Source: Deltaproteobacteria bacterium | GTDB taxonomy: Bacteria; Desulfobacterota; Desulfobulbia; Desulfobulbales; JAGXFP01 | Length of the DNA: 64,000 nt | Assembly (NCBI GenBank): GCA_020056965.1 | Contig: JAGVGT010000031.1 | Span: 54,170 to 118,169 of the forward strand | Direction: 5' to 3' | Shown here: in pieces, positions 1 through 64,000 of the stretch | Position numbering within the stretch: the first letter of the stretch is position 1 | Layout: each line of letters starts with the position of its first letter | Program-made: the position numbers and the translations under genes | The notes under the pieces: model-generated | Told to the model about the DNA's origin: nothing | What the model saw: the letters and a program-made list of their open reading frames with translations, nothing else | Databases searched by the model: none

Positions 1-181
1 GGGGCCAGCATCAGCGGCGTGGTGCCAGGTTGCCAGGGCAGGGCAGGGGTCGGGGCGGAATTTGATTGGGTGGACATTTATGCTTTATCCGGGAATAATA
101 ATGGCTTCACAAAGAAGTCGCCGAGATCCAGATGAACTTACTCCAGAAGGCTTGGCGCAGACGAGATATCAAACACTAATT

Positions 182-214
182 CCGTTCACCCTGAGCCTGT
201 CGAAGGGCGGCCCA
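182..214. repeat. dispersed repeat, CTGAGCCTGTCGAAGG type
   Basis: A short element with core 'CTGAGCCTGTCGAAGG' that recurs near 51.43 kb in the same orientation and near 51.56 kb inverted. It is a common intergenic repeat type in bacterial genomes. The stretch from position 1 to about 376 shows no other gene or signal that I can support. Confidence 0.6.
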
Positions 215-376
215 ATTTGATCTTGGTCAGGACCGTAGTTTCAATTAGGGAAAGCCACCTCTGATAAAAACAAGTTAATCAAAGATTCACCTGCTTATAA
301 TCGGGCCCCCAAGCCTTTTCAAGGGATAAGGCCGAGTCACTAAGGCAGTCGGTGCAGCACGGAATGGAGAAGAAAC

Positions 377-613
377 ATGAGCAGCAGTCAAGAACGGCAG
401 GCAGCCCTGATCGAGGAAGTCAAAACCCTCCTCAAGGAAAAGGGCAAGACCATCGATCCGGAGGTGCTGGCCAGATTGACCGTCGCCCAAAGCGGGGTGG
501 TGGAAGGCAGCGCCTCCCGCTTCGCCACGCTCTGGCGAGCCATCCGGACCCCGTTCACTTTACTGCTGATCGCGCTGTTTGCCCTGTTGTTCTTTTTCCT
601 GATTGCCAGCTAG
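377..613 (+). CDS. small single-pass membrane protein, unknown function
   Basis: A 78-residue protein. The N-terminal 50 residues are charged and probably helical, beginning 'MSSSQERQAALIEEVKTLL'. The C-terminus is one long hydrophobic segment, about residues 58-77, ending 'FFFLIAS', so it is likely a tail-anchored or single-pass inner-membrane protein. The ATG at 377 has a GGAGAA-like ribosome site a few bases upstream. No conserved family is recognised and no operon partner is adjacent. The next 470 bases hold only repeats. The overlapping 103-residue ORF in another frame is treated as a shadow because it has no membrane or domain logic. Confidence 0.5.
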   Translation: MSSSQERQAALIEEVKTLLKEKGKTIDPEVLARLTVAQSGVVEGSASRFATLWRAIRTPFTLLLIALFALLFFFLIAS

Positions 614-688
614 CCGGACTCGCCCGCGCCGCCCGCCGGAATGAGGCAGGGGCGAGTGGGTAGTGCGGCCCGGCGGTGATTTAAAAAC

Positions 689-714
689 GTCGGGTTACGC
701 TACACTAACCCGAC
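689..714. repeat. REP-like hairpin GTCGGGTTA / TAACCCGAC
   Basis: A perfect 9-bp inverted repeat with an 8-base loop, followed by a short T-rich stretch. This GTCGGGTTACGC-type hairpin is a widely dispersed intergenic repeat. It could also end transcription of the upstream small gene. The surrounding 614-978 region holds nothing else I can support. Confidence 0.5.
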
Positions 715-978
715 CTCTATTTAGTTTTCTCGTAAAATCTAAAACAGACAGCGTGGTTATTTTAATTTCTCACTGAGTTTGCCGATGAAAAACTTCCGAT
801 CCGGCCGCTAGGTTCAGCAGGTGGTTCAAGTTAAACAGGAGCCAGCGGGATCAACAAAGGTCAACGGTAGAAAGCTCCCATTTTGACGCCAGCCTCGCGG
901 TCTTTTGCGAGACCGACAATATTGCTTGTCAGGGTTTATGGTAAGGATTAAGCAGAGATACACAGTATCTGAGAGTCT

Positions 979-1067
979 AGTAGGGCGCATTAGGCGAACG
1001 CCGTAATGCGCTGCGCTTATTGCCGCCCTACATGGGATGGCGGCAGATTGCACCTTACGTGTTGCTT
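979..1067. repeat. dispersed repeat with inverted copy near 55.7 kb
   Basis: An element of about 90 bp reading 'TAGGGCGCATTAGGCG', then 'TTGCCGCCCTACATGGGATG', then 'CGGCAGATTGCACCTTACGT'. About 60 bp of it recurs in reverse orientation immediately after the truncated attC at 55.7 kb. It abuts the first integron cassette here, so both copies lie at cassette edges. Confidence 0.65.
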
Positions 1068-1090
1068 AATAACTTGTTAAGTTCAAAACC

Positions 1091-1828
1091 ATGAAACCAG
1101 AATATGATTTATTGAGTATTTCTTTTCAGCTGCTAGGTGATTTAACAAATGATCTAGCAATCAAATATCTTCGTTTTGGATTTATTATACGAACACTGCA
1201 GATTAAAGAATCGATATTCTTGCTCAATCAACTACATGAAAAATCTGGAAGCAAGAACAGAGAACCATATGAGACAGTTCATACTAATATTTACTTAAAT
1301 TCATTTTATATAAACATACTTGGTGCAATTGATAATTTATCATGGGTTTTGCACTATGAATTTGAAATTATTCCTGGTGCAAATGAAGACAATAATAAGA
1401 GAAATAAAATTTCAATTTTTCATCCTGAATTTTCAAAAAGATTGTCTTCTATGGATAGAAAAAGGACGGAACTAATCTTGGAATACCAGCCATGGTATAA
1501 AGAAATTAAACTGTTAAGAGATCCAGCAGCACACCGAATTCCTCTTTATTGTCCGCCTGGTATCTTGAGACCCGAAGACAAGGAAATTATTCAAGCCAAA
1601 AAAACAAATCTTGAACAGACAGATTACTCCAAGAATCCTGATGCTTACATGGATAATTTCAGAGAAATGTCTCAAATTGGAAGGTTTGAACCAATTTTTA
1701 TTAGTAATACCGAAAAAGAAGACACTATTTTTTCCTTAAAAAGAACTACGGATCACGATTTCAATAATTTCTGTAAATTGTCAGATTCAATATTAACTAT
1801 GCTAAAAATAAACTTAACAAACGCTTAG
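1091..1828 (+). CDS. integron-cassette protein with HEPN-like Rx4H motif
   Basis: A 245-residue soluble protein of AT-rich composition, clearly unlike the GC-rich neighbours, which points to horizontal acquisition. The stop codon lies inside an attC site, the usual arrangement in an integron cassette. Around residues 75-85 there is a helical 'LGAIDNLSWVL' segment. Near residue 143 sits 'RDPAAHRIP', which fits the Rx4H signature of HEPN RNase or adaptor domains. HEPN proteins commonly act as toxins, abortive-infection factors or nucleotide-transfer partners. That assignment is inference from one motif and the helical character. No paired antitoxin gene is evident. Confidence 0.7.
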   Translation: MKPEYDLLSISFQLLGDLTNDLAIKYLRFGFIIRTLQIKESIFLLNQLHEKSGSKNREPYETVHTNIYLNSFYINILGAIDNLSWVLHYEFEIIPGANEDNNKRNKISIFHPEFSKRLSSMDRKRTELILEYQPWYKEIKLLRDPAAHRIPLYCPPGILRPEDKEIIQAKKTNLEQTDYSKNPDAYMDNFREMSQIGRFEPIFISNTEKEDTIFSLKRTTDHDFNNFCKLSDSILTMLKINLTNA

Positions 1829-1906
1829 AGAGGGACGCGGTAAACGTTTGCGGCGCTAAAGCGGTCAAGTTTATTGGCCACGCCCCTCAAGCGAAGCATT
1901 ATGTGC
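1814..1906 (+). other. attC: integron attC recombination site (VCR-like)
   Basis: The left end 'CTTAACAAACGCTTAGAGAG' and the right end 'CCCCTCAAGCGAAGCATTAT' are imperfectly complementary, giving the folded hairpin expected of an attC, with outer core sequences resembling TAACAA and GTTATG. The layout closely resembles Vibrio VCR-type sites. It overlaps the stop codon of the upstream gene and is followed at about 30 bp by the next cassette gene. The first 55 bases are nearly identical to a half-site at 55.64 kb. No integrase gene is in the window. Confidence 0.8.
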
Positions 1907-1936
1907 AAAATATAATCAACGGGGCAACATTGACTT

Positions 1937-2887
1937 ATGCCTTTAGACCATTATGTGTCCCAGGTACATCTTAAGAATTTTTATTCCCCAATTCTGGGGA
2001 ATTTGATGCATGCCATACGCAAAAGCGATTTAAAAACCTTCACTCCAAGTTCAGAATCAGTATGTAGAATTGAGGATGGAAGCACTAACTCTTATCTGCA
2101 CGAAGACCGAATAGTCGAAGAATTTTTAAAAAAGGTTGAGCCTAGATACAACAAATCTATTGACAAGTTAAGAACAAATAATATCGATTCTGAATGCATA
2201 TTTACAATTTCAAGTTTTGTTGCATATGTTGTTTCCTGTTCACCAGCTGGCATGCGAATACATTCAAATTTATTCAAGGGAACAGTTGAAGAAACAGCAC
2301 GTATCTTAGACAAAAACAATGCCTTTTCTGCTCCTCCACCTGAGTTAGGGGGGAGAACTTTAACAGACCTATTGGATGATGGTTCCCTCAACGTTACAAT
2401 CGACCCTAAATACCCCCAATCAATTGGGATAAATCAAATCATTAGTCATGCGAACTCATTTGGTAATTCAACTTGGGAAATTCTTATTAATAACTTTGAC
2501 GACAATCCATTTTTCACTAGTGATTTCCCTGTAGCAATAGAGAAAACGAAGAATAACCGAGTTATTAACAGAATCGCACCATTATCTCCAAATCTCGCAA
2601 TCAGAATTTGCCCAGATATAAATAACATTAACAATGATGCAGAATATTCCTTTTCAAAATTCAAACATTCAATACGTAAATTAAACCGACAAGAGGTTGC
2701 AGATATCAACAAACTAATTGTTCGATGTGCTGAAGATTTAGTGTTTTTCCGTGACAATCACGAATGGGTTTCTAAATTTGTTAAAAGAAATGCAATGTAT
2801 TGGGTTGAACCTAAAACTTATAGAATTCCTCATCATGGAGGAACTGCGCTTTGGTTTACACAAGGAATAGAAAAAAAGAAAACTTAA
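1937..2887 (+). CDS. DUF4238 family protein, integron cassette gene
   Basis: A 316-residue protein whose start 'MPLDHYVSQVHLKNF' matches the N-terminal signature of DUF4238 (consensus like HYVPQFYLRNF). Mid-protein motifs 'FFTSDFPV' (about residue 195) and 'LSPNLAIRI' are also typical of the family, which is of unknown function and frequent in mobile and defence contexts. Composition is AT-rich. The gene lies between a complete attC upstream and a truncated attC-like left half downstream, so it is probably a cassette. Family call is fairly confident. Function is unknown. Confidence 0.75.
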   Translation: MPLDHYVSQVHLKNFYSPILGNLMHAIRKSDLKTFTPSSESVCRIEDGSTNSYLHEDRIVEEFLKKVEPRYNKSIDKLRTNNIDSECIFTISSFVAYVVSCSPAGMRIHSNLFKGTVEETARILDKNNAFSAPPPELGGRTLTDLLDDGSLNVTIDPKYPQSIGINQIISHANSFGNSTWEILINNFDDNPFFTSDFPVAIEKTKNNRVINRIAPLSPNLAIRICPDINNINNDAEYSFSKFKHSIRKLNRQEVADINKLIVRCAEDLVFFRDNHEWVSKFVKRNAMYWVEPKTYRIPHHGGTALWFTQGIEKKKT

Positions 2888-2891
2888 AAAT

Positions 2892-2945
2892 CACATAACC
2901 AGTCACTTCAGGGGGGCTCGCCGGGGACGTTGTTTACTGGTTTAT
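2892..2945 (+). other. truncated attC-like half-site
   Basis: 'ATAACCAGTCACTTCAGGGG' right after the cassette stop resembles the left half of an attC. The expected complementary right half (CCCCTGAAGTG followed by GTTAT) is not found downstream, so the site appears cut, marking the right boundary of the cassette patch. A weaker local hairpin, ATAACCAGT with ACTGGTTTAT, is present. Confidence 0.5.
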
Positions 2946-2994
2946 TAGCTTCATCAGTTTCCTGGATACCCGGTCATTGGAACCAACAACTTAT

Positions 2995-3615
2995 ATGAGA
3001 TACCTGGTCCTTTCCGTTCTGGTGATTGCCTGGTGCACTTTACACAGTGCAATGATCTCGGTATCAGTGACGGAATATCTGCATAAGCGGCTGGGACCCA
3101 CCTTTCGATTTTATCGATTATTTTTCAACGTGGTCGCCGCTCTCACCCTTATCCCGGTAGTTTTGTACGCATCTGCAGCGCGAACCGAGCCGCTATTCGG
3201 TTGGGATGGCTATCTGCGAATCCCCCAGCTGCTCATGCTGGGAACCGCTACTTTGTTGTTCTTCCTGGGCGCCAGCCGCTATGAGGCCGGCCAACTCCTG
3301 GGCTTTAAACAGATCCGCGCAGGAATCTCGCCCAAGGGGATAGCCGCCGCTGGCGAGTTGGACACTTCCGGGATCCTGAGTGTCGTGCGCCATCCCTGGT
3401 ATCTCGGCATTCTTCTTCTGATCTGGGCAAGGCCGCTGGACATCTCGACCATTCTGGTTAATGTGCTGCTGACCGCCTATTTGCTGGTCGGGTCTCATCT
3501 GGAAGAACGAAAACTAGTCCGGGAATTCGGGGCGCAATACCGCGCCTATCAGCAAAGGGTTTCCATGCTGATCCCCTATAAATGGCTGAAGGCAAAATAC
3601 CTATGCAAAAAATAA
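2995..3615 (+). CDS. isoprenylcysteine O-methyltransferase-like (ICMT/NnrU type) membrane protein
   Basis: About 206 residues with four to five hydrophobic segments. The C-terminal half carries the phospholipid/isoprenylcysteine methyltransferase pattern: 'SVVRHPWYLGILLL' (about residue 123) and 'LEERKLVREFGAQYRAYQQR' (about residue 172). In that family the motif binds S-adenosylmethionine at the membrane face. The substrate cannot be told. I prefer the ATG at 2995; the tracked start is a TTG six codons upstream, and neither has a strong ribosome site. The stop overlaps the start of the next gene, so the two are probably translated together. Confidence 0.75.
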   Translation: MRYLVLSVLVIAWCTLHSAMISVSVTEYLHKRLGPTFRFYRLFFNVVAALTLIPVVLYASAARTEPLFGWDGYLRIPQLLMLGTATLLFFLGASRYEAGQLLGFKQIRAGISPKGIAAAGELDTSGILSVVRHPWYLGILLLIWARPLDISTILVNVLLTAYLLVGSHLEERKLVREFGAQYRAYQQRVSMLIPYKWLKAKYLCKK

Positions 3616-4280
3616 CCCTCGGCCTCGCCCCAAAAAACCCGGATCTCTACCGATGGGCGGCGGTGCTGGCCCTGATCACCATCTTCTACAATATCGGCGA
3701 AGGGCTGCTCTCGGTCTTTTTCGGACTGGAGGACGAGAGCATGGCGCTCTTCGGATTCGGGCTGGATTCCTTCGTCGAGGTCGCCTCCGGGATCGGCATC
3801 TGGCACATGATCCGGCGGATTCAGAGGAACGAAGGGGAAACCGCCGATCATTTCGAACGGACCGCCCTCCGGATCACCGGCAGCGGCTTCTATATCCTGA
3901 CCGCCGGGCTGGCCGTGATGGCCGTGGTCAATCTTTATCAGGGTCACCAGCCCGAGACCACCTTCTGGGGCATCGTGGTCTCGCTGGTTTCCATCCTGAC
4001 CATGTGGCTGCTGATCCACGCCAAGGTGAAGGTCGGCCGGGCGCTCAGTTCCCAGGCGATCCTGGCGGACGCCGCCTGTACCCGCGCCTGCCTGCAGTTG
4101 TCCGTGGTCCTGCTGGCATCGAGCCTGGGCTACAAGTATACCGGCATCGGCGGCTTTGATTCGGTGGGGACGCTGGTCATCGCCGGGCTTTGCTGGCGCG
4201 AAGGCAAGGAATCCTTCGAAAAGGCCAAGTCGGGAAGCTTCGCCTGCACCTGCGGGGGCGCCTGCAAAACCGACCTATAG
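3603..4280 (+). CDS. CDF-like cation transporter membrane protein
   Basis: A 225-residue protein with about five to six membrane segments. 'FGFGLDSFVEVASG' near residue 55 resembles the metal-binding DxxxE/DSxxE element in transmembrane helix 2 of cation diffusion facilitators, and 'DAACTRACLQLS' resembles the second metal-site helix. It lacks the long cytoplasmic CDF domain and is shorter than the usual 280-320 residues. The C-terminus ends in a small Cys cluster, 'FACTCGGACKTDL', which could bind metal. The ATG at 3603 overlaps the end of the upstream gene and has GAAGG about 10 bases upstream. Metal specificity is unknown. Confidence 0.7.
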   Translation: MQKITLGLAPKNPDLYRWAAVLALITIFYNIGEGLLSVFFGLEDESMALFGFGLDSFVEVASGIGIWHMIRRIQRNEGETADHFERTALRITGSGFYILTAGLAVMAVVNLYQGHQPETTFWGIVVSLVSILTMWLLIHAKVKVGRALSSQAILADAACTRACLQLSVVLLASSLGYKYTGIGGFDSVGTLVIAGLCWREGKESFEKAKSGSFACTCGGACKTDL

Positions 4281-4373
4281 AGAATACGGGGACCAATGTA
4301 GGAGCGGCCCATGGCCGCGATCAGATCCAGAGTGCGGCCATGCTGAAAATTGGGGCAGGAGACGAGGGTCATT

Positions 4374-5132
4374 ATGAAGGTTCAAGTCGAAATCACCACC
4401 CGCTGTAATTTTGCCTGTTTCTACTGCGCCGGTCGCCTCTTGCGCCAGGGGGACATGCCGTTTGAAACACTCAGCGACCTATTGGGGCGGCACGTGGCCA
4501 GGCATGGCGTTCCCACCGAGATTTCATTACAGGGCGAGGGCGAGCCAACCCTGCACCGCGACTTTTTCCGGATGGCCAAGCTGGTCCGGGAGCTCGGGGC
4601 GCAACCTTACACGATCACCAACGGCAGCTATCAGCAGCCCGAGCATTTCATCGGCCGGTTCGACCGGGTCGGCGTGAGCGTAGACACCCTCGACGAGGCA
4701 GCCGCCCAGGCCATCGGGCGGCGAAACTTGCCGCGAACCCTCAATTTTGTGCAAACCCTCGGCGCCCATCTGCAGGTCGTGATTCATTCGGTGCGCAATG
4801 GCCAGCACACACCGGCGGTGGCCGCCTGGTGCAAGCAGCAGGGCTACGTTCACATCGTCCAGCCGCTCCAGACTAAACCTGATTACAGTCGCCGCTACCT
4901 GAAGCAGCCCCCGGCTGGGCCAAGCGGCCGCTTCTCCTGCCACTTTCTCGCCCAACCGCAGATGCGCTACTTCAGCCTGGATGGGACCGAGATGCCCTGT
5001 TGTTTTATTAAAGACCTTAGTGCGTACCCCGGCCTCGGCGACATGCTGCAAAAGCAACAGACCGGCAACTGGCCGAAATGCTGTGCAGGTTGCCGAGTCG
5101 CGGCTCGCCCGGTCGCCAAGCCAGTGAGGTAG
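4374..5132 (+). CDS. radical SAM protein with C-terminal Cys-rich (SPASM-like) region
   Basis: A 252-residue protein. 'TTRCNFACFYC' at residues 9-18 is the CxxxCxxC motif that holds the radical-SAM 4Fe-4S cluster, and 'SLQGEGEPTLH' is the glycine-rich SAM-binding element. The C-terminal third has further cysteines ('FSCHFL', 'MPCCFIKD', 'KCCAGC') suggesting an auxiliary cluster as in SPASM proteins. Such enzymes modify peptides, cofactors or RNA by radical chemistry. No substrate peptide is adjacent. The ATG at 4374 has GAGG 6 bases upstream; the tracked start is a TTG eight codons earlier. Confidence 0.85.
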   Translation: MKVQVEITTRCNFACFYCAGRLLRQGDMPFETLSDLLGRHVARHGVPTEISLQGEGEPTLHRDFFRMAKLVRELGAQPYTITNGSYQQPEHFIGRFDRVGVSVDTLDEAAAQAIGRRNLPRTLNFVQTLGAHLQVVIHSVRNGQHTPAVAAWCKQQGYVHIVQPLQTKPDYSRRYLKQPPAGPSGRFSCHFLAQPQMRYFSLDGTEMPCCFIKDLSAYPGLGDMLQKQQTGNWPKCCAGCRVAARPVAKPVR

Positions 5133-5142
5133 CCAGCCAACC

Positions 5143-5510
5143 TCAACCAGACTTGTTGAACTTCTTCATATCACTCTTGTGGTAGAGGTCGAAGAAGATG
5201 ACGCTGTGGTCGGGGATCTTTTCACAGTCGGCACAGCCTGGTCCTGCCGCCGGTTTTCCTTGCGGCAGAGGCGGCACCAGTAATAGATCAGTCGGTAGTC
5301 CCGCCGCCCCACATACTTCTTAAAGCGGCCGTGGTAGAGGCCGTGCATCTTGCCGTCACCGTTGTCCGGCTCAACCAGCAGCCGTTCGATGACCTTGACG
5401 ATCCGGCCATAACCGGGCGGGTCGTTCTCCCTGACCTCGGCCAGCTTGCGGCTGAACAGCTCGGTGGGCTGGTAAAGATTGGCGTCCTGGCTGGATTCCG
5501 TGAACATCAT
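5143..5510 (-). pseudogene. RelE-like toxin gene with zinc-ribbon insert, frameshifted
   Basis: The tracked ORF starts like a RelE/ParE toxin ('MFTESSQDANLYQPTELFSR', then 'HGLYHGRFKKYVGRRDYRLI') but its last 30 residues are low-complexity. Reading the +1 frame from about 5245 gives 'GPGCADCEKIPDHSVIFFDL' and then 'YHKSDMKKFNKSG' with a stop at 5143, a natural RelE ending. The true gene therefore appears split by a single-base deletion. The combined protein would hold CxxC ('WCRLC') plus CxxC ('CADC'), a zinc-ribbon-like insertion. No antitoxin is visible beside it. It could be a real pseudogene or a sequencing error. Confidence 0.65.
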
Positions 5511-5576
5511 TTTCTCTCTAAATTAGTTCCCACCGGAACCTCCGGGTGTAACGCTAAGGAAGGGTACCGTTTACGT

Positions 5577-5694
5577 CTCCTCACCCCAACCCTCTCCCTG
5601 AAGGAGAGGGAGCTTTTTGTAAACCATGATCGGCTTGCACATTTGTCTTCCCTCGCCCTCAGGGAGAGGGTGGCCGAAGGCCAGGTGAGGGGAT
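5577..5694. repeat. MITE-like inverted repeat (CTCACCCCAACCCTCTCCC type)
   Basis: Ends 'CCTCACCCCAACCCTCTCCC' and 'GGGAGAGGGTGGCC...GGTGAGGGGA' are inverted copies around a short centre, about 118 bp in all. A partial relative lies at 45.48 kb, and another CCCTCACCCTC fragment lies near 55.85 kb. The element has no coding capacity. The rest of 5695-5998 contains no supported gene. Confidence 0.6.
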
Positions 5695-5998
5695 AAGACA
5701 GTCAAATTCCGTATGCCCTAAGTGCCAGGCCGCAAAGGCCAATAGAAAAATTTCAAGTTTCTGTTGTCGCTGGACCCTGCGCCGAACGCCTTTAAACTAG
5801 TGCCATTCGTGCCAGCTCCCGGGAGATTGCTTCGTCGTTACACTCCTCGCAATGACGCAAAATACGCTGGTTCATTGCCTGTCCTGCTCCGGTTGTTCAG
5901 ATAATCCCGAAACTCCCGCACCCGCAAGAAATTTTCGCCGGCCAGCCCGGGAACCGGGGCGCTTCAGCCCCACCCAGCCGCGATCCGCAGAATTCTTC

Positions 5999-6033
5999 TT
6001 GACTCTCAGCCCCTTCGGATATAAACGTATATT
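5999..6033 (+). promoter_or_regulatory. predicted sigma-70-like promoter of the ArsR-led operon
   Basis: A TTGACT box at 5999-6004 is followed after 15 bases by TATAAA at 6020-6025. The spacing is slightly short. The -10 box lies inside the palindromic operator, about 70 bases before the regulator start codon, which is the geometry expected for autorepression. Confidence 0.5.
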
Positions 6034-6040
6034 TATATCC
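6017..6040. promoter_or_regulatory. palindromic operator, probable ArsR-family binding site
   Basis: The arms 'GGATATAAA' and 'TTTATATCC' are perfect inverted repeats of 9 bp with a 6-base centre. AT-rich palindromes of this size overlapping the -10 region are typical operators of ArsR/SmtB repressors. The adjacent ArsR gene is the natural partner (inference). Confidence 0.7.
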
Positions 6041-6096
6041 TTGTTTGATTGATCTGACTCCCGAAATAACGGCGCAGGCCGCTGGAAAACGACCGT

Positions 6097-6435
6097 ATGC
6101 AAAAGCGAAGCGAACCAATCCCGGCTGAGGAGACCGTTGCCGCCCCCAAAGCCGCCGCCTTTGTGGCTAAAGCCCTAGCCGACGAAAACCGGCTGCGGAT
6201 CATCCTCAGCCTGGCGGCCGGGAAAAAGCCGGTTTCCCGGATCGTCGAGGAGTTGGGGATCTCCCAGCCTCTGGCCTCTCATCATCTCAAGGAACTGAAA
6301 AGGGCGCTGCTGGTGCAGGTGGAGCGGAGCGGTCCCTTTATCTACTACGAACTGGCCGATCCGCGGATCGCGACCATCCTGACCGATCTCAACCGGCTGG
6401 CCGCCGACCTGCTGGCCAACCGGACCGCTTTTTGA
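6097..6435 (+). CDS. ArsR-family winged-helix transcriptional regulator
   Basis: A 112-residue protein with the ArsR fold: 'VAKALADENRLRIILSL' (residues 23-39), recognition helix 'ISQPLASHHLKELKRALL' and wing 'VERSGPFIYYELAD'. Classic ArsR/SmtB metal sensors carry cysteines in the alpha-3 'ELCVCDL' helix. This protein has 'VEELGISQ' there and no cysteine at all, so it is unlikely to sense arsenic or a soft metal through thiolates. It heads the operon that continues into two small selenoproteins and a TSUP transporter, and a palindrome sits on its own promoter. It probably represses the operon and releases on an unknown ligand. Confidence 0.9.
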   Translation: MQKRSEPIPAEETVAAPKAAAFVAKALADENRLRIILSLAAGKKPVSRIVEELGISQPLASHHLKELKRALLVQVERSGPFIYYELADPRIATILTDLNRLAADLLANRTAF

Positions 6436-6454
6436 CCTTAAGAGGAGAACCACG

Positions 6455-6901
6455 ATGGAATTGCACGAGATTCTCAACCGTCTGGAACCGGCGGAGGCCC
6501 TGGCGGCCTTGGGTCCGGAACTAAAGAAAATCCTGGCCCATCTCGACGAAGAGGCCCGGGCCGATTTTGTCATCGAGATGCTGGGCGGCGCCGAGGGAGA
6601 CAAGATCGGCAGCCTGGTCGATCTCTGACTGGCCGAATGCATGGGCGAAGGTGTCGACCCAACGCAGATGTGTCAGACTCTGGTCCACAAGGTGGCCCAA
6701 TCCAAGCAACTGATGGCGGTCACTGATCCGGACGTGCTGGGGCTGTTTGAAAGCTGGCTCGATGAGCTGGAAGAAGAGGTGGTGGCCCATCTGCGCCGCC
6801 ACCCGGATGGTGATCCGGTGATTATTTCGACGGCGCTCGGGCTGTCGCAGCGCGGCGCCGCCTTTCTGGTCGCTAAGCTGCGGCGGGAAAAGAAAATCTA
6901 A
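6455..6901 (+). CDS. predicted small selenoprotein with U-x3-C motif, unrecognised family
   Basis: Read with the in-frame TGA at 6626-6628 as selenocysteine, this is a 148-residue helical protein with Sec58 and Cys62 ('VDLULAECMG') and Cys73. The ATG at 6455 has a strong AGAGGAG site, and the frame stays open for 90 codons after the TGA, whereas the tracked ORF from 6641 has no ribosome site. A bulged stem-loop with a G-containing loop begins 13 bases after the TGA. The C-terminal half ('GLSQRGAAFLVAKLRREKKI') looks like a small winged or helical domain. I do not recognise the family. It lies 19 bp after arsR, 16 bp before the next Sec gene. A redox or persulfide/selenide role is inference. 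Confidence 0.75.
6642..6661 (+). promoter_or_regulatory. candidate bacterial SECIS element for the first selenoprotein
   Basis: The arms 'TGGGCGA' and 'TCG(A)CCCA' pair with one bulged A around the loop AGGTG. It begins 13 bases after the TGA, and the loop Gs lie about 22 bases after it, the distance and loop composition expected for SelB-dependent bacterial SECIS hairpins. Confidence 0.65.
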
Positions 6902-6917
6902 CTAAAGGGAGGAAGTC

Positions 6918-7199
6918 ATGGTGAAGGTGCGCTTTTTTCTAAACGAACCCCGGGGCAAGACCTGAGGGCATTTCGACGAGATGCTGTCCAGGTTGGACAG
7001 CCGCGCGGATGTGGTAACTGAGGTAATCTCCAAGACCCGGGAAGAATACCGGTGCGATGAGTATTTCGCCCTGGATCTGCCCTTGGCCCCGGCGATCATG
7101 GTGGGCGAGGAGATCGTCGTCGAGGGCAAGGACATCGACGAGGCGACGGTGGAGGCGGCCATCCGCCGCTGCATGGAACAGTGCGGGCAGGAGGATTGA
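6918..7199 (+). CDS. predicted small thioredoxin-fold selenoprotein
   Basis: With the TGA at 6963-6965 read as selenocysteine, this is a 93-residue protein: 'MVKVRFFLNEPRGKTUGHFD', then a C-terminal half whose 'LPLAPAIMVGEEIVVEG' looks like the cis-proline strand-turn of thioredoxin/glutaredoxin folds. Other cysteines are 46, 85 and 89. The ATG has GGGAGGAAGTC just upstream. The tracked ORF starting at 6981 would lose the first strand and the redox site. A perfect 8-bp stem with a GGT loop follows the TGA at 17 bases. The gene is 2 bp from the TSUP transporter and probably cotranscribed. A thiol/selenol redox role is likely; the substrate is unknown. Confidence 0.8.
6983..7001 (+). promoter_or_regulatory. 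candidate bacterial SECIS element for the second selenoprotein
   Basis: Perfect inverted repeat 'GCTGTCCA' / 'TGGACAGC' around the 3-base loop GGT, starting 17 bases after the TGA. Loop Gs are about 26 bases from the TGA. This is the strongest SECIS-like hairpin of the three. Confidence 0.75.
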
Positions 7200-7201
7200 C
7201 C

Positions 7202-7990
7202 ATGGATATCCCCTTTCTAATTTCCTTGGTGATTCTCGGGTTTGGCGGCGGCATTCTCTCCGGCCTGCTGGGGTTGGGCGGCGCCATCTTCATGATCCCC
7301 ATTCTGCTCTACGTGCCGCCGCTCTTGGGCGTCGGCCAGCTCGACATGAAGCAGGTCGCGGCGATCAGCATGGTCCAGGTGCTGGCCGCCTCGCTCTCCG
7401 GCCTGGTGGTTCATTACAAAAACCGCTTCGTCAGCCGTTCGTTGCTGCTCTACATGGGGTTGGCCAACGCCGTCGGCAATCTGGCCGGCTCGCTCTACTC
7501 CAAGAACACCAACAGCGAGTTTCTGCTGGCGATCTTTGCGACCTTGGCGATCATCGCCGCCATCGTCATGTTCGTCCCCAAGCGGGAGCAGGGCACCGAG
7601 ATCCAGCCCGAGGATCTGGTCTACAATAAGCCCCTGGCCACGGTGATCAGTCTGGCCATCGGCTGTTTCGGCGGCATGGTGGGGGCGCCGGGCGCCTTCA
7701 TCTATATCCCGATCATGATCTATCTGCTGAACATCCCCACCCGCATCGTCATCGGCTCCACCCTGGGCATCGTCCTGCTGGGGGCGATCATGGGGACCAT
7801 CGGTAAGGCGGCCACCGGCCAGATCATCTGGCCCCTCGCCATTGCTCTGGTGATCGGCACCATCCCCGGCGCCCAGCTGGGCGGGCGGCTGAGCAAGAAG
7901 ACCAATACCAAACATCTGCGGCTGGCCATCGCGGTGATTATCGCCGTGACCGGGCTGCGCATGTGGTATCAGGTCTTGAGCGGCCATTGA
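7202..7990 (+). CDS. TSUP (TauE/SafE) family membrane transporter
   Basis: A 262-residue integral membrane protein with about eight hydrophobic segments. The N-terminal 'GFGGGILSGLLGLGGAIF' (about residues 13-30) and the internal 'LAIGCFGGMVGAPGAFIY' are the duplicated glycine-rich signatures of TauE/SafE permeases, which carry sulfite, sulfonates, thiosulfate or other sulfur compounds across the inner membrane. The ATG at 7202 follows GGAGGA and almost touches the preceding selenoprotein stop. Its place between small selenoproteins and DsrE genes suggests a sulfur or selenium oxyanion or thiosulfate-like substrate (inference). Confidence 0.9.
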   Translation: MDIPFLISLVILGFGGGILSGLLGLGGAIFMIPILLYVPPLLGVGQLDMKQVAAISMVQVLAASLSGLVVHYKNRFVSRSLLLYMGLANAVGNLAGSLYSKNTNSEFLLAIFATLAIIAAIVMFVPKREQGTEIQPEDLVYNKPLATVISLAIGCFGGMVGAPGAFIYIPIMIYLLNIPTRIVIGSTLGIVLLGAIMGTIGKAATGQIIWPLAIALVIGTIPGAQLGGRLSKKTNTKHLRLAIAVIIAVTGLRMWYQVLSGH

Positions 7991-8051
7991 GTCGGCAAGG
8001 CCGCCCGTTCCCTGGACGGACGGCCGTAACAGCAAACGAAGGAGGTAAGCC

Positions 8052-8471
8052 ATGAGCAGCGGAAAACAGGCCTCGATCATGATCATGCACGACGAACTAT
8101 GCCAGGTCTTCAACGGGCTGATGACCGCCCTCAGTCTGCAGCGGGCCGGGGCCGGGGTGACGATCTTCTTCGGCTCCCGGGGCATCAACGCCGTCCACAA
8201 GGAGAAGATTCAGCATCTGGTCTGTCTGCCGGACCAGCCGGAGGAGGAGCAGAAGAAGGTGATGGCCCGCATGGAGGAGATGAACCTGCCGATGCCCGAG
8301 GAACTGCTGCTGATGCTGCACATGGAGGGGGCACGCCTCCTGGCCTGCCCGCTGAACAAGAGCGTCTTTGAATTCCGCGACGATGATTTTGTTGAAGGGG
8401 TAAAGCTGGCCGACCCGGCCACCTATTACACCGAGGTGGTGCTGGCGGCCGATATGAATCTGGTTTTTTAA
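8052..8471 (+). CDS. DsrE/DsrF/DrsH-like (DsrE2-type) sulfur carrier protein
   Basis: A 139-residue cytoplasmic protein. The beta-alpha start 'QASIMIMHDELCQVFNGLMT', the strand 'GAGVTIFFGSRGINAV' and the extended loop with 'LVCLPDQPEEEQKKVMARM' match DsrE/DsrF/DrsH-like proteins. Cysteines are at about 17, 58 and 99 ('RLLACPLNK'). Cys99 aligns with the position used for persulfide carriage in the family. A strong AAGGAGG site precedes the ATG. It is followed 22 bp later by a second DsrE-family gene. It probably relays sulfane sulfur, or by analogy selenide, between donors in this island. Confidence 0.85.
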   Translation: MSSGKQASIMIMHDELCQVFNGLMTALSLQRAGAGVTIFFGSRGINAVHKEKIQHLVCLPDQPEEEQKKVMARMEEMNLPMPEELLLMLHMEGARLLACPLNKSVFEFRDDDFVEGVKLADPATYYTEVVLAADMNLVF

Positions 8472-8493
8472 TCAATAGCGAAGGAGATAACCC

Positions 8494-8853
8494 ATGCCGA
8501 AAAAATTCATCCTGACCATCACCCATTCCACCGACGACCAGGACCGGTCCAACGCCGCCATCGCTCTGGCCGTGTCGCTCTTGAGCGAGGAGGTTGATCT
8601 GATCATCTTCTTCATCTTCGAGGGCGGCCTACTGGCCAAACAGGGGATAGCCGAGACCATCCGCGGCCGCAACTTCGCGCCGGTGGCCGACCTTTTCCCC
8701 ATGCTGCTGGAGGCCAAGGTGCCGATGTTCCTCTGCGGCGCCTGCGCCAAGACCCACGGGATCAGCGAGGCCGACCTGGTCGAGGGGGTGAAGATCGTCC
8801 ACATCCCGACCATCGCCGCCCAGATGCTGGAGCGGGAGACCATTACCATCTGA
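8494..8853 (+). CDS. DsrE-family protein (YchN-like)
   Basis: A 119-residue single DsrE domain: 'KKFILTITHSTDDQDRSNAA' start, 'VDLIIFFIFEGGLLAKQG' central strand, and 'VPMFLCGACAKTHGI' with Cys81 and Cys84 where sulfur-relay proteins of this fold carry the reactive cysteine. GAAGGAGA precedes the start. Paired DsrE proteins often assemble as hetero-oligomers (established for DsrEF and TusBCD). Here the two adjacent genes may do the same (inference). Confidence 0.85.
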   Translation: MPKKFILTITHSTDDQDRSNAAIALAVSLLSEEVDLIIFFIFEGGLLAKQGIAETIRGRNFAPVADLFPMLLEAKVPMFLCGACAKTHGISEADLVEGVKIVHIPTIAAQMLERETITI

Positions 8854-8863
8854 TGGCGTGCCA

Positions 8864-8906
8864 GTCATTTCGAGGAGGGGCGCAGCCCCGACGCGGCAAT
8901 CTCATG
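8864..8906. repeat. partial copy of the CGTCATTGCGAGG element
   Basis: 'TCGAGGAGGGGCGCAGCCCC' followed by 'GACGCGGCAATCTCATG' matches the left part of the full elements at 16.18 and 26.15 kb. The remaining 8907-9368 interval has no supported gene. It may contain the promoter of hdrA, but I see no clear boxes. Confidence 0.6.
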
Positions 8907-9368
8907 GGAAGGCCCGGAGGATTTGATCGCCAGACGGTTGTGGGAGCTGTTTCAGCCGCGAACTTTCCGAGCCCGAACGGTTTCTGAGATTGCTTCCCTG
9001 GCAGACGGTGGATCGGTGTATCAAAATGGTACCGGCTGGAATTCTCCAGCTATCCCTATTGAATCAGCCCGTATCATCGATTCTTCCAATTTGTTTCCTG
9101 GCACCATTTCTGTTACTGGTTGGTAAAATTTTTCTTCGTAGCCGCTTAATAATATCCAACAGAAATGAAACACTATACCCGCCAAAACTACTGAACGTTG
9201 CGTCTGACGAGCCGCCCGGTCCGGGCAGTGCCGAAGGTTGACGCCACGCTTCTCCCGCCTTTGTCGAGCTTGCTGATCAGGTAAGTGCCGCATCTCCTCA
9301 GGGTCAAGAAGGTTGGCGCCGGTCGTCCCAGGCGAAACACTTTTTGATTCCTGAAGGAGGAAGTTCTT

Positions 9369-12300
9369 GTGAATGCCCCTGTTTCCAGCAGTACTAACGC
9401 TACCAGCGGCGCCGTAATGGTGGTCGGCGGCGGGGTGGCCGGGGTTCAGGCTGCCCTGGATCTCTCAGCCTTAGGCTTTAAGGTCTATCTGGTCGAAAAA
9501 AGCGGCGCCATCGGCGGGGTCATGGCCCGGCTCGACAAAACCTTTCCCACCAACGATTGCTCGCTCTGCATCCTCGCCCCCAAGCTGGTTGAGGCGGGCC
9601 GCGATGCCAATATCGAGATCCTCACCAAGAGCGAACTGCTGGAACTGACCGGCGAGCCAGGCCATTTCACCGCCAAGATCCGCAAAGAACCGCGCTATAT
9701 CGATGAAGATATCTGCACCGGCTGCGGCCAGTGCACCCTCTATTGCCTGAAGGAAATCGGCGACGACTACAACGAAGACCTGAAAATCACCCACGCCGCC
9801 CATATCGATTACGCCCAGGCGGTGCCGACCAGCTACCACATCGATCCCAAGGCCTGCCTGCAATTAAACCACCAGACCTGCGGCCTCTGCGCCGTGGTCT
9901 GCCAGAAAAACGCCATCCGCTTTGACGATGTTGAGAAGATTTTAGAGCTGCCGGTGGGGGCGGTGGTGCTGGCCCCGGGCTTCGGGCGGATCAGCAACGA
10001 TATCTTCCGCCACTACGGCTGGGGCAAGTTTGACGATGTCCTCACCGCCTTCGAGCATGAGCGGCTGATGTGCGCCAGCGGCCCCACGGGCGGCGAGATC
10101 GTCCGAATCTCCGACCAGAAGCACCCCAGGAAGATCGCCTTCCTGCAATGCATCGGCTCCCGCGACGCCAGCTGCGGCAACAACTACTGCTCCTCGGTCT
10201 GCTGCATGTACGCGATCAAGCAGGCGACCCTGGCCCGCGAGCACGACCCCAACGCCGAGATCACCCTCTTCTATATGGACGTCCGCACCCACGGCAAGGG
10301 CTTCGACGCCGCCAGGGAGCGGGCCGTGGCTGAGAACAATTTCCGGATCATCTACGCCCGACCGCCCAAGGTGGAAGACAACTTCGGCGGCGGACTGCTG
10401 CTGACCTGGAGCGATGAGGCAGGCAAGCACAAATACGAAAAATTCGACCTGGTGATCCTCTCCCAGGGGCTGGAATCGCCCGACGATGCCGAGCAGCTCT
10501 CTCGGGCCTGCCGGATCGATCTGAACCAGTACCAGTTCGCCGCCACCGATAACTTCAGCCCCCTGGCCACCTCTCGCGCCGGGGTCTATGTAATCGGCGC
10601 CTTCCAGGGGCCCAAAGATATCCCCGATTCGGTCACCCAGGCCGGCGGCGTGGCCGGGCTCTGCGCCGGGCTCCTGGCGAAAGGGCGGGACAGCGAGACC
10701 GTCAGCGCCACCTTCCCGGCCGAGCGCGATATCAGCGGCGAGGAGCCCCGGGTCGGGGTCTTCGTCTGCCATTGCGGGATCAACATCGGCGGGGTGGTCA
10801 ACGTCCCATCCGTGCGCGACTACGCCGCGACGCTCCCCCACGTGGCCTATGCCACCGACAATCTCTACTCCTGCTCCCAGGACACCCAGGGCCAGCTGGC
10901 CAAGATCATCAAGGAGCACGGCTTGAACCGGTTGGTGGTCTCGGCCTGCACCCCCCGCACCCACGAACCCCTCTTCCAGGCCACCATGCGCCAGGCGGGG
11001 CTGAACCGGGCGCTCTTTGAGATGGCCAATATCCGCGACCAATGCTCCTGGGTTCACATGCGCGACAAGGAAGGCGCCACCGCCAAGGCCAAGGATCTGG
11101 TGCGAATGGCGGTGGCCAAGGCCTGCCTCCTGACCCCGCTGGAAGAACAACAGCTGCAGGTGACCCCTTCCGCCCTGGTGCTGGGCGGTGGCCTGGCCGG
11201 GATGACCGCCGCCCTGACCATCGGTGACCAGGGTTTTGAATGTACCCTGGTAGAACGGGAGAAGGAACTGGGCGGTCGCACCCCACTGCTGACCCGCGAC
11301 CGCCACGACCACGACCCCCGCCAGGCCATCAAAGCGCTGATCGCCAAAACCAAAAAGCATCCCAAGATCACTGTGCTGTGCGAATCCTCACTGGCGAATA
11401 TTTCCGGTTACGTCGGCAACTTTACCTCTACCATCGAAGGCTTTGACGGGAACACGGTAATCAACCACGGGGTGGTGGTCATCGCCACCGGCGGCAAACC
11501 TTACCAGCCCACGCAGTACAGTTATGGAACTTCGAATCGGATTCTCACCCAGATCGAGCTGGAAAAACAGCTCGACTCGAAAAAGCCATTACCCGCCGCC
11601 TGCCACTCGGTGGTGATGATCCAGTGCGTCGGCTCCCGAGGTGACGATTTGTCCTACTGCAGCCGGGTCTGCTGCGGCCAGGCGGTGAAGAACGCGCTGC
11701 GGATCAAGGAACTGGCCCCGGAAACCCTGGTCACCATCCTCTTCCGCGACCTCCGCACCTACGGCTTCATGGAAGACGACTACCTGAAGGCCCGGCAGTT
11801 GGGGGTGATCTTCACCCGCTTCACCCCGGCGGCGCCGCCCCAGGTCAAGGTGGGCAAGGGCGGTAAAGCCAAACCGACGGTAATGGTTTTCGATCCGCTC
11901 TTGGGCGAAGAAGTTGAACGTAGCGCCGATCTGCTGATCCTCTCCACCGGCATCATCCCCGAGGAGCCGGAGCAGCTGGCCAAGCTTTTGAAAGTCCCGG
12001 TGACCAGTGACAAGTTCTACCTGGAGGCCCACGTCAAACTGCGGCCGGTGGATCTAGCGGTGGACGGGGTTTTCGTCTGCGGCCTGGCCCACGCGCCCAA
12101 GTCCATCGACGAGACCATCGCCCAGGCCCAGGCCGCCGCCGGTCGCGCCTGCCAGCCCTTGGCCAGCGGCACCATCGCCCCGGAACCGATTGTCTCTCAG
12201 GTCGATCCGGGAAAATGCATCGGCTGCGGCGCCTGCGAGTCGTTCTGCCCCTACAAGGCGATCACCATTTACAAAGACGGCAAGCTGCGAAAGGCCCGGA

Positions 12301-12431
12301 CCATCACCGCCTCCTGCAAGGGCTGCGGGGTCTGCGCTGCCCGCTGCCCGACCCTGGCCATTGACATGGGCCGCTTCACCTATGGCGGTATTATGGCCCA
12401 GGTGGAGGCCTTTAACCCGCAAAGCTCATAA
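9369..12431 (+). CDS. hdrA: double-module HdrA-like FAD/iron-sulfur oxidoreductase
   Basis: A 1020-residue protein made of two HdrA-type flavin modules. Module 1 has a Rossmann motif 'VVGGGVAGVQAALDL' (about residue 18), the HdrA signature 'NDCSLCILAPKLVEAG' (62-77), and an inserted ferredoxin region with 'CTGCGQCTLYC' and 'CGLCAVVC' (116-178). A Cys-rich linker reads 'VFVCHCGINIGGVVNVP'. Module 2 starts near residue 598 with 'LVLGGGLAGMTAALTI'. Two C-terminal 4Fe-4S motifs are 'CIGCGACESFC' and 'CKGCGVCAARC'. HdrA proteins carry out flavin-based electron bifurcation with MvhD/FlpD-type partners; a MvhD-like gene follows two genes later. The GTG start is fixed by GAAGGAGG. No HdrB or HdrC is adjacent. 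Confidence 0.92.
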   Translation: MNAPVSSSTNATSGAVMVVGGGVAGVQAALDLSALGFKVYLVEKSGAIGGVMARLDKTFPTNDCSLCILAPKLVEAGRDANIEILTKSELLELTGEPGHFTAKIRKEPRYIDEDICTGCGQCTLYCLKEIGDDYNEDLKITHAAHIDYAQAVPTSYHIDPKACLQLNHQTCGLCAVVCQKNAIRFDDVEKILELPVGAVVLAPGFGRISNDIFRHYGWGKFDDVLTAFEHERLMCASGPTGGEIVRISDQKHPRKIAFLQCIGSRDASCGNNYCSSVCCMYAIKQATLAREHDPNAEITLFYMDVRTHGKGFDAARERAVAENNFRIIYARPPKVEDNFGGGLLLTWSDEAGKHKYEKFDLVILSQGLESPDDAEQLSRACRIDLNQYQFAATDNFSPLATSRAGVYVIGAFQGPKDIPDSVTQAGGVAGLCAGLLAKGRDSETVSATFPAERDISGEEPRVGVFVCHCGINIGGVVNVPSVRDYAATLPHVAYATDNLYSCSQDTQGQLAKIIKEHGLNRLVVSACTPRTHEPLFQATMRQAGLNRALFEMANIRDQCSWVHMRDKEGATAKAKDLVRMAVAKACLLTPLEEQQLQVTPSALVLGGGLAGMTAALTIGDQGFECTLVEREKELGGRTPLLTRDRHDHDPRQAIKALIAKTKKHPKITVLCESSLANISGYVGNFTSTIEGFDGNTVINHGVVVIATGGKPYQPTQYSYGTSNRILTQIELEKQLDSKKPLPAACHSVVMIQCVGSRGDDLSYCSRVCCGQAVKNALRIKELAPETLVTILFRDLRTYGFMEDDYLKARQLGVIFTRFTPAAPPQVKVGKGGKAKPTVMVFDPLLGEEVERSADLLILSTGIIPEEPEQLAKLLKVPVTSDKFYLEAHVKLRPVDLAVDGVFVCGLAHAPKSIDETIAQAQAAAGRACQPLASGTIAPEPIVSQVDPGKCIGCGACESFCPYKAITIYKDGKLRKARTITASCKGCGVCAARCPTLAIDMGRFTYGGIMAQVEAFNPQSS

Positions 12432-12455
12432 CCCTAAACCAAGAGGATTAACACC

Positions 12456-12869
12456 ATGAAAAAACTACTGATGTCATTGGCAATACTGTTGCTCGCCGTC
12501 AACGTCCAGGCCGGCGATTACCGCTATGTCGCTCCGGAGCAGATGAAAACCTGGCTGGAAAGCGGCAAGGAACTGGTGATCGTTGATATCCAACCGGCCA
12601 AGGATTTTGCCCGGCAACATTTCAGCGGTGCCTTGGAGACCAACGCCTTTCCAGCCGAGAAACCAGAGGAGCAAAAGCTTCTTGCCCCAGCTGTCGAATC
12701 AGCCAAGGCCAACAGCAGGGACGTGGTGGTGGTCTGCCCACGCGGCAAAGGCGGGGCCAAACGTACCTATGACTACCTGAAGGCCAATGGGGTCGCGGAG
12801 GAGAGGATTTTCATCCTCACTGACGGTATGGACAAATGGCCTTACCCGGAGCTGGTCAAAAGCAACTAA
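12456..12869 (+). CDS. exported single-domain rhodanese
   Basis: A 137-residue protein with a signal peptide ('MKKLLMSLAILLLAVNVQA', cleavage near residue 19) and one rhodanese domain: 'LVIVDIQPAKDFARQHFSGA' substrate-entry region and active-site loop 'CPRGKGGAKR' with Cys94. Rhodaneses transfer sulfane sulfur through a cysteine persulfide. The longer-than-usual loop is seen in periplasmic sulfur-handling members. It lies 24 bp after hdrA with AAGAGGA upstream, so it is probably cotranscribed although the product acts across the membrane. Confidence 0.88.
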   Translation: MKKLLMSLAILLLAVNVQAGDYRYVAPEQMKTWLESGKELVIVDIQPAKDFARQHFSGALETNAFPAEKPEEQKLLAPAVESAKANSRDVVVVCPRGKGGAKRTYDYLKANGVAEERIFILTDGMDKWPYPELVKSN

Positions 12870-12897
12870 TTTACCTGATACCCGCCTGGAGAAGAAT

Positions 12898-13515
12898 ATG
12901 ACCACTGCCTACAACCCCCACATTCTGGGTTTCCTCTGCAACTGGTGTTGCTACACCGCCGCCGATTCGGCCGGGGTTGGCCGCTATCAGTATCCGCCCA
13001 ATTTGAGGGTGATCCGGATCATGTGCACTGGCCGCCTCGATCCCTCCTTCCCGCTGGAAGGATTGGCCAACGGCGCTGACGGCATCTTTGTTGGCGGCTG
13101 CCATCCCGGCGAGTGTCATTACCAGGACGGCAATTACCATGCCCTGGTCTCGGCCGCTCTGGTCCATGAAATGCTGGTACGACTCGGAATCAACCGCGAA
13201 CGCTTCCTGATCGAATGGGCTTCGGCCGCCGAGGGGCCGAACTTCGTCAAGATCATCACCGGTTTCACCCAGCGGATCGCCGCCCTCGGCCCCCTAGGGA
13301 AAGCCGAAGGCAAAGACCCCCAGGTTTTGCGCCGCGAATTGGCCGAGGCCGCCGAGGCGGCTCGGGGCCGCAAGCTCCGAATTGGCCTGATCAACGCCTC
13401 AAAAGAGATGATGAAGTCACGGAATTTCTCCCGGCCTGCCATTGCCGAACTGGTCCATGACAAATGCGCCAAGGCACTGGAAGAATTTACGAATAGTGCC
13501 CCAGGTGCTTCGTAG
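12898..13515 (+). CDS. MvhD/FlpD-like iron-sulfur electron-transfer subunit
   Basis: A 205-residue protein beginning 'ILGFLCNWCCYTAADSAGVG' with later 'MCTGRLDP' and 'VGGCHPGECHY'. This is the cysteine pattern of the delta subunit of F420-non-reducing hydrogenase (MvhD, FlpD), which holds a 2Fe-2S cluster and passes electrons to HdrA. The family core is about 140 residues. The C-terminal 60 residues are an extra helical extension. The ATG at 12898 has GGAGAAGAAT upstream; the tracked start at 12787 reads back into the rhodanese gene. With HdrA next door, it is very likely the HdrA electron donor/acceptor (established for the family). Confidence 0.92.
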   Translation: MTTAYNPHILGFLCNWCCYTAADSAGVGRYQYPPNLRVIRIMCTGRLDPSFPLEGLANGADGIFVGGCHPGECHYQDGNYHALVSAALVHEMLVRLGINRERFLIEWASAAEGPNFVKIITGFTQRIAALGPLGKAEGKDPQVLRRELAEAAEAARGRKLRIGLINASKEMMKSRNFSRPAIAELVHDKCAKALEEFTNSAPGAS

Positions 13516-13559
13516 CACTTCAAAACACTACAATTTCAACCACAAGAAGGAGAACACCA

Positions 13560-13904
13560 ATGCTCGAAATCACCAAACTGGCCACCGAAAAACTCAAAGA
13601 ACACCTGGCCGAAAACCAGGTCAGCGGCCCGGTGCGGGTGGCAATGCACCGGGGTTGCGGCGGCGCCTCCCTGGGGTTGGCCTTGGATGACAAAAAGGCC
13701 AGCGATACCGTGGTCGATCTGGATGGTCTGGAAATGATCATCGACACCACCTTGCTCAGCGAATGCGGCAAGACCACTGTGGATTTCAAGCCGCCATCCG
13801 GCTGCGGCTGCGGCGAAGGCGGCTTCGCCATCACCACTGAGATCCCCCTGCCCGGCGGCGGGGGCGGTTGCGGCAGCTCCTGTTCCTCCGGCAGCTGCGG
13901 CTGA
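13560..13904 (+). CDS. IscA/HesB-like iron-sulfur carrier with Cys-rich tail
   Basis: A 114-residue protein with the A-type carrier fold: 'LEITKLATEKLKEHL' start, 'VRVAMHRGCGGASLGLALDD' core, 'PPSGCGCGEGGF' near the C-terminal CxC. The family's 'CGCGxSF' is partly changed here, and a tail 'GGGGCGSSCSSGSCG' adds three cysteines in a glycine/serine stretch. A related HesB-like family includes selenoproteins in sulfate reducers. This copy has cysteines only. It could load iron-sulfur clusters on HdrA or the double-cubane protein, or bind selenium or metal through the tail (inference). AAGGAG precedes the start. Confidence 0.8.
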   Translation: MLEITKLATEKLKEHLAENQVSGPVRVAMHRGCGGASLGLALDDKKASDTVVDLDGLEMIIDTTLLSECGKTTVDFKPPSGCGCGEGGFAITTEIPLPGGGGGCGSSCSSGSCG

Positions 13905-13939
13905 ACTTATTCACCAAACAAGACGGTCTCGCAAAAGTT

Positions 13940-14018
13940 CGTCACCCCGGCGAAGGCCGGGGTCCAGTACTCCTGTAACCCATTGAAATACTGGATTCCG
14001 GCCTTCGCCGGAATGACG
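13940..14018. repeat. intergenic hairpin repeat CGTCACCCCGGCGAAGGCCGG
   Basis: Inverted arms 'CCCCGGCGAAGGCCGGGGTC' and 'GATTCCGGCCTTCGCCGGAA' flank a short centre and end in CGTCA/TGACG. This is a well-known dispersed repeat type. It separates the HesB-like gene from the tandem rhodanese gene and may attenuate transcription between them. Confidence 0.7.
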
Positions 14019-14070
14019 ATAAAACGACTCCGTGGGAATTTTTCACGAACTCATCAAACAAGGAATCACC

Positions 14071-14829
14071 ATGAAAAGGCAACTTTTACTCATCTTACTG
14101 GCCGCCCTGACCCTCGGTTTCAACGTCAATGTCGGCAAGGCCGTGGCGGCCGTAGCGTCTAACCAAGCCTCCTTCGGCCTGATCAATACCGAAGAACTCA
14201 AAAAACTGCTGGATGACGGTACGCAAATGACCGTGGTCGATGCCCGTAATCCCGAGGAATACCAGGAGGTTCACATTAAGGGGGCGATCAGCATCCCGGA
14301 GAAACAGTTCTCCGAGCATCTGGCCCAACACCCCCAGGACAAATCGGCAAAAATCGTCTTCTACTGCAACGGCATCAAATGCGGCAAAAGCAAGAAGGCC
14401 GCCCAGAAGGCCGTGGAGCAGGGCTACAGCAATGTCCTGGTCTATGCCGAAGGCATGCCGGTCTGGGAAGAGAAGGGGATGCCGATCTATGCCGGGCCGG
14501 ATTACGAGAAGCGGATCGAGACCAGCAAGATTGCACCTCAAGATTTGGACGCCCTGATTAAAAGCAACGGTGCCAACCTCACCGTGGTTGATGTCCGCGA
14601 TCCGGATGAGTTCAAGGCAGGCCACATCCCCGGGGCGATCAATATCCCGGTCGCCGCCTTTGCCTCGCAGTCGGGGGCGCTCGACAAGGAAAAGCAGATC
14701 GTCGTCACCTGCAACTCCGGCGGCCGCAGCTACAACGCCTACCGAAAGCTGCAGAAGCTCGGTTACGCGAAAATCAATCAGGCCATCTTTGCCGACTGGC
14801 AGGCCGCCGGGTTGCCGGTAGAAAAATAA
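14071..14829 (+). CDS. exported tandem rhodanese (two catalytic domains)
   Basis: A 252-residue protein with a signal peptide ('MKRQLLLILLAALTLGFNVN', cleavage likely near residue 25). Domain 1 (about 35-140) has 'VVDARNPEEYQEVHIKGA' and active loop 'YCNGIKCGKSKKA' with Cys99 and Cys104. Domain 2 (155-250) has 'VVDVRDPDEFKAGHIPGA' and 'TCNSGGRSYNA' with Cys214. Both look catalytic, unlike many tandem rhodaneses where one domain is dead. The ATG at 14071 has AAGGA upstream; the tracked GTG at 14032 lies in the repeat. It would act in the periplasm on thiosulfate or polysulfide-like donors. Confidence 0.9.
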   Translation: MKRQLLLILLAALTLGFNVNVGKAVAAVASNQASFGLINTEELKKLLDDGTQMTVVDARNPEEYQEVHIKGAISIPEKQFSEHLAQHPQDKSAKIVFYCNGIKCGKSKKAAQKAVEQGYSNVLVYAEGMPVWEEKGMPIYAGPDYEKRIETSKIAPQDLDALIKSNGANLTVVDVRDPDEFKAGHIPGAINIPVAAFASQSGALDKEKQIVVTCNSGGRSYNAYRKLQKLGYAKINQAIFADWQAAGLPVEK

Positions 14830-14844
14830 TCAAAGGAGATATTT

Positions 14845-16140
14845 ATGAGCAGCGCAAATTTCGAAATCAAGGCCTATCCGGAGATGTGGGAAGAACTGGG
14901 CATGGATGTGCCCCGTTTTGAAAAGGCCAGGTTGATGCTGGGCGAGGCTTACAGCAAGACCTACCTCTCCCAGACTAACCGTCCGGCCAAGATGGCTTAT
15001 TTTGACGAGATGATCAGCGAGATCCACGGCGGCCGAGTCAAGGAGCTGCTGGCCGCCAAGGCGGCTGGACACCCGGTAGTCGGCACCTTCTGCGTCTATA
15101 TCCCCGAGGAGATCGTCATTGCCGCCGGCGGCGTCTGCGTCGGACTCTGCGGCGGTTCCCAGGGCTCGGTGCCCGATGCCGAGAAGATCCTGCCCCGCAA
15201 CATCTGCCCGATGGTCAAGAGTGCCTTCGGGTTCAAGGCCGGGCGGATCTGCCCCTATTTCCAGGCGGTGGATTTCGTCTACGGCGAGACCACCTGCGAC
15301 GCCAAGAAGAAGACCTGGGAAATTCTCGACCGGCTGGTCCCCACCTATGTCATGGAGATCCCCCAGATGAAACGGGAGCGCGACCGGGTGCTCTGGCTGG
15401 CGGAGGTTAAGGACTTCCAGGCCAAGGTCGAAGAGGTGGCCGGCAAGTCGATTTTTGAAGCCGATCTGGCCCAGGCCATCCGGGTGATGAACGAAAAACG
15501 CCGCGCCCTCCAGCGCCTCACCGGACTGCGCGGTGCCAATCCGGCCCCGATCAGCGGCAAGGATGCCCTGCTGATCGAACAGATCGCCTTCTATGACGAG
15601 CCGGTCCGTTTCGCCGCTCAGGTCAACGAGCTTTGCGATGAATTGGCGGAGCGGGTCGCGAAAGGGGAGGGCGTCAGCGAAATCACCGCCCCCCGGGTGC
15701 TGATCTCCGGCACCCCCATGGCCCTGCCCAACTGGAAGGTCCACAATCTGGTCGAAACGGCCGGGGCAGTGGTGGTGGGCGAGGAGAGTTGCATCGGCAC
15801 CCGTTATTTCAAGGACCTGATCGACGAGAATTTGCCAGGCATGGAGGCGCAACTGGGGGCGCTGACCGACCGCTACATGAAGATCGATTGCTCCTGCTTC
15901 ACCCCCAATGACGAGCGCATCGACCAGATCGCCAAGGAATACCGGGCCGCCAAGGCCCAGGGGATCATTCACTACTCCTTGCAGTTCTGCCATACCTACA
16001 ACATTGAGGAGATCAAGGTCCGGGAGCTGTGCGAGCGGGAGAACATCCCTTACCTATCGATCGAGTCGGACTATTCACCCGAGGATGTGGGCCAGTTGCA
16101 GACCAGGATCGAGGCCTTTTTGGAGCAGATCCGGGGTTAG
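14845..16140 (+). CDS. double-cubane cluster protein (HgdB/BcrC family, DCCP type)
   Basis: A 431-residue member of the 2-hydroxyacyl-CoA dehydratase/benzoyl-CoA reductase D-component family. Cysteines at about 83, 98, 102, 121, 136, 151, 316, 349, 351 and 382 include 'CPMVKSAFGFKAG', 'RICPYF', 'GEESCIGTRYF' and 'QFCHTYNIEE'. Being a single subunit encoded beside an activator, it fits the double-cubane cluster protein (YjiM-like), shown in Carboxydothermus to carry an 8Fe-9S cluster and reduce small molecules such as acetylene. Heterodimeric dehydratases would need a second subunit, which is absent. AAGGAGA lies 7 bases before the ATG. The substrate is unknown. Confidence 0.88.
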   Translation: MSSANFEIKAYPEMWEELGMDVPRFEKARLMLGEAYSKTYLSQTNRPAKMAYFDEMISEIHGGRVKELLAAKAAGHPVVGTFCVYIPEEIVIAAGGVCVGLCGGSQGSVPDAEKILPRNICPMVKSAFGFKAGRICPYFQAVDFVYGETTCDAKKKTWEILDRLVPTYVMEIPQMKRERDRVLWLAEVKDFQAKVEEVAGKSIFEADLAQAIRVMNEKRRALQRLTGLRGANPAPISGKDALLIEQIAFYDEPVRFAAQVNELCDELAERVAKGEGVSEITAPRVLISGTPMALPNWKVHNLVETAGAVVVGEESCIGTRYFKDLIDENLPGMEAQLGALTDRYMKIDCSCFTPNDERIDQIAKEYRAAKAQGIIHYSLQFCHTYNIEEIKVRELCERENIPYLSIESDYSPEDVGQLQTRIEAFLEQIRG

Positions 16141-16176
16141 TTTTTGTTTGCCGCGTCACCCGGATCGGCAACGCCC

Positions 16177-16335
16177 CGTCATTGCGAGGAGGGGCGTAGC
16201 CCCGACGCGGCAATCTCATGCCGACTGCTCTGAGTCAGCCAAGGAGAGAAAGCAAGCCCCCCGCCTGGTTGCCTTTGCGAGGAGATCGAAGTCTGCGCTT
16301 ATCTGCTTCGGTCATTCCATTCCCTCGCAATGACG
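16177..16335. repeat. MITE-like element with CGTCATTGCGAGG ends
   Basis: A 159-bp element with perfect terminal inverted repeats 'CGTCATTGCGAGG' / 'CCTCGCAATGACG'. The left part reads 'AGGGGCGTAGCCCCGACGCG' and the right part 'TCGGTCATTCCATTCCCTCG'. An inverted full copy is at 26.15 kb and a partial one at 8.86 kb. It lies between the double-cubane gene and its activator. Confidence 0.75.
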
Positions 16336-16383
16336 AGATGGGGCGGATTGTGTGCGGTCCAAATTAACAAAGGGAAAAAACAC

Positions 16384-17130
16384 ATGTTGATTGGTATCGA
16401 CCTGGGTTCCCGCACCGTCAAGCTGGCGGCGGTACGGGACGGCATCCTGACCGACTTCCAGCTCAGCGAGAGCGGTTTCGACCCGCACCACCAGGCCCTG
16501 GCCATGCTGGCCCGCTACCAGCCCCGGCGGATCATCGCCACCGGTTACGGGCGGCACCTGGCCCACAAGCATTTCGCCGACCAGGTGATCACCGAGATCA
16601 AGGCCCACGCCCTAGGGGCGCGCCACTCCTTCCCGGAATGCCGGACCATCCTCGACGTCGGCGGCCAGGACTCCAAGGTGATCAGCTTGGATGCGGCCGG
16701 GCGGGTGGTGAACTTCCAGATGAACGACAAGTGCGCCGCCGGCACCGGCCGCTTCCTGGAGATCATGGCCGGTTCCCTGGGGTATGGACTGGCCGAGTTC
16801 GGCGAGGCGCCCTTCAACTCCTACCGGGAGGTGGAGATCAATTCCATGTGTACGGTCTTTGCCGAATCGGAGGTCATCTCCCTCAAGAACCACGGGAGCG
16901 CCCCGGCCGACATCGCCCGGGCCATCCATCTGTCGGTGGTCAACCGGCTGGTCAACATGCTGAACAGGCTGGGGATGGGCGACTCGCTGGTCTTTACCGG
17001 CGGGGTGGCGAGGAACCGCTTCATGGTCGCAGCCCTGGCCGAAAAGCTGGGGATGGAGGTGCTGGTGCCGGAACACCCCGACCTGACCGGGGCACTGGGC
17101 GCCGCCCTGCACGCCGGGACCCTCGACTGA
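16384..17130 (+). CDS. ATP-dependent activator of the double-cubane protein (HgdC/YjiL family)
   Basis: A 248-residue ASKHA-fold ATPase: 'MLIGIDLGSRTVKLAAV' phosphate-1 loop, 'ILDVGGQDSKVI' (about 89-100), and the two cysteines that bridge a 4Fe-4S cluster across the homodimer, 'NDKCAAGTGRF' (Cys117) and 'NSMCTVFAESE' (Cys156). The C-terminal 'FTGGVARNRFMV' adenosine motif is present. In this family ATP hydrolysis injects low-potential electrons into the partner. The ATG at 16384 is preferred over the tracked start 54 bp upstream, which lies in the mobile repeat. Its stop overlaps the next start by one base. Confidence 0.9.
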   Translation: MLIGIDLGSRTVKLAAVRDGILTDFQLSESGFDPHHQALAMLARYQPRRIIATGYGRHLAHKHFADQVITEIKAHALGARHSFPECRTILDVGGQDSKVISLDAAGRVVNFQMNDKCAAGTGRFLEIMAGSLGYGLAEFGEAPFNSYREVEINSMCTVFAESEVISLKNHGSAPADIARAIHLSVVNRLVNMLNRLGMGDSLVFTGGVARNRFMVAALAEKLGMEVLVPEHPDLTGALGAALHAGTLD

Positions 17131-17399
17131 TGCCGACCTGGAAACTGGTTGACGGCGAAGGGGTAACCCGCTATCAGCACCTTTGTTCAGCCTGCAGCGA
17201 AGGCAAGGCGGCAACGCTGGCCGGCGGGGGCTGGCGGCTGGTCCGACCCGGCGAGCCGGTCTCATGCCGGGACTGTGTGCTGAAATGCCTCCTTACCGCC
17301 GAAAGGTTGTGGGGCGCCGAGGACGCAGTTCGTTATGCGGTCTGCCACCATTGCCCCGAGCTGGACGCATGCGAGTTAAAGGGCCGCTATTTCTGCTGA
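17130..17399 (+). CDS. small Cys-rich protein, possible metal or Fe-S adaptor
   Basis: An 89-residue protein with paired cysteines: 'HLCSACSEGK', 'SCRDCVLKC', 'AVCHHCPELDAC' and a terminal 'YFC'. The spacing CxxC, CxxCxxxC, CxxCxxxxxC suggests zinc or iron-sulfur binding. Its ATG overlaps the activator stop by one base, a sign of translational coupling, so it is probably made with the activator. The tracked ORF beginning at 16638 is the same frame extended back through the activator gene. I do not recognise the family. A ferredoxin-like role donating electrons to the activator is possible but unproven. Confidence 0.65.
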   Translation: MPTWKLVDGEGVTRYQHLCSACSEGKAATLAGGGWRLVRPGEPVSCRDCVLKCLLTAERLWGAEDAVRYAVCHHCPELDACELKGRYFC

Positions 17400-17549
17400 T
17401 TCCGCCAAATGTCGGCCTTTAAAAAAGTAGACATTGCCCCGATCGCTTTTGTCTGGCCTACTATGGAGGCAGATCAAACAGCAAAAGGCGGCTGAGCGCT
17501 GCGCCGCGCTGGCGGCAATCCGCTGCCGCCATAACCGGGAGAGAGATGG

Positions 17550-18029
17550 ATGCGCGGCCTGATTGCAGGATTACTTCTTCTATTATTACTACCGGCGGTT
17601 CCGCTCTCCGCCGGGCCGACCGGGGATTTTTCCTTTCGCGACCTGGCTGGCAAGACCTACACCACTGCCGGCCTGAAAGGCACACCCCTGGTGGTTAATA
17701 TCGGTTCCCACTGGTGACACCAGTGCGGCGATGAGGCGCCCGCTTTGCAGAAGGCCTACCTCGCTTACAAGGACCAGGGCGTGCTGTTCCTGGGAGCCTT
17801 TGTCCTAAGCGAGGAGAAAGATATCGGTGGCTTTGCGAGGCAGCATCATCTAACCTTTCCGGTGGGAAGGGATACCGGTATCGGTGTGGCCTTGGGCGCG
17901 GTAAAGGGCATTCCGGAGACCATCTTCATTGGCCGGGATGGCCGGATTGTCAAACGCCATCATGGTTTAATCGACTATAAAACCCTGGTGGCCGGGATTA
18001 AGGAGTTGCTGCCAGGGGACCAACCCTGA
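17550..18029 (+). CDS. predicted selenoprotein: exported TlpA/AhpC-like thioredoxin with WUxxC active site
   Basis: With the TGA at 17715-17717 read as selenocysteine, this is a 159-residue protein: signal peptide 'MRGLIAGLLLLLLLPAVPLS', strand 'LVVNIGSHW' and redox site W55-U56-H57-Q58-C59, the thioredoxin WCxxC with Sec for the first Cys. Downstream 'GVLFLGAFVLSEEKDIGGF' and cis-Pro 'KGIPETIFIGRDGRIV' complete a TlpA/redoxin fold. The tracked ORF at 17745 starts after the catalytic motif and lacks a first strand. The ATG at 17550 follows GGGAGAGAG. It is likely a periplasmic reductase or peroxidase linked to the rhodanese and double-cubane genes upstream. Confidence 0.88.
17725..17743 (+). 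promoter_or_regulatory. candidate SECIS hairpin for the TlpA-like selenoprotein
   Basis: 'GCGGCG' and 'CGCC(C)GC' pair around the loop ATGAGG, 7 bases after the TGA. Spacing is shorter and the loop less canonical than for the other two. The TGA also sits within a small palindrome, CTGGTG-A-CACCAG. The Sec call rests mainly on the WUxxC motif. Confidence 0.45.
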
Positions 18030-18093
18030 CCTGAACAGGAAAAGCCGAACAACCTCCGGCGGGGCTGTTCCCGGCAATGAGAAGGTGATCTTG

Positions 18094-18897
18094 ATGGACT
18101 TGATTTCCCAGGCGACCACTCTCCGTTTAATCTGTTTTGCCGGAATCCTCCTGGTCATGGCGCTCTGGGAGGTGGCAGCGCCCCGCCGCCCGCTGACCCG
18201 GAGCAAGGCGACCCGCTGGGCCAACAACCTGGGGTTGACCCTGTTCAATACGGTCTTGGCGCGGCTGCTCCTACCGACGGCGGCGGTGGGGGTCGCCCTG
18301 GTCGCCACGGAGCAGGGCTGGGGGCTGTTAAACCGGCTGACTTTGCCCGACTGGGCAGTCGGACTGCTGGCGATTGGCGGGCTGGATCTGGTGGTCTACA
18401 GCCAGCATCGGCTGTTCCACCGGGTTCCCCTGTTCTGGCGCTTCCATCGCATGCACCACACTGATCTCGATCTCGATGTCACCAGCGGCGCCCGCTTTCA
18501 TCCTCTGGAAATTCTCCTCTCCCTGCTGATCAAAATGGCGGCTGTGGCGCTGCTCGGCGCCCCGGCCTGGTCGGTGGTGCTCTTCGAGATTATCCTTAAT
18601 GGGACGGCGATGTTCAACCACGCCAACGTCAGACTGAACTCCCGGGTTGATCGGCTGCTGCGACTACTGGTGGTCACCCCGGACATGCACCGGGTCCACC
18701 ACTCGGTGATCCACCGGGAAACCGACAGCAACTTCGGCTTCAATTTTCCCTGGTGGGACCGGCTGTTCGGTACCTATCGCGCCCAACCGGAGGCGGGCCA
18801 CCTGGCCATGACCATCGGCCTGCCCAACTATCGGGACCGGAAATGGCTGCAACTGCCCTGGATGCTGCTGGTGCCCTTTGTCCGGGCCGATCATTAA
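18094..18897 (+). CDS. fatty acid hydroxylase / sterol desaturase family membrane protein
   Basis: A 267-residue membrane protein with the diiron histidine motifs of the fatty acid hydroxylase superfamily: 'SQHRLFHRVPLFWRFHRMHH' (about residues 108-127), 'SGARFHPLE' and 'DMHRVHHSVIHRETDSNFG' (about 195). Family members hydroxylate or desaturate lipids using O2 at a non-haem diiron centre. O2 use in a probable anaerobe is notable; microaerobic or repair functions are possible. The ATG at 18094 has GAAGG 8 bases upstream. It starts 64 bp after the selenoprotein and may share its transcript. Confidence 0.85.
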   Translation: MDLISQATTLRLICFAGILLVMALWEVAAPRRPLTRSKATRWANNLGLTLFNTVLARLLLPTAAVGVALVATEQGWGLLNRLTLPDWAVGLLAIGGLDLVVYSQHRLFHRVPLFWRFHRMHHTDLDLDVTSGARFHPLEILLSLLIKMAAVALLGAPAWSVVLFEIILNGTAMFNHANVRLNSRVDRLLRLLVVTPDMHRVHHSVIHRETDSNFGFNFPWWDRLFGTYRAQPEAGHLAMTIGLPNYRDRKWLQLPWMLLVPFVRADH

Positions 18898-19018
18898 TCT
18901 GATTTCCTGTTCCAGTATTTTCACTAGAAGTGGATTCTCGCTTTGGCGGGAATGGCAAACAAAACGACAGTCGCGACATTTTTCAACGGGCCGTAACCAA
19001 AGAATGAAAGGAGAAAAA

Positions 19019-19426
19019 GTGAGAATCGTACGAAGGCTCAGTGGCGCGTTTACCGGCGGTGCCGTGGGTGGGTTGGCGGACAGCATTAATATCTGGGCCC
19101 TTTCCCACCTGGGCCTTACCGGCCTGCTGGGAGTCACCATGAAACCCGAATTCACTGCCCCCTGGCTGTACCAGCGCATGGTTTGGAGTGGAATATGGAT
19201 GTTATTATTGCTGCTTCCCTTCTGGCAAAAGCGAATTGTCTTGCGGGGCTGCGTTTTCAGCTTGCTGCCCTCCGCCATGATGCTCTTGATGGTCTTTCCG
19301 GAAATGGGGAAGGGGATGTTCGGGCTGGGTTTTGGCGCCATGACTCCCGTGGTCGTGATCGGTCTGAATTTTGTCTACGGGATTATTGCGGCATTTTGGT
19401 ACCGGTTTACCGTTGAGTCCAATTAG
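19019..19426 (+). CDS. small four-helix membrane protein, unknown
   Basis: A 135-residue, very hydrophobic protein with about four membrane segments, beginning 'MRIVRRLSGAFTGGAVGGLA' and ending 'YGIIAAFWYRFTVESN'. A glycine-rich first helix and a charged N-terminus are the only other features. The GTG at 19019 is chosen because AAAGGAG lies 5 bases upstream; the tracked longer start reads through a noncoding stretch. It is 21 bp before the flavoprotein gene and probably in one operon with it. No family recognised. Confidence 0.65.
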   Translation: MRIVRRLSGAFTGGAVGGLADSINIWALSHLGLTGLLGVTMKPEFTAPWLYQRMVWSGIWMLLLLLPFWQKRIVLRGCVFSLLPSAMMLLMVFPEMGKGMFGLGFGAMTPVVVIGLNFVYGIIAAFWYRFTVESN

Positions 19427-19447
19427 CACCGCGAAGGATAAAGGGGC

Positions 19448-20911
19448 ATGCCTGACTTTGATTATGACATCGGCATTATCGGTGGCGGGGCGGCCGGCCT
19501 CACCGTGGCTTCCGGCGCGGCCCAGCTGGGCGCCAAGACCCTGTTGATCGAAAAAGAACCGGCGCTGGGCGGCGACTGCCTCCATTACGGTTGCGTGCCG
19601 AGCAAGACCCTGATCAAGACGGCCCATGTCTATCATCTGATGAAAAACGGCCCGCAGTTCGGGCTCCCGGCGTGCTCACCGCCGCCGGTTGATTTCAGAG
19701 AGGTCGCCAGCCGGATCAGGTCGGTAATCGGGGTGATTCAGCAGCATGATTCGGTGGAACGCTTCTGCCGGCTCGGGGCGAAGGTGGAGTTCGGAAATCC
19801 TGAATTCATTGACGAGCATGCCATCTCCTTAGGCGGTAAAGTCATTTCCGCCCGCAGCTGGGTCATCGCCACCGGCTCCTCGGCGGCAATTCCGCCGGTC
19901 GAAGGACTCGACAAAACCCCCTATCTGACCAACCGGGAGATCTTTTATCTTGATCATCTCCCCGCCTCGCTGATCGTGCTCGGCGCCGGTCCCATCGCCA
20001 TCGAAATGGCCCAGGCCTTCTCTCGCCTGGGCAGCAAGGTAACAGTGATCCAGCGCAGCGGCCAGATCTTGAGCAAGGAAGACCGGGATCTGGCTGAGAT
20101 CGTCCAACGGGAGCTTGAGAAAGAAGGGGTCGTCTTTGCAATGAATGTTGCCGTAGTCCGGGTCGGCGATCTGGGCCGCAAGCGGGAAGTGGTGATCAAA
20201 AATTCGGCCGGTGAGGTCCGGACCCTCAAGGCGGAAGCGATTTTGCTGGCCCTGGGCCGTTCGCCCAACGTGACCGGGCTGGGGCTTGAAAAAATCGACA
20301 TTCCGTTCGATGCCAATGGCATCAAGGTGGACAGCCGTCTCCGCACCAATCACCGGCATATCTATGCGGCTGGCGATGTCATCGGCGGCTACCAGTTCAC
20401 CCATGTGGCCGGGTACGAAGGCGGGGTGGTCCTGAGCAACGCCGTTTTCCATCTGCCCAGGAAGGCCAACTACACCCATGTGCCCTGGTGCACCTATACT
20501 CACCCGGAACTGGCCAGCATTGGCCTGAATGAAACCCGCGCCCGCAAGGCCGGCATTGAGTATGCGGTCTTCAGTGAAGAGTTCCAGGGCAACGACCGGG
20601 CGCTGGCCGAAGGCGAGAGCGTCGGCCGGATCAAGCTGCTGCTGGACAAAAAAGAAAACCCCCTCGGCATCCAGATCCTCGGGCCGCACGCCGGAGATCT
20701 CTTAAGCGAGTGGGTAGCGATCATGAACGTCGGGATGGGGTTATCGAAAATCGCCTCGGCCATTCATCCCTACCCAACCCTGGGCGAGATCAACAAAAGG
20801 GTGGTCGGCGCGGTTTTCTCACCGAAGATTTTCTCCACTACGATCAGGAAAGGCCTGAAATTCTTTTTCAACCTCAAAGGCCGGGCCTGTAGCTGCGGTG
20901 AGGATGTATGA
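19448..20911 (+). CDS. pyridine nucleotide-disulfide oxidoreductase (MerA/Lpd-like)
   Basis: A 487-residue group I flavoprotein: FAD motif 'IGIIGGGAAGLTVASGAAQL', redox disulfide 'CLHYGCVPSKT' (Cys44/Cys49), NAD(P) motif 'LIVLGAGPIAIEMAQAFSRL' (about 178), 'YAAGDVIGGYQFTHVA' second FAD element, and a dimerisation domain with 'HPYPTLGEI'. It lacks the N-terminal HMA domain and the C-terminal vicinal Cys pair of true mercuric reductase, ending instead 'GRACSCGEDV' (CxC). It is close to MerA-like oxidoreductases that reduce small disulfides or unknown thiols. The start has GAAGGATAAAGGGG upstream. Confidence 0.85.
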   Translation: MPDFDYDIGIIGGGAAGLTVASGAAQLGAKTLLIEKEPALGGDCLHYGCVPSKTLIKTAHVYHLMKNGPQFGLPACSPPPVDFREVASRIRSVIGVIQQHDSVERFCRLGAKVEFGNPEFIDEHAISLGGKVISARSWVIATGSSAAIPPVEGLDKTPYLTNREIFYLDHLPASLIVLGAGPIAIEMAQAFSRLGSKVTVIQRSGQILSKEDRDLAEIVQRELEKEGVVFAMNVAVVRVGDLGRKREVVIKNSAGEVRTLKAEAILLALGRSPNVTGLGLEKIDIPFDANGIKVDSRLRTNHRHIYAAGDVIGGYQFTHVAGYEGGVVLSNAVFHLPRKANYTHVPWCTYTHPELASIGLNETRARKAGIEYAVFSEEFQGNDRALAEGESVGRIKLLLDKKENPLGIQILGPHAGDLLSEWVAIMNVGMGLSKIASAIHPYPTLGEINKRVVGAVFSPKIFSTTIRKGLKFFFNLKGRACSCGEDV

Positions 20912-20972
20912 CACTGGTGATTCCGTTCGCCGCCTGGGAGGATCGTTAAACCTTTACCACGCTGCTGTTAAG

Positions 20973-20996
20973 CAGGAGGGTTTGCACATCCTCCTG
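20973..20996. terminator. inverted repeat between the flavoprotein and CorC-type genes
   Basis: CAGGAGG and CCTCCTG pair around a 10-base loop in the 135-base gap. No U-tract follows, so terminator function is doubtful. It could alternatively be a leader hairpin of the next gene. Confidence 0.3.
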
Positions 20997-21046
20997 TCAA
21001 GACCAGCCAATCGCCTGGTCGGAACTCTCTGGTTAAGGAGGAATAC

Positions 21047-22342
21047 TTGGATATTGCCATACTGATTGCGCTGATTCTGCTCAACGGCATGTTCGCCATG
21101 TCGGAAATCGCATTAATGACGGCCCGCAAAAGTCGACTTCAGCGACTGGCCGAGGACGGGGACACCACTGCCGCCATCGCCATGCGCCTCAGCGAAAATC
21201 CTACCCATTTCCTCTCTACGGTACAGATCGGCATCACCGCCATCGGTATTCTCAATGGTATCGTGGGTGAAGCGGCACTGGCCGGTCCCCTGGCCGAAAT
21301 CCTTCAAGGGCAGGGGCTGGAGGAAAAGACCAGCGCGATCGGCGCAACTATCATCGTGGTGGTGGGAATCACCTACTTCTCCATAGTCCTCGGTGAGCTG
21401 GTTCCCAAGCGAATCGCCCAATTCAATGCCGAGGGCATTGCCCGGCTCATGGCCCGCCCGATCTCGGCCCTGGCCACGCTGTCGCGCCCGTTTGTCTACC
21501 TGCTTTCCATCTCGACCGATGGCCTTTTGCGGTTGCTGGGCAAAAAGGAGTTAAGCAGCGCCAATCTGACGGAAGAAGATATTCACGCCATGCTGATTGA
21601 AGGCTCGCAGGCGGGGCTGATCGAAAAGCAGGAACATGAGATGATGCGCAACGTCTTCCGGCTGGATGACCGCCAGATCGCCTCTCTGATGACGCCGCGC
21701 AGCGCCATCGTCTATCTGGATGTCGAGCAGCCGGTTGAAAGCAGCCTGGAAAACCTGATCGACTCCGATCACTCCCGTTTTCCGGTATGCCGGGGCGATA
21801 TCCAGAATGTTCTGGGGATTATCACCGCCAAAAGATTGCTCAAACAGCGGATCAAGGGCGAATCCACCCATATTCCGGAATTTCTCCAACCAGCGGTCTA
21901 CGTACCCGAATCATTGACGGGAATGAAGCTGCTGGAACAGTTCCGTGAATCCGGGGTCCAAATGGTCTTGGTGGTCGATGAATATGGGGAAATATTGGGT
22001 CTGATTACCTTGCAGGATGTCCTGGAAGCGCTGGCAGGGGAATTCAAGCCGCGTGATCCGAAGGATGTGTGGGCTGTTCAGCGCGACGACGGTTCATGGT
22101 TGCTCGACGGTTTGATCCCTATTCCGGATCTCAAGGACCGGCTCGGTTTGAAAAGCGTGCCGGAGGAACACAAGGGCCGCTACAACACGCTCAGCGGCAT
22201 GATGATGTGGCTGCTGGGCCGCCTGCCGCGCACCGGCGACGTAACGGAGTGGGAGCAGTGGCGACTTGAAGTGGTCGATCTCGACGGCAACCGGATCGAC
22301 AAGGTGCTGGCCAGCCGGCTATCGAAATCTCCGAATGAGTAA
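21047..22342 (+). CDS. CNNM/CorC-HlyC family membrane protein (DUF21, CBS pair, CorC_HlyC domain)
   Basis: A 431-residue protein. Residues 1-190 form a DUF21 membrane domain ('LILLNGMFAMSEIALMTARK', 'FLSTVQIGITAIGILNGIVG'). The CBS pair, about 205-330, contains 'MTPRSAIVYLDVEQPVESSL' and 'MVLVVDEYGEILGLITLQD'. The C-terminus, 345-425, is the transporter-associated domain ('WLLDGLIPIPDLKDRLGL'). Such proteins are linked to Mg/Co efflux and membrane ion homeostasis, with CBS binding of adenine nucleotides. The start is TTG, supported by a strong AAGGAGG six bases upstream. Apparently monocistronic. Confidence 0.9.
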   Translation: MDIAILIALILLNGMFAMSEIALMTARKSRLQRLAEDGDTTAAIAMRLSENPTHFLSTVQIGITAIGILNGIVGEAALAGPLAEILQGQGLEEKTSAIGATIIVVVGITYFSIVLGELVPKRIAQFNAEGIARLMARPISALATLSRPFVYLLSISTDGLLRLLGKKELSSANLTEEDIHAMLIEGSQAGLIEKQEHEMMRNVFRLDDRQIASLMTPRSAIVYLDVEQPVESSLENLIDSDHSRFPVCRGDIQNVLGIITAKRLLKQRIKGESTHIPEFLQPAVYVPESLTGMKLLEQFRESGVQMVLVVDEYGEILGLITLQDVLEALAGEFKPRDPKDVWAVQRDDGSWLLDGLIPIPDLKDRLGLKSVPEEHKGRYNTLSGMMMWLLGRLPRTGDVTEWEQWRLEVVDLDGNRIDKVLASRLSKSPNE

Positions 22343-22393
22343 GAGCATCGGGAATCAGCTCCGGCAGCAGAAGGCGATAGCTGAGAAGGCGAG

Positions 22394-22621
22394 CTAATCC
22401 CGGCGACGACGGCCCGGCATGGCTTCCTTAACCTTCCTGCCCCGGCTGTCCCTGCGGGGCGGAGGCTTATTTTCGGCCAGATCCCGCAAGCGCCCCTCGA
22501 TCACTTCACTAAACTTGACCTTGCCTTCCAGCACGCAACCGGGGCGGCCGGGGATGCACTCACCGTGGAGTTTGTTGCAGATACTGAGGTTGCAGTCGAA
22601 ATTTTTGCAGTAGAACGTCAT
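22394..22621 (-). CDS. small Cys-rich protein, unknown
   Basis: A 75-residue basic protein with cysteines in 'TFYCKNFDCNLSICNKLHGE' plus 'CIPGRPGC', followed by a highly charged tail rich in R, K and E. The cysteine spacing could form a small zinc or iron site. It is convergent with the CorC-type gene and has a weak AGGAGCC-like site (read on the minus strand AGGCTCC) before the ATG. No known family is recognised. Coding status is probable, not certain. Confidence 0.5.
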   Translation of the reverse strand: MTFYCKNFDCNLSICNKLHGECIPGRPGCVLEGKVKFSEVIEGRLRDLAENKPPPRRDSRGRKVKEAMPGRRRRD

Positions 22622-22691
22622 GTCACAGGAGCCTAATTTCTAGTTGATTTGACGACACTTGCAGGAGTCAGCCCCTACAAGTGTTTAGGTA

Positions 22692-23543
22692 TTATTTCGC
22701 CAATCCGCTCAAAATCCCCCGCACCGCCGCCGGCAGATCGGCCGGCAGCACCACCAGCTTGCTGTTGGTCGAGGCGGCCAACCCCTTCATGGCCTCGATG
22801 TACTTCTCGCCAAGGATGTAGACCACCGGCATCTCCCGATCTTTAATGGCCTCGCTGACCATTTCGATGGCGGTCTGGCTGGCCTGGGCCAGGACGATCT
22901 TGGCCTCGGCATCACGCTTGGAGGCCTCGAAGCGGCCCTCGGCCTCGAGGATGGCGGCAGACTTGTCGCCCTCGGCCCGGGTTACCGTGGCCCGCCGCTG
23001 GCGCTCGGCGGCGGCCTGCTCCTCCATGGCCTTCTGCATGGTCTGGGAGGGGTTGATGTCCTGGATCTCCACGGTCTTCAAGGTGATACCCCAGTCGGAG
23101 ATGTCGTCGGAGATGGCGGCCTTGAGTTTGGCCTTGATCAGGTCGCGGGAGGAGAGGGCGTCATCCAAGTCCATCTCGCCGATGATCGAGCGTAGCGAGG
23201 TCTGGACCAGGGTGCGGAAGGCATAGGCGTAATCCTCGACCCCGTATACCGCCTTCTCCGGCGAGACCAGGTTGATGTAGGCCACGGCGTTGGCGATGAT
23301 CACCGCGTTGTCCTTGGTGATCACCTCCTGGGAGGGAATGTCCAGCACGATATCCTTGGAGGTGATCCGGTAGGCGACACTATCGACGTAGGGGATGATC
23401 AGGTTCAGCCCAGGCCCCAAGGTGGCGTGGTATTTGCCGAGCCGCTGGACGATGTGCTTGGCACCCTGGGGGACGATGCGGACGCCCAGGGCAATGGTGA
23501 CGATGACCAGGATGACGAAGATCGCAACGACGGCTACAGGCAT
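22692..23543 (-). CDS. SPFH/band-7 stomatin-like membrane protease regulator (QmcA type)
   Basis: A 283-residue protein: one N-terminal membrane anchor ('VAVVAIFVILVIVTIALGV'), then the SPFH domain with 'VPQGAKHIVQRLGKYHATLG', 'DIPSQEVITKDNAVI' and 'SLRSIIGEMDLDDALSSRD', followed by an alanine/glutamate-rich coiled coil (about 165-225) used for oligomerisation. Stomatin-like proteins organise lipid domains and membrane proteases. The NfeD-like gene upstream on the same strand is the classic partner (established stomatin/NfeD operon). An inverted repeat lies between the two. Confidence 0.92.
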   Translation of the reverse strand: MPVAVVAIFVILVIVTIALGVRIVPQGAKHIVQRLGKYHATLGPGLNLIIPYVDSVAYRITSKDIVLDIPSQEVITKDNAVIIANAVAYINLVSPEKAVYGVEDYAYAFRTLVQTSLRSIIGEMDLDDALSSRDLIKAKLKAAISDDISDWGITLKTVEIQDINPSQTMQKAMEEQAAAERQRRATVTRAEGDKSAAILEAEGRFEASKRDAEAKIVLAQASQTAIEMVSEAIKDREMPVVYILGEKYIEAMKGLAASTNSKLVVLPADLPAAVRGILSGLAK

Positions 23544-23561
23544 GGGGTTCTCCTTATTTAT

Positions 23562-23650
23562 TAGACTGAAGGCTGAAGGCTGAAGGTTTGTAAGGATTAG
23601 ACGTTAGAGCTTTTGGCTTTACCTTCAGTCTTCAGCCTTCAGCCTTCGGT
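23562..23650. repeat. inverted repeat of ACTGAAGGCTGAAGG units
   Basis: The left arm 'GACTGAAGGCTGAAGGCTGA' and right arm 'CCTTCAGTCTTCAGCCTTCA' form a hairpin about 85 bp long between the stomatin-like and NfeD genes. The right arm overlaps the end of nfeD and supplies its last codons. Related GACTGAAGGCTGAAG units occur near 25.87-25.97, 26.30 and 48.99 kb. Confidence 0.65.
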
Positions 23651-24099
23651 TTTTTTTCAACAATCAGGGTATTGCCGGAAATGTCTTTAACGTGGACCCG
23701 GTCACCCACCACCACCTCCTGATCACAAACGAAGGACCACTCGTCGGAACCGAGCAGCGGGGTGGCGAAGCGGACCCGCCCGTGCCGGTTTTCCACCGGC
23801 GCCAGGATGACCCGGCCGGACTCGCCGAGAATCGCCTCCCTCCCTACCCCGGCCTTGGTGCGGTCGGGCATCATCCCCTTGAAATACCGAAACCAGAGGA
23901 AGGTGAAGAGTACCGAAGCCACCGCCCAGATGAACAACTGCCACCTGAGGTTCAGATCCGGCGCCAGCCAGAGCAGGCCGGCGACGATGAGGGCTCCCAG
24001 GCCGAACCAGAAGATGGTGAAACTGGGGATGAACAGTTCGGCGATGATCAGGGCCATCCCCAAGACCAGCCACTGCCAGTACTCCACGTAGTATTGCAT
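23632..24099 (-). CDS. nfeD: NfeD-like membrane protein
   Basis: A 155-residue protein with about three membrane helices ('WLVLGMALIIAELFIPSFTI', 'FGLGALIVAGLLWLAP', 'LFIWAVASVLFTFLW') and a C-terminal OB-fold domain (about 85-150: 'LGESGRVILAPVENRHGRVR', 'VVVGDRVHVKDISGNTLIVE'). This short NfeD form acts with SPFH proteins, encoded next downstream. Its last codons run into the dispersed repeat, so the true C-terminus may have been modified by repeat insertion. The start has GAGGAGAAAC upstream. Confidence 0.9.
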   Translation of the reverse strand: MQYYVEYWQWLVLGMALIIAELFIPSFTIFWFGLGALIVAGLLWLAPDLNLRWQLFIWAVASVLFTFLWFRYFKGMMPDRTKAGVGREAILGESGRVILAPVENRHGRVRFATPLLGSDEWSFVCDQEVVVGDRVHVKDISGNTLIVEKKPKAEG

Positions 24100-24270
24100 G
24101 TTTCTCCTCGCTACGGAAAAGCGCCGCGCGCGGTGACCGGAAACGGTCTTTTTGCCGGATGGCGGCGTTGCTCAGTTTCCAAAAATATGCTCACGGACCC
24201 AAGTACGCTCCGCTTTTTCGTCTCCCTCGCGCCTTGCCCTCATGCAAAAATCCTCGTTTCCGAATGAAAG

Positions 24271-24741
24271 CTACCTGGGATAAACAGTTTCCCGGATCTT
24301 TCTTTCGGAAATTTCCTGGATTTCCCCAAGTTTCTTGAGTTGCTCGGCGGCGTCATGAATGACCGTGTCGTACAGCTTCAGGGTTTTATCGTCCAGGGCC
24401 CGGCTCTCCCGAGCCTGCTGTTGAAAATAGAGCATATTATTCAGGAAGTTGTTGAGAACGTGTTGAGAGGCCGCGACTGTCGAAAGGAAAATCCGGCGCT
24501 TTTCCTCTTCATGGGCGATAAACAGCCGGGCATTGCGATCTGCGCAGAATCCCATGACCACCAGGATGGATGAGACTACCAGAAACATTGTACGGTCATG
24601 GGGGTTTTGCGGAAGGAGATAAAGTGAGCATGCCCCCTCGGCCAATAGATGAGCGCCACGGCCAATCACCAGGATAGCCAGGGAAACAACGAAGGCGCTG
24701 AGGGTATATTTACATTTTTTTATCATTCTGTTTCTCTGCAT
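24271..24741 (-). CDS. membrane protein with two helices and a cytoplasmic helical tail
   Basis: About 156 residues from the ATG at 24741. Two membrane segments ('LSAFVVSLAILVIGRGAHL', 'MFLVVSSILVVMGFC') are followed by a helical region 'FLSTVAASQHVLNNFLNNML' and 'TVIHDAAEQLKKLGEIQEIS' that faintly resembles the dimerisation helices of histidine kinases, but no ATPase domain follows. The tracked ORF begins further upstream inside the next gene, and its extra residues look noncoding. Possible remnant of a sensor kinase or a small signalling partner; function unknown. Confidence 0.5.
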   Translation of the reverse strand: MQRNRMIKKCKYTLSAFVVSLAILVIGRGAHLLAEGACSLYLLPQNPHDRTMFLVVSSILVVMGFCADRNARLFIAHEEEKRRIFLSTVAASQHVLNNFLNNMLYFQQQARESRALDDKTLKLYDTVIHDAAEQLKKLGEIQEISERKIRETVYPR

Positions 24742-24793
24742 GGAAAGCCATTCGGTCAAGGATACGATATGACGCGGCCGGGGGGCAAGAAGA

Positions 24794-25846
24794 TTACCTG
24801 GAAGCCTCTTGCTCCGTAGCCATCGGTTCTTCCGGCTGGTCACCCAGCAGGGTATCAATCCAGACGGTTTGCGGATGGCTGGCCAGGGCGATCTTGATGG
24901 TCATGGTCAGCGGCACCGAAAGCAACATGCCCACCGGCCCCAGCACCCAGCCCCAGAAGACCAGAGAGAGAAAGACCACCAGGGTGGAAAGCCCCAGCCC
25001 CTTGCCCATGTAGCGGGGCTCCAGAATGTTGCCGATTATGATGTGGATAACGATCAACCCGATGGCAACCAGCAGGGCCGGAGTCGGACCAAGGCCGATC
25101 AGGGCCAGAAGGACGGCCGGCACCGCCGCGATAAAGGCGCCGATGTTGGGGACGTAGTTGAACAGGAAGGCCAGGAAGCCCAGGAGAATCGGGAAATCCA
25201 CCCCCAGCAGGGCCAGCCAGGCGGTGGTCAGAACCCCGGTGGCGACGCTGATCCAGGTCTTGAGTACCATGTAGCGGTTGATGCTGCCCAGGAAATTTTG
25301 CAGTTCCTGGTAGGTGTCGTCGGTGTGGCCCAGGGCGGCCCGCAGCTTCTCCCGGAAGGTCGAGGCCTCCAGAAGGATAAAGACCACGGTCAACAGGATC
25401 AGAAAGGTATTGCTCAGCAGGCCACCCAGGCCGGCCAGGAGTTTGCCGGCCAGTCCCATGGCCACGGCGGGGTCGGTGTACTTGAGGAGATGCTGGTCCT
25501 CGCTCTTGATGCCGTAGCTCTCCAGAAGCACCGCCAGGTTGGCGGTTTCACCCCGCAGTTTTTCCTGGTAATGGGGCAGGACTTCGGTGAAATCGCTGAT
25601 CGCTCCGCCCAGCAGCATCCCGGTCAGCACGGTGACCGCGATTACCCCAGCCATGATCAGCAGCAGGGCCGCGGCGGTGGGAATCTTACGCCGCTTCATC
25701 CGGGTCAGCAGCGGCCCGGTGATAATGGCGATGAATACCGCCATCAGAAAGGGCACCAGGATGGCCTGGGCCAGCCGCATGCCGGCGATGATGATTACCA
25801 GGGCGGCGCCCATGATCAGTACTCTAAAAGGCTTGTCGGTGGACAC
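24794..25846 (-). CDS. AI-2E family transporter (PerM/TqsA-like)
   Basis: A 350-residue membrane protein with about eight helices, including 'AQAILVPFLMAVFIAIITGP' near the start and the conserved 'FLFNYVPNIGAFIAAVPAVL' and 'ILGNILEPRYMGKGLGLSTL'-like C-terminal signature (actual 'GNILEPRYMGKGLGLS'). The family exports autoinducer-2 or small ions; several members are Na+/H+ antiporters. No luxS or partner gene adjoins. The start codon has GGGAGCAAC upstream. It lies between dispersed repeats and is probably its own transcription unit. Confidence 0.88.
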   Translation of the reverse strand: MSTDKPFRVLIMGAALVIIIAGMRLAQAILVPFLMAVFIAIITGPLLTRMKRRKIPTAAALLLIMAGVIAVTVLTGMLLGGAISDFTEVLPHYQEKLRGETANLAVLLESYGIKSEDQHLLKYTDPAVAMGLAGKLLAGLGGLLSNTFLILLTVVFILLEASTFREKLRAALGHTDDTYQELQNFLGSINRYMVLKTWISVATGVLTTAWLALLGVDFPILLGFLAFLFNYVPNIGAFIAAVPAVLLALIGLGPTPALLVAIGLIVIHIIIGNILEPRYMGKGLGLSTLVVFLSLVFWGWVLGPVGMLLSVPLTMTIKIALASHPQTVWIDTLLGDQPEEPMATEQEASR

Positions 25847-25869
25847 TCTGTTGCTCCCTTGAGGTTTAG

Positions 25870-25972
25870 GCTTAAGACTGAAGGCTGAAAATAGTAGGGG
25901 TTTAGGCCGAAGGCTGAAGACTGAAGGTCTATAAGGAATTACCTTTGCCTTCGGTTTAAGCTTATCCTTCCC
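25870..25972. repeat. cluster of GACTGAAGGCTGAAG repeat units
   Basis: Units such as 'AGACTGAAGGCTGAA', 'GGCTGAAGACTGAAGG' and the inverted 'CCTTTGCCTTCGGTTTAAG' fill the space upstream of the AI-2E transporter. They are the same family as the stomatin/NfeD intergenic hairpin. The stretch up to 26146 has no supported gene. Confidence 0.5.
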
Positions 25973-26146
25973 TCAGTGCTTTGATCAAACCATTCAAGAC
26001 TTTCTCGGTTTCAACGATTTTCGGTTCGATTACCGCCAAATTCTGGTCGCTCAAAAAACCCAGGCGCGAATTTTTCAAGCCCGGACCACGGCTGGTACCC
26101 TCAAGGGGCAAGCCGAGCCGCTCCCACGGAAATTCGCCTCTGGACG

Positions 26147-26281
26147 CGTCATTGCGAGGGAATGAAATGACCGAAGCAATCTCCTGGCAGGGGCAACGGG
26201 GCCGGGCCTTTCCCGCCCCCCGGGAGATCGAAGTCTTCGCTTATCTGCCGCGTCGGGGCTACGCCCCTCCTCGCAATGACG
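26147..26281. repeat. MITE-like element, inverted relative to the copy at 16.18 kb
   Basis: A 135-bp element ending in 'CGTCATTGCGAGG' and 'CCTCGCAATGACG'. Its right part, 'CGTCGGGGCTACGCCCCTCC', is the reverse complement of the left part of the 16.18-kb copy. It sits just downstream (minus strand) of the CcsA-associated gene. Confidence 0.75.
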
Positions 26282-26299
26282 AAGATTCCCCTGACGCCT

Positions 26300-26908
26300 T
26301 TAGTCTTCAGCCTTCCCACCGCCCAACACCCGAACGATGCCCTCGGCGTAGAAACAGCAGATCATCCCGCTGGTGGTGGCCGCCGTGGTCACCCAGAAGA
26401 GCAGGAGATGGAGCCCGGGCCGCCGGTAGAAAAAGAGGTCCAGCACGAAGAGAACCAGCCCCAGATGGACCAGCGAGGAACCAACCCGGCCCCAGTAGCC
26501 CTTATTTGTGAAATTCAACCGCTCGCTGCCGAGTAGCGCCAGAATCAGCACCGCCAACTGCAACCCCAGGGCGACGCAAAGGATGACCAGGAGACCGGTC
26601 TTGACTCCGAACCACCAGCCGGTCAGGGTCGCCGTGACGATGAGCAGGGCCGCGAAACGGTTCAGCCAGACGGTCGGCAGCAACCGTTTGGGCACGCAAA
26701 TCCCCAGCAGCACCAGGAGGGCGATGAGGAAGGGGGCGACCAGGCGGTTCATCCCCTCCTGCCAGGCCACCTTGGCCTCGGGGGGCAAGGTGTGGATGGC
26801 CGCCGCCTTGAACTGGAACATGGCCGCCACGCAGATCAGCGAGATGGCGGCCAGCACCACGGTGGTGGCCAGGATCAGCTGGAAGTCGTATGAACCTTTT
26901 TTCGCCAT
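26300..26908 (-). CDS. membrane protein paired with the CcsA-type haem handling protein
   Basis: A 202-residue protein with five to six hydrophobic segments ('LILATTVVLAAISLICVAA', 'FLIALLVLLGICVP', 'FAALLIVTATLTGWWFGV', 'LHLLLFWVTTAATTSGMIC'). The true start is taken as 'MAKKGSYDF', 10 bp after the CcsA-like stop; the tracked longer start reads back into that gene. Its coupling with a cytochrome c assembly-type protein suggests a subunit of the same complex or a haem-linked membrane oxidoreductase, but no defining motif is visible. Its last codons end inside a GACTGAAGGCTGAAG repeat unit. Confidence 0.6.
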   Translation of the reverse strand: MAKKGSYDFQLILATTVVLAAISLICVAAMFQFKAAAIHTLPPEAKVAWQEGMNRLVAPFLIALLVLLGICVPKRLLPTVWLNRFAALLIVTATLTGWWFGVKTGLLVILCVALGLQLAVLILALLGSERLNFTNKGYWGRVGSSLVHLGLVLFVLDLFFYRRPGLHLLLFWVTTAATTSGMICCFYAEGIVRVLGGGKAED

Positions 26909-26918
26909 GCTCGCCAGA

Positions 26919-27950
26919 TTATTGAAAGGTGTGCTCGCCCGGGAAGAGGAAAGAAGCGAGGAAGGTGAAGACCATTGCCGCGAAACAGAGAATCCCCAGG
27001 AACGAGGAAAAGTACCACATCGACACCTTGTTGGCATAGAGCCGGGTGTGGAGATAGGTGGAGTAGATGGCCCACATCATGATCGAGCTGCAGATCTTGG
27101 GGTCCCACCACCAGTTGGGCCCCCAGGCCTGCAAGGCCCAGGGGTAGCCCAGGAGCATGCCCAGGGTCAGGAGCAGGTAGCCGAACTTGGCCGAGTCATA
27201 ACCCAGCCGCTCGATTTCCTGACTCCGGCCGACCAGCATGAACAGCGAGGCCAGAAAGGTCAGGGTGATGCAGGCGTACGAGATGAAGAGCAACGGGGGA
27301 TGCAGCCACATGTAGTGGGCGTTGTAATAAAAGATCATCTTGGGGTAGAGCTGCATAAACAGCCCCATCCTGGCCATGGGCTGGGCATCGCCGCTGAACC
27401 AGGGGGTAATCTCGGCAAAGAAGCGGGGCAGCGGCTCGGCGAAGGGGTCGGCCAGGCTGAAGAGCAGGGCCACCTGGACCGCCAGCAGCACCAGCAGCCC
27501 GCCCCGGAAGCGATGGCTGGTCGGGCGGCGCCAGGCCAGGAGGGAGACCAGCGCAAAACTCATGAACCAGAAGTAGTACTTTTCGTTCTCGATCCACAGC
27601 GGGATTATGTAACGGGGCGGCTGGGCCGGGTCGTAGAGCGGCAGCCCGTAGGCGGCGCCCTGGTTGGAGGCCGCCAGCTGGCTGTTCAGCCAACCGGCTA
27701 GCTGGTCGGGCAGGGCCAGGGGCAACTCCCGATTGATCCGCCAGTGCAGCCAACCGATCAGTAAAAAGCCCAGCCCGAAGAGGACGTTGACCAGGAGCAG
27801 TCCGACTCGGGACTCCTTTTCCCGCCAGGGTTCCCGCCGCCACAGGTTGGCCATGCCACTCAATCCTAGCAGGACGGACAACCCCAGGAGGGCCAGCATC
27901 AGAGGGCGGCCGGCAGCCTGGAAGAGCTGGAGATCGATAATCGCGGTCAT
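26919..27950 (-). CDS. CcsA/CcmF-type cytochrome c assembly protein
   Basis: A 343-residue polytopic protein with eight to nine helices. The tryptophan-rich 'AWGPNWWWDPKICSSIMMW' (about residue 265) is the haem-binding WWD domain of the haem handling protein superfamily (CcsA, CcmC, CcmF), and 'YYNAHYMWLHPPLLFISYAC' carries the flanking histidines. These proteins present haem for attachment to apocytochromes on the outer side of the inner membrane. I take 'MTAIIDLQLF' as the start; upstream in-frame ATGs add 20 residues. The WWD segment agrees with CcsA-like 'WGxYWxWDPKE', although the E after DPK is I here. Confidence 0.82.
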   Translation of the reverse strand: MTAIIDLQLFQAAGRPLMLALLGLSVLLGLSGMANLWRREPWREKESRVGLLLVNVLFGLGFLLIGWLHWRINRELPLALPDQLAGWLNSQLAASNQGAAYGLPLYDPAQPPRYIIPLWIENEKYYFWFMSFALVSLLAWRRPTSHRFRGGLLVLLAVQVALLFSLADPFAEPLPRFFAEITPWFSGDAQPMARMGLFMQLYPKMIFYYNAHYMWLHPPLLFISYACITLTFLASLFMLVGRSQEIERLGYDSAKFGYLLLTLGMLLGYPWALQAWGPNWWWDPKICSSIMMWAIYSTYLHTRLYANKVSMWYFSSFLGILCFAAMVFTFLASFLFPGEHTFQ

Positions 27951-28212
27951 GGATTTAAGGGCTCCGGGGAAGATTTCCCGCATGATAAGGAAGAGTGGGG
28001 GGAAAGCCAAGGGAAATCCCGCGATAACGCTGAGACCATGGCCAGGCGGATATGGATCGCGGCTAATTTGAACGATAGCAGGGCAATGGGGTTTCTGCCT
28101 ACAGCAGAATAAGGCTTTCCCTACCTTGTTTTGCCGTCCGTAAATTCGGTATAAAGGGACCAGTTAAATGATCTGCCGGGAAACTGGGAAATGAGCCACT
28201 ATCTGACACACC

Positions 28213-28294
28213 GTACGGGACTCCTTAAGACCGACCTCCCGTACATCCCCACCCGAAGGCCACCGGCGCGACCCCCCTCGCTCTGGTGGCCTTC
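28213..28294. terminator. two consecutive perfect hairpins
   Basis: GTACGGGA/TCCCGTAC (28213-28244) and GAAGGCCACC/GGTGGCCTTC (28255-28294) lie just beyond the 3' end of the sigma-54 regulator gene (minus strand) and before the promoter side of the CcsA-type operon. The second is followed by CACTATTTT on the plus strand. Probably terminator structure for the regulator gene. The rest of 27951-28212 shows no gene. Confidence 0.45.
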
Positions 28295-28320
28295 ACTATT
28301 TTCAGACCAGCGCTTTAATT

Positions 28321-30048
28321 TCACTCAAGCTTAGCGAAGTATTCGGGATGTTGATCCAGAAAACGGTAGAGGGTGGCCCGACCCACGCCCAGCTGCTTGG
28401 CAGTCTGGAGCCGGTTGCCGCCACTGACCGCCAGGGCGCTATGGACCATTTCGACCGTGAGGCGCCGGCGTTGGCGCGTCCGCAGACCGGTGCGGGGAAT
28501 GGCGGCGCCGGCAGCCGCCAGCAGGTTTTCCGGCAGGTGCTGAGGGCGGGCCACCTCTTCTCGGCAACGGACCATCAGATAACGGATGACGTTCTGTAAC
28601 TCACGGATGTTGCCGGGCCAGGAATAAGTAATAAAGATCTCCATGGTCTCCGGGGCCAGGGTCAGTTCGGCCCGCTGCTCCTCCTTGGCGATCAATTTGA
28701 TGAAATGGCGGGCCAGCAAGGGAATGTCGGTCAACCGCTCCCGCAGGGGCGGCAGGTGGACCGGCACCACGCAGAGGCGGTAGAAAAGATCCTCGCGGAA
28801 GCGGCCGGCCGCGATCTCCGCTTTCAGATCCTTGTGGGTGGCGGAGACCACCCGGACATCGACCCGGACCAGCTCCTCGCCTCCGACCCGGTGAAAGGTG
28901 CCGTTCTGCAAGACCCGCAACAGTTTGACCTGCATGGCCTTGGAGATATCGCCGATCTCATCGAGGAAAATGGTGCCGCCGTCGGCCAGTTCGAAACGAC
29001 CCTTTTTGTCGCGGATCGCTCCGGTAAAGGCCCCGCGAACATGGCCGAAGAGTTCGCTTTCCAGGAGGTTTTCCGGCAACGCCCCGCAGTTGACCGGCAC
29101 GAACAGCTTGCCGGCCCGCGAGCCTTCGCTGTGGACGGCGGCGGCCACCAGTTCCTTGCCGGTCCCGGATTCGCCGGTGATCAACACCGGCACCCGGCTG
29201 TCGGCCAGATCGCGGATGGTCTGATACATCTCCTGCATCTTGGGATCGCGGCCGATGATCCCGGCAAACTGTTCGATCTCCCCCAGCCGTCCGGCCAGTT
29301 CGATCTCGCGCGAAAGATCCCGGAAAGAGGCCACCACCCCCCGGACCGCGCCGGCCGGGTCGGTGATGGCGGTGATATTCATCTCCAGATAGAGGTCGCC
29401 GCCGTCCCGGCTGCGAAAGCACAACGAGTAGGGCTTGCCGGGCAGGGCAGGGGCGCAGTCACCCCGGCAGAAGGAACATTTGCCGCCGCAGAAGTTGCCG
29501 GGAAAGACCAGGTGGCAGTCGCGCCCCAGCACCTCCTCGCGCCGGTAGCCGGTGATCCGTTCCGCCGCCTGGTTGAAGAAGAAGATTCGCCGGTTCAGAT
29601 CGTGGGCGATAATCCCCTCCTGCAGGTTGTCGAGGACCAGTTCGCCGTTGCGGCGGCCGGCCAGCAGGGCCTCCAGATAGCCGTGTTTAACCAAGGCGTT
29701 AATCCGCATTCGCAGCTCGGCCGAGAGGTCGGCCGCCGGGACCGCGGCCAGCTCCCAGGTCAAAAGCGGCGGTAGCCCCGGCAGATCGGGACAAACTTTG
29801 GTATCAGGCTGGCCCAAAGAGATGATCAGGTCATAGGCACGGATATCGACAGTGGCGGAGGCCACCGTCTCGGTAGCGGCCGGCGGCAGGGGGAGAGCGA
29901 AAATTTTCCGGGCCAGCCGCAGCGCCTTTTCCGGGTCCGGGACAGCTGCGGTGGCGGCGAGAGCGGACCCGTCATAGCCGGTCAGAATGTTGGCGGCCAG
30001 GCAAGCCGCGCCAGGAAAATCCTCGGAGATGAACAGGATTCTGAGCAT
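28321..30048 (-). CDS. sigma-54-dependent activator with LMW-PTP-like, Cys-rich PAS, AAA+ and Fis domains
   Basis: A 575-residue regulator. Residues 1-100 ('[20 protein letters not shown]', '[11 protein letters not shown]', 'LLTWELAAV') resemble a low-molecular-weight phosphatase/arsenate reductase fold, but the catalytic Cys-x5-Arg is missing. The PAS domain (about 130-245) holds '[20 protein letters not shown]' and 'RGDC', a cysteine cluster that could bind Fe-S or zinc. The AAA+ domain has Walker A '[10 protein letters not shown]', the sigma-54 loop '[16 protein letters not shown]' and Walker B '[11 protein letters not shown]'. A Fis-type helix-turn-helix ends the protein ('[20 protein letters not shown]'). 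Probably a redox-sensing enhancer-binding protein; its target is unknown. Confidence 0.9.
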
Positions 30049-30157
30049 ACTCGCTGGTTCCGCCCTTGCCGGAATAATTGCTTGACTGCCGTTCACCCTG
30101 CTTCTGGTGCAACACAAAACCAGAGGCCTTCGAATTGAGAGATATCCTTACACCGGT

Positions 30158-31675
30158 TTAGCAACTTTTGCCAGGCCCATTGCCGATGGGGGGCGCGCCC
30201 GCGGAGCCGGTCAGGCAACTTTTCAACCCCTTGTCGATCATGAAGATGTGCGCCACCATCCAGTTGATCACCTTCTGATTAACGTTCACGACCAGTTCCG
30301 AATCGATCCCGGTACTCGCCAGGGTGTCGGCCAGCACGTCCAGGTCGGCAATGAAGGCATCATGGATCTCCTTGTGGGCTGCATATTCGGCATAGTGGTT
30401 CTGAAGCATGAACCTCTCTTCGGCCTGGAAGTGCTCCACCACGTACTCCTGCAGGAAACGCATCAACGCGAAGGTTTCTTCCCGACCCCGTCCCTCCCGG
30501 ATGCCGGCCAGCAGTTTGTTGATCCGATCGATCAGCTCCCGGTGCTGGCGGTCGATCAACTCCACACCCACCTCAAATTCGCTGCTCCAGGCCACCGCCG
30601 GCCCATCGTCGCTTCTGGCATCGGTAAACCCCAGGTAAACTTCATCATAGACCTGGTAAGACTCATACAACTCTAGCAGTTTATCCTCGCAGTCGATGAA
30701 GGCATTGACCACATCCGGGGCAAAATGGCTACCCCGACCGGCCAACAGCCGCTGCACCGCCTCCATGTGGGTCACGGGGTTTTTGTATGGCCGTTTGGAG
30801 CGAATGGCGTCATAGGCGTCACCCAGGGCGTAGATCCGCGCCTCCAAGGGAATGGCGTCCCCGGCCAGCCCTTCCGGATAGCCGCTGCCGTCGTATTTCT
30901 CGTGGTGGTAGCGGGCGATGTTCCGGCTCATGACCAGAAAGGGCAGCGGCACATCCAACTTTTCGATGATCCGGGTAAGGATTTGACTGCCGATTTCCAC
31001 GTGTCGCTGCATCAGGACAAATTCCTCGGCGGTGAGACGGCCCGGCTTCAAGAGGATTTGATCAGGGATGCCGACCTTACCGATGTCATGGAGCGGCGCC
31101 GCATCGTAAAGATTGTCGATGAAACTGTCGTCGATCACCTGCCGGTATTTGGGCAGCTTGCGCATCTCACCGGCCAAAATCACCCCATAGCTCCGGGTCC
31201 GCTCCAGGTGCTTGCCGGTGGCCTGGTCCCGGAGTTCCGCCAGATTGGCCAGGGCGAAGACCATGTTACGCTGGGACTCCAAAAGTTTCGCGAACTGACT
31301 GGCCCGGCTCCTGGCCACCAGCAACAAAAGGAAGGAGAAGATGGCCATAATGACCAGAAAGACCATGGTCAGTTTGAAAAGAATCGCCTTCAGGGCGTCC
31401 TCATCGACCAGGGCCGCCGAATTTCTGGCCTTGGCGGTCAACTCCGCCAAGGCGCCGGACGGTTCGCCAACCGCAGTGACGCTAGGCGCCTGCCTCCTGG
31501 CTATCTCATGCAGCTTGTCGTGTTCCCATTCGTAGAAAAAGCGCCCACCGGCCGCCGCCACCAGGACAAAAACCAGGAACAAGGCCAGCATGGATGACCA
31601 GAAAAGACGATTTTGCCGAGGGGCCAGCAGCATGCCGCCACCGGCAAGGGCCTCTATATTGCTTATTGCATTCAT
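30158..31675 (-). CDS. HD-GYP phosphodiesterase with C-terminal bacteriohaemerythrin domain
   Basis: A 505-residue protein. Two membrane helices (about 25-45 and 93-113) flank a short periplasmic segment. The HD-GYP domain (about 145-320) is complete: 'LHDIGKVGIPDQILLKPGRL' and 'YHHEKYDGSGYPEGLAGDAI', the latter giving the GYP signature needed for c-di-GMP hydrolysis. A bacteriohaemerythrin domain follows (about 365-490: 'GVELIDRQHRELIDRINKLL', 'VEHFQAEERFM'). O2 or NO bound at the diiron site may gate c-di-GMP turnover (inference). Its ATG overlaps the preceding haemerythrin stop by 4 bp, so the two are coupled. Confidence 0.92.
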   Translation of the reverse strand: MNAISNIEALAGGGMLLAPRQNRLFWSSMLALFLVFVLVAAAGGRFFYEWEHDKLHEIARRQAPSVTAVGEPSGALAELTAKARNSAALVDEDALKAILFKLTMVFLVIMAIFSFLLLLVARSRASQFAKLLESQRNMVFALANLAELRDQATGKHLERTRSYGVILAGEMRKLPKYRQVIDDSFIDNLYDAAPLHDIGKVGIPDQILLKPGRLTAEEFVLMQRHVEIGSQILTRIIEKLDVPLPFLVMSRNIARYHHEKYDGSGYPEGLAGDAIPLEARIYALGDAYDAIRSKRPYKNPVTHMEAVQRLLAGRGSHFAPDVVNAFIDCEDKLLELYESYQVYDEVYLGFTDARSDDGPAVAWSSEFEVGVELIDRQHRELIDRINKLLAGIREGRGREETFALMRFLQEYVVEHFQAEERFMLQNHYAEYAAHKEIHDAFIADLDVLADTLASTGIDSELVVNVNQKVINWMVAHIFMIDKGLKSCLTGSAGAPPIGNGPGKSC

Positions 31676-32073
31676 ATCAGATTGTTTTTTAACAGATAAC
31701 TAAAATAGACTTTGTCGGTACCAAGGATGTGATTCTTCAGCCATAGCAGCAGAAAATCAAAGATATCGGCCTTCAGATCACGATATTGCTGGAAGTCCTT
31801 CTGGATTTGCTTGGCTTGCTTGACCAATTGCCAATGCTGATTCAAGTGGGCCAAGAAATCAGGATGTTTCTCCAGCAACAGTTGCTCGGTATAAAAATGA
31901 TACTCAGTATATTTGATCATCTCGTCCAGACTGCGGCCGATGGCGAAACGATCATCACTTTCTTCCAGGCTGGACAAAAATGTATTAATCACCTGCAGAA
32001 GCATCTTGTGCTGTTCATCGATAACATCCACGCCGACGCTGAAATCATCCTGCCATGCGATAAAATTTCTCAC
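31672..32073 (-). CDS. single-domain bacteriohaemerythrin
   Basis: A 133-residue four-helix-bundle protein with the diiron ligand pattern: 'VDVIDEQHKMLLQ', 'YTEYHFYTEQLLLEKH', 'HLNQHW' and 'WLKNHILGTDKVY'. Bacteriohaemerythrins bind O2 reversibly and buffer or deliver it. The stop overlaps the start of the HD-GYP-haemerythrin gene by 4 bp, and the globin-haemerythrin gene is 76 bp upstream, so three diiron proteins form one cluster. Confidence 0.93.
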   Translation of the reverse strand: MRNFIAWQDDFSVGVDVIDEQHKMLLQVINTFLSSLEESDDRFAIGRSLDEMIKYTEYHFYTEQLLLEKHPDFLAHLNQHWQLVKQAKQIQKDFQQYRDLKADIFDFLLLWLKNHILGTDKVYFSYLLKNNLI

Positions 32074-32149
32074 GCGTTTCGTCCTTTGCTATGCCTTGAC
32101 TATGAGGAACTTAATAATGCCGGCAAATGACCTGTGCCATTGGCCCGCC

Positions 32150-33133
32150 CTAACTGACCCCACACGCCTTCAGGTGCGCTGAATAACGCTTATCGGTCCC
32201 GCGGATATGGCCATTGAGCCAGCTCCGGAGAAATTTAAACAGTTCGCTGGAGAGCTTGGCCCGCCCGGCCTGAAAATCCTCATTAAATTTGCCGACCTGG
32301 GCAACCAGGGCCTTATGCGCGAGTAAGTGATTCTCAAAATCAGGGTAGTGATGTTCTCGCAGCAAGTCCTCTTCGTAACTGAAATGATAAACGGTATATT
32401 CCACGAGTTCATTCAGTATTTTTTTCACTGCTTCGGGGTCCTGGGCCGAAGCAGTGGACCCGTGCAGTGAATTTAAAATATCCACGAGTTTTTTGTGCTG
32501 TGCATCAATACTTTCGAGATCAACGCTCAACGAATCATTCCATTCAATCAGGGGGAGCACTGACCGTGCTTCATCGATCATCTTCCGAATCGACAGCCCG
32601 CGAATCCTGGCAAACAATGCCTCATTAACGCCAACTTCCCTCATCCCGACAATGTTGGCGAAGTGATAACTATCTACCATTATCGCCAAGGCAATATCCA
32701 ATATTCTTTTAAAAGCCCAGTACACCTCGTTGGCCTGGTTAAGATCGAAACTCTCCAGACATTTTTTATGAAAAGCGATCTCCAGCTTGCTGATGATCGC
32801 AATGACGTGCCGGTTATCGACTCCCGCCGCCGCATGAAAGAGACCGATCAGACAAGTTTCCGGCCAAAAGGTCGCCCCGGGTTTGCCGGAGGCGAGAGTT
32901 TCATACCAGACCGCAAACGCCTGTTGCTGATCGGTTGAATTTACCTTGGCCAGCACCTTGGAGGTGTTCGGGTCGGCATACAATGCCTCGGTGAACATGG
33001 TTGAGAATTCCTTGCCCCACAAAATCGTGTGCTTTTGCACATTGCTCAGGACTTCCCAGTCTCTCTCGGCAAACCCATTAATTGACGCGGTCTGCGCCAC
33101 CAAGCCTTCTGAAAATTCGACGATATTCTGCAC
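32150..33133 (-). CDS. globin-coupled haemerythrin: sensor globin fused to bacteriohaemerythrin
   Basis: A 327-residue protein. Residues 1-165 resemble the sensor globin of globin-coupled sensors: 'WEVLSNVQKHTILWGKEFST', proximal-His region 'CLIGLFHAAAGVDNRHVIAI' (His100), and the following helix 'ANEVYWAFKRILDIALAIMV'. Residues 195-320 form a haemerythrin with 'SIDAQHKKLVDILNSLH', 'VYHFSYEEDLLREHH', 'HLLAHK' and 'WLNGHIRGTDKRY'. The GTG at 33133 is chosen because AGGAGG lies 7 bases upstream; the tracked start adds 25 unlikely residues. A haem and a diiron O2/NO site in one chain is an unusual combination. It is probably the first gene of the haemerythrin cluster. Confidence 0.88.
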   Translation of the reverse strand: MQNIVEFSEGLVAQTASINGFAERDWEVLSNVQKHTILWGKEFSTMFTEALYADPNTSKVLAKVNSTDQQQAFAVWYETLASGKPGATFWPETCLIGLFHAAAGVDNRHVIAIISKLEIAFHKKCLESFDLNQANEVYWAFKRILDIALAIMVDSYHFANIVGMREVGVNEALFARIRGLSIRKMIDEARSVLPLIEWNDSLSVDLESIDAQHKKLVDILNSLHGSTASAQDPEAVKKILNELVEYTVYHFSYEEDLLREHHYPDFENHLLAHKALVAQVGKFNEDFQAGRAKLSSELFKFLRSWLNGHIRGTDKRYSAHLKACGVS

Positions 33134-33445
33134 TCCCAAACCTCCTGATGATTTCCGTAACGCGATGAAGGGCAAGGCACTCCAGGCCATGGAGAACGCC
33201 AGCCGCATCGGCGGATGAAGCCTTTATGCAACCCGACAATTATACAAGACAATTTCAGTCCTGTATAGCATATTTTGATATGCCCCTGGCTATTATTACA
33301 TTCAACCGCCGACTTGGGAGGTAACCGGAGAATGAGACTGACGGTTGGCGGAATTACCGGATCAGGGAACTGTGGTAGGGGGTCTGGATCGAAATGGTCC
33401 GGATTTGGTGAGGCGGGTAAATTAACGCGGTTTACATTCGAAGCA

Positions 33446-33469
33446 GGGGACCGGCTTGCACCGGTCCCC
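33446..33469. terminator. perfect hairpin downstream of the porin gene
   Basis: GGGGACCGG and CCGGTCCCC pair perfectly around the loop CTTGCA, about 90 bases past the porin stop on the minus strand. There is no strong U-tract. It probably ends the porin transcript. The 33134-33445 stretch holds the promoter side of the globin-haemerythrin gene and no supported ORF. Confidence 0.55.
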
Positions 33470-33556
33470 CATCTTCAGGACCCTCACCGCAACAGGAGAG
33501 CCCTTGGCTGGGAATCCACCCAGGCGAGGGAAGGCGGATTCCCGGGGTGCCGGTTA

Positions 33557-34324
33557 TTAGAAGGCCAGATTCACAGCCACGCCACCGTAAACGAAGTCGG
33601 CCTTGGCCTTGTCGATTGTGCCGCTGTTGGCATTCTTGAGGAAGTCTTTAGCCTTGGAGCTGAGCGGGAACGAATAATACAACTGGGGGCTGACCGTCAG
33701 GTACTCGGCCACCGGGATCGCCAGCGAGGCGGAGAGAACGCCGTCATGCAGTTCACTGTAATCCGCTTCGTCGTCCAGGTAGCCGATACTGGCGCCCAGG
33801 GCCAGCTTGAGGTCCTTGGTCAGTTCAAGGGTGTGGCTGACCGCCGCCTTGGCATACCAGCCCTGCAAGCCGGTGATCTCCTTGTACACAGTCAGATTGG
33901 GGGCCAGCAGGGTATCGACGCTGACCGTGGCATAGACCTCCTGGGTGTCCTTCAAGCCTTCCACACTGTAAAGGATGTAGCCGCCGCTGTAGCCAATCTT
34001 GCCGGCCGAGCCGCTGTATGACAGGGTCAGATCGGTTTCGTTGAAGTTGCTGGTTTCGCTGTCATCCGGGTCAACCGTGTACTGATTGGTGTCCAGGTTG
34101 CCCCAGAGGTTGATCGCGGCGCCCTTGTGGGAGATGGTCATCGAGGGCTGGATCACCAGACTGTCGCGGCTGTAGGCAAAGCCGCGCCAGACGTACTGGC
34201 TGTAAAAGCCGGTGGTCAGATCGGCCTTGGGCTTGGCCTCCTCGGCCAGGGCCGTGGTGGCCATGAACAGGGTGCAGGCGGTTCCGAGTAGGGCCAGGGT
34301 AATCTTCTTGGTGGTGCTTTTCAT
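33557..34324 (-). CDS. TorF-family putative outer-membrane porin
   Basis: A 255-residue protein with a signal peptide ('ALLGTACTLFMATTALAEEA', cleavage after ATTALA) and a beta-barrel pattern of alternating hydrophobic residues. The opening strand 'TTGFYSQYVWRGFAYSRDSL' is the hallmark of TorF-family proteins (consensus SNYxFRG), and it ends in the outer-membrane phenylalanine ('VYGGVAVNLAF'). The family forms barrels of unknown substrate. The start has AAGGAGCGAAAC upstream. It stands alone between the haemerythrin cluster and a long noncoding region. Confidence 0.88.
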   Translation of the reverse strand: MKSTTKKITLALLGTACTLFMATTALAEEAKPKADLTTGFYSQYVWRGFAYSRDSLVIQPSMTISHKGAAINLWGNLDTNQYTVDPDDSETSNFNETDLTLSYSGSAGKIGYSGGYILYSVEGLKDTQEVYATVSVDTLLAPNLTVYKEITGLQGWYAKAAVSHTLELTKDLKLALGASIGYLDDEADYSELHDGVLSASLAIPVAEYLTVSPQLYYSFPLSSKAKDFLKNANSGTIDKAKADFVYGGVAVNLAF

Positions 34325-35019
34325 GGTTTCGCTCCTTGTTTGTTCCGATCTAGGTTTTAGTCGGGGCGGCCGATGCCGCCCCGGATTTCTTTAGCGATGG
34401 GTCTGGTTAAGTTGAAACCCCCAGCAGGCGGCCTGATCTTTGCCACCGCCTGTTTCATCTCCATATATCCTGTTGGCTGTCAGTCTTTCTGGTGGCGCAC
34501 TTATTCCCCTACATATCAAGGAACGTGCCAATCCAGATCGGCAGCGGCCAGAGCACTCATATCTATTTAATTTAAGGAAGTTATTCTTACAGGAGGGCAC
34601 ACCGAAGCTGCTTTCCAAGTCTCGAGCGGTTAAACCAATTTGTAATATTAATACATGATATCTTAGTGCAAATTACACAATTGTCGCCACAACAGGCGAT
34701 CATCGACACATGGCAGGGCCGAGGCGTCGGACGGTCTAAGGATTAGAGCGGCGCAGGTCGGCCTGGTCTGACCACGATCAACGCCATCGATAACTACAAC
34801 GGCATAGCCCCCGGCCACAGCTCGACGTTATCCTCGCCTCCGCAAGGGCAACGCGGGGTTGATCGCCGGTCGCCTGGGCCTGTAATTCATCCCCTGAATT
34901 CTGCCCCGACTACTATCCTCGCGTTGAGTGTGGTTTAATGGCACAGAACTAACGACCACGCCAAGACGGTGCTGCCCCATATTCCGGTGGCGCCACCGGA
35001 TCTCACTCGAGGAGGACTT
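34325..35019. other. noncoding interval between porin and haemerythrin genes
   Basis: About 695 bases with no ORF I can support. It contains the porin promoter side, a small GGGGCGG/CCGCCCC hairpin near 34.37 kb, an AT-rich patch at 34.63-34.69 kb, and the ribosome site GAGGAGG of the next gene at its right end. I see no RNA gene signature. Confidence 0.4.
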
Positions 35020-35556
35020 ATGCAGGCTCGCGGACCACTGATGATCGAGCACCGGCTGATCGAGAGAATGATCGCCCTGATCGCACAAAGTAGCGCCACC
35101 ATTAAGGCCGGGGGCACGGTTGCCTCGACAACCATCGATGCCTATGTGGACTTCATCCACACCTATGCCGATCGCCTCCATCACGGTAAAGAGGAAGACA
35201 TCCTCTTCCGCGAACTGCGCGGTAAAACCCTGGCGGCGGAAGATCGCCGCTTGATGGATGAACTGATTGCGGAACACGCTCTCGGGCGCAAGACCACCGG
35301 GGATCTGGTGGCGGCCAATGACCGCTATCGGCGGGGTGAAACCCAGGCCCTGACGGTGATCGCAACCTGCCTGGCCAACTTGGCCGAGTTCTATCCCAAA
35401 CACATCGACAAAGAGGACAAGGTATTCTTTCCCGCCGCCCGGGAATATTTCAGCGCGGCGGAAGACCAGGAGATGCTGGCCGAGTTTTATGAATTCGACC
35501 GAAAAATGATCCATGAGATCTATCGGACCATGGTGCAAGGAATGGAAATGATCTGA
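35020..35556 (+). CDS. haemerythrin HHE cation-binding domain protein
   Basis: A 178-residue helical protein: 'PLMIEHRLIERMIALI' (ligand His in EH), 'YADRLHHGKEEDILFREL' (HxxxE), 'LIAEHALGRK' and 'FYPKHIDKEDKVFFPAA'. These are the histidine and acidic ligands of an HHE domain. It is a different subfamily from the bacteriohaemerythrins 3 kb upstream (ligand motif EH...HH..E rather than DxQH). It may sense or scavenge O2/NO. The ATG at 35020 has GGAGGA upstream; the tracked start 17 codons earlier lies before that site. Confidence 0.9.
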   Translation: MQARGPLMIEHRLIERMIALIAQSSATIKAGGTVASTTIDAYVDFIHTYADRLHHGKEEDILFRELRGKTLAAEDRRLMDELIAEHALGRKTTGDLVAANDRYRRGETQALTVIATCLANLAEFYPKHIDKEDKVFFPAAREYFSAAEDQEMLAEFYEFDRKMIHEIYRTMVQGMEMI

Positions 35557-35643
35557 CGCCCACGGGGAACAAGGGAACGCCCCAATATGTACGGACGCCA
35601 TTTTATTCCTCGCATGCACCCACTAACATCAGGAGTACTGCCG

Positions 35644-36177
35644 GTGAATCGTCTCTGTTCATGGCTTGCCATCGCCTTTTTCCTCAACCCCGCCGTGGCC
35701 CAAGGCGCCACCGCCCTGACCGCGCCGCAGCAGCAGGAAATGGTGGCGGCCCACAACCGCTGGCGTCAGCAGGTGGGCGTTCCCGCCCTGCACTGGGCCG
35801 CCGATCTGGGCGATATCGCCCAGCAATGGGCCAACCATCTGCGCGAGACCAACAGCTGCAACATGGTACACAGCGACGCCGGTCAATTGGGAGAGAACCT
35901 CCATTGGGCGAGCGCCGTGCAGTGGTCCGACGGAAGGACGCAAAAGAAAGAGGTGTCTCCGACTCAGACGGCTGATAGCTGGGGAGCGGAAAAGGCCCAT
36001 TACAATTATGCCGCTAACCGCTGCACCAAAGGCAAGATGTGTGGCCATTACACCCAAATGGTCTGGAAAAGCACCACCGAGTTGGGCTGCGGCATGGCGG
36101 TTTGTGCCGACGCCAGTCAGGTATGGGTCTGCAATTATCGTCCAGCCGGTAACTATGTGGGCCGGAAGCCCTATTGA
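35644..36177 (+). CDS. secreted CAP/SCP-domain (cysteine-rich secretory protein family) protein
   Basis: A 177-residue protein with a signal peptide ('VNRLCSWLAIAFFLNPAVAQ') and a full CAP domain: 'QQEMVAAHNRWRQQVGVPAL' start, 'AGQLGENLHWASA', 'CGHYTQMVWKSTTELGCGMA' and 'VWVCNYRPAGNYVGRKPY'. The conserved His/Glu residues of the CAP cavity are present. Bacterial CAP proteins are extracellular, of mostly unknown activity (lipid or peptide binding). The GTG at 35644 has CAGGAGT upstream; an in-frame ATG 57 bp earlier would place the signal peptide internally. Confidence 0.85.
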   Translation: MNRLCSWLAIAFFLNPAVAQGATALTAPQQQEMVAAHNRWRQQVGVPALHWAADLGDIAQQWANHLRETNSCNMVHSDAGQLGENLHWASAVQWSDGRTQKKEVSPTQTADSWGAEKAHYNYAANRCTKGKMCGHYTQMVWKSTTELGCGMAVCADASQVWVCNYRPAGNYVGRKPY

Positions 36178-36321
36178 AGCTGGAAACAGATCAAGGAACG
36201 GTTGAGGACCAGGCAAAGGCGGATAAGGGTTAAGCAAGCCTTGACCAGTTTCTGAAGAAGTGGAATACCTCGGAGTCAAGGGGGAGGATTACGGTCCCAC
36301 CCACCGGTCAGGAGATCGCCC

Positions 36322-36606
36322 ATGCACTGTTTTTTCTGTAAAACCCCGGTAACGGAAGAACGAATCGGCTTCCGGGACGAATGCCCGCGCTGCGGGGGTG
36401 ATCTGCACATCTGCCGCACTTGCCGCTTTCATGATCAATACGCCTCCCGCCAGTGCCGGGAACCGGCCATCCCGGAATCGGTAAAGGACAAGGAGCGCCG
36501 CAACCTCTGCGAATACTTCAAGCCGGCGACGCCAGGGCAGGAGGAGTCAGGGGAATCGGCCAGCGAAGCCGCCCGCCGGAAACTTGAGGCGCTTTTCAAA
36601 AACTAG
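36322..36606 (+). CDS. small zinc-ribbon-like protein
   Basis: A 94-residue protein with three CxxC-type knuckles in its first half: 'CFFCKTPVT', 'DECPRCGGDLHICRTC' and then 'SRQC'. The second half is a charged helix ('EESGESASEAARRKLEALF'). Probably a zinc-binding structural or nucleic-acid contact protein, widespread as hypothetical in delta-proteobacteria. GGAGATCGCCC precedes the ATG. No operon partner. Confidence 0.7.
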   Translation: MHCFFCKTPVTEERIGFRDECPRCGGDLHICRTCRFHDQYASRQCREPAIPESVKDKERRNLCEYFKPATPGQEESGESASEAARRKLEALFKN

Positions 36607-36734
36607 GGACCAGAAACCACCGCGATCTCTACGTATTGCTGTGTATTAGCAAATTACCCATAGAAAAAAGTAGTTCTGCATGGCGGATTATTGCTAGCCT
36701 GAATGTACGGTTATCACTTCCACAGGAATCAGCC

Positions 36735-37574
36735 ATGCTCACACACTTGCCGGGCCGCATCGAAAGGTATTTTACCCATCCCTCACTTCCCGAAGCCACA
36801 AGGGGAAAAGCCGTTATATTCTCCTCGTGCCTGCTGGTTCTGATCCCCTCGATCTACCTTTTCGCCGCCATAAATTTCGGGCAAAACCACCGAAATCATG
36901 CCTGGCCTGCCGCCTTGCTCGCTACCGTCATGTTGTTGGTACTCTCGATGATGCGCTCACTGCGGTCGCTCACCATCCCCTTCCGACTGCTGGCTTCGCT
37001 CTCTCTGCTGACCCTGGCCGTCCAGCTCAACAACGGGGCCGGGGCCGGCAACGTTTTTGTCTGGTTCTACTGTTACCCGATGGCAGTTCTTTTCATCGCC
37101 GGGAAAAGGGAAGGACTGTTATGGGTCGGCGCCTCCCTTTTCCTGTCGGCCTGGTTCTTTCTGCTTAGCCCCGCCCGGGTTTTCTACCAACTGATTGACG
37201 CCCTCCGCTTCTTGTTGACCTATTCGATCGTCTCCGCCATCGCCTACGGCCTGGAGTCTTCCCGGGCGCTCTTCGGCGCGGGGCTTATCAAGGAAAAACA
37301 GCGGCTCGAAGAAGCCTTGCAGCAGATCAAAACCCTGCGGGGGCTGTTGCCCATTTGCTCATCATGCAAGAGCATCCGTGACGACCATGGCTACTGGAAC
37401 CAGCTGGAGACCTACCTCAACGACCATTCCGAAGCCAAACTCAGCCACGGCATCTGTCCGGACTGCCTGCAACGCCTCTATCCCACTGAATATGCTGAAA
37501 TGAATAACAGCGGTAAACTATGGCAACTGACCAACGGCAGAACCGGAACCCGCAGTTCAATGAGTGATCCGTGA
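36735..37574 (+). CDS. multi-helix membrane protein with C-terminal Cys-containing signalling tail
   Basis: A 279-residue protein with five to six membrane helices ('VIFSSCLLVLIPSIYLFAA', 'AALLATVMLLVLSMM', 'LLWVGASLFLSAWFFLL') like the sensor part of diguanylate cyclases, but no GGDEF follows. Instead a coiled segment leads to 'LRGLLPICSSCKSIRDDHGY' and 'HGICPDCLQRLYP', a short module often appended to PAS/response-regulator proteins in delta-proteobacteria, with two CxxC pairs. Probably a redox or metal-sensitive signalling protein. The ATG at 36735 follows CAGGAATC; the tracked start is upstream. Confidence 0.65.
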   Translation: MLTHLPGRIERYFTHPSLPEATRGKAVIFSSCLLVLIPSIYLFAAINFGQNHRNHAWPAALLATVMLLVLSMMRSLRSLTIPFRLLASLSLLTLAVQLNNGAGAGNVFVWFYCYPMAVLFIAGKREGLLWVGASLFLSAWFFLLSPARVFYQLIDALRFLLTYSIVSAIAYGLESSRALFGAGLIKEKQRLEEALQQIKTLRGLLPICSSCKSIRDDHGYWNQLETYLNDHSEAKLSHGICPDCLQRLYPTEYAEMNNSGKLWQLTNGRTGTRSSMSDP

Positions 37575-37771
37575 ACGCATATAACCAGACCCGCCTTATG
37601 TTTCACAGCGGACGCCACCGCGAAAGCATCGGCGACATGGCGGATACCGCCTGACCACTCGAATACAAGCTCGACGCCCTACTCCAACTGCTTCGCACCC
37701 ACCTCGCCCAGAGAAGGTTTCCGGCGGGAGAAAAGGAGTTCAAGGAGCCGGTGGTCAAAAACATCTGACCA

Positions 37772-40700
37772 TTACTTGATCACCAGCTCCACCTGGGTGG
37801 CGGCAGCGGGCTCTCCCGCCGCCGCCAGCTTTGGTTCGACCACGAAGAGCCGGCCCGGTTCGACCTGGCCGCCGGCCGTCAGGGTGGCGAGAACCTTGTT
37901 GGCCCGTTCCAGGGCCAGGAGCCGCAGTTCATCCTCGCTCACCTTGATCCCCTCCAGCAGGAAGGTTTCCATGGCGGCCACGGTCGGTTTGCCCTCCAGG
38001 GGTTTTCTGCTTTTCTCCTTTTTCAAGGCGGCCTTATAGGCTGCGGTCAAAAAAGCTGGATATTCGGCCTCGTTCAGTGCGACGCCGGCCACCTGGGCCT
38101 CGCTATCCTTGCCAGCCTTGCCGCCGGCCAGCAGCTTCTGGAGTTTGACGCTGTTGGTCAGATGCTGGCGGGCCAGGGCCGCGCGGTCGGCCACCGGCTC
38201 AACCTTACCGATCAGGTCCATCCGCAACTCCGGGCGATCGAAGAGAATCTTCTCCACCGTAGTCATCTTGCCGGCCGATTCAGGGATGAGCTCGGTCCGG
38301 CCTGGTTCGAAGGCGATGAATTGAATATCCTGCCCTTCGGGAATCAACGCCCCCAACAGGGCGAGGGGCGAGGTGGCCGCCTTGCTGATCAGATTGATCA
38401 AAACCTGCAGAACCACCCGGCCAATCCGGAAGTCCGGATCGTCCAGACTGCCCTCCACCGGCAGATCGAGGTTGATGCCACCCTTGCGGTCGCGCAACAG
38501 GGCCAGGGCCAGCCGGACCGGCAGGTTGGAGGCATCCGGGCTCTCCACAGTCTCGCCCAGGGTGAACTGGTCCAGGAAGACCTTGTTCTGGCTGCTCAAC
38601 TTGCGGTTGGCGATGTCATACTTGAGATCGAGATTGAGCTTGCCCTTGTCGATCTTGTAGCCGATAAATTTGCCGCTATACGGGGAGACGGGACTCATAT
38701 TGATGTCGGTGAAATCCACCTTCAGATCAACGAAGAGGTCTTTGCGCAGGGGATTGATCCGGCCGGTGATTTTCATCGGGGCCTGCTGGTCGAGTTTGGC
38801 GGAGAAAAACACCTCGGCGCTGCTCTCCTCCATGGAGGAGAGATCACTGACCGAGCCGCTCAACTCGCTTAAGCTGGTGCCGTAGGCCGGGTCCACCTGG
38901 CGGTCTTGGAAATCCAGCTGCCCTTCGCTGACGCTGATGCTGCCGATATTGGTGGCGAAGGGCTTGGCCTCGGCGGCCTCTGGCGCCGGCGGGGGAGTTT
39001 CCGGGGCGGGTTCGGTTGCGGTCGCCGCCTTTTCCGGGCGGATGGTGGTGAGATTCAGCACCCCGTCCTGGCCGAGCAGCACATTGACATACGGCCCGAT
39101 CAGATTGATTGCGGCAATCGACAACTGACCGGGGTCGGAGGCGAAGTTGATTTTTTTGACCTCCAGGCGGCGCCATTTGACCAAATCCTCACCGAGGGCG
39201 GTATCAACCGTGGCCAAATTGGCAATGGCGGCCTCACCCTGAAAGTCGCTCTTCAGGGCGCCGTCTTTGGGGACTCGCAGAGCCAGATCGCCGGTCACGG
39301 TCAGGTTGCCGCCGGCGATTACCAGGCGGGCTTGTTCAGAGATGTAAGGCTGGAAGGGTTTCAGGGCCAGGTCGGCCAGTTGCAGGTTGAGCCGGGTCTG
39401 GACCGGTTCCAGGCCCAATTTCCCTTTAACCTGGAGCCGGCCGGCCTCGTTGAGTTTGCCGGACAAGCTCAGATCAGCCAGGGCCTCGGGGCTATTGCTC
39501 AGGGCGGCCAGCCGAATGGTAAGATCTCGCAGGGTCAGGTGGGCGGGCTCCGCGCTGGCCGCCACCTTCAAATCCAGAAAATCCACCCGGCCGTTGTCCA
39601 GGGCGATTCTATCGATGACCAGCTTGAGGGGATCTCCACCACCTTTGGCTGGTGTGCCGGGATGGTCCGGGGTGGTCTTGGTTAACCCTTCCTCCGGCGG
39701 TGTATCGCCCGGAATCAGCAGCGCCATCGGCAGCAAGCGGCCGTCGGCCAAGCGTTCCAGATTTACGGTCGGCGATTTGAGGTTAATTTCGCTGAAATGC
39801 AGCTCATTGGCCAGAAGATTGGCGTCGGCCAGGGTCAGGGCCAGCTCGGGCAGTTTCAGGTAGTTCTTGCCGGCCTGGTCGGCCAGGGCCAAGTTCCGGA
39901 GGGCCACCCGGCCGATCACCGCCAACCGGGAAGGATTGTCCGGTTGGGCGGCCAGGAAACGCAAAGTGGTATCGATATCCAGCCGGGTCGAAACCTTGGC
40001 CCCGGCCGCCGCATTCAGGAAATCCACCCGGCCGTCGGTCAGCAAAACTTTATCGATCTCCAGTTTAAGAGGTGGGCCTGGTGCCGGTCCGGACTGGCCG
40101 GCATTATCAGGGGTAGTTTTGCTGGCTCTGCCGCCGGGCACCGGTTTGGCAGGGGGGACCAGTAACGCCACCGGCAACAGGCGACCGTCGGCCAGTTGCT
40201 CCAGGCTGACGCTCGGCGCCTGGAAGTTGACTTCGCTGAAATGCACCTCATTGGCGAGCAGGTTAGAATCGGCCAGGGTCAGGGCCAGCTCCGGAAGTTT
40301 CACGTAGGTTTTCCCGCCCTTATCGGTCATGGCCAGATCGCTTAAAACCAGCCGGCCGATCACCGCCAGCCGGGACAGGTCGGGCTGGCCCTGCAGGTGC
40401 AGAGCGGTGTCGATATCCAGCCGGGTCGCCACCTTGGCCCCGGCCGCCGCATCCAGGAAATCCACCCGGCCATCGGTCAGCAAGATCTTGTCGATGTCGA
40501 TTTTCAGGGCTGGGCCGGTTTCCGGAGCGGATTTTTTAGCATTGTCACCGCTCGCCGCCGCCTTTTCCTCCGGCGGCTGCTCGGCCGGGCTGAGCAGCGC
40601 GACCGGGAGCAGCCGACCATCGGCCAGCCGCTCCAGATTGACGGCCGGGGAGGTCAGGTTGACCTCGGTCAGGTGCACCTCCTTGGCCAGCAGGTTGGCA

Positions 40701-41644
40701 TCGGCCAGGGTCACCGCCAGTTCGGGGAATTGCAGATAGATCTGGCCGGCCTGATCGGTGATGGCCAAGTCGCGCAAGCCCACCCGGCCGATTACCGCCA
40801 AGCGGTAGGTATTGTCGGCCCGGGCCAGCAGGTGCAGGTTGGCATCGACATCAAGCAGGGCCGACTTCAGGACCAGACCGGTGGGGTTGGGGATGTAGGC
40901 CAGATATTCGGGGACGTTGATCCCCTTGGCCTTCAGCTCCACCACGGTCTCGTGCGATTTGGCGAAGGGCTTGCTCTGGCCGCCCAGAGCGAAGGGGGTG
41001 CCGTTGATGGTGGCGGAAAATGCGGGCTGGATATAGGTTTCCACCTGATAGGGCAGGTTGGACAGGGCGGGAACCCCCAGGTTGAGATCGGTGACCGAAT
41101 GGTCGGTTTTCTTGGGCAGGTCGTGAAAGATGATCCGGCCGCCCTGGATTTCGATGTTGCGAATGGCAAACTGGAAGGGCTTGGCTGGCTCGGGCGGCGG
41201 TTCCTTTTTCTTCGGCTCTTCGGTAAGCAGATCGGAAAAGCTGTAAGTTTGCTCGTTGATCCGGCTGAATTCCAGCCGGGGGCCGCTCAAGGTGATCGCC
41301 TTGATCAGCAGAGCCCGCTTGAAAATAGAGGCCCCTTCCAAGTTGACCAGCAAGCGGTCGAAGGCGACCAGATCGCCTGGTCCCTCTTTTTGGCCGACGC
41401 GGAAGTTTTCGACCACCGCTTTCAGACTGAAGGGGTTGAAAGTAATTTTGCCGATCGAGACCGGCCGATGCAGCAGGGTGGGCAGCTTTTTTTCCAGAAC
41501 CATTTTGGCCACGGAGGGCGCAACCAAAAAGCCCAGAACGCTGAAGGTGAGCCCGACCAACCCGGCCCAGCAGACGATTTTAACCGGCAGCGTCAACAAT
41601 TTGAAGCGCGAATAGATGCCGATTTTTCCCGTAGTCGGTGCCAT
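37772..41644 (-). CDS. large DUF748/AsmA-like envelope protein
   Basis: A 1290-residue protein with one N-terminal membrane anchor ('IVCWAGLVGLTFSVLGFLVA') followed by DUF748 repeats as in AsmA-like inter-membrane lipid-transport proteins ('LHRPVSIGKITFNPFSLKAV' start). Residues about 285-700 contain three near-identical modules of about 146 residues, each with 'LLTDGRVDFLDAAAGAKV' and 'ERLADGRLLPVALL' forms. The C-terminus ('DIQFIAFEPGRTELIPESAG') looks like the OmpA-like end of DUF748 proteins. Likely spans the periplasm. The ATG at 41644 has GAGGGTGAG upstream; the tracked GTG is 3 codons earlier. Confidence 0.88.
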   Translation of the reverse strand: MAPTTGKIGIYSRFKLLTLPVKIVCWAGLVGLTFSVLGFLVAPSVAKMVLEKKLPTLLHRPVSIGKITFNPFSLKAVVENFRVGQKEGPGDLVAFDRLLVNLEGASIFKRALLIKAITLSGPRLEFSRINEQTYSFSDLLTEEPKKKEPPPEPAKPFQFAIRNIEIQGGRIIFHDLPKKTDHSVTDLNLGVPALSNLPYQVETYIQPAFSATINGTPFALGGQSKPFAKSHETVVELKAKGINVPEYLAYIPNPTGLVLKSALLDVDANLHLLARADNTYRLAVIGRVGLRDLAITDQAGQIYLQFPELAVTLADANLLAKEVHLTEVNLTSPAVNLERLADGRLLPVALLSPAEQPPEEKAAASGDNAKKSAPETGPALKIDIDKILLTDGRVDFLDAAAGAKVATRLDIDTALHLQGQPDLSRLAVIGRLVLSDLAMTDKGGKTYVKLPELALTLADSNLLANEVHFSEVNFQAPSVSLEQLADGRLLPVALLVPPAKPVPGGRASKTTPDNAGQSGPAPGPPLKLEIDKVLLTDGRVDFLNAAAGAKVSTRLDIDTTLRFLAAQPDNPSRLAVIGRVALRNLALADQAGKNYLKLPELALTLADANLLANELHFSEINLKSPTVNLERLADGRLLPMALLIPGDTPPEEGLTKTTPDHPGTPAKGGGDPLKLVIDRIALDNGRVDFLDLKVAASAEPAHLTLRDLTIRLAALSNSPEALADLSLSGKLNEAGRLQVKGKLGLEPVQTRLNLQLADLALKPFQPYISEQARLVIAGGNLTVTGDLALRVPKDGALKSDFQGEAAIANLATVDTALGEDLVKWRRLEVKKINFASDPGQLSIAAINLIGPYVNVLLGQDGVLNLTTIRPEKAATATEPAPETPPPAPEAAEAKPFATNIGSISVSEGQLDFQDRQVDPAYGTSLSELSGSVSDLSSMEESSAEVFFSAKLDQQAPMKITGRINPLRKDLFVDLKVDFTDINMSPVSPYSGKFIGYKIDKGKLNLDLKYDIANRKLSSQNKVFLDQFTLGETVESPDASNLPVRLALALLRDRKGGINLDLPVEGSLDDPDFRIGRVVLQVLINLISKAATSPLALLGALIPEGQDIQFIAFEPGRTELIPESAGKMTTVEKILFDRPELRMDLIGKVEPVADRAALARQHLTNSVKLQKLLAGGKAGKDSEAQVAGVALNEAEYPAFLTAAYKAALKKEKSRKPLEGKPTVAAMETFLLEGIKVSEDELRLLALERANKVLATLTAGGQVEPGRLFVVEPKLAAAGEPAAATQVELVIK

Positions 41645-41742
41645 AAGTCTCACCCTCGGTGGTTTTTCATTTCCGGGGTGCGGTTATTTCCCCCCTTCCT
41701 GATCGCATTTGTAACCAGCTTAGATGATCCCGCTTCGGCCTG

Positions 41743-42513
41743 TCAATCCTGGCCGCCGACCTCGACCAATTCGATCTGGCCCCAGGCCCCCAGCTCTTCG
41801 CCGATGATGATCACCACCCCGGTGAGACCAGGGATGGCACCGGCCACCGCCAGGGCGCGGCCCAGGTCAGCCTTGGACTTGACGGTGTTGCCGATCCGGG
41901 TGGCGGCGGCATCGGCCAGGGCGGTGGAAGCGGCCACCACCGTTACCGCATCGGCCCGGCCCAGGCTCAAGGAATGGCCGACCGTGGCCGAGGAAGTGCA
42001 AACCCCGCAGGGCATCTGGGCGGCCGTCAGTTTCAGGCCGACCCGGTTGCTCAGCTGGGAGGCGCCGGCGAAGATGGCGATGATGGTATCCCGCTTGCGG
42101 CTGAGAAAGATATCGCCGCCGTTTTCCACCACCACCTCGTCGCAACCGGGAATTTTCAGGAGGTCGCGGCCGACATATTCGGCGATCACCCCGGCCACCG
42201 CAGCCATGGGACCAACCTCGGCGCGCAGTCCGGCCTGCAGCATTTCCCGGACCAGGGGTGGGGCGGTGGGGTCGTCGGGCAGCGGCGTGAGCGTTTCGAG
42301 AAAACGGGGCTGGCGGGGCAGATAGTTTTCCAGCTGGTTGCGGTACTGGATGACCAAATGGAGGGCCGCCTCGCGTACCGCCACCGGGGTGAAAATCTGC
42401 AGGTCGGTTTCCCGCACCTGGATCTGGCAGGCGTGCAGACCAGGGTCGCCGGACTGTTGCCGATAGGAGCGGTGGCGGTAGGATTCCGGGGATTTTTTTG
42501 GTTTTCCGGCCAT
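41743..42513 (-). CDS. UPF0280 family protein (ApbE-like fold)
   Basis: A 256-residue protein matching UPF0280: 'AVREAALHLVIQYRNQLENY', 'GPMAAVAGVIAEYVGRDLL', 'CDEVVVENGGDIFLSRKRDT' and 'GVCTSSATVGHSLSLGRADA'. The family is related in fold to ApbE flavin transferases and is common in anaerobes and methanogens; its function is not established. It is divergent from the glycosyltransferase gene, with overlapping 5' ends only in the tracked long ORF. Confidence 0.88.
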   Translation of the reverse strand: MAGKPKKSPESYRHRSYRQQSGDPGLHACQIQVRETDLQIFTPVAVREAALHLVIQYRNQLENYLPRQPRFLETLTPLPDDPTAPPLVREMLQAGLRAEVGPMAAVAGVIAEYVGRDLLKIPGCDEVVVENGGDIFLSRKRDTIIAIFAGASQLSNRVGLKLTAAQMPCGVCTSSATVGHSLSLGRADAVTVVAASTALADAAATRIGNTVKSKADLGRALAVAGAIPGLTGVVIIIGEELGAWGQIELVEVGGQD

Positions 42514-42545
42514 GGCTTTCTGGGGTATGGTGTTGGCTCGTTAAG

Positions 42546-43220
42546 ATGCGTTGGTCCGGGCAATTCCGGCCGGCCCGGGAGAAAACTACCACTTTGCAGA
42601 TAGTTTTGGCAGAAAAACTGATCATCTTTACTCGCTTCCCGCAGCCAGGCACCACCAAGACCCGGCTGATTCCAGCCCTGGGCGCCCCAGGCGCCGCCGA
42701 TTTGCAGCGGCGCATGAGCGAAGGCATAGTCCACCGGGGCCGGGAATTGGCGACCAGCCGCGGCGCGGAGTTGGAGCTCTGCTACGCCGGTGGCGATGCC
42801 GCGCTGGTCCGGACCTGGCTGGGGGAGGATTTGGCGCCGGTTCCCCAAGGCGAAGGCAACTTGGGAGCTCGGATGACCCGGGCCTTCGCCCGGGCCTGGC
42901 AGGATGGCTTTCAGCGGGTGGTCCTGGTCGGGGCCGACTGCCCGGCCCTGTCGGTGGAGATATTGCATAGCGCCTTCGCCGCCCTGGCCGACTTCGATCT
43001 GCTGCTGGGGCCGGCCAGCGATGGCGGTTACTATCTGATCGGGTTGGCCCGCCCGGCCCCGGAACTGTTCGCGAACCAGGCCTGGGGTGACCGAACTTTA
43101 CTGGCCGCCACCCTGGCTGTAGCCAAGGGGATGGGCTTGTCCCTGCAACTATTAGAGGAATTGGCCGATATTGATCGACCCGAAGATCTCCACCATCTCG
43201 GTGATTATCCCGACCTTTAA
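42546..43220 (+). CDS. TIGR04282-type glycosyltransferase (DUF2064)
   Basis: A GT-A-fold protein of about 224 residues: 'KLIIFTRFPQPGTTKTRLIP' nucleotide-binding start, 'VVLVGADCPALSVEILHSAF' (DxD-like GADCP), 'LLLGPASDGGYYLIGLARP'. The family (TIGR04282) is often annotated with arsenosugar or rSAM/selenodomain context, always beside a TIGR04283 family-2 glycosyltransferase, as found here. The start is uncertain: the ATG at 42546 precedes the conserved region by about 20 residues and has only weak SD; a TTG at 42606 is possible. Confidence 0.82.
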   Translation: MRWSGQFRPAREKTTTLQIVLAEKLIIFTRFPQPGTTKTRLIPALGAPGAADLQRRMSEGIVHRGRELATSRGAELELCYAGGDAALVRTWLGEDLAPVPQGEGNLGARMTRAFARAWQDGFQRVVLVGADCPALSVEILHSAFAALADFDLLLGPASDGGYYLIGLARPAPELFANQAWGDRTLLAATLAVAKGMGLSLQLLEELADIDRPEDLHHLGDYPDL

Positions 43221-43875
43221 TGAGGCGACCAACCTGGCCGCCACTCTGGCCCCGTTACGTGCGGTGGTCGGGGTGGAGGTGATCGTCGCCGACGGCGGCA
43301 GCACGGATGCGACCGCAACGCTGGCCGAGGCAGCCGGGGTCCGACTGGTCGCCGCGCCGCCCGGGCGGGCCCGTCAGCAGAACGCTGGGGTGGCCATGGC
43401 CAGCGGGGCAATCCTGCTCTTTCTCCACGGCGACACCGTTCTGCCGGAAGGGTTCGCCAAGGCGGTCCGCTCTTGCCTGGCCCGGCCGGACGTGGTGGCC
43501 GGGGCCTTCCGGTTGGGGATTGCCGGTAAAGGTCAGGGCTTGCGACTGGTCGAGCGGTTGGCCAACTGGCGCAGTCGCTGGTTCGGGATGCCATACGGCG
43601 ACCAGGCCTTGTTCATGCGCCGCGAGACCTTCGTCACTTTGGGCGGTTTTCCCGAGCAGGCGATCATGGAGGATTTCGAGTTGGTCCGGCGTTTGCGGAA
43701 ACGGGGCCGAGTCGAACTGGTGGCGCTGGCGGTCCAGACCTCGGCCCGGCGCTGGCAGAGGCTGGGGGTGGTGCGGACCACCCTGCTTAATCAGCTGGTG
43801 ATTCTCGGTTACTTCTTGGGGGTGGCGCCGGCCCGGCTGGCCGGCTGGTACCGGGGCGTGGCGGGTCCAGGCTGA
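43171..43875 (+). CDS. TIGR04283-type family 2 glycosyltransferase
   Basis: A 234-residue GT2 enzyme: 'ISVIIPTFNEATNLAATLAP', 'EVIVADGGSTDATATLAEAA', 'ASGAILLFLHGDTVLPEGFA' and 'FGMPYGDQALFMRRETFVTL', with 'GGFPEQAIMEDFELVRRLRK' for the acceptor site. It overlaps the preceding gene by 50 bp, starting at a TTG, which implies translational coupling. The TIGR04282/TIGR04283 pair likely builds one glycoside together. Its 3' end overlaps the convergent cvpA gene by 67 bp. Confidence 0.85.
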   Translation: MIDPKISTISVIIPTFNEATNLAATLAPLRAVVGVEVIVADGGSTDATATLAEAAGVRLVAAPPGRARQQNAGVAMASGAILLFLHGDTVLPEGFAKAVRSCLARPDVVAGAFRLGIAGKGQGLRLVERLANWRSRWFGMPYGDQALFMRRETFVTLGGFPEQAIMEDFELVRRLRKRGRVELVALAVQTSARRWQRLGVVRTTLLNQLVILGYFLGVAPARLAGWYRGVAGPG

Positions 43876-44450
43876 GGTGCCGCCTTGGCCGGTTCCGCCT
43901 TGGGTTTAGCGGGCAGGAGGGTCGCCGCCTGATCGATGATTTTTTCGATGGCCGCCTCTTTGGGGCGCAGGCGGTCACGCAGTTCCTGGTCGCTGATGAA
44001 CCAGGAAAGGACCTTAGCGCTTTGGCTCAAGTACGGATAGCAAAAGGAACGACGCAGGAATTCGGCCGACTCGGACATGATTCCAGCCACCGCCATGAAC
44101 AGCAGGGTGGCCAGGAAAATCCCCTTGACCAGACCGAAGACACCACCCAGCACCCGGTCGGCTCCGCCCAGCATGGTGACCTTCATCATCTTGTTCAAGG
44201 CCGCGCCGAGCAGGATCACCAACAGGTAAACGGCCAGCAGAAGCGCCGCGTAGATCAGCAGAAAATTGAGCTGGGGGCTGGCGTCCAGGGGTTTTAAGAA
44301 ACCGGCGAGCTGGCGAGAGAAGGCCCCGGCCACCAGAAAGGCCAGGACCAGCGCTGCGATGAAGGCCAGCTGGCGGATGAAACCGATCCAGGCCCCGCGG
44401 ATGGTGAAAAGGACGATGATGACGATGACGGCGATATCGATGGAAGTCAT
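43809..44450 (-). CDS. cvpA: CvpA family membrane protein
   Basis: A 213-residue protein with four membrane helices: 'DIAVIVIIVLFTIRGAWIGF', 'LAFIAALVLAFLVAGAF', 'FLLIYAALLLAVYLLVILLG', 'VFGLVKGIFLATLLFMAVAG'. 'RGAWIGFIRQL' and 'GGADRVLGGVFGLVKG' are CvpA signatures. The C-terminal 60 residues are proline/alanine-rich and run into the convergent glycosyltransferase gene. CvpA is linked to colicin V production and envelope stress tolerance. Confidence 0.88.
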   Translation of the reverse strand: MTSIDIAVIVIIVLFTIRGAWIGFIRQLAFIAALVLAFLVAGAFSRQLAGFLKPLDASPQLNFLLIYAALLLAVYLLVILLGAALNKMMKVTMLGGADRVLGGVFGLVKGIFLATLLFMAVAGIMSESAEFLRRSFCYPYLSQSAKVLSWFISDQELRDRLRPKEAAIEKIIDQAATLLPAKPKAEPAKAAPQPGPATPRYQPASRAGATPKK

Positions 44451-44618
44451 GGCGCTTATTTAATAACCTGTTCAAGGGGTAATTCAAGTTCTTTCAGTCG
44501 GGTCGTTGAAAGTGCTCGCCCCGAAAAATTTCAAATTGATTAACTTGGACAAAGATAAATAACTGGTTGGTTGACGCTGCCCGTCATCCTCGCGCCTTTT
44601 TGCGAGTATGACAAAAAT

Positions 44619-44652
44619 ATTCATAACGATCATAAATTCATAACGATCATAA
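44619..44652. repeat. 17-bp tandem duplication ATTCATAACGATCATAA
   Basis: Two exact copies in direct tandem just upstream of the phosphopantetheinyl transferase gene. The region is AT-rich and may contain a promoter or operator. Otherwise the 44451-44675 gap has no gene. Confidence 0.55.
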
Positions 44653-44675
44653 AAAGATAAGCGAGCCGCCTGCCG

Positions 44676-45431
44676 ATGTTTCCCGTTACCGAACTAATCA
44701 TGCAGCTCCTGACTCCCTCGCTGGACCAATGTCTGGAACTGGCCGAAGCGCCGCTGCTCCGGAAGGTGGAGCTGGCCGTGCTCCAGGCCGAGGTCGCCAG
44801 CGACCGCTTGGACCCGGCCGGCTTTCTGACCCCGGCCGAGCAGGCAACTTTCAGCGGCTTTTCCTTCCCAAAGCGGCGCCTGGATTGGCTGGGCGGACGG
44901 CTGGCGGCCAAGGCGGCGGCCCTGGCCTGGGCCGGGCAACCAGTCACCGCCGCAGGCCTGGCCGAGTGGCAGGTGACCAGCGCCCCGGACGGGCGGCCGG
45001 GCCTGCAACGGGTCGGGACTCCGGCTGCTCCGGCCCCGGAACTCTCCATCTCCCACAGCCACGGCATCGCTGCGGCCCTGGTGATGACGGAGCGGCCCTG
45101 CGGGCTGGACCTCCAGAAGGTTACCGACACCGTACTCCGGGTGCGGGAGCGGTTCTGCAGCGCAAGCGAAGCCGCCCTCCTGCGGGCCGGCGGGGTGGAA
45201 ACGGAGGCCCGGGAGGCAGTCCGCCTGACCCTGCTGTGGGCGGCCAAGGAGGCCTTGCGCAAGGAGCGCGGCGGGGTGCCACTCACCGGTTTTCTGGCCA
45301 TGCGGCTGACCGGGCTGGCACGATTGGGGGAGCAAGGCTGGTGTTTTCGGCTGGCGGTGGCCGGGGCCGGCGAGTATCCGGTGGTGGTCTTTCTGATGGC
45401 CGACCTGGCCGGGGCCGTGAGTGTGCGGTGA
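44676..45431 (+). CDS. 4'-phosphopantetheinyl transferase
   Basis: A 251-residue Sfp/AcpT-type enzyme: 'ELSISHSHGIAAALVMTERP', 'CGLDLQKVTDTVLRVRERFC' (the Mg-binding GxD) and 'LLWAAKEALRKERGGVP' (the WxxKEA motif). It transfers phosphopantetheine from CoA to carrier proteins of fatty acid or secondary metabolism. 'FSFPKRRLDWLGGRLAAKAA' is the usual N-terminal helix. The start could be the ATG at 44676 or a later ATG at 44700. No carrier-protein gene adjoins. Confidence 0.88.
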   Translation: MFPVTELIMQLLTPSLDQCLELAEAPLLRKVELAVLQAEVASDRLDPAGFLTPAEQATFSGFSFPKRRLDWLGGRLAAKAAALAWAGQPVTAAGLAEWQVTSAPDGRPGLQRVGTPAAPAPELSISHSHGIAAALVMTERPCGLDLQKVTDTVLRVRERFCSASEAALLRAGGVETEAREAVRLTLLWAAKEALRKERGGVPLTGFLAMRLTGLARLGEQGWCFRLAVAGAGEYPVVVFLMADLAGAVSVR

Positions 45432-45483
45432 TGCGAAGATTTGTGAGTCAACCCGATAACTTCAGTGGTCCAACACTGATAAA

Positions 45484-45578
45484 TCCCCTCACCCTGACCC
45501 TCTCCCGAAGGGCGAGGGAATATTCTTCTCCCTCCGGGACCTCGGACCCCCTTGTGGGTAGAAGGCCGGGATGAGGGA
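45484..45578. repeat. MITE-like repeat related to the 5.58-kb element
   Basis: 'CCCCTCACCCTGACCCTCTC' at the left with GGGATGAGGGA at the right. It is shorter and less symmetric than the 5.58-kb copy, so probably a decayed member of the same family. Confidence 0.5.
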
Positions 45579-45653
45579 ATGAAGCGTAATACCTTTTCTG
45601 AGCTATTGATTGATGCTCACTTTCTCGGCCGGTAAAATTTGCGGAGGCTACCC

Positions 45654-46334
45654 ATGGAACTGCTCAAAATCATTGCCAATATCCCTCTGTTCAACGGCCT
45701 CACCGAGCCGCAGCTGGCCGAGCTGGCGATGATCGTCACCGACCAGCAGTTCAAGCGCGGCGTCACCATCTTTGCCGAAGGCGATCGGGGGGTGGGCTTC
45801 TATATCCTGATTGCCGGCCAGGTCAAGATCTACAAGATGTCGATGGACGGCAAGGAGCAGACCCTGCACATCTTCGGCCCCGGCGAGCCCTTCGCCGAGG
45901 CGGCGGTCTTCACCGGCAAGTCCTATCCGGCCTATGCCGACACCATGCAGGACAGCCGGGTGCTGTTCATTCCCCGGGAGGCCTTCGTGGCCTTGATCGG
46001 CAAAAACCCGGCCCTGGCCATGAACATGCTGGGGGCGCTTTCCCAGCGGCTCAAGAAGTTCGCCGGCATGATCGAGGCCTTGTCCCTTAAAGAGGTGCCC
46101 GGCCGCCTGGCCGCCCATCTCCTGCTCTTAAGCGGCCAGCAAGGCGGCGACGAGTTCACCCTGAACATCGGCAAGGCCCAGCTGGCCAGCATCCTGGGGA
46201 CCATTCCCGAAACCCTCTCGCGGATCTTCAAGAAGCTCAGTGAGGGCAGCTATATCGAGGTGCAGGGGGCAAAGATCAGGATTGTCGATCGAGAAGGGTT
46301 GGAGCGGCTGGCCTCGGGGGAGGAAAAGCTTTAG
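45654..46334 (+). CDS. Crp/Fnr-family transcriptional regulator
   Basis: A 226-residue protein: cyclic-nucleotide-binding-type barrel ('LFNGLTEPQLAELAMIVTDQ', 'GVGFYILIAGQVKIYKMSMD', 'IFGPGEPFAEAAVFTGKSYP'), dimerisation helix, and a C-terminal winged helix 'LASILGTIPETLSRIFKKLS'. There are no cysteines for an Fnr-type Fe-S cluster, so it probably binds a small ligand or haem rather than an iron-sulfur cluster. The ATG at 45654 has GGAGG upstream. Target genes are not evident locally. Confidence 0.88.
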   Translation: MELLKIIANIPLFNGLTEPQLAELAMIVTDQQFKRGVTIFAEGDRGVGFYILIAGQVKIYKMSMDGKEQTLHIFGPGEPFAEAAVFTGKSYPAYADTMQDSRVLFIPREAFVALIGKNPALAMNMLGALSQRLKKFAGMIEALSLKEVPGRLAAHLLLLSGQQGGDEFTLNIGKAQLASILGTIPETLSRIFKKLSEGSYIEVQGAKIRIVDREGLERLASGEEKL

Positions 46335-46457
46335 AATTAAGGAAGCTCATCTTTGGTGGACTTTGTGGGATGGGACTTATGGGACCAATATGTCACTATA
46401 TGTCCCATTGGCCCTATGGGTCCTATTTCTCCAGAGGGGCCCAAGTGGCGCTCTTCT

Positions 46458-46694
46458 TCAAGGCGTGGCCTTATTAGGCCCAGCCTCCTGAACCACCTCT
46501 CGCCGTTGACGAAGATATTCGTCATAGCCGGGCGTCGGTGCCTGGGCCTCGCCGTTGGGCGGCGCGGCCTGCCGGTTCTGCATCTGCACCCCTTCGTAGA
46601 GATTTCCCAGCACCCGTTCTTTGGGGGCACAGCCGCCCAGGGTAGTTAAAGTGATCAGCAGGACGCCAATCTGGATTGTCTTGGGAAAAGTCAT
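46458..46694 (-). CDS. small lipoprotein
   Basis: A 78-residue protein with a lipoprotein signal ('IQIGVLLITLTTLGGCAPKE', lipobox LGGC with Cys near residue 22), followed by a short polar domain ('VLGNLYEGVQMQNRQAAPPN'). It starts 10 bp after the RelA/SpoT stop and is likely in that operon. The tracked ORF begins earlier, inside the upstream gene. Small lipoproteins of this look are common in delta-proteobacteria; no function is known. The 46335-46457 gap holds an imperfect GGGCC-rich repeat. Confidence 0.7.
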   Translation of the reverse strand: MTFPKTIQIGVLLITLTTLGGCAPKERVLGNLYEGVQMQNRQAAPPNGEAQAPTPGYDEYLRQRREVVQEAGPNKATP

Positions 46695-46704
46695 CGGCCT
46701 TGCC

Positions 46705-48819
46705 TCAGTGTTCCAAGTCAATCTCGAAATAGAGCGAGGACTTCTTGAAGTGGGCAAGGACGTTCTTCAACCCCTGCAGGGTCTCGACCTGGAATTTCAC
46801 CTCCCAGGCCGAGGTTTTGGCGGCCTGCCCGGAGGTGAGGTGGATGATCTCGGAGATCTTCATCTCCTCGGGGGCCACGCTCAGCAGCATCAGGAGGCGA
46901 TTGCGGCTGGGGGTCGAGAGGAAGAGCAGGGTCTGCTCCTTTTCGACCCGGGTTTCCTTGAGCTTCCAGCGCAGCTCCACCACGTCCTCCCGCTGCACCC
47001 CGAGGGTGGCGATCTTCTCGCACTCCTTGCTGTGCACCGAGATGCCCCGCTCGCTCAACAACCCGATCAGCCCCTTGTCAACCGGCACTGGGTGACAGCA
47101 GCGAGAGAACTTGATCACCGCCGGGTCCAGGGTTTCCGGGTAGATCCGGTTTAAGGCGCCGGTGGGCGGCTGCAGGAGCGCCCGGCCGCCGTAGAGCTTG
47201 TCGCGGATGGCCAGCACCGCCTGCTTTAAGGGCAGGCCGCCCTCGCCGATATGCTGGAAGAACTCCTCGGCCGAGCCGACCTGATGGCCCTCGTAAACCA
47301 GCTCCATCTCCTCCTTGTCCAGGAGATCAACCGGAATGCCGTAGCGCTTGAGCTCCTGCTCGATGATGGCCCGGCCGATCTCCCGGGCCACCTTCTCGCG
47401 CCGGCCCCGGAACATCTTGCTCAACTCGGAACGGGCCCGGGGGGTCTGGCAGAGTTCGAGGATGGCGGGGTCGAAGACCACCGGCTCGGGCCGGGTGATG
47501 ATCTGCACCGGGTCGCCGTCCCTAAGGCGGGCCTCGGGTCCCAGCTTGTGGTTGCCGACCATGGCGTAGAGGCAGCGGCGACCCACCTCGGTGTGGACCT
47601 TGAAGGCGAAATCGAGAACGATGCTCTTGATCGGCAGACAGACCTCGTCGCCCTTGGGGGTGTAAGTGTAAATCTCCTTCTTGCCGCTGGCGGCGATGAT
47701 CTCCCGGTAAGAGATATTCTCATCGGTGCCGATGATGTCGAACATCTCCTTGATCGCCTTGGCGAAGGCGCTGGGTACCTTGCCCTGGGTCTTCCATTCC
47801 TTGAGGATGCCGGAGCGGCCGGTTTCCACCATCTCCCGAGTGCGGATCTTGAAGAGGTACTTGGTGCCGCGGATGTTGGCCCGGACATGCAGACACTGGT
47901 AGCCGGTGGGCTTGGGGTTGGCGACGAAGTCGCGAATGGTCCGGGGGATGGGCGGGTAGGCCTGGTTGACCACCCCCAGCACCCGGTAGCAGGTCTGGAC
48001 GTCCTCGACCATGATCAGGATTTCCAGGGGGGTTTCGATCTCGCGGTTCAGCTGTTTCTGGGTCGGATCGAAATAGGCCCACAGCCCCTTGACCCGCAGA
48101 GCGATCTCGGCGGTAATCCAGGCCTTCTGGGCCTCCTCGCGCAGGTGGTCAAGGATGGTCTTGACCTCCTCGCTGTCCTGGAGCTGGCGAATCCGGTTTT
48201 CCAGTTTGGTGGCCTGGCGGGGAAACTTGTAGCGCAGGGCCAGGTCGTAGAGTTCCCTTTTCAACTTGAAGAGGCCGATCACCCCGGCCATCGGGGCAAA
48301 GACGTCGAGGGTCTCCTCGGCGATCTTCTGCTGCTTGTGGCGGGGCATCGACGCCATGGTCCGCAGGTTGTGGAGCCGGTCGGCCAGCTTGATCAGCATT
48401 ACCTCCAACCGGGAGGCCGAGCCCAGGAAAATCTTGCGGTGGACCTGCTTGACGAAGGCCTGGTGGTCGCCCTCGAAATCGGCCATCTTGGTGAGGCCGT
48501 CGACGATGTCCTCGACACCCTTGCCAAACATCTCGCCGATCACCTCCCGGGTGACCTCCTTGACATCCTCGACGGTATCGTGCAGTACGGCGGCGGCCAG
48601 GGTCTCGGGATCACGGACCCCGAACTCCTCGACCAGGATGCGGGTCACCTCGCAGGGATGGCTGACGTAGGCCTCGCCGGACTTGCGCCTCTGGTCCTGA
48701 TGGGCGTCCACGGCAAAGGAGAAGGCCCGCCAGAACAGATGGGCCTCACCGCCCTGGCCGCCCAGCACCCCTTCCATGTCGCGGCAGAACTGCCCGATGT
48801 CGAATACGTTTTCCGCCAC
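46705..48819 (-). CDS. RelA/SpoT-homologue (p)ppGpp synthetase/hydrolase
   Basis: A long RSH protein, 704 residues from the preferred GTG. The HD hydrolase domain is intact ('AYVSHPCEVTRILVEEFGVR', 'AAAVLHDTVEDVKE', 'LIKLADRLHNLRTM'). The synthetase domain is recognisable but divergent ('CYRVLGVVNQAYPPIPRTIR', 'PKPTGYQCLHVRANI' instead of the usual NGYQSLHT). TGS ('IYTYTPKGDEVCLPIKSIVL') and ACT ('LLFLSTPSRNRLLMLLSVAP') domains follow. Probably mainly a (p)ppGpp hydrolase with altered synthetase. Start choice is open: another GTG lies 15 codons upstream. Confidence 0.88.
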   Translation of the reverse strand: MAENVFDIGQFCRDMEGVLGGQGGEAHLFWRAFSFAVDAHQDQRRKSGEAYVSHPCEVTRILVEEFGVRDPETLAAAVLHDTVEDVKEVTREVIGEMFGKGVEDIVDGLTKMADFEGDHQAFVKQVHRKIFLGSASRLEVMLIKLADRLHNLRTMASMPRHKQQKIAEETLDVFAPMAGVIGLFKLKRELYDLALRYKFPRQATKLENRIRQLQDSEEVKTILDHLREEAQKAWITAEIALRVKGLWAYFDPTQKQLNREIETPLEILIMVEDVQTCYRVLGVVNQAYPPIPRTIRDFVANPKPTGYQCLHVRANIRGTKYLFKIRTREMVETGRSGILKEWKTQGKVPSAFAKAIKEMFDIIGTDENISYREIIAASGKKEIYTYTPKGDEVCLPIKSIVLDFAFKVHTEVGRRCLYAMVGNHKLGPEARLRDGDPVQIITRPEPVVFDPAILELCQTPRARSELSKMFRGRREKVAREIGRAIIEQELKRYGIPVDLLDKEEMELVYEGHQVGSAEEFFQHIGEGGLPLKQAVLAIRDKLYGGRALLQPPTGALNRIYPETLDPAVIKFSRCCHPVPVDKGLIGLLSERGISVHSKECEKIATLGVQREDVVELRWKLKETRVEKEQTLLFLSTPSRNRLLMLLSVAPEEMKISEIIHLTSGQAAKTSAWEVKFQVETLQGLKNVLAHFKKSSLYFEIDLEH

Positions 48820-48863
48820 TATTGATCCCGTTGTTGTCGTCTGCGCCAATCCCAAAGCCAGCA

Positions 48864-48889
48864 CCGGCCTTCAAACAACTGAAGGCCGG
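48864..48889. promoter_or_regulatory. perfect 10-bp hairpin in the leader of the RelA/SpoT gene
   Basis: CCGGCCTTCA and TGAAGGCCGG pair perfectly around AACAAC, about 45 bases before the preferred start (minus strand). It touches the alternative GTG start, so it could affect initiation there. No U-tract follows. A GACTGAAGGCTGAAG repeat unit and the rnr leader fill the rest of the 48.89-49.08 kb gap. Confidence 0.4.
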
Positions 48890-49083
48890 CCGTTCAGAGT
48901 TTGCCCCATTCCGCGGCTTTGGGCAATAAATTGTTTACGCCGCCGCCCCGGAAGGTTTAGGATTCGCTAGGAAAAGACCGAAGAGCAGAGACTGAAGGCT
49001 GAAGACGGCAGGCAAACGGGGAACGGTTTGATTAAGTTCCCACAATCTTCGCTCTTCAGCCTAAATACCTATAAGGAAAACAT

Positions 49084-51405
49084 ATGCCACGCAATCAACG
49101 CCCCCCTCGTCGAGCCCCTGGCGGTAAACGCCGCCCCGAGCAACGCCAGCCCGCCCAGGCCCGGCGGCAAGGCCGCCAGGGCCACCACCAGTCGTCGCCG
49201 GAAACCCCACGCGCCTTGAGCATGGAAGACCAACTCTTCCTCCTGCTTCATTCCCTTGGCGGCAAACTGGGTCACCAGGAAATCATCCGGGGCCTCAAGC
49301 CCGAGTCGCGCGGCGCCCAACGCAAGCTGGACAAGCTCCTCGACCAGCTCGGCCGGGACCGGGTGCTGGACAATGACGACGGGACTTACAGCCTGCGGCC
49401 CGGCCGGGATCTGTTCGAGGCCACCCTCGGCGTCCATCCGCGCGGCTTCGGCTTTGCCACCCCGGTGGCGGCACCTCCCGGCCGGGAAAACGATATCTTC
49501 ATCCCCTTTCCCCACCTGGGTGGCGCCTCCCACGGCGACCGGGTTTTGGTGCGGGTCGAGGACCCCCGCAAGGAGCGCCAGGAAGGACGGATCGTCAAGG
49601 TGTTGAACCGGGGCACCACCCGGCTGGTTGGGATCTACCGGCTGGGCCGGGTCTTCCCCGAGGACCAGCGCTTCACCTACCGGGTGCTGGTCGATCCGGA
49701 TTCCGTGAGCAGCCAGGACGAGGGCAAGGTGGTGTTGGCCGAGATCACCGATTTCAGCAGCGACCCCCTGCATCCCAAAGGCCGGATCCTCCAGGTCCTG
49801 GGCGACCCCGACGACCCGGCCATCCAGGCCGAGATCGTCATCTACGCCCACGATCTGCCCCATAGTTTCAGCCCGGCCGCCCTGGCCGAGGCCGAGGCCC
49901 TGGTGCCGGCCATCCAGCCCGGACCGGACCGGCTCGATCTGCGCGCCATCCCCCACGTCACCATCGACGGCGAGACCGCCCAGGACTTTGACGATGCCGT
50001 CTCGATTGAGGAGACTCCCAAGGGTTACCGGCTCTACGTCTCCATCGCCGACGTCAGCCATTACGTCACCCCCGGTTCGCCCCTGGACGACGAGGCCTAT
50101 CATCGCGGGACCAGCATCTATTTCCCGGGCCGGGTGGTGCCGATGCTGCCGGAGCGGCTTTCCAACGACCTCTGCAGCCTGGTGCCGGACCAGGACCGGC
50201 TGGCCTTCACCGCCATCCTCGACTTCGACGCCGAGGGCAAGCCGATCGGCAAGAAGTTCACCCGGGCGGTGATCCGCAGCCATTTCCGCTTCACCTACAA
50301 CCTGGTCCAGGAGATCCTTGACGCCGCCCCCAAGGCCAAGGTCCGCGCCAGCCACCGGGAGTTCGTCCAGCCCCTGCAGACCATGGCCACCCTGGCCGGT
50401 GCCCTGGAAAAGCGGCGGTCCAAGCGGGGCAGCATCGGCTTCGAGATCCCCGAGGCCGATATTCGGCTGGACGCCGACGGCGCCATCGCCTCGGTCTCGC
50501 GGACCAACCGGCTCCAGGCCCATAAACTGATCGAGGAGTTCATGCTGGCCGCCAACGAGGCAGTGGCCGAGACCTTCACCAAGGCGGCCAAGGAGGCGCG
50601 GCGCGACTTCCTCTACCGGATCCACGAACAGCCCGACCCCTTAAAGGTGGAGAATTTCGTCGAGTTCGCCCGCACCATCGGCGTCCCGCTGGGCCGCGAC
50701 CCCGGCACCCCCAGCTGGTTTGCCAAGATCATCCAGTCGGTGCACGGCTCCCCCCGCGAGTATGTGATCAGCAACCTGCTGCTCCGGACCATGCAGCAGG
50801 CCCGCTACTCGCCGGAGAACGTCGGCCACTTCGGCCTGGCCGCCAGCGACTACTGCCACTTCACCTCGCCGATCCGCCGCTACCCGGACCTCTTGGTCCA
50901 CCGCTCCCTGACCCGGCTGCTCACCCCCAAGACCGGCCGGGGCAAGCCCTTCTACGCCGATATCCAGGAGGCCGGCCTCTTTCTCTCCGACCGGGAGCGC
51001 AAGGCGGTGACCGCCGAGCGCGAGGTGACCGAGCGGCTGCAGGTACGCTACATGGCCAAGCACGTCGGCGAGGAGTTTGACGGCATCGTCTCCGGGGTGG
51101 CCGGGTTCGGCCTCTTCGTGGAGCTGCTGGATTCCTTCATCAGCGGCGGGGTGCCGGTGGCCGACCTCACCGACGACTTTTACGAGATCGACGAGAAGAA
51201 CCACCGGCTGCTGGGCAAGCGCTCGGGCCGCAAGATCAACATCGGCGACATCATCAAGGTCAAGGTGGCGGCGGTCCATATCGAACGGCGGCGGATCGAC
51301 TTTGTACCGGTCTGGCAGGAGGAACAACCGTCCGCCGGTGAAGGCGGGAAAAAGGGCAAGACAGGGGCACCACCGGAGACAAAACGCCGTTCCCGAAGGC
51401 GCTGA
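49084..51405 (+). CDS. rnr: ribonuclease R
   Basis: A 773-residue RNB-family 3'-5' exoribonuclease. A basic Q/R-rich N-terminus ('PRNQRPPRRAPGGKRRPEQR') leads to a winged-helix region, cold-shock domains ('GFGFATPVAAPPGRENDIFI'), the RNB catalytic core ('DGETAQDFDDAVSIEETPKG', with the Mg-binding aspartates) and a C-terminal S1 domain ('GIVSGVAGFGLFVELLDSFI') with a basic tail. It degrades structured RNA. AAGGAAAAC precedes the ATG. Divergent from the RelA/SpoT gene. Confidence 0.95.
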   Translation: MPRNQRPPRRAPGGKRRPEQRQPAQARRQGRQGHHQSSPETPRALSMEDQLFLLLHSLGGKLGHQEIIRGLKPESRGAQRKLDKLLDQLGRDRVLDNDDGTYSLRPGRDLFEATLGVHPRGFGFATPVAAPPGRENDIFIPFPHLGGASHGDRVLVRVEDPRKERQEGRIVKVLNRGTTRLVGIYRLGRVFPEDQRFTYRVLVDPDSVSSQDEGKVVLAEITDFSSDPLHPKGRILQVLGDPDDPAIQAEIVIYAHDLPHSFSPAALAEAEALVPAIQPGPDRLDLRAIPHVTIDGETAQDFDDAVSIEETPKGYRLYVSIADVSHYVTPGSPLDDEAYHRGTSIYFPGRVVPMLPERLSNDLCSLVPDQDRLAFTAILDFDAEGKPIGKKFTRAVIRSHFRFTYNLVQEILDAAPKAKVRASHREFVQPLQTMATLAGALEKRRSKRGSIGFEIPEADIRLDADGAIASVSRTNRLQAHKLIEEFMLAANEAVAETFTKAAKEARRDFLYRIHEQPDPLKVENFVEFARTIGVPLGRDPGTPSWFAKIIQSVHGSPREYVISNLLLRTMQQARYSPENVGHFGLAASDYCHFTSPIRRYPDLLVHRSLTRLLTPKTGRGKPFYADIQEAGLFLSDRERKAVTAEREVTERLQVRYMAKHVGEEFDGIVSGVAGFGLFVELLDSFISGGVPVADLTDDFYEIDEKNHRLLGKRSGRKINIGDIIKVKVAAVHIERRRIDFVPVWQEEQPSAGEGGKKGKTGAPPETKRRSRRR

Positions 51406-51413
51406 AAACTGTT

Positions 51414-51609
51414 GTGTGTAACAGTAACTTTCCGTTCACACTGAGCCTGTCGAAGTGTGGCCCAGTTCGATTTAGGCAACCAAGGGTATTGGCTTGTTAA
51501 AATGCGGGATTAGCCAATTATTACGATTGGGTATTCTGGTGCGGACTTAGTATTAAGTTGGGCCGTCCTTCGACAAGCTCAGGACGAACGGAGCAGCTGA
51601 TTGTTATAC
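51414..51609. repeat. large imperfect inverted repeat built on CTGAGCCTGTCGAAGG copies
   Basis: 'TCCGTTCACACTGAGCCTGT' near 51.43 kb and its inverted relative 'CTTCGACAAGCTCAGGACGA' near 51.57 kb, flanked by GTGTAACAGTAAC and TTGTTATACACC. The whole could fold into a long hairpin and faintly resembles an attC, but core boxes are imperfect. It precedes an AT-rich small gene. Confidence 0.5.
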
Positions 51610-51629
51610 ACCAAAGGAGAGGTAGGAAG

Positions 51630-51848
51630 ATGCTCTTTGCCCTTTATATTGTTGGCGGTTTATTAGCCATAGGTATGATAATTGGAGATATTTATTCAAT
51701 ATTCAAAGAAGACGTCAAAATGGCCGATGGTATAGGGCACAAAACAAAAACTTTTTTATTTCAAAGCTTCCAAACCCTTTTCTTCTTAACAGCCGCTTTT
51801 GTTTTTTCATGGGTAGCTGTCGGTTTTATCTACACAAAAAACAAATGA
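51630..51848 (+). CDS. small two-helix membrane protein in an AT-rich insert
   Basis: A 72-residue protein with two membrane helices ('MLFALYIVGGLLAIGMIIGD' and 'LFFLTAAFVFSWVAVGFIYT') joined by a polar loop. The AT-rich codon use contrasts with the flanking GC-rich genes and suggests transfer. AAAGGAGAGGTAGG precedes the ATG. The tracked ORF starts 24 codons earlier inside the dispersed repeat. No family recognised. Confidence 0.6.
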   Translation: MLFALYIVGGLLAIGMIIGDIYSIFKEDVKMADGIGHKTKTFLFQSFQTLFFLTAAFVFSWVAVGFIYTKNK

Positions 51849-51994
51849 ATATAACCTTATAGTGAATGTCTTATTGAAACTGCTAAAATATAGTTTTTTT
51901 CAGGTGACAAGAGTGCACCTGACATCTACAGGACGATTGTTGTCAAAGTAATGGTTGAGGCTCGTTCCAAAATCAATGTCTAGTAGGCTTCACC

Positions 51995-52552
51995 ATGATC
52001 GAAATGCAACGACGAATGTTATACACCCCAATCTTTCACATCGACACTAACCTTATCAACGCTCGCTGCTCACTTCCCACAATGAACCAAATCGAGAAGT
52101 GGGCTGCTGACGAAATAATCTTGGTAAACATGTCCGGTGTAAGTTTCAAAGAAGCGTTTGCGGGAAACAATGCAACTCGCACAAAGAAAACCCTCGCTCA
52201 GTTGTTCACCCTTACCGACGAAAACATAGATATCACTTGCAAGCGCTATCGTGAGATAGAAAACACTATCTTCCCTGGAGGCGCGAAAAACCAAAACCAG
52301 CAAAACGACGTGAAGATTATTTACGAGGCAGCGCATTGGAATGCCATATTGATAACGCATGATGGCGCCTCCAAGAGTCAGCCTGGTGGAATTTTGGGCA
52401 GACGCGACAAACTGCGCGGCTTCGTACAAATATTGTCTGATACAGAGGCCGTAGAGTTTGTTCGCCGCAAAATTGCCGAACGCGACGCCTTAAACCGTCT
52501 TGTTGCCAAGGAAACAGGGGAGCGCCTCCCTACATGGGTAGGAGATGACTGA
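51995..52552 (+). CDS. PIN-domain-like putative ribonuclease
   Basis: Up to 185 residues. 'PIFHIDTNLINARCSLP' (about residue 13) has the first PIN aspartate in a 'xxDTNxxxxR' context, 'NDVKIIYEAAHWNAILITHD' (about 103) the central and final acidic residues typical of PIN nucleases (DxxI-xxAAxxxxxLxTxD). The tail 'RRKIAERDALNRLVAKETGE' is helical. PIN proteins are often toxins (VapC) or RNA maturation enzymes; no VapB-like antitoxin is beside it. Composition is less GC-rich than neighbours. The start could be one of three closely spaced ATGs. Confidence 0.65.
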   Translation: MIEMQRRMLYTPIFHIDTNLINARCSLPTMNQIEKWAADEIILVNMSGVSFKEAFAGNNATRTKKTLAQLFTLTDENIDITCKRYREIENTIFPGGAKNQNQQNDVKIIYEAAHWNAILITHDGASKSQPGGILGRRDKLRGFVQILSDTEAVEFVRRKIAERDALNRLVAKETGERLPTWVGDD

Positions 52553-52670
52553 CTTCACTTCTGCCTTGACGCTCCCTTGGCTCTAGTAGGTTGATTTATC
52601 TAAAAAAGGGTATCCGGTCACGGCCGAATACCTTCCACATGCAAGACATTCCAAAAAACACGGAACCACC

Positions 52671-54260
52671 ATGCCCGCAAAACCAATCCGCAAAATCCTG
52701 ATCCTCACCCGCGAGTACGACGGCCTGGCCGGCGCCGGCGGGGTCAAGGACTTCACCGCCCAGCTGGCTGCGGCCTTGGCCCGCAAGGGTAACCGCCAGG
52801 TCACCGTCATGCTGCCCTGCTACGGCTTCATGGACCCGGAGGCGTTGGGCTTTGCCTTAAGCGACCTCACTCTGGAAGTGGAGATGAACTACGTGGGCCG
52901 GGAGCGCCGGGAGTCGGTGCGCTTCTGGGAGGCCAGCCGCGACGGGGTGCGGATCGTCCTGGTTGGTGCCGACCGCTACACCGAAAAAGGTGGGGTCTAT
53001 ACCTACACCGCTGCCGAAACGGCCTCCTACCCCAGACATCAGCAGGGCCAGGCCCATTACGACTACTTCGCCATGAACCTCCTGCTGCAGAAGGCGGCCA
53101 TCGCCCGACTGGTCCGGCTGGACGAGCGGCCGGAGATCATCCACTGCCAGGATGGCCACACCGCCCTACTGCCCGCCCTGATCCGGGAGAACGAGGGCTA
53201 CCGCCACTACTTCCACGCCACCGGCTGCCTGGTCACCATCCACAACGCCGGGGTGGGCTACCACCAGGAGGTGGGCGACCTGGCCTTCGCCGAGCGCATC
53301 ACCGGCCTGCCCTCGCGGGTGATCCTCGCCAACCAGTTGAACGGCCAGTTCGATCCCTTCCTGGCCGCCGCCACTTACAGCATCCTGAACACGGTGAGCG
53401 AGAACTACGCCCGTGAGCTGCAGGAGAGCGAGGATGACGACCTGACCGGCGGGCTGGGCCACAAACTGCTGACCCGCGGGGTGATCCTGGAAGGGGTGAC
53501 CAACGGCATCGAACCGGACCATTACGACCCCGCCCATCCGGAACGGCTGGGGCTGGTGGCCGGTTTTTCTCCGGAGCGGGGCCAGTGGAGCGGCAAGGCT
53601 CGCTGCCGGGCCGATCTGGTGGCGACCATGGCGGCGGGCAATTCCTCGGGCGTCCTCCAGACCGGCCACCTCGAATCGCATCCCAGCCAGCCGCTCTTCA
53701 CCTTTATCGGCCGCTTCACCGCCCAGAAAGGGGTGGATAAATTGATCGGCGCCCTGGAAACCCTGTTGCCCCTGGACAAGAAGTTCCAGATCTTGATCAT
53801 GGGCAGCGGCGACAAGGAAACCGAGGATGCGCTGGTCCGGCTGGCCGGCTCCGAACTTTACCGGGGGCGGCTCTGCCTGCTGCGCGGCTACGACGAGCAG
53901 TTGGCCATGCGGGTGTACGCAGCCGGGGATTTCTTCGTGATCCCCTCCCGCTACGAGCCCTGTGGGCTGACCGACTTCATCGCCCAGCTCTTCGGCAACC
54001 TGCCCATCGTCCACCACATCGGTGGGCTGGTCAAGGTGGTGGACGGCGTCACCGGCCTGGCCTACCGGGAGCACAACTCCGCCGCCCTGATGGGCGCCAT
54101 GCTCAAGGCCTTGGAGCTGTTCCGCAGCGAACCGGCCAAGGTCCGGGAAATGCGCGAGGCGGCGGTGGCTCATATCAAGGAGAACTACACCTGGGATATC
54201 GTGGTTGAGCGTTATCTGGCGCTGTATCGAAGGGCGCTGGAGATGGCGGAGAAGGGGTAA
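52671..54260 (+). CDS. glgA: glycogen/starch synthase-type glycosyltransferase (GT5)
   Basis: A 529-residue GT-B-fold enzyme. N-terminal Rossmann half starts 'RKILILTREYDGLAGAGGVK' (variant of the KxGGL sugar-nucleotide motif), with 'PEIIHCQDGHTALLPALIRE' and 'LVTIHNAGVGYHQEVGDL'. The C-terminal half has 'FTFIGRFTAQKGVDKLIGAL' and the 'VIPSRYEPCGLTDFIAQLFG' donor-site EPCGL motif typical of GlgA. It elongates alpha-1,4-glucan from ADP- or UDP-glucose. No other glycogen genes adjoin. The start ATG lacks a clear SD. Confidence 0.85.
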   Translation: MPAKPIRKILILTREYDGLAGAGGVKDFTAQLAAALARKGNRQVTVMLPCYGFMDPEALGFALSDLTLEVEMNYVGRERRESVRFWEASRDGVRIVLVGADRYTEKGGVYTYTAAETASYPRHQQGQAHYDYFAMNLLLQKAAIARLVRLDERPEIIHCQDGHTALLPALIRENEGYRHYFHATGCLVTIHNAGVGYHQEVGDLAFAERITGLPSRVILANQLNGQFDPFLAAATYSILNTVSENYARELQESEDDDLTGGLGHKLLTRGVILEGVTNGIEPDHYDPAHPERLGLVAGFSPERGQWSGKARCRADLVATMAAGNSSGVLQTGHLESHPSQPLFTFIGRFTAQKGVDKLIGALETLLPLDKKFQILIMGSGDKETEDALVRLAGSELYRGRLCLLRGYDEQLAMRVYAAGDFFVIPSRYEPCGLTDFIAQLFGNLPIVHHIGGLVKVVDGVTGLAYREHNSAALMGAMLKALELFRSEPAKVREMREAAVAHIKENYTWDIVVERYLALYRRALEMAEKG

Positions 54261-54371
54261 TAGCGAAAGATTTCCTGGCGTATATCTTCCCGATTGGGAT
54301 GATATACGGATCTGCTTAATTACTTGTTCTGCTAAAGAATTTTCTTAATACGTCCTGGAGGCACTTTCACG

Positions 54372-54752
54372 ATGAAAATAAAGAGCATCGAAAGATTATT
54401 TATAAAAGCTGCCTGTCCGACCTGTCCTGTCTGCCGTAAGAAATTTCCAAGAAATGAAAGAGAACGAGCTTGTGTAATCGCTTCGTATGGCACCCTTGAG
54501 GAACATTATTGCTCTAAAGCTAAAAAATCACAAAACATAGAAACAAAAAAACCATTAAAAAAAGAAACTACCCGCATAAACCCTAAAAAGGTTAGTCGCA
54601 TGTCTTGTCAAACATGTGGCAATACATTCTTAATCAACTCTTCTGGTTATCTTGAGGAACATAATTGTAATAACCCTAACCCTACAAAAAAAGAATTTAT
54701 AAAACGAATGCTTTCAGGTGGCGGAGCGAATGGCACTGGAAAGAGAAGATAG
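54372..54752 (+). CDS. small protein with two C2HC zinc-finger-like units, AT-rich
   Basis: A 126-residue basic protein with two similar units: 'CPVCRKKFPRNERE' leading to 'GTLEEHYC', and 'CQTCGNTFLINSSGYLEEHN' followed by C. Each gives CxxC...HxxC/HxC spacing of a C2HC zinc finger, joined by a lysine-rich linker. AT-rich composition and its place directly upstream of an attC site suggest an integron or otherwise mobile gene. Possible nucleic-acid binding. The family is not recognised. CTGGAGG precedes the start. Confidence 0.65.
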   Translation: MKIKSIERLFIKAACPTCPVCRKKFPRNERERACVIASYGTLEEHYCSKAKKSQNIETKKPLKKETTRINPKKVSRMSCQTCGNTFLINSSGYLEEHNCNNPNPTKKEFIKRMLSGGGANGTGKRR

Positions 54753-54848
54753 CCCGTGTGGGATGTAGTTCTTTAAAAAGCATTCCTTGCGAAAAATGGG
54801 GTTATTCTTGATCTTGCCTCTCGGTGTATAGAACATGGCTAAAATAGC

Positions 54849-54967
54849 AGAACAAGGCGTTTAACTATGACCGGGGCCACGGCGGCGCGGTCTACCTTGC
54901 CATCCTACAACTTCATTACTCCAGCCGGGCGCAGTGTTGCCCCGGCAAGTTAACTTTGCGTTATGCA
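54849..54967 (+). other. attC: integron attC recombination site
   Basis: The left end 'AGAACAAGGCGTTTAACTAT' and right end 'CAAGTTAACTTTGCGTTATG' are complementary (GCGTTTAACT...CCGGGGC with GCCCCGG...AGTTAACTTTGCG), with the core GCGTTATGC at the right. This is a complete, longer attC of about 119 bp, ending 11 bp before the next gene. Confidence 0.8.
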
Positions 54968-54977
54968 CTGGTGAATC

Positions 54978-55634
54978 ATGGTTGACCTTAAATCTACAGG
55001 TTTGACACTTAACTTTCGTCCAGGATTTGGGCTGGCCCACTTGCGGACAGCCTCCAAGCTCTCTGAATTATGTGGAGAGGTTGAAGTCAAGAATGAAGGC
55101 GCTAAGTTTGGTCCTTTTTTTGATGATATTAACGATTATTCATCTGCGTGTGTTATGTCTTGCGTTGCTTCATTAGAGGCTTATATAAACGAAATATTTA
55201 TTGATAGAGAAAAACACTTTAAAATTCATGATATTAACTTGATGGATGATTTATGGGACATTTTAGAAAAAAAAAGCATAATCGACAAATTTCAATTTGC
55301 TCTTCTGCTTAAAAATAAGGAAAAGTTCAAAACATCCTCAAAAGTCATGGATCACGTCAAAACATTGATCAAACTTCGTAATTCTTTGGTTCATTTTAAG
55401 CCTGAATGGGTTCATCTTCAGAAAGAGCACGACAAAATAGGTAAGGCCTTAATCGGTAAGTTTGAAATGAGTTCGTTTTTGCAATCAGCAGAACCGATAT
55501 TTCCTCTTCGCTGTATGTCATATAGCATGACTAAGTGGGCAGTTCGGTCAAGTCACGAATTCATCAACGAGTTTTCTGATTTATCAACAATCGAAAATCG
55601 TATTAAGAATTTTGAGCATATTTTCAATTTATGA
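54978..55634 (+). CDS. integron-cassette protein with HEPN-like Rx4H motif
   Basis: A 218-residue AT-rich, helical protein. 'YSSACVMSCVASLEAYINEI' (about residue 55) and 'LIKLRNSLVHFKPEW' (about residue 129) match the pattern of HEPN/abortive-infection-like proteins: a helical core followed by RNxxxH (Rx4H). It lies between a complete attC and a half attC, so it is a gene cassette. The same motif occurs in the 1.1-kb cassette, but the two proteins are not otherwise alike. RNase-type toxin or antiphage function is inference. No RBS is obvious, as is common for cassettes. Confidence 0.7.
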   Translation: MVDLKSTGLTLNFRPGFGLAHLRTASKLSELCGEVEVKNEGAKFGPFFDDINDYSSACVMSCVASLEAYINEIFIDREKHFKIHDINLMDDLWDILEKKSIIDKFQFALLLKNKEKFKTSSKVMDHVKTLIKLRNSLVHFKPEWVHLQKEHDKIGKALIGKFEMSSFLQSAEPIFPLRCMSYSMTKWAVRSSHEFINEFSDLSTIENRIKNFEHIFNL

Positions 55635-55638
55635 AAAC

Positions 55639-55695
55639 GCATAACAAACGATTAGAGAGGGACGCGGTAAAGATATGCGGCGCTAAAGCGGTCAA
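55639..55695 (+). other. attC: left half of an attC, interrupted by a dispersed repeat
   Basis: 'ATAACAAACGATTAGAGAGG' then 'GACGCGGTAAAGATATGCGG' and 'CGCTAAAGCGGTCAA' nearly match the left 55 bases of the attC at 1.8 kb. After GGTCAA the sequence changes into the repeat also found at 0.98-1.07 kb, and the right half with GTTATG is missing. Confidence 0.75.
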
Positions 55696-55759
55696 ACACG
55701 TAAGGTGCAATCTGCCGCCATCCCATGTAGGGCGGCAATAGCGCAGCGCATTGCGCCGG
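55696..55759. repeat. inverted copy of the 0.98-kb dispersed repeat
   Basis: 'ACACGTAAGGTGCAATCTGC' followed by 'CGCCATCCCATGTAGGGCGG' is the reverse complement of the copy near 1.03 kb. It directly follows the interrupted attC, implying insertion or recombination at that point. The stretch to 55904 has no other supported gene. Confidence 0.7.
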
Positions 55760-55904
55760 ATGAATCGGCCCGAGACATTGGAACGAAAGCAACTCATCTG
55801 CCATGCCTGATTTTGTGCGTGTTGCTTGATAGCACTGATAACCCCCTCACCCTCACACTCCTCGAGAGATGAGATTTTCTCCTAAAAGACCAGCGAGCCT
55901 CGAC

Positions 55905-56474
55905 ATGCTGCGATTCGCCATCCTCTTCGCCCTGATCATGCTGAAGGCGCCCTCTGCCTGGGCGGGCGGCCCGACCGACCAGGCGCTGCTCGACACGGTC
56001 CGCGGTTTCTACGGCTGGGCCCTGGAACAGGGCAAGGAAACCGTCCTGCTGGAGCCGAGGATCATGGCGGTGACCGGCACCAACCGCCTCTACCTCGACC
56101 TTGCCAGCCTGGATTCGTTCACGACCGGCTTCCTGGGTTCCGGCTATTTCGCCCCGGAGTTTGCCCAGACGCTGGCCGGCTATTACCGGAAACATCAGGC
56201 CGAGATTGCCGCCCTCCCCCAGTCGGAGTTTGACGAGATGGAGCAGGACGGCCGCGGGCTGCTCCTGGAAACGGAGGACATGGACCTCTTCTTCTGTGCC
56301 CAGGAATATGAATACAGCAAGCAATTCGTCCAGGGCATTCGGCTCAAGAGCGCCTGGGTCGAGGGCGCAACCGCCGCCGCGGTCGTCATCTCGCCCGCCA
56401 AGTGGGAAACCACCTTCCACTTCGTCAAAGTCCAGGACCGCTGGCTTATTTCCGGCTATTGCGTTTTCAGATAA
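55905..56474 (+). CDS. exported DUF3828-like protein
   Basis: A 189-residue protein with a signal peptide ('MLRFAILFALIMLKAPSAWA'), then an alpha/beta domain: 'LLDTVRGFYGWALEQGKETV', 'EFAQTLAGYYRKHQAEIA', 'DMDLFFCAQEYEYSKQF' and 'FHFVKVQDRWLISGYCVFR'. The start, the 'Fxxx' core and the W-containing last strands resemble DUF3828 (NTF2-like) periplasmic proteins. Function unknown. The ATG at 55905 is preferred because it begins the signal peptide; the tracked start adds 12 residues. Confidence 0.65.
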   Translation: MLRFAILFALIMLKAPSAWAGGPTDQALLDTVRGFYGWALEQGKETVLLEPRIMAVTGTNRLYLDLASLDSFTTGFLGSGYFAPEFAQTLAGYYRKHQAEIAALPQSEFDEMEQDGRGLLLETEDMDLFFCAQEYEYSKQFVQGIRLKSAWVEGATAAAVVISPAKWETTFHFVKVQDRWLISGYCVFR

Positions 56475-56502
56475 AACGATTTCCTAACCCAAGGTGATCA
56501 AG

Positions 56503-56724
56503 ATGCCGTCGAATAACAGTCGAGACGTGGAGAAGGAATACGCCAAGGCAGAGTTCGTCGCGAAGCTTCGTCGGTTAGCCGACGCCATCGAGAAAGGCGA
56601 CCGATTTGAAATCCAGATTGCCGGTGAGCGGATTTATGTTCCCGTCCGGGCCAACTTCACGGTTGAGCATGAAAGGTCAGCCACCGAAGAAGAAATTGAG
56701 TTCCAGATAAAGTGGGCTCTGTAA
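56503..56724 (+). CDS. amphi-Trp domain protein
   Basis: A 73-residue protein matching the amphi-Trp domain: 'AEFVAKLRRLADAIEKGDRF' helix, 'EIQIAGERIYVPVRANFTVE' paired strands, and terminal 'EEEIEFQIKWAL' with the conserved tryptophan. The domain is common in delta-proteobacteria and archaea as a small stand-alone protein of unknown role. The ATG at 56503 has AAGG 8 bases upstream; a GTG 9 bp earlier is also possible. Confidence 0.8.
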   Translation: MPSNNSRDVEKEYAKAEFVAKLRRLADAIEKGDRFEIQIAGERIYVPVRANFTVEHERSATEEEIEFQIKWAL

Positions 56725-56930
56725 CCCAGAGCTATAGAACTCGATAAATGCCGAGCATTGCCATCATGAGTTTGCCGGCGGCCCTTCCTTGAGTGGCCTG
56801 CCAAAATTTCCTTGCCCGCCGCACCGGGCTTCGTGGTAGTCTTTCCATGGCGCCGAGCGGTCTCCCCACCTCCCGTCGCCCGTTGACCGGCTCACTTTTC
56901 CCCTTTGCTAAATGACCAAGGAGCACGAAT

Positions 56931-57935
56931 ATGACCATCAAGATCGGCATCAACGGTTTCGGCCGGATCGGCAGGGCAATCTTCCGGGCCAGGGACATGG
57001 ACCCGGCCTTCGCCGACATCGAAATCGTCGCCATCAACGACCTCACCGACAACGCCACCCTGGCCCATTTGCTTAAATACGATTCGGTCATGGGCGTTTA
57101 CACCGCCGAGGTCAAGGCCAACGAGCAGGGTATTACCGTGGCGGGCCGCCAGGTGGCCATTTTCAACCATCGCAACCCGGCCGACATCCCCTGGGGCAGC
57201 CTGGGGGTTGATTACGTGGTCGAGTCCACCGGCTATTTCACCAGTGGTGAGAAGGCCCACGCCCACATCGATGCCGGGGCCAAGAAGGTGGTGATCTCGG
57301 CCCCGGCCAAGGGCGAGGTCAAGACCATCGTCATGGGGGTCAACGAGGACGACTACGATCCCACCGTTGACCATATCGTCTCCAACGCCTCCTGCACCAC
57401 CAACTGCCTGGCCCCGGTCGCCAAGGTGATCCTGAACCGTTTCGGGATCAAAAAGGGATTGATGACCACCGTCCACGCCTATACCAACGACCAGAGCCTC
57501 CTGGACTTCCCCCACTCCGATCTGCGCCGGGCCAGGGCGGCGGCGATGTCGATGATCCCCACCAAGACCGGGGCGGCGGCAGCCGTGGCCCTGGTCCTCC
57601 CCGACCTGAAGGGCAAGTTCGACGGCCTGGCGGTGCGGGTGCCGACCCCCAACGTCTCGCTGGTTGACGTGGTGATGGAGGTGGAACGGGAGACCAATGT
57701 CACCGAGGTCAACCAGGCCTTAAAGGATGAGGCCAACCGCTATCTGGGCTACTCCGACGAACCGCTGGTCTCCATCGATTACCAGGGCAACCCCCACTCC
57801 TCGGTGGTGGACGCCATGTCCACCAAGGTGATCGGTTCCATGGTCAAGATCCTGAGCTGGTACGATAATGAATGGGGCTACTCCAACCGGGTCCTCGACC
57901 TGATCCGCCACATGGAGGCCAACAAGGCGCTGTAG
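56931..57935 (+). CDS. gap: glyceraldehyde-3-phosphate dehydrogenase, type I
   Basis: A 334-residue enzyme, normal family length. The NAD-binding N-terminus 'KIGINGFGRIGRAIFRARDM', the catalytic 'SNASCTTNCLAPVAKVI' (nucleophile Cys about 154) and 'AVRVPTPNVSLVDVV' plus 'WYDNEWGYSNRVLDLI' at the C-terminus are all intact. It oxidises glyceraldehyde-3-phosphate to 1,3-bisphosphoglycerate in glycolysis or runs in reverse for gluconeogenesis. The start has CAAGGAGCACGAAT upstream. A PAS-GGDEF gene follows 36 bp later. Confidence 0.96.
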   Translation: MTIKIGINGFGRIGRAIFRARDMDPAFADIEIVAINDLTDNATLAHLLKYDSVMGVYTAEVKANEQGITVAGRQVAIFNHRNPADIPWGSLGVDYVVESTGYFTSGEKAHAHIDAGAKKVVISAPAKGEVKTIVMGVNEDDYDPTVDHIVSNASCTTNCLAPVAKVILNRFGIKKGLMTTVHAYTNDQSLLDFPHSDLRRARAAAMSMIPTKTGAAAAVALVLPDLKGKFDGLAVRVPTPNVSLVDVVMEVERETNVTEVNQALKDEANRYLGYSDEPLVSIDYQGNPHSSVVDAMSTKVIGSMVKILSWYDNEWGYSNRVLDLIRHMEANKAL

Positions 57936-57971
57936 GAAACGACGGCAACGGACTGCGGAAAGGGAGATTCG

Positions 57972-58874
57972 ATGAAATTCAACAAGCAATCCTACCAGCG
58001 CATCATCGCGACCTTGCATGACGGCCTCTACTTTGTCGATCGCGACCGGCAGATCTCCTACTGGAACCGTTCCGCCGAGAAAATTTCCGGCTTTATGGCC
58101 GATGAAGTGGTGGGCCGGCATTGTTCGGATAATATCCTGACCCACATGGATGGCGAGGGCAATTGCCTCTGCCTCGACAGGTGCCCACTGGCCTTTACCA
58201 TGGAGGACGGCCAGCCCCGAGAGGCCGTGGTCTACATGCATCACCGGGACGGCCATCGGGTTCCGGTGTCGGTGCGGACCAGCGCCCTGACCGACGAGAA
58301 CGGCGTTATCGTCGGCGGGGTCGAGTTGTTCACCGATATCAGCGGCCTGGGCGCCAACGAGTTGCGGGTCCAGGAACTCGAAAAGCTGGCCCTGCTGGAC
58401 AATCTGACCCGGCTCGCCAATCGTCATTACCTGGAAAGGGAACTCCAGAGCCACTTCGAAGAAAAGAAACGTCTGGCCGCCAGCTTCGGCGTTCTTTTCA
58501 TGGATATCGATTGGTTCAAAAAGTTCAACGATACTTACGGCCATGACGTGGGCGACGAAGTTCTGAAATTTGTCGCCAACACCCTGATCACCAATTCGCG
58601 GCCCTTTGACCTATACGGCCGCTGGGGCGGCGAGGAGTTTATCGGCATCATCAGGAACTGCACGACCGCAGAGCTGGAGGTGATCGGCAACCGGGTGCGG
58701 CTGCTGATCGAACATGCCTACCTCATCCATCAGGGCCAGGAGCTGCGAGTCACCGTTTCCATGGGGGCGACCCTCTTCCGGGATGGCGACAATATGGAAA
58801 CCCTGATCAAGCGGGCCGATACCCTGATGTACGAGAGTAAGAGGGAAGGCCGGAACCGCTTGACCATCCGCTGA
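57972..58874 (+). CDS. PAS-GGDEF diguanylate cyclase
   Basis: A 300-residue soluble protein. PAS domain (about 1-125): 'IIATLHDGLYFVDRDRQISY', 'AEKISGFMADEVVGRHCSDN', with Cys residues in 'NCLCLDRCPLAF' that may respond to redox. GGDEF domain (about 135-298): 'DNLTRLANRHYLERELQSHF', 'LFMDIDWFKKFNDTYGHDVG' and the active site 'GRWGGEEFIGIIRN' (GGEEF). It should make c-di-GMP. There is no RxxD inhibitory site visible before GGEEF. GGAAAGGGAGATTCG precedes the ATG. Confidence 0.9.
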   Translation: MKFNKQSYQRIIATLHDGLYFVDRDRQISYWNRSAEKISGFMADEVVGRHCSDNILTHMDGEGNCLCLDRCPLAFTMEDGQPREAVVYMHHRDGHRVPVSVRTSALTDENGVIVGGVELFTDISGLGANELRVQELEKLALLDNLTRLANRHYLERELQSHFEEKKRLAASFGVLFMDIDWFKKFNDTYGHDVGDEVLKFVANTLITNSRPFDLYGRWGGEEFIGIIRNCTTAELEVIGNRVRLLIEHAYLIHQGQELRVTVSMGATLFRDGDNMETLIKRADTLMYESKREGRNRLTIR

Positions 58875-59141
58875 GCCGCGGCCGGTTCCGTTCATAACCC
58901 AGCGAAAGCCCGATTTGTCGGCCTGGCTGGTGCAGCCAGGCAAGCTTGCGTTATTACACCACGGTGAAGATCGCCGTCCTCGCCTATCTGCTTCGCCAGG
59001 CTCGCCGTTGTCCTTCGGGAAGCCTGAATTGATGGCTGCTCCCGAAAACCTCCTTGCCAGAAACGATCCGGCGTGGCAGTTTCCTTTGGAGCTGCCCCGG
59101 TTGGCGGGGTCTGCTGTTCCACCTTCCTCACCCAGAGCCTT

Positions 59142-62100
59142 ATGACCACCGACGAAAAACCCGTGCTCGAGTCCGACGCCCTCAAGGCCAATCTACTGGA
59201 AACCGCGGTGGATGAGGTGGTGGTGCCGCCTGAGCTGCGACTGCTCGAAGAGATTGTCGCCCCCTACAAGGGCGTGGCCACGACCATCAGCGGCCTGCTC
59301 TTCGAGATCAGCCATCCCTTTCGCAACTGGAGCCTGATTCTGCCCCGGCTGCGCGGCTTCGCCCTCAAGAATCACGTTTACTACCACAAGCACCCCCAGG
59401 GCCCCGAGGCCTTGGAGCGCTTCTGTGACCTGTTTCTCGCCGCCATCGCCGACACCCGCAAAAACGAAGTCCAGCTGGCCCAGGCCATGGAAGCACTGCT
59501 GGCCTACCTGGAAAAGGTGGTGGCCGGTCTGGAGGATGGTGATCTCCCGACTTACCGCGACGCCCTAGGGGGTTGTTTCAACCGGCTGGGGGAGCTGGAC
59601 GAGAAGACCATGCTCTTCATGGTCCAAGGTCACCACCCGATCAAGAAGATTGGCGCCACCATGCTCAGTCTGGTGGCGCGGCAGGGCGAGGGGGCGGTTT
59701 ATGACTTCACCCCCCTGGCCGCCCTGATCCAGAAGCTCCTCCGGTTGAATTTCCAGTACTGGCTGAGCGAGGATGATCCGCTGCCCTGGTTCCTGGGCGA
59801 GTGCGGCGAACTTTGCCGGGGCTGGCAGGCCGGGCGGCTGTTCAACGCCATCTCTCACCAGCGCATCCGCGAGCACCTGGCGGCGGCCGAGGCGGTGGTC
59901 GTGGCCGCCAATCCCAAGGCGGCTCTGGAAAAGCTTCTGGAGCTGCCGGCCCACATGGATATCGTCCGCTTCTACAAAGAGATTCCGGAAAAACTGGTGG
60001 AGGCGGGGGCCGAACTGCTGCCCGAGGCCGGCGACCGTTTCGCCGAAAACCGCAAGCTGCTCTTCCTCTTCCGGATCATGGACACCGCCGGCCTCTACCT
60101 GATCCACGAGGAGACTCTGCGAGAGATCAATCGCGGCCTGATCCAGCTGATCCGCCAGCAGACCTTCGAGGAGATCGAATCCTTCCTGCTCACCACCTTC
60201 AAGCTCTTAAAGGCCAACGTCCGCCGCTACCCGCACACCTCGCTACAGTGCATCCAGGTCCTGGGCGCCGAGGTCTTTAAAAGGGAGAGCAGCCGGCTGG
60301 TCGAGACCTTCCTCTGGGAGACGGTGCGTTTCGGCTTTCAGTACGCCCGGGTCAGCGGGGTGGACGAGGAGTGGCAGCCGATCTACAACCCCTCGCACCT
60401 GGAGAACATCCGGGTCTGGCTGAGCCTGATCATGCAGGAGCCGAAGTGGTGCTCCACCCTCTTTTCGGCCCTGATCATCAACCTCAAGCTCTCCGGCACC
60501 TGCGTCAAGGACACCGACCTCTTCCAGCGCGACATCAGTGAGCTGTTAAACCACCCGATCGAGCCGGTCTTCAACCTGGTCAAGCAGTTTGCCAAGTTGA
60601 TGCCGGTCTTCTTCAATGAGATCGGCGCCGAGGGGGTGCTGCGCGAGGTCTCCACCGAGTTGGACGAGATCCACAGCCGCCGCGATCTCCTGATTCACTT
60701 CCTGCGCAAGCAGAGCCACGTGGAGAGCAGCAACCTGATCGTTGATTTCATCCGAGCGATCTTCGAGTTCTGGCTGACCCTGGACAAATCGGTGCTGACC
60801 CCCTATCTGCCCGAAGAGGTGCTGGCCCGGATTTCGGTCAACGGCCACTACGTGGACGACCTGCACACCTTGATGACTCGGGGCATGGCCCAGCGCGGCA
60901 TCACCACCATCGACCAGTTTCTCGACTGGGAGGAGCGCCGGCTGGCCTCTTTCGTCGCGCGGCAGTCCGACCTGGCCGGTGACGAAACCCGCCGCTTTGT
61001 CCTGCTGATCCGGATGTTCAAGCTGGTCAACCAGAAGTACAACCTGGGCTTCCAGGAGCTTCGTTTGCAGCTGGAGCAGGCCGCCAACTCGGGTTTCCCG
61101 GAGATGACCGGGCTGATCGAGGTGCTGGACTCCGGCGATACCTTCCAGTGCCTGTCGGCCCTGCTCGAGCGGCTGGAGGACTTGAAGACCGTGATCCTGA
61201 GCAGCGAACAGTTTGCCGCCAAGGAGGACATCTACCACAAGCGCCACATCGCCGTCGACATCCCCTCGGTTTACGGCCGCTACCGGGAACGCAAGTTCGA
61301 CGCTCTGGGGTTGACCTTCCGGCTGGAGAACCTGGCCAACCTCTATCTGGAAAAACTGCCGGAGTCGGTCAACCTCTCCTTTATCACCCGGGCCACCTTC
61401 ATCCGGATCGGCAAGTGTCTGCGCATCTACCTGCGGGCCCTGCGGATCGACGGGGTCACCAGCCGACGCCTGGAGACCTATCTCTCCTTGCTCTCCAGCT
61501 CCATCGGCATCAAGCGCTTCTCCTATACCCAGTACCTGGACATCTTCCGGGGGTTATCCGAGGGGGTGAAGGACGTCATCTACGCTTACTACACCAATAT
61601 CCACGAGAACAACCTGTCGATCATCGTCCCGCAGATCTGCGCCGGCGATGGCGAGGACAACCTGCTCGCCAAGTATCGCGGCCTCTGGCTGGCGGACGAT
61701 CAGGCCGGTTCGATCCACCGCCTCTCGGAATCCTTCCTGCGCGACCTGATCGCCGGCACCTTCGGCTTGCAGCTGCTGGACAACTTCATTACCCGCATCT
61801 ACCAGACCCTGGAGAACCAGAAAGACCTGCTGGATGAGCACACCCTCGACCTCTTGATGACTTACAACCCCGAGCGGGTGGTCAGCTCCCTGCACCAGCG
61901 CAGCTCCTTCAGCCGCAACCTGATTCTCCTGGGCAACAAGGGTTTCAACCTCACCCAGCTGGCCGCCGACGGCAAGCCGGTGCCGCCGGGCTTCGTGCTT
62001 ACCACCGAGATCTTCCGCTGCTGGCCGGCCATCGTCAAGTTCAACCGGGCCCGCGATGAGCTGATGGCCCGGATTCGCGGGGCACTGAACGAGGTGGAGC

Positions 62101-63404
62101 GCCAGACCGGCCGCAAATTTGGCGACCCGGACAATCCGCTGCTCCTTTCGGTGCGGAGCGGGGCGGCGGTGTCGATGCCGGGGATGATGGCCACCATCCA
62201 CAATGTCGGGTTGAACGAGGACCTGGTGGAGGGGTTCGCCAAGGAGCCCGGCCGCGAGTTCCTGGCCTGGGATAATTACCGGCGTTTCTTACAGTCATGG
62301 GCGATGACAGTCGGTGTTGCCCGTGAAACTTTTCAGAATTTGATGAATACCGCCAAGCAACGGCATGGAGTGTCAGTTAAGAGACTATTTACTCCATCAC
62401 AGATGCGCGAGCTGGCCCTGGCCTATCAGGAACATATCCGGGAATTAGGGGTGGAGATTCCCGAGGACCCCTGGCTGCAGCTGACCGGGGCCATCGAGAT
62501 GGTCCTGCACTCCTGGGACACCGAGAAGACCCGCGAGTACCGCAGCCTGATGGATGTTTCCGACTACTGGGGCACGGCGGTGATCGTCCAGGCCATGGTC
62601 TTCGGCAACCTGGGCGAAACTTCCGGCAGCGGGGTGCTCTTCACCGCCCATCCCTACCGCAAGGTCCAGCGGGTGGCGCTCTGGGGCGATTACGCGGTGG
62701 GTGATCAGGGCGAGGATATCGTCAGCGGCCTGGTCGCCACCTATCCGGTCTCGGTGGAGCAGGCCGAGCTGGATGGGCGCGAGGCCCAGATGTCCCTGGA
62801 GGTGCGCTTCCCGGCGATCTACGAGCGGCTCCTGGCCATCGCCCGCGACCTGGGCTACGTCAAGCGCTGGAACCCCCAGGAGATCGAGTTCACCTTCGAC
62901 GGCCCGGCGGCGGATAATCTCTATCTGCTCCAGACCCGCGACATGATCACCATCAAGAAAAAGGAGAGCTTCCAGGTCTTCGCCGATGAGATCGACGCCA
63001 GCCTGCTGGGCCACGGCATCGGGGTGAGCGGCAGCGCCCTGGCCGGTCGGGCGGTCTTTACCGACGCGAATATCCAGGCGCTGCGGGCCAGTGATCCATC
63101 CGTCCCGCTGATCCTGATCCGCCAGGACACGGTGCCGGAGGACATCAAGGACATCTCCATGGTCGATGGCCTCCTGACCGCCCGGGGCGGCCAGACCTCG
63201 CACGCCTCGGTGGTGGCCCTGCGGCTGGAGAAAACCTGCGTGGTCGGCTGCAACGCCCTGAAGGTTTATGAAACCGAGGAGCGGGCCGAGATCAACGGCG
63301 TCGTGATCCGCTTCGGCGATGAGATCAGTATCGACGGTCGCAAAGGCTTGTTCCTGAAGGGTACGCACCAGATTCGCCAGGAGATGCATATTTTGCCGAT
63401 CTAA
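59142..63404 (+). CDS. giant PPDK-like phosphotransferase with long N-terminal helical domain
   Basis: A 1420-residue protein. The N-terminal 900 residues are helical and unrecognised. From about 931 a pyruvate phosphate dikinase-like ATP-grasp domain follows: 'LLGNKGFNLTQLAADGKPVP', 'SVRSGAAVSMPGMMATIHNV', 'GTAVIVQAMVFGNLGETSGS' and 'QEIEFTFDGPAADNLYLLQT'. Near residue 1350 is the phospho-histidine domain ('LTARGGQTSHASVVALRLEK', His in TSHAS). The usual C-terminal PEP/pyruvate TIM-barrel is missing, so it cannot be a standard PPDK or PpsA and may phosphorylate another acceptor. The ATG at 59142 precedes 'TTDEKPVLESD'. Confidence 0.82.
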   Translation: MTTDEKPVLESDALKANLLETAVDEVVVPPELRLLEEIVAPYKGVATTISGLLFEISHPFRNWSLILPRLRGFALKNHVYYHKHPQGPEALERFCDLFLAAIADTRKNEVQLAQAMEALLAYLEKVVAGLEDGDLPTYRDALGGCFNRLGELDEKTMLFMVQGHHPIKKIGATMLSLVARQGEGAVYDFTPLAALIQKLLRLNFQYWLSEDDPLPWFLGECGELCRGWQAGRLFNAISHQRIREHLAAAEAVVVAANPKAALEKLLELPAHMDIVRFYKEIPEKLVEAGAELLPEAGDRFAENRKLLFLFRIMDTAGLYLIHEETLREINRGLIQLIRQQTFEEIESFLLTTFKLLKANVRRYPHTSLQCIQVLGAEVFKRESSRLVETFLWETVRFGFQYARVSGVDEEWQPIYNPSHLENIRVWLSLIMQEPKWCSTLFSALIINLKLSGTCVKDTDLFQRDISELLNHPIEPVFNLVKQFAKLMPVFFNEIGAEGVLREVSTELDEIHSRRDLLIHFLRKQSHVESSNLIVDFIRAIFEFWLTLDKSVLTPYLPEEVLARISVNGHYVDDLHTLMTRGMAQRGITTIDQFLDWEERRLASFVARQSDLAGDETRRFVLLIRMFKLVNQKYNLGFQELRLQLEQAANSGFPEMTGLIEVLDSGDTFQCLSALLERLEDLKTVILSSEQFAAKEDIYHKRHIAVDIPSVYGRYRERKFDALGLTFRLENLANLYLEKLPESVNLSFITRATFIRIGKCLRIYLRALRIDGVTSRRLETYLSLLSSSIGIKRFSYTQYLDIFRGLSEGVKDVIYAYYTNIHENNLSIIVPQICAGDGEDNLLAKYRGLWLADDQAGSIHRLSESFLRDLIAGTFGLQLLDNFITRIYQTLENQKDLLDEHTLDLLMTYNPERVVSSLHQRSSFSRNLILLGNKGFNLTQLAADGKPVPPGFVLTTEIFRCWPAIVKFNRARDELMARIRGALNEVERQTGRKFGDPDNPLLLSVRSGAAVSMPGMMATIHNVGLNEDLVEGFAKEPGREFLAWDNYRRFLQSWAMTVGVARETFQNLMNTAKQRHGVSVKRLFTPSQMRELALAYQEHIRELGVEIPEDPWLQLTGAIEMVLHSWDTEKTREYRSLMDVSDYWGTAVIVQAMVFGNLGETSGSGVLFTAHPYRKVQRVALWGDYAVGDQGEDIVSGLVATYPVSVEQAELDGREAQMSLEVRFPAIYERLLAIARDLGYVKRWNPQEIEFTFDGPAADNLYLLQTRDMITIKKKESFQVFADEIDASLLGHGIGVSGSALAGRAVFTDANIQALRASDPSVPLILIRQDTVPEDIKDISMVDGLLTARGGQTSHASVVALRLEKTCVVGCNALKVYETEERAEINGVVIRFGDEISIDGRKGLFLKGTHQIRQEMHILPI

Positions 63405-63605
63405 ATCTGGTGCAGAAATTTTCGTAAATAATAAACCCGCATGGCCTCTAAAATTTACTAATATCAAACGCCAATCTATTGTATGAGGCAGATGTCCGAT
63501 GAACTACCGGCAGGTCCACTAGACCGTTGACGATATAACTGGTCATTCTGGATAGCCAAGACGGCATAACCGCCGCTGAATTAACTAAAGAACATGGTGA
63601 GATAA

Positions 63606-64000
63606 ATGGCAGGCAGCACTTTTGGCGAGCTTTTCCGGGTCACCACCTGGGGCGAGTCGCACGGGACGGCGGTGGGGGCGGTGGTGGACGGTTGTCCGCC
63701 CGGCTTGGAGTTATCGGCGGAAGACCTCCAGCGCGACCTCGACCGGCGCAAACCGGGCAGCGGCCCCGCCTCGACCCCCCGCAAGGAAGCGGACCGGGTG
63801 GAGATCATGTCCGGGATCTTCGAGGGCAAGACCACCGGCACACCGATCTCCCTGGTGATCTTTAACCAGGACGCCCACAGCAAGTCCTACGACAACTTGA
63901 AGGAGATCTTCCGGCCCGGCCACGGCGACCTCACCTATCTGAAGAAATACGGGATTCGCGATCATCGCGGCGGCGGGCGGGCCTCGGCCCGGGAAACCGC
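63606..64000 (+). CDS. aroC: chorismate synthase, N-terminal part (runs off the window)
   Basis: An ORF open at the right edge, so absent from the track. Its 131 visible codons begin '[20 protein letters not shown]' with the conserved signature '[20 protein letters not shown]', then '[20 protein letters not shown]' and '[20 protein letters not shown]', all typical of AroC. The enzyme makes chorismate from EPSP with reduced FMN. The GTGAGATAA upstream gives a modest ribosome site. The 63405-63605 gap shows no gene. Confidence 0.95.

Follow-up and report, generated by a model that had tools for sequence, protein, structure and literature searches.

The left edge of the window, i.e., the whole 64-kb stretch of DNA analyzed here (positions 54170-118169 of contig C58, in a 3.08-Mb, 96-contig assembly about 90% complete), carries two real integron gene cassettes. 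With moderate confidence, we read this island (island 1) as an array of two cassettes that remains at a truncated integron docking site, and trace it to a satellite platform. The exact G/TT starts of the cassettes (the slash marks the crossover), their matching ends, and a real attC establish that they entered at attI by integron recombination. More broadly, sequence comparison suggests that island 1, a second island in the same window (island 2, 54280-55695) that the initial annotation had missed, and most other cassette islands of this genome would rather likely be satellite attI platforms filled in trans.

Two gene cassettes with a genuine attC site

The two AT-rich genes first singled out at this locus (1091-1828 and 1937-2887) differ sharply in composition from their surroundings, with 32-37% GC in the cassette ORFs versus 55-64% (about 60%) for the contig around them. 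Between them, an attC had been proposed and a covariance search named as its check: the site at 1811-1904 was indeed recovered (94.5 bits, E 1.5e-23) by a model (R1) aligned from ten attCs of other genomes, with this genome left out. A DNA search with positions 1820-1925 returned stretches 78-93% identical in eleven other genomes of Desulfobulbales; in the two closest, G069 and G055, the attCs are 90-91% identical to 1811-1904, and the similarity to 1820-1925 stops at the cassette crossover. The bottom strand of the site folds at -18.6 kcal/mol (z -2.4). Its right-box core shows a G to A replacement at 1898, which we take as a point change and no ground for doubting the site, since the covariance match and the end pairing hold.

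When a cassette is a free circle, its first bases complete its own attC. The start (G/TTRRRY) of each of the 18 cassettes examined in this genome paired with the 1L box of that cassette's attC, over 7.06 nt on average versus 3.30 nt when the ends were shuffled, and none of 20,000 shuffles reached as high a value. At island 1, the ends match as GTTAAGTT with AACTTAAC for cassette 1 and TTATGTG with CACATAA for cassette 2. These observations refute the view that the locus is not integron material, i.e., that its genes are simply AT-rich and its inverted repeats arose by chance: the second site does fold no better than shuffles, as such a view would have it, but an E-value of 1.5e-23 from a model that never saw this genome, and cassette ends pairing in 18/18 cases, leave it with next to no credence. 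A home-made attC scanner based on arm pairing was dropped, as it gave equally many matches in control DNA, and an Rfam search of the window returned zero matches and so did not help with attC.

While cassette 1 has a full attC match, cassette 2 keeps the left half only, much as the initial annotation had described: its 1L box stands at 2892-2899, the site is cut at 2923, and model R1 does not detect the remaining half (2892-2922). The extent of 1091-2945 given there encloses real cassettes and needs one correction, in that the cassette stretch starts at 1077, right after the attI remnant at 1063-1076 (Table 1).

As for the products, ORF1 had no match in Pfam, NCBIfam, or PADLOC, and its distant relatives (26-32% identity) are found on rhizobial plasmids; those of ORF2, which is also without a PADLOC match, are 42-48% identical and likewise on rhizobial plasmids. 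A PDB sequence search with both proteins gave no convincing match. Several cassette genes look putatively defense-related (HEPN-like, DUF4238, DUF2971, AAA_13).

Table 1 Features of the two cassette islands in the 64-kb window (window coordinates).
Feature	Position	Strand	Details
REP/BIME-like repeat, GTAG-headed palindromes	999..1063	+	17 matches genome-wide, 79-100% identical
attI remnant, island 1, TGCTTAATAACTTG	1063..1076	+	crossover between 1076 (G) and 1077 (T)
Gene cassette 1, complete	1077..1898	+	start G/TTAAGTT pairs with own attC 1L AACTTAAC
ORF1, 245 aa	1091..1828	+	contains RDPAAH (Rx4H, HEPN-like by eye only)
attC of cassette 1	1811..1904	+	model R1, 94.5 bits, E 1.5e-23
Gene cassette 2, right end truncated	1899..2922	+	start TTATGTG pairs with 1L CACATAAC at 2892-2899
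ORF2, 316 aa, DUF4238	1937..2887	+	PF14022, E 5e-21
Left half of cassette 2 attC	2892..2922	+	from sequence; 1L at 2892-2899, no right half
Solo end of RAYT (Y1_Tnp, IS200-like) element	2923..2951	+	cuts cassette 2 attC
attI remnant, island 2, hairpin and GATCTGCTTAATTACTTG	54280..54326	+	hairpin z -5.6
Cassette a	54327..54960	+	start GTTCTGCTA pairs with 1L TAGCAGAAC
Cassette a ORF, 126 aa	54372..54752	+	attC about 54847-54966
Cassette b	54961..55695	+	start GTTATGC pairs with 1L GCATAAC
Cassette b ORF, 218 aa	54978..55634	+	HEPN_RiboL-PSP, weak, below-threshold Pfam match, E 9e-4
REP-family repeat cutting last island 2 attC at 55695	55695..55758	-	95% identical, inverted, to 999-1063

attI remnants at both islands of the window

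Both islands begin immediately after TGCTTAATWACTTG/TT. The 16-bp motif made of attI remnant and TT matches the window only twice (≤2 mismatches, 0.03 matches expected), each time at a cassette start. The same motif lies beside an intI remnant on contig C35 of this genome, in G003:C62, where it separates an intact intI (473 aa) from the first cassette, and next to another intact intI in G046:C6. Because it adjoins intact intI in the latter two genomes, we identify the motif as attI (family A), of which 47 bp are retained at island 2 and 14 bp at island 1. The longer remnant is also 84% identical over 37 bp (E 2e-7) to an attI-type site of G003:C14 and 90% identical over 30 bp to the intI-adjoining site in G046. 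The islands showed no synteny with the integrons of G003.

The second island consists of two cassettes, the last of which ends in an attC left half (55639-55695), where the corresponding half of attC 1811-1904 recurs (55642-55695) with 92% identity; the attC of cassette a, of another type, was undetected by model R1. This island lies between glgA and gap, near neighbors in most of 80 relatives and as a rule 8 to 1200 bp apart there; none of the glgA-gap loci among these 80 relatives has an attI leader, the relatives compared for both islands being from outside the source genus. A further AT-rich stretch of the window (51300-52550, 38-47% GC) contains a 185-aa ORF and is flanked by a short dispersed repeat, another copy of which is found at 172-221.

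Integrase status of the genome

No intI had been in view at the locus, and none was detected within the 64-kb window. Searching the genome itself for integrases yielded only Xer-like recombinases, a fragment on C22, and the core-deleted intI on C35, a 193-aa remnant of which the N-terminal part and about 40 residues at the other end survive (82% identical to the IntI of G003:C62). Since this only integron-integrase candidate is without its catalytic core, the arrays here would be frozen, as far as a 90% complete assembly shows. Both ends of the C35 remnant are in one open frame (L064:13961-14542 in G000:C35), its N-terminal extension has a weak Phage_int_SAM_4 match, and a DUF2971 cassette starts at its attI. 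An N-terminal extension is also present in many integron-integrases of Desulfobulbales, whose frames are long (430-540 aa; L066:7269-8690, L142, and L143).

With no functional intI beside its attI, island 1 does not amount to a complete chromosomal integron. Of the two identities suggested in the initial annotation, that of a remnant is supported in the sense of past integron activity; an attI remnant is still attached, a second such island is present in the window, and a core-deleted intI survives on C35. The other, a CALIN, applies in part: the array has no intI near it, but comprises one complete and one half attC (1811-2922), as against the IntegronFinder 2 default for CALIN of at least two attC sites (PMC9024848).

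Cassette islands and leader families across the genome

The attC model gave 10 matches in the genome, on C58 (two), C14, C22, C89, C2, C41 (two), C35, and C4, to which weaker extra matches on C41 and C35 and an extra leader copy on C59 can be added. About nine cassette islands are present, on nine contigs; when the first cassette of each was placed with the cassette-end rule and its left flank read, most proved to start with an attI-type leader and to have no adjacent intI. Three leader families are present in several copies: family A in three (C35 and both window islands), family Y in three (C14, C22, and C59, with 86-91% identity along some 230 bp), and family X in two (C2 and C41, 95% over 101 bp). 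Families A and Y are homologous to attI, i.e., to the site leading from intI to the first cassette and ending in G/TT; family X also occurs in G012 and G036 and was not found beside intI. The C89 island has a leader of its own, and the C4 island no recognized leader. Neither intI nor a remnant of it was found beside the islands on C58, C2, C41, C89, C14, and C59, and on C22 an integrase C-terminal fragment lies several kb from the island. For the X leader on C2, a promoter scan returned no site by the rule of the tool; a TTGACA...TATATA pair can be made out only by eye, and we do not claim a cassette promoter.

Detached attI sites in related genomes

Comparative evidence suggests that detached attI sites in relatives receive and exchange cassettes. 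Family Y was detected in 12 further genomes, 11 of them in family f5, and adjoins intI at a contig edge in G058. Orphan Y copies retain the first 5 to 17 codons of this intI, after which similarity ends; leader copies at several loci in genus g31 all stop within the same first 5-17 codons, and for several loci the leader similarity stops, by eye, at GTTA near codon 14. It is the leader alignment that provides independent evidence here, and not the GTT starts (29/30), because (G/A)TT was already part of the pattern searched for.

One host locus was compared in five genomes (six copies, of which two are from G247, 6% contaminated): the leader is common to all and the left flank is 79-88% identical over 1.8-2.3 kb, while the cassettes differ. 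In three of the six copies, three different attCs are each followed by the same right-hand sequence, which picks up exactly at G/TTATGTTTACA. At another locus, some tens of bases separate the leader from the right flank in G052, versus about 2.4 kb in G069. The latter genome, 2.8 Mb on three contigs, contains at least five Y sites; intI was looked for there and not found. On L150 (G244:C139, 1928-2739), a degraded integrase is located downstream of an attI-Y leader, in cassette position and not beside the leader.

REP and RAYT elements at the island ends

The arrays in this genome are probably relics that REP and RAYT-type elements have eroded; the two kinds of element belong together. The REP repeat at 999-1063 has replaced everything left of the island 1 attI remnant, and a repeat of the same family ends island 2 (Table 1); similar REP/BIME-like palindromes, with the conserved tail AACTCGTAAGGCGCA, also occur at about a dozen other sites in the genome. 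The cassette 2 attC is cut at 2923 by GGGGACGTTGTTTACTGGTTTATTAGCTT, and the element end there contains GGGGACGTTGTT and is 86% identical over 28 bp to the end cutting the last attC on C2, where the element still has an intact Y1_Tnp gene (IS200-like, RAYT-type) and an inverted end copy. An element of this kind in G003:C14 lies within a reverse-transcriptase gene and is bordered on each side by inverted ends. The truncation is thus most simply explained by insertion of an element and presumed subsequent loss of its body. RAYT (Y1_Tnp) genes bounded by inverted GGGGACGTTGTT ends were seen beside cassette arrays at L088:10860-11900 and L070:5241-6302, one of them inside a reverse-transcriptase gene. 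That both REP and RAYT struck attC hairpins may reflect a preference or chance. We rejected the notion that an inversion at the REP copies split a single array into islands 1 and 2, as both lie inside the would-be inverted segment and so would not have been joined.

Origin of the integrase-less islands

In the platform reading that we prefer, platforms would be short leader copies, i.e., attI with the first few codons of intI, each at a set position in the chromosome, and all would stem from a common copying event. An integrase encoded elsewhere would insert circular cassettes at the detached attI and exchange them in trans, and the arrays would remain small and be retained for their cassette genes. 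Several facts sit uneasily with this reading: only 14 and 47 bp of family A are left in the window, family X was never found beside an intI, and an assembly about 90% complete may miss a functional intI. The left ends of the attI remnants vary here in length (14, 47, about 100, 180, and 230 bp), which also fits separate integrons losing intI by deletion. Such ordinary decay, from an ancestor with several complete integrons of different attI families that each lost intI independently, would further agree with the presence of intI above the cut-off in 52 of the 96 genomes searched, some with several, and with the about 12 bp of intI that the G003:C14 leader still holds. We nevertheless deem it unlikely, if a serious contender: no intI remnant accompanies the islands on six contigs (C58, C2, C41, C89, C14, and C59), the glgA-gap loci of 80 relatives are without an attI leader, and the g31 leaders end at much the same place, which is unexpected for independent deletions unless a promoter there was selected.

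A further alternative is off-target insertion, in which the integrase put cassettes into attG-type chromosomal sites resembling attI. IntI does insert or recombine at secondary GTT/GTTRRRY sites (PMC10127599; attG is discussed in PMC12444791), and both the mere 14 bp of attI similarity at island 1 and the C4 island without a recognized leader would suit it. Most left flanks, however, show 37-230 bp of homology to attI regions, the intI start in relatives included, and the 16-bp motif occurs in the window only at the two cassette starts for 0.03 expected, so that we consider this explanation very improbable overall. It is largely refuted for the islands with long leaders, and may still apply to C4 and, weakly, to island 1.

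Extending the platform reading, we tentatively propose, at slightly less than even confidence, that in Desulfobulbales one integrase, acting in trans, supplies a number of fixed and detached attI platforms, each with a few exchangeable cassettes (a "distributed integron"). These platforms would have been multiplied as a defined attI-leader segment with its left end in the first intI codons; for several loci this end falls on a GTTA core near codon 14, and the integrase itself may have done the copying. Integrase-less cassette clusters may come from decayed integrons or from off-target insertion, and standard tools skip attI outside class 1, so that attached attI remnants go unseen: IntegronFinder ignores such sites, attI being poorly described outside class 1 (PMC9024848). 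If detached attI sites are regular landing sites, integrons would be networks of sites rather than one array per integrase, a model that would be directly testable in Desulfobulbales.

Comparison with known systems

Like a CALIN, the islands described here hold attC cassettes without a neighboring intI; they differ from it in the attached attI remnant, in the single complete attC at the locus, and in the leader families shared between several islands of one genome. In Xanthomonas, seven conserved chromosomal loci away from ilvD harbor CALINs that were read as ancestral integron activity (PMC12444791); as here, these arrays have no integrase and occupy conserved positions outside the main integron. 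The passages of that study considered here do not describe attI copies at these loci, whereas the leaders here are homologous to intI-linked attI and show interspecies exchange at G/TT. attG and other off-target recombination (PMC10127599; attG as cited in PMC12444791) also involves an integrase acting in trans away from its own attI, at degenerate chromosomal sites rather than, as here, at copies of attI whose leader reaches up to 230 bp. The Delta-attI cassettes of class 1 integrons, for their part, carry a partial attI outside its usual place that was shown to recombine (PMC12901181); it is located inside an unusual cassette there, and before the first cassette of a chromosomal array here. 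We found no description of detached attI leader families as array anchors in the open literature, outside of which most subscription papers fall, and this is no proof of novelty. Taken together, the ordinary part of these islands is an integrase-less, CALIN-like array, and the less ordinary one its anchoring on dispersed, detached attI platforms, which were apparently filled in trans.
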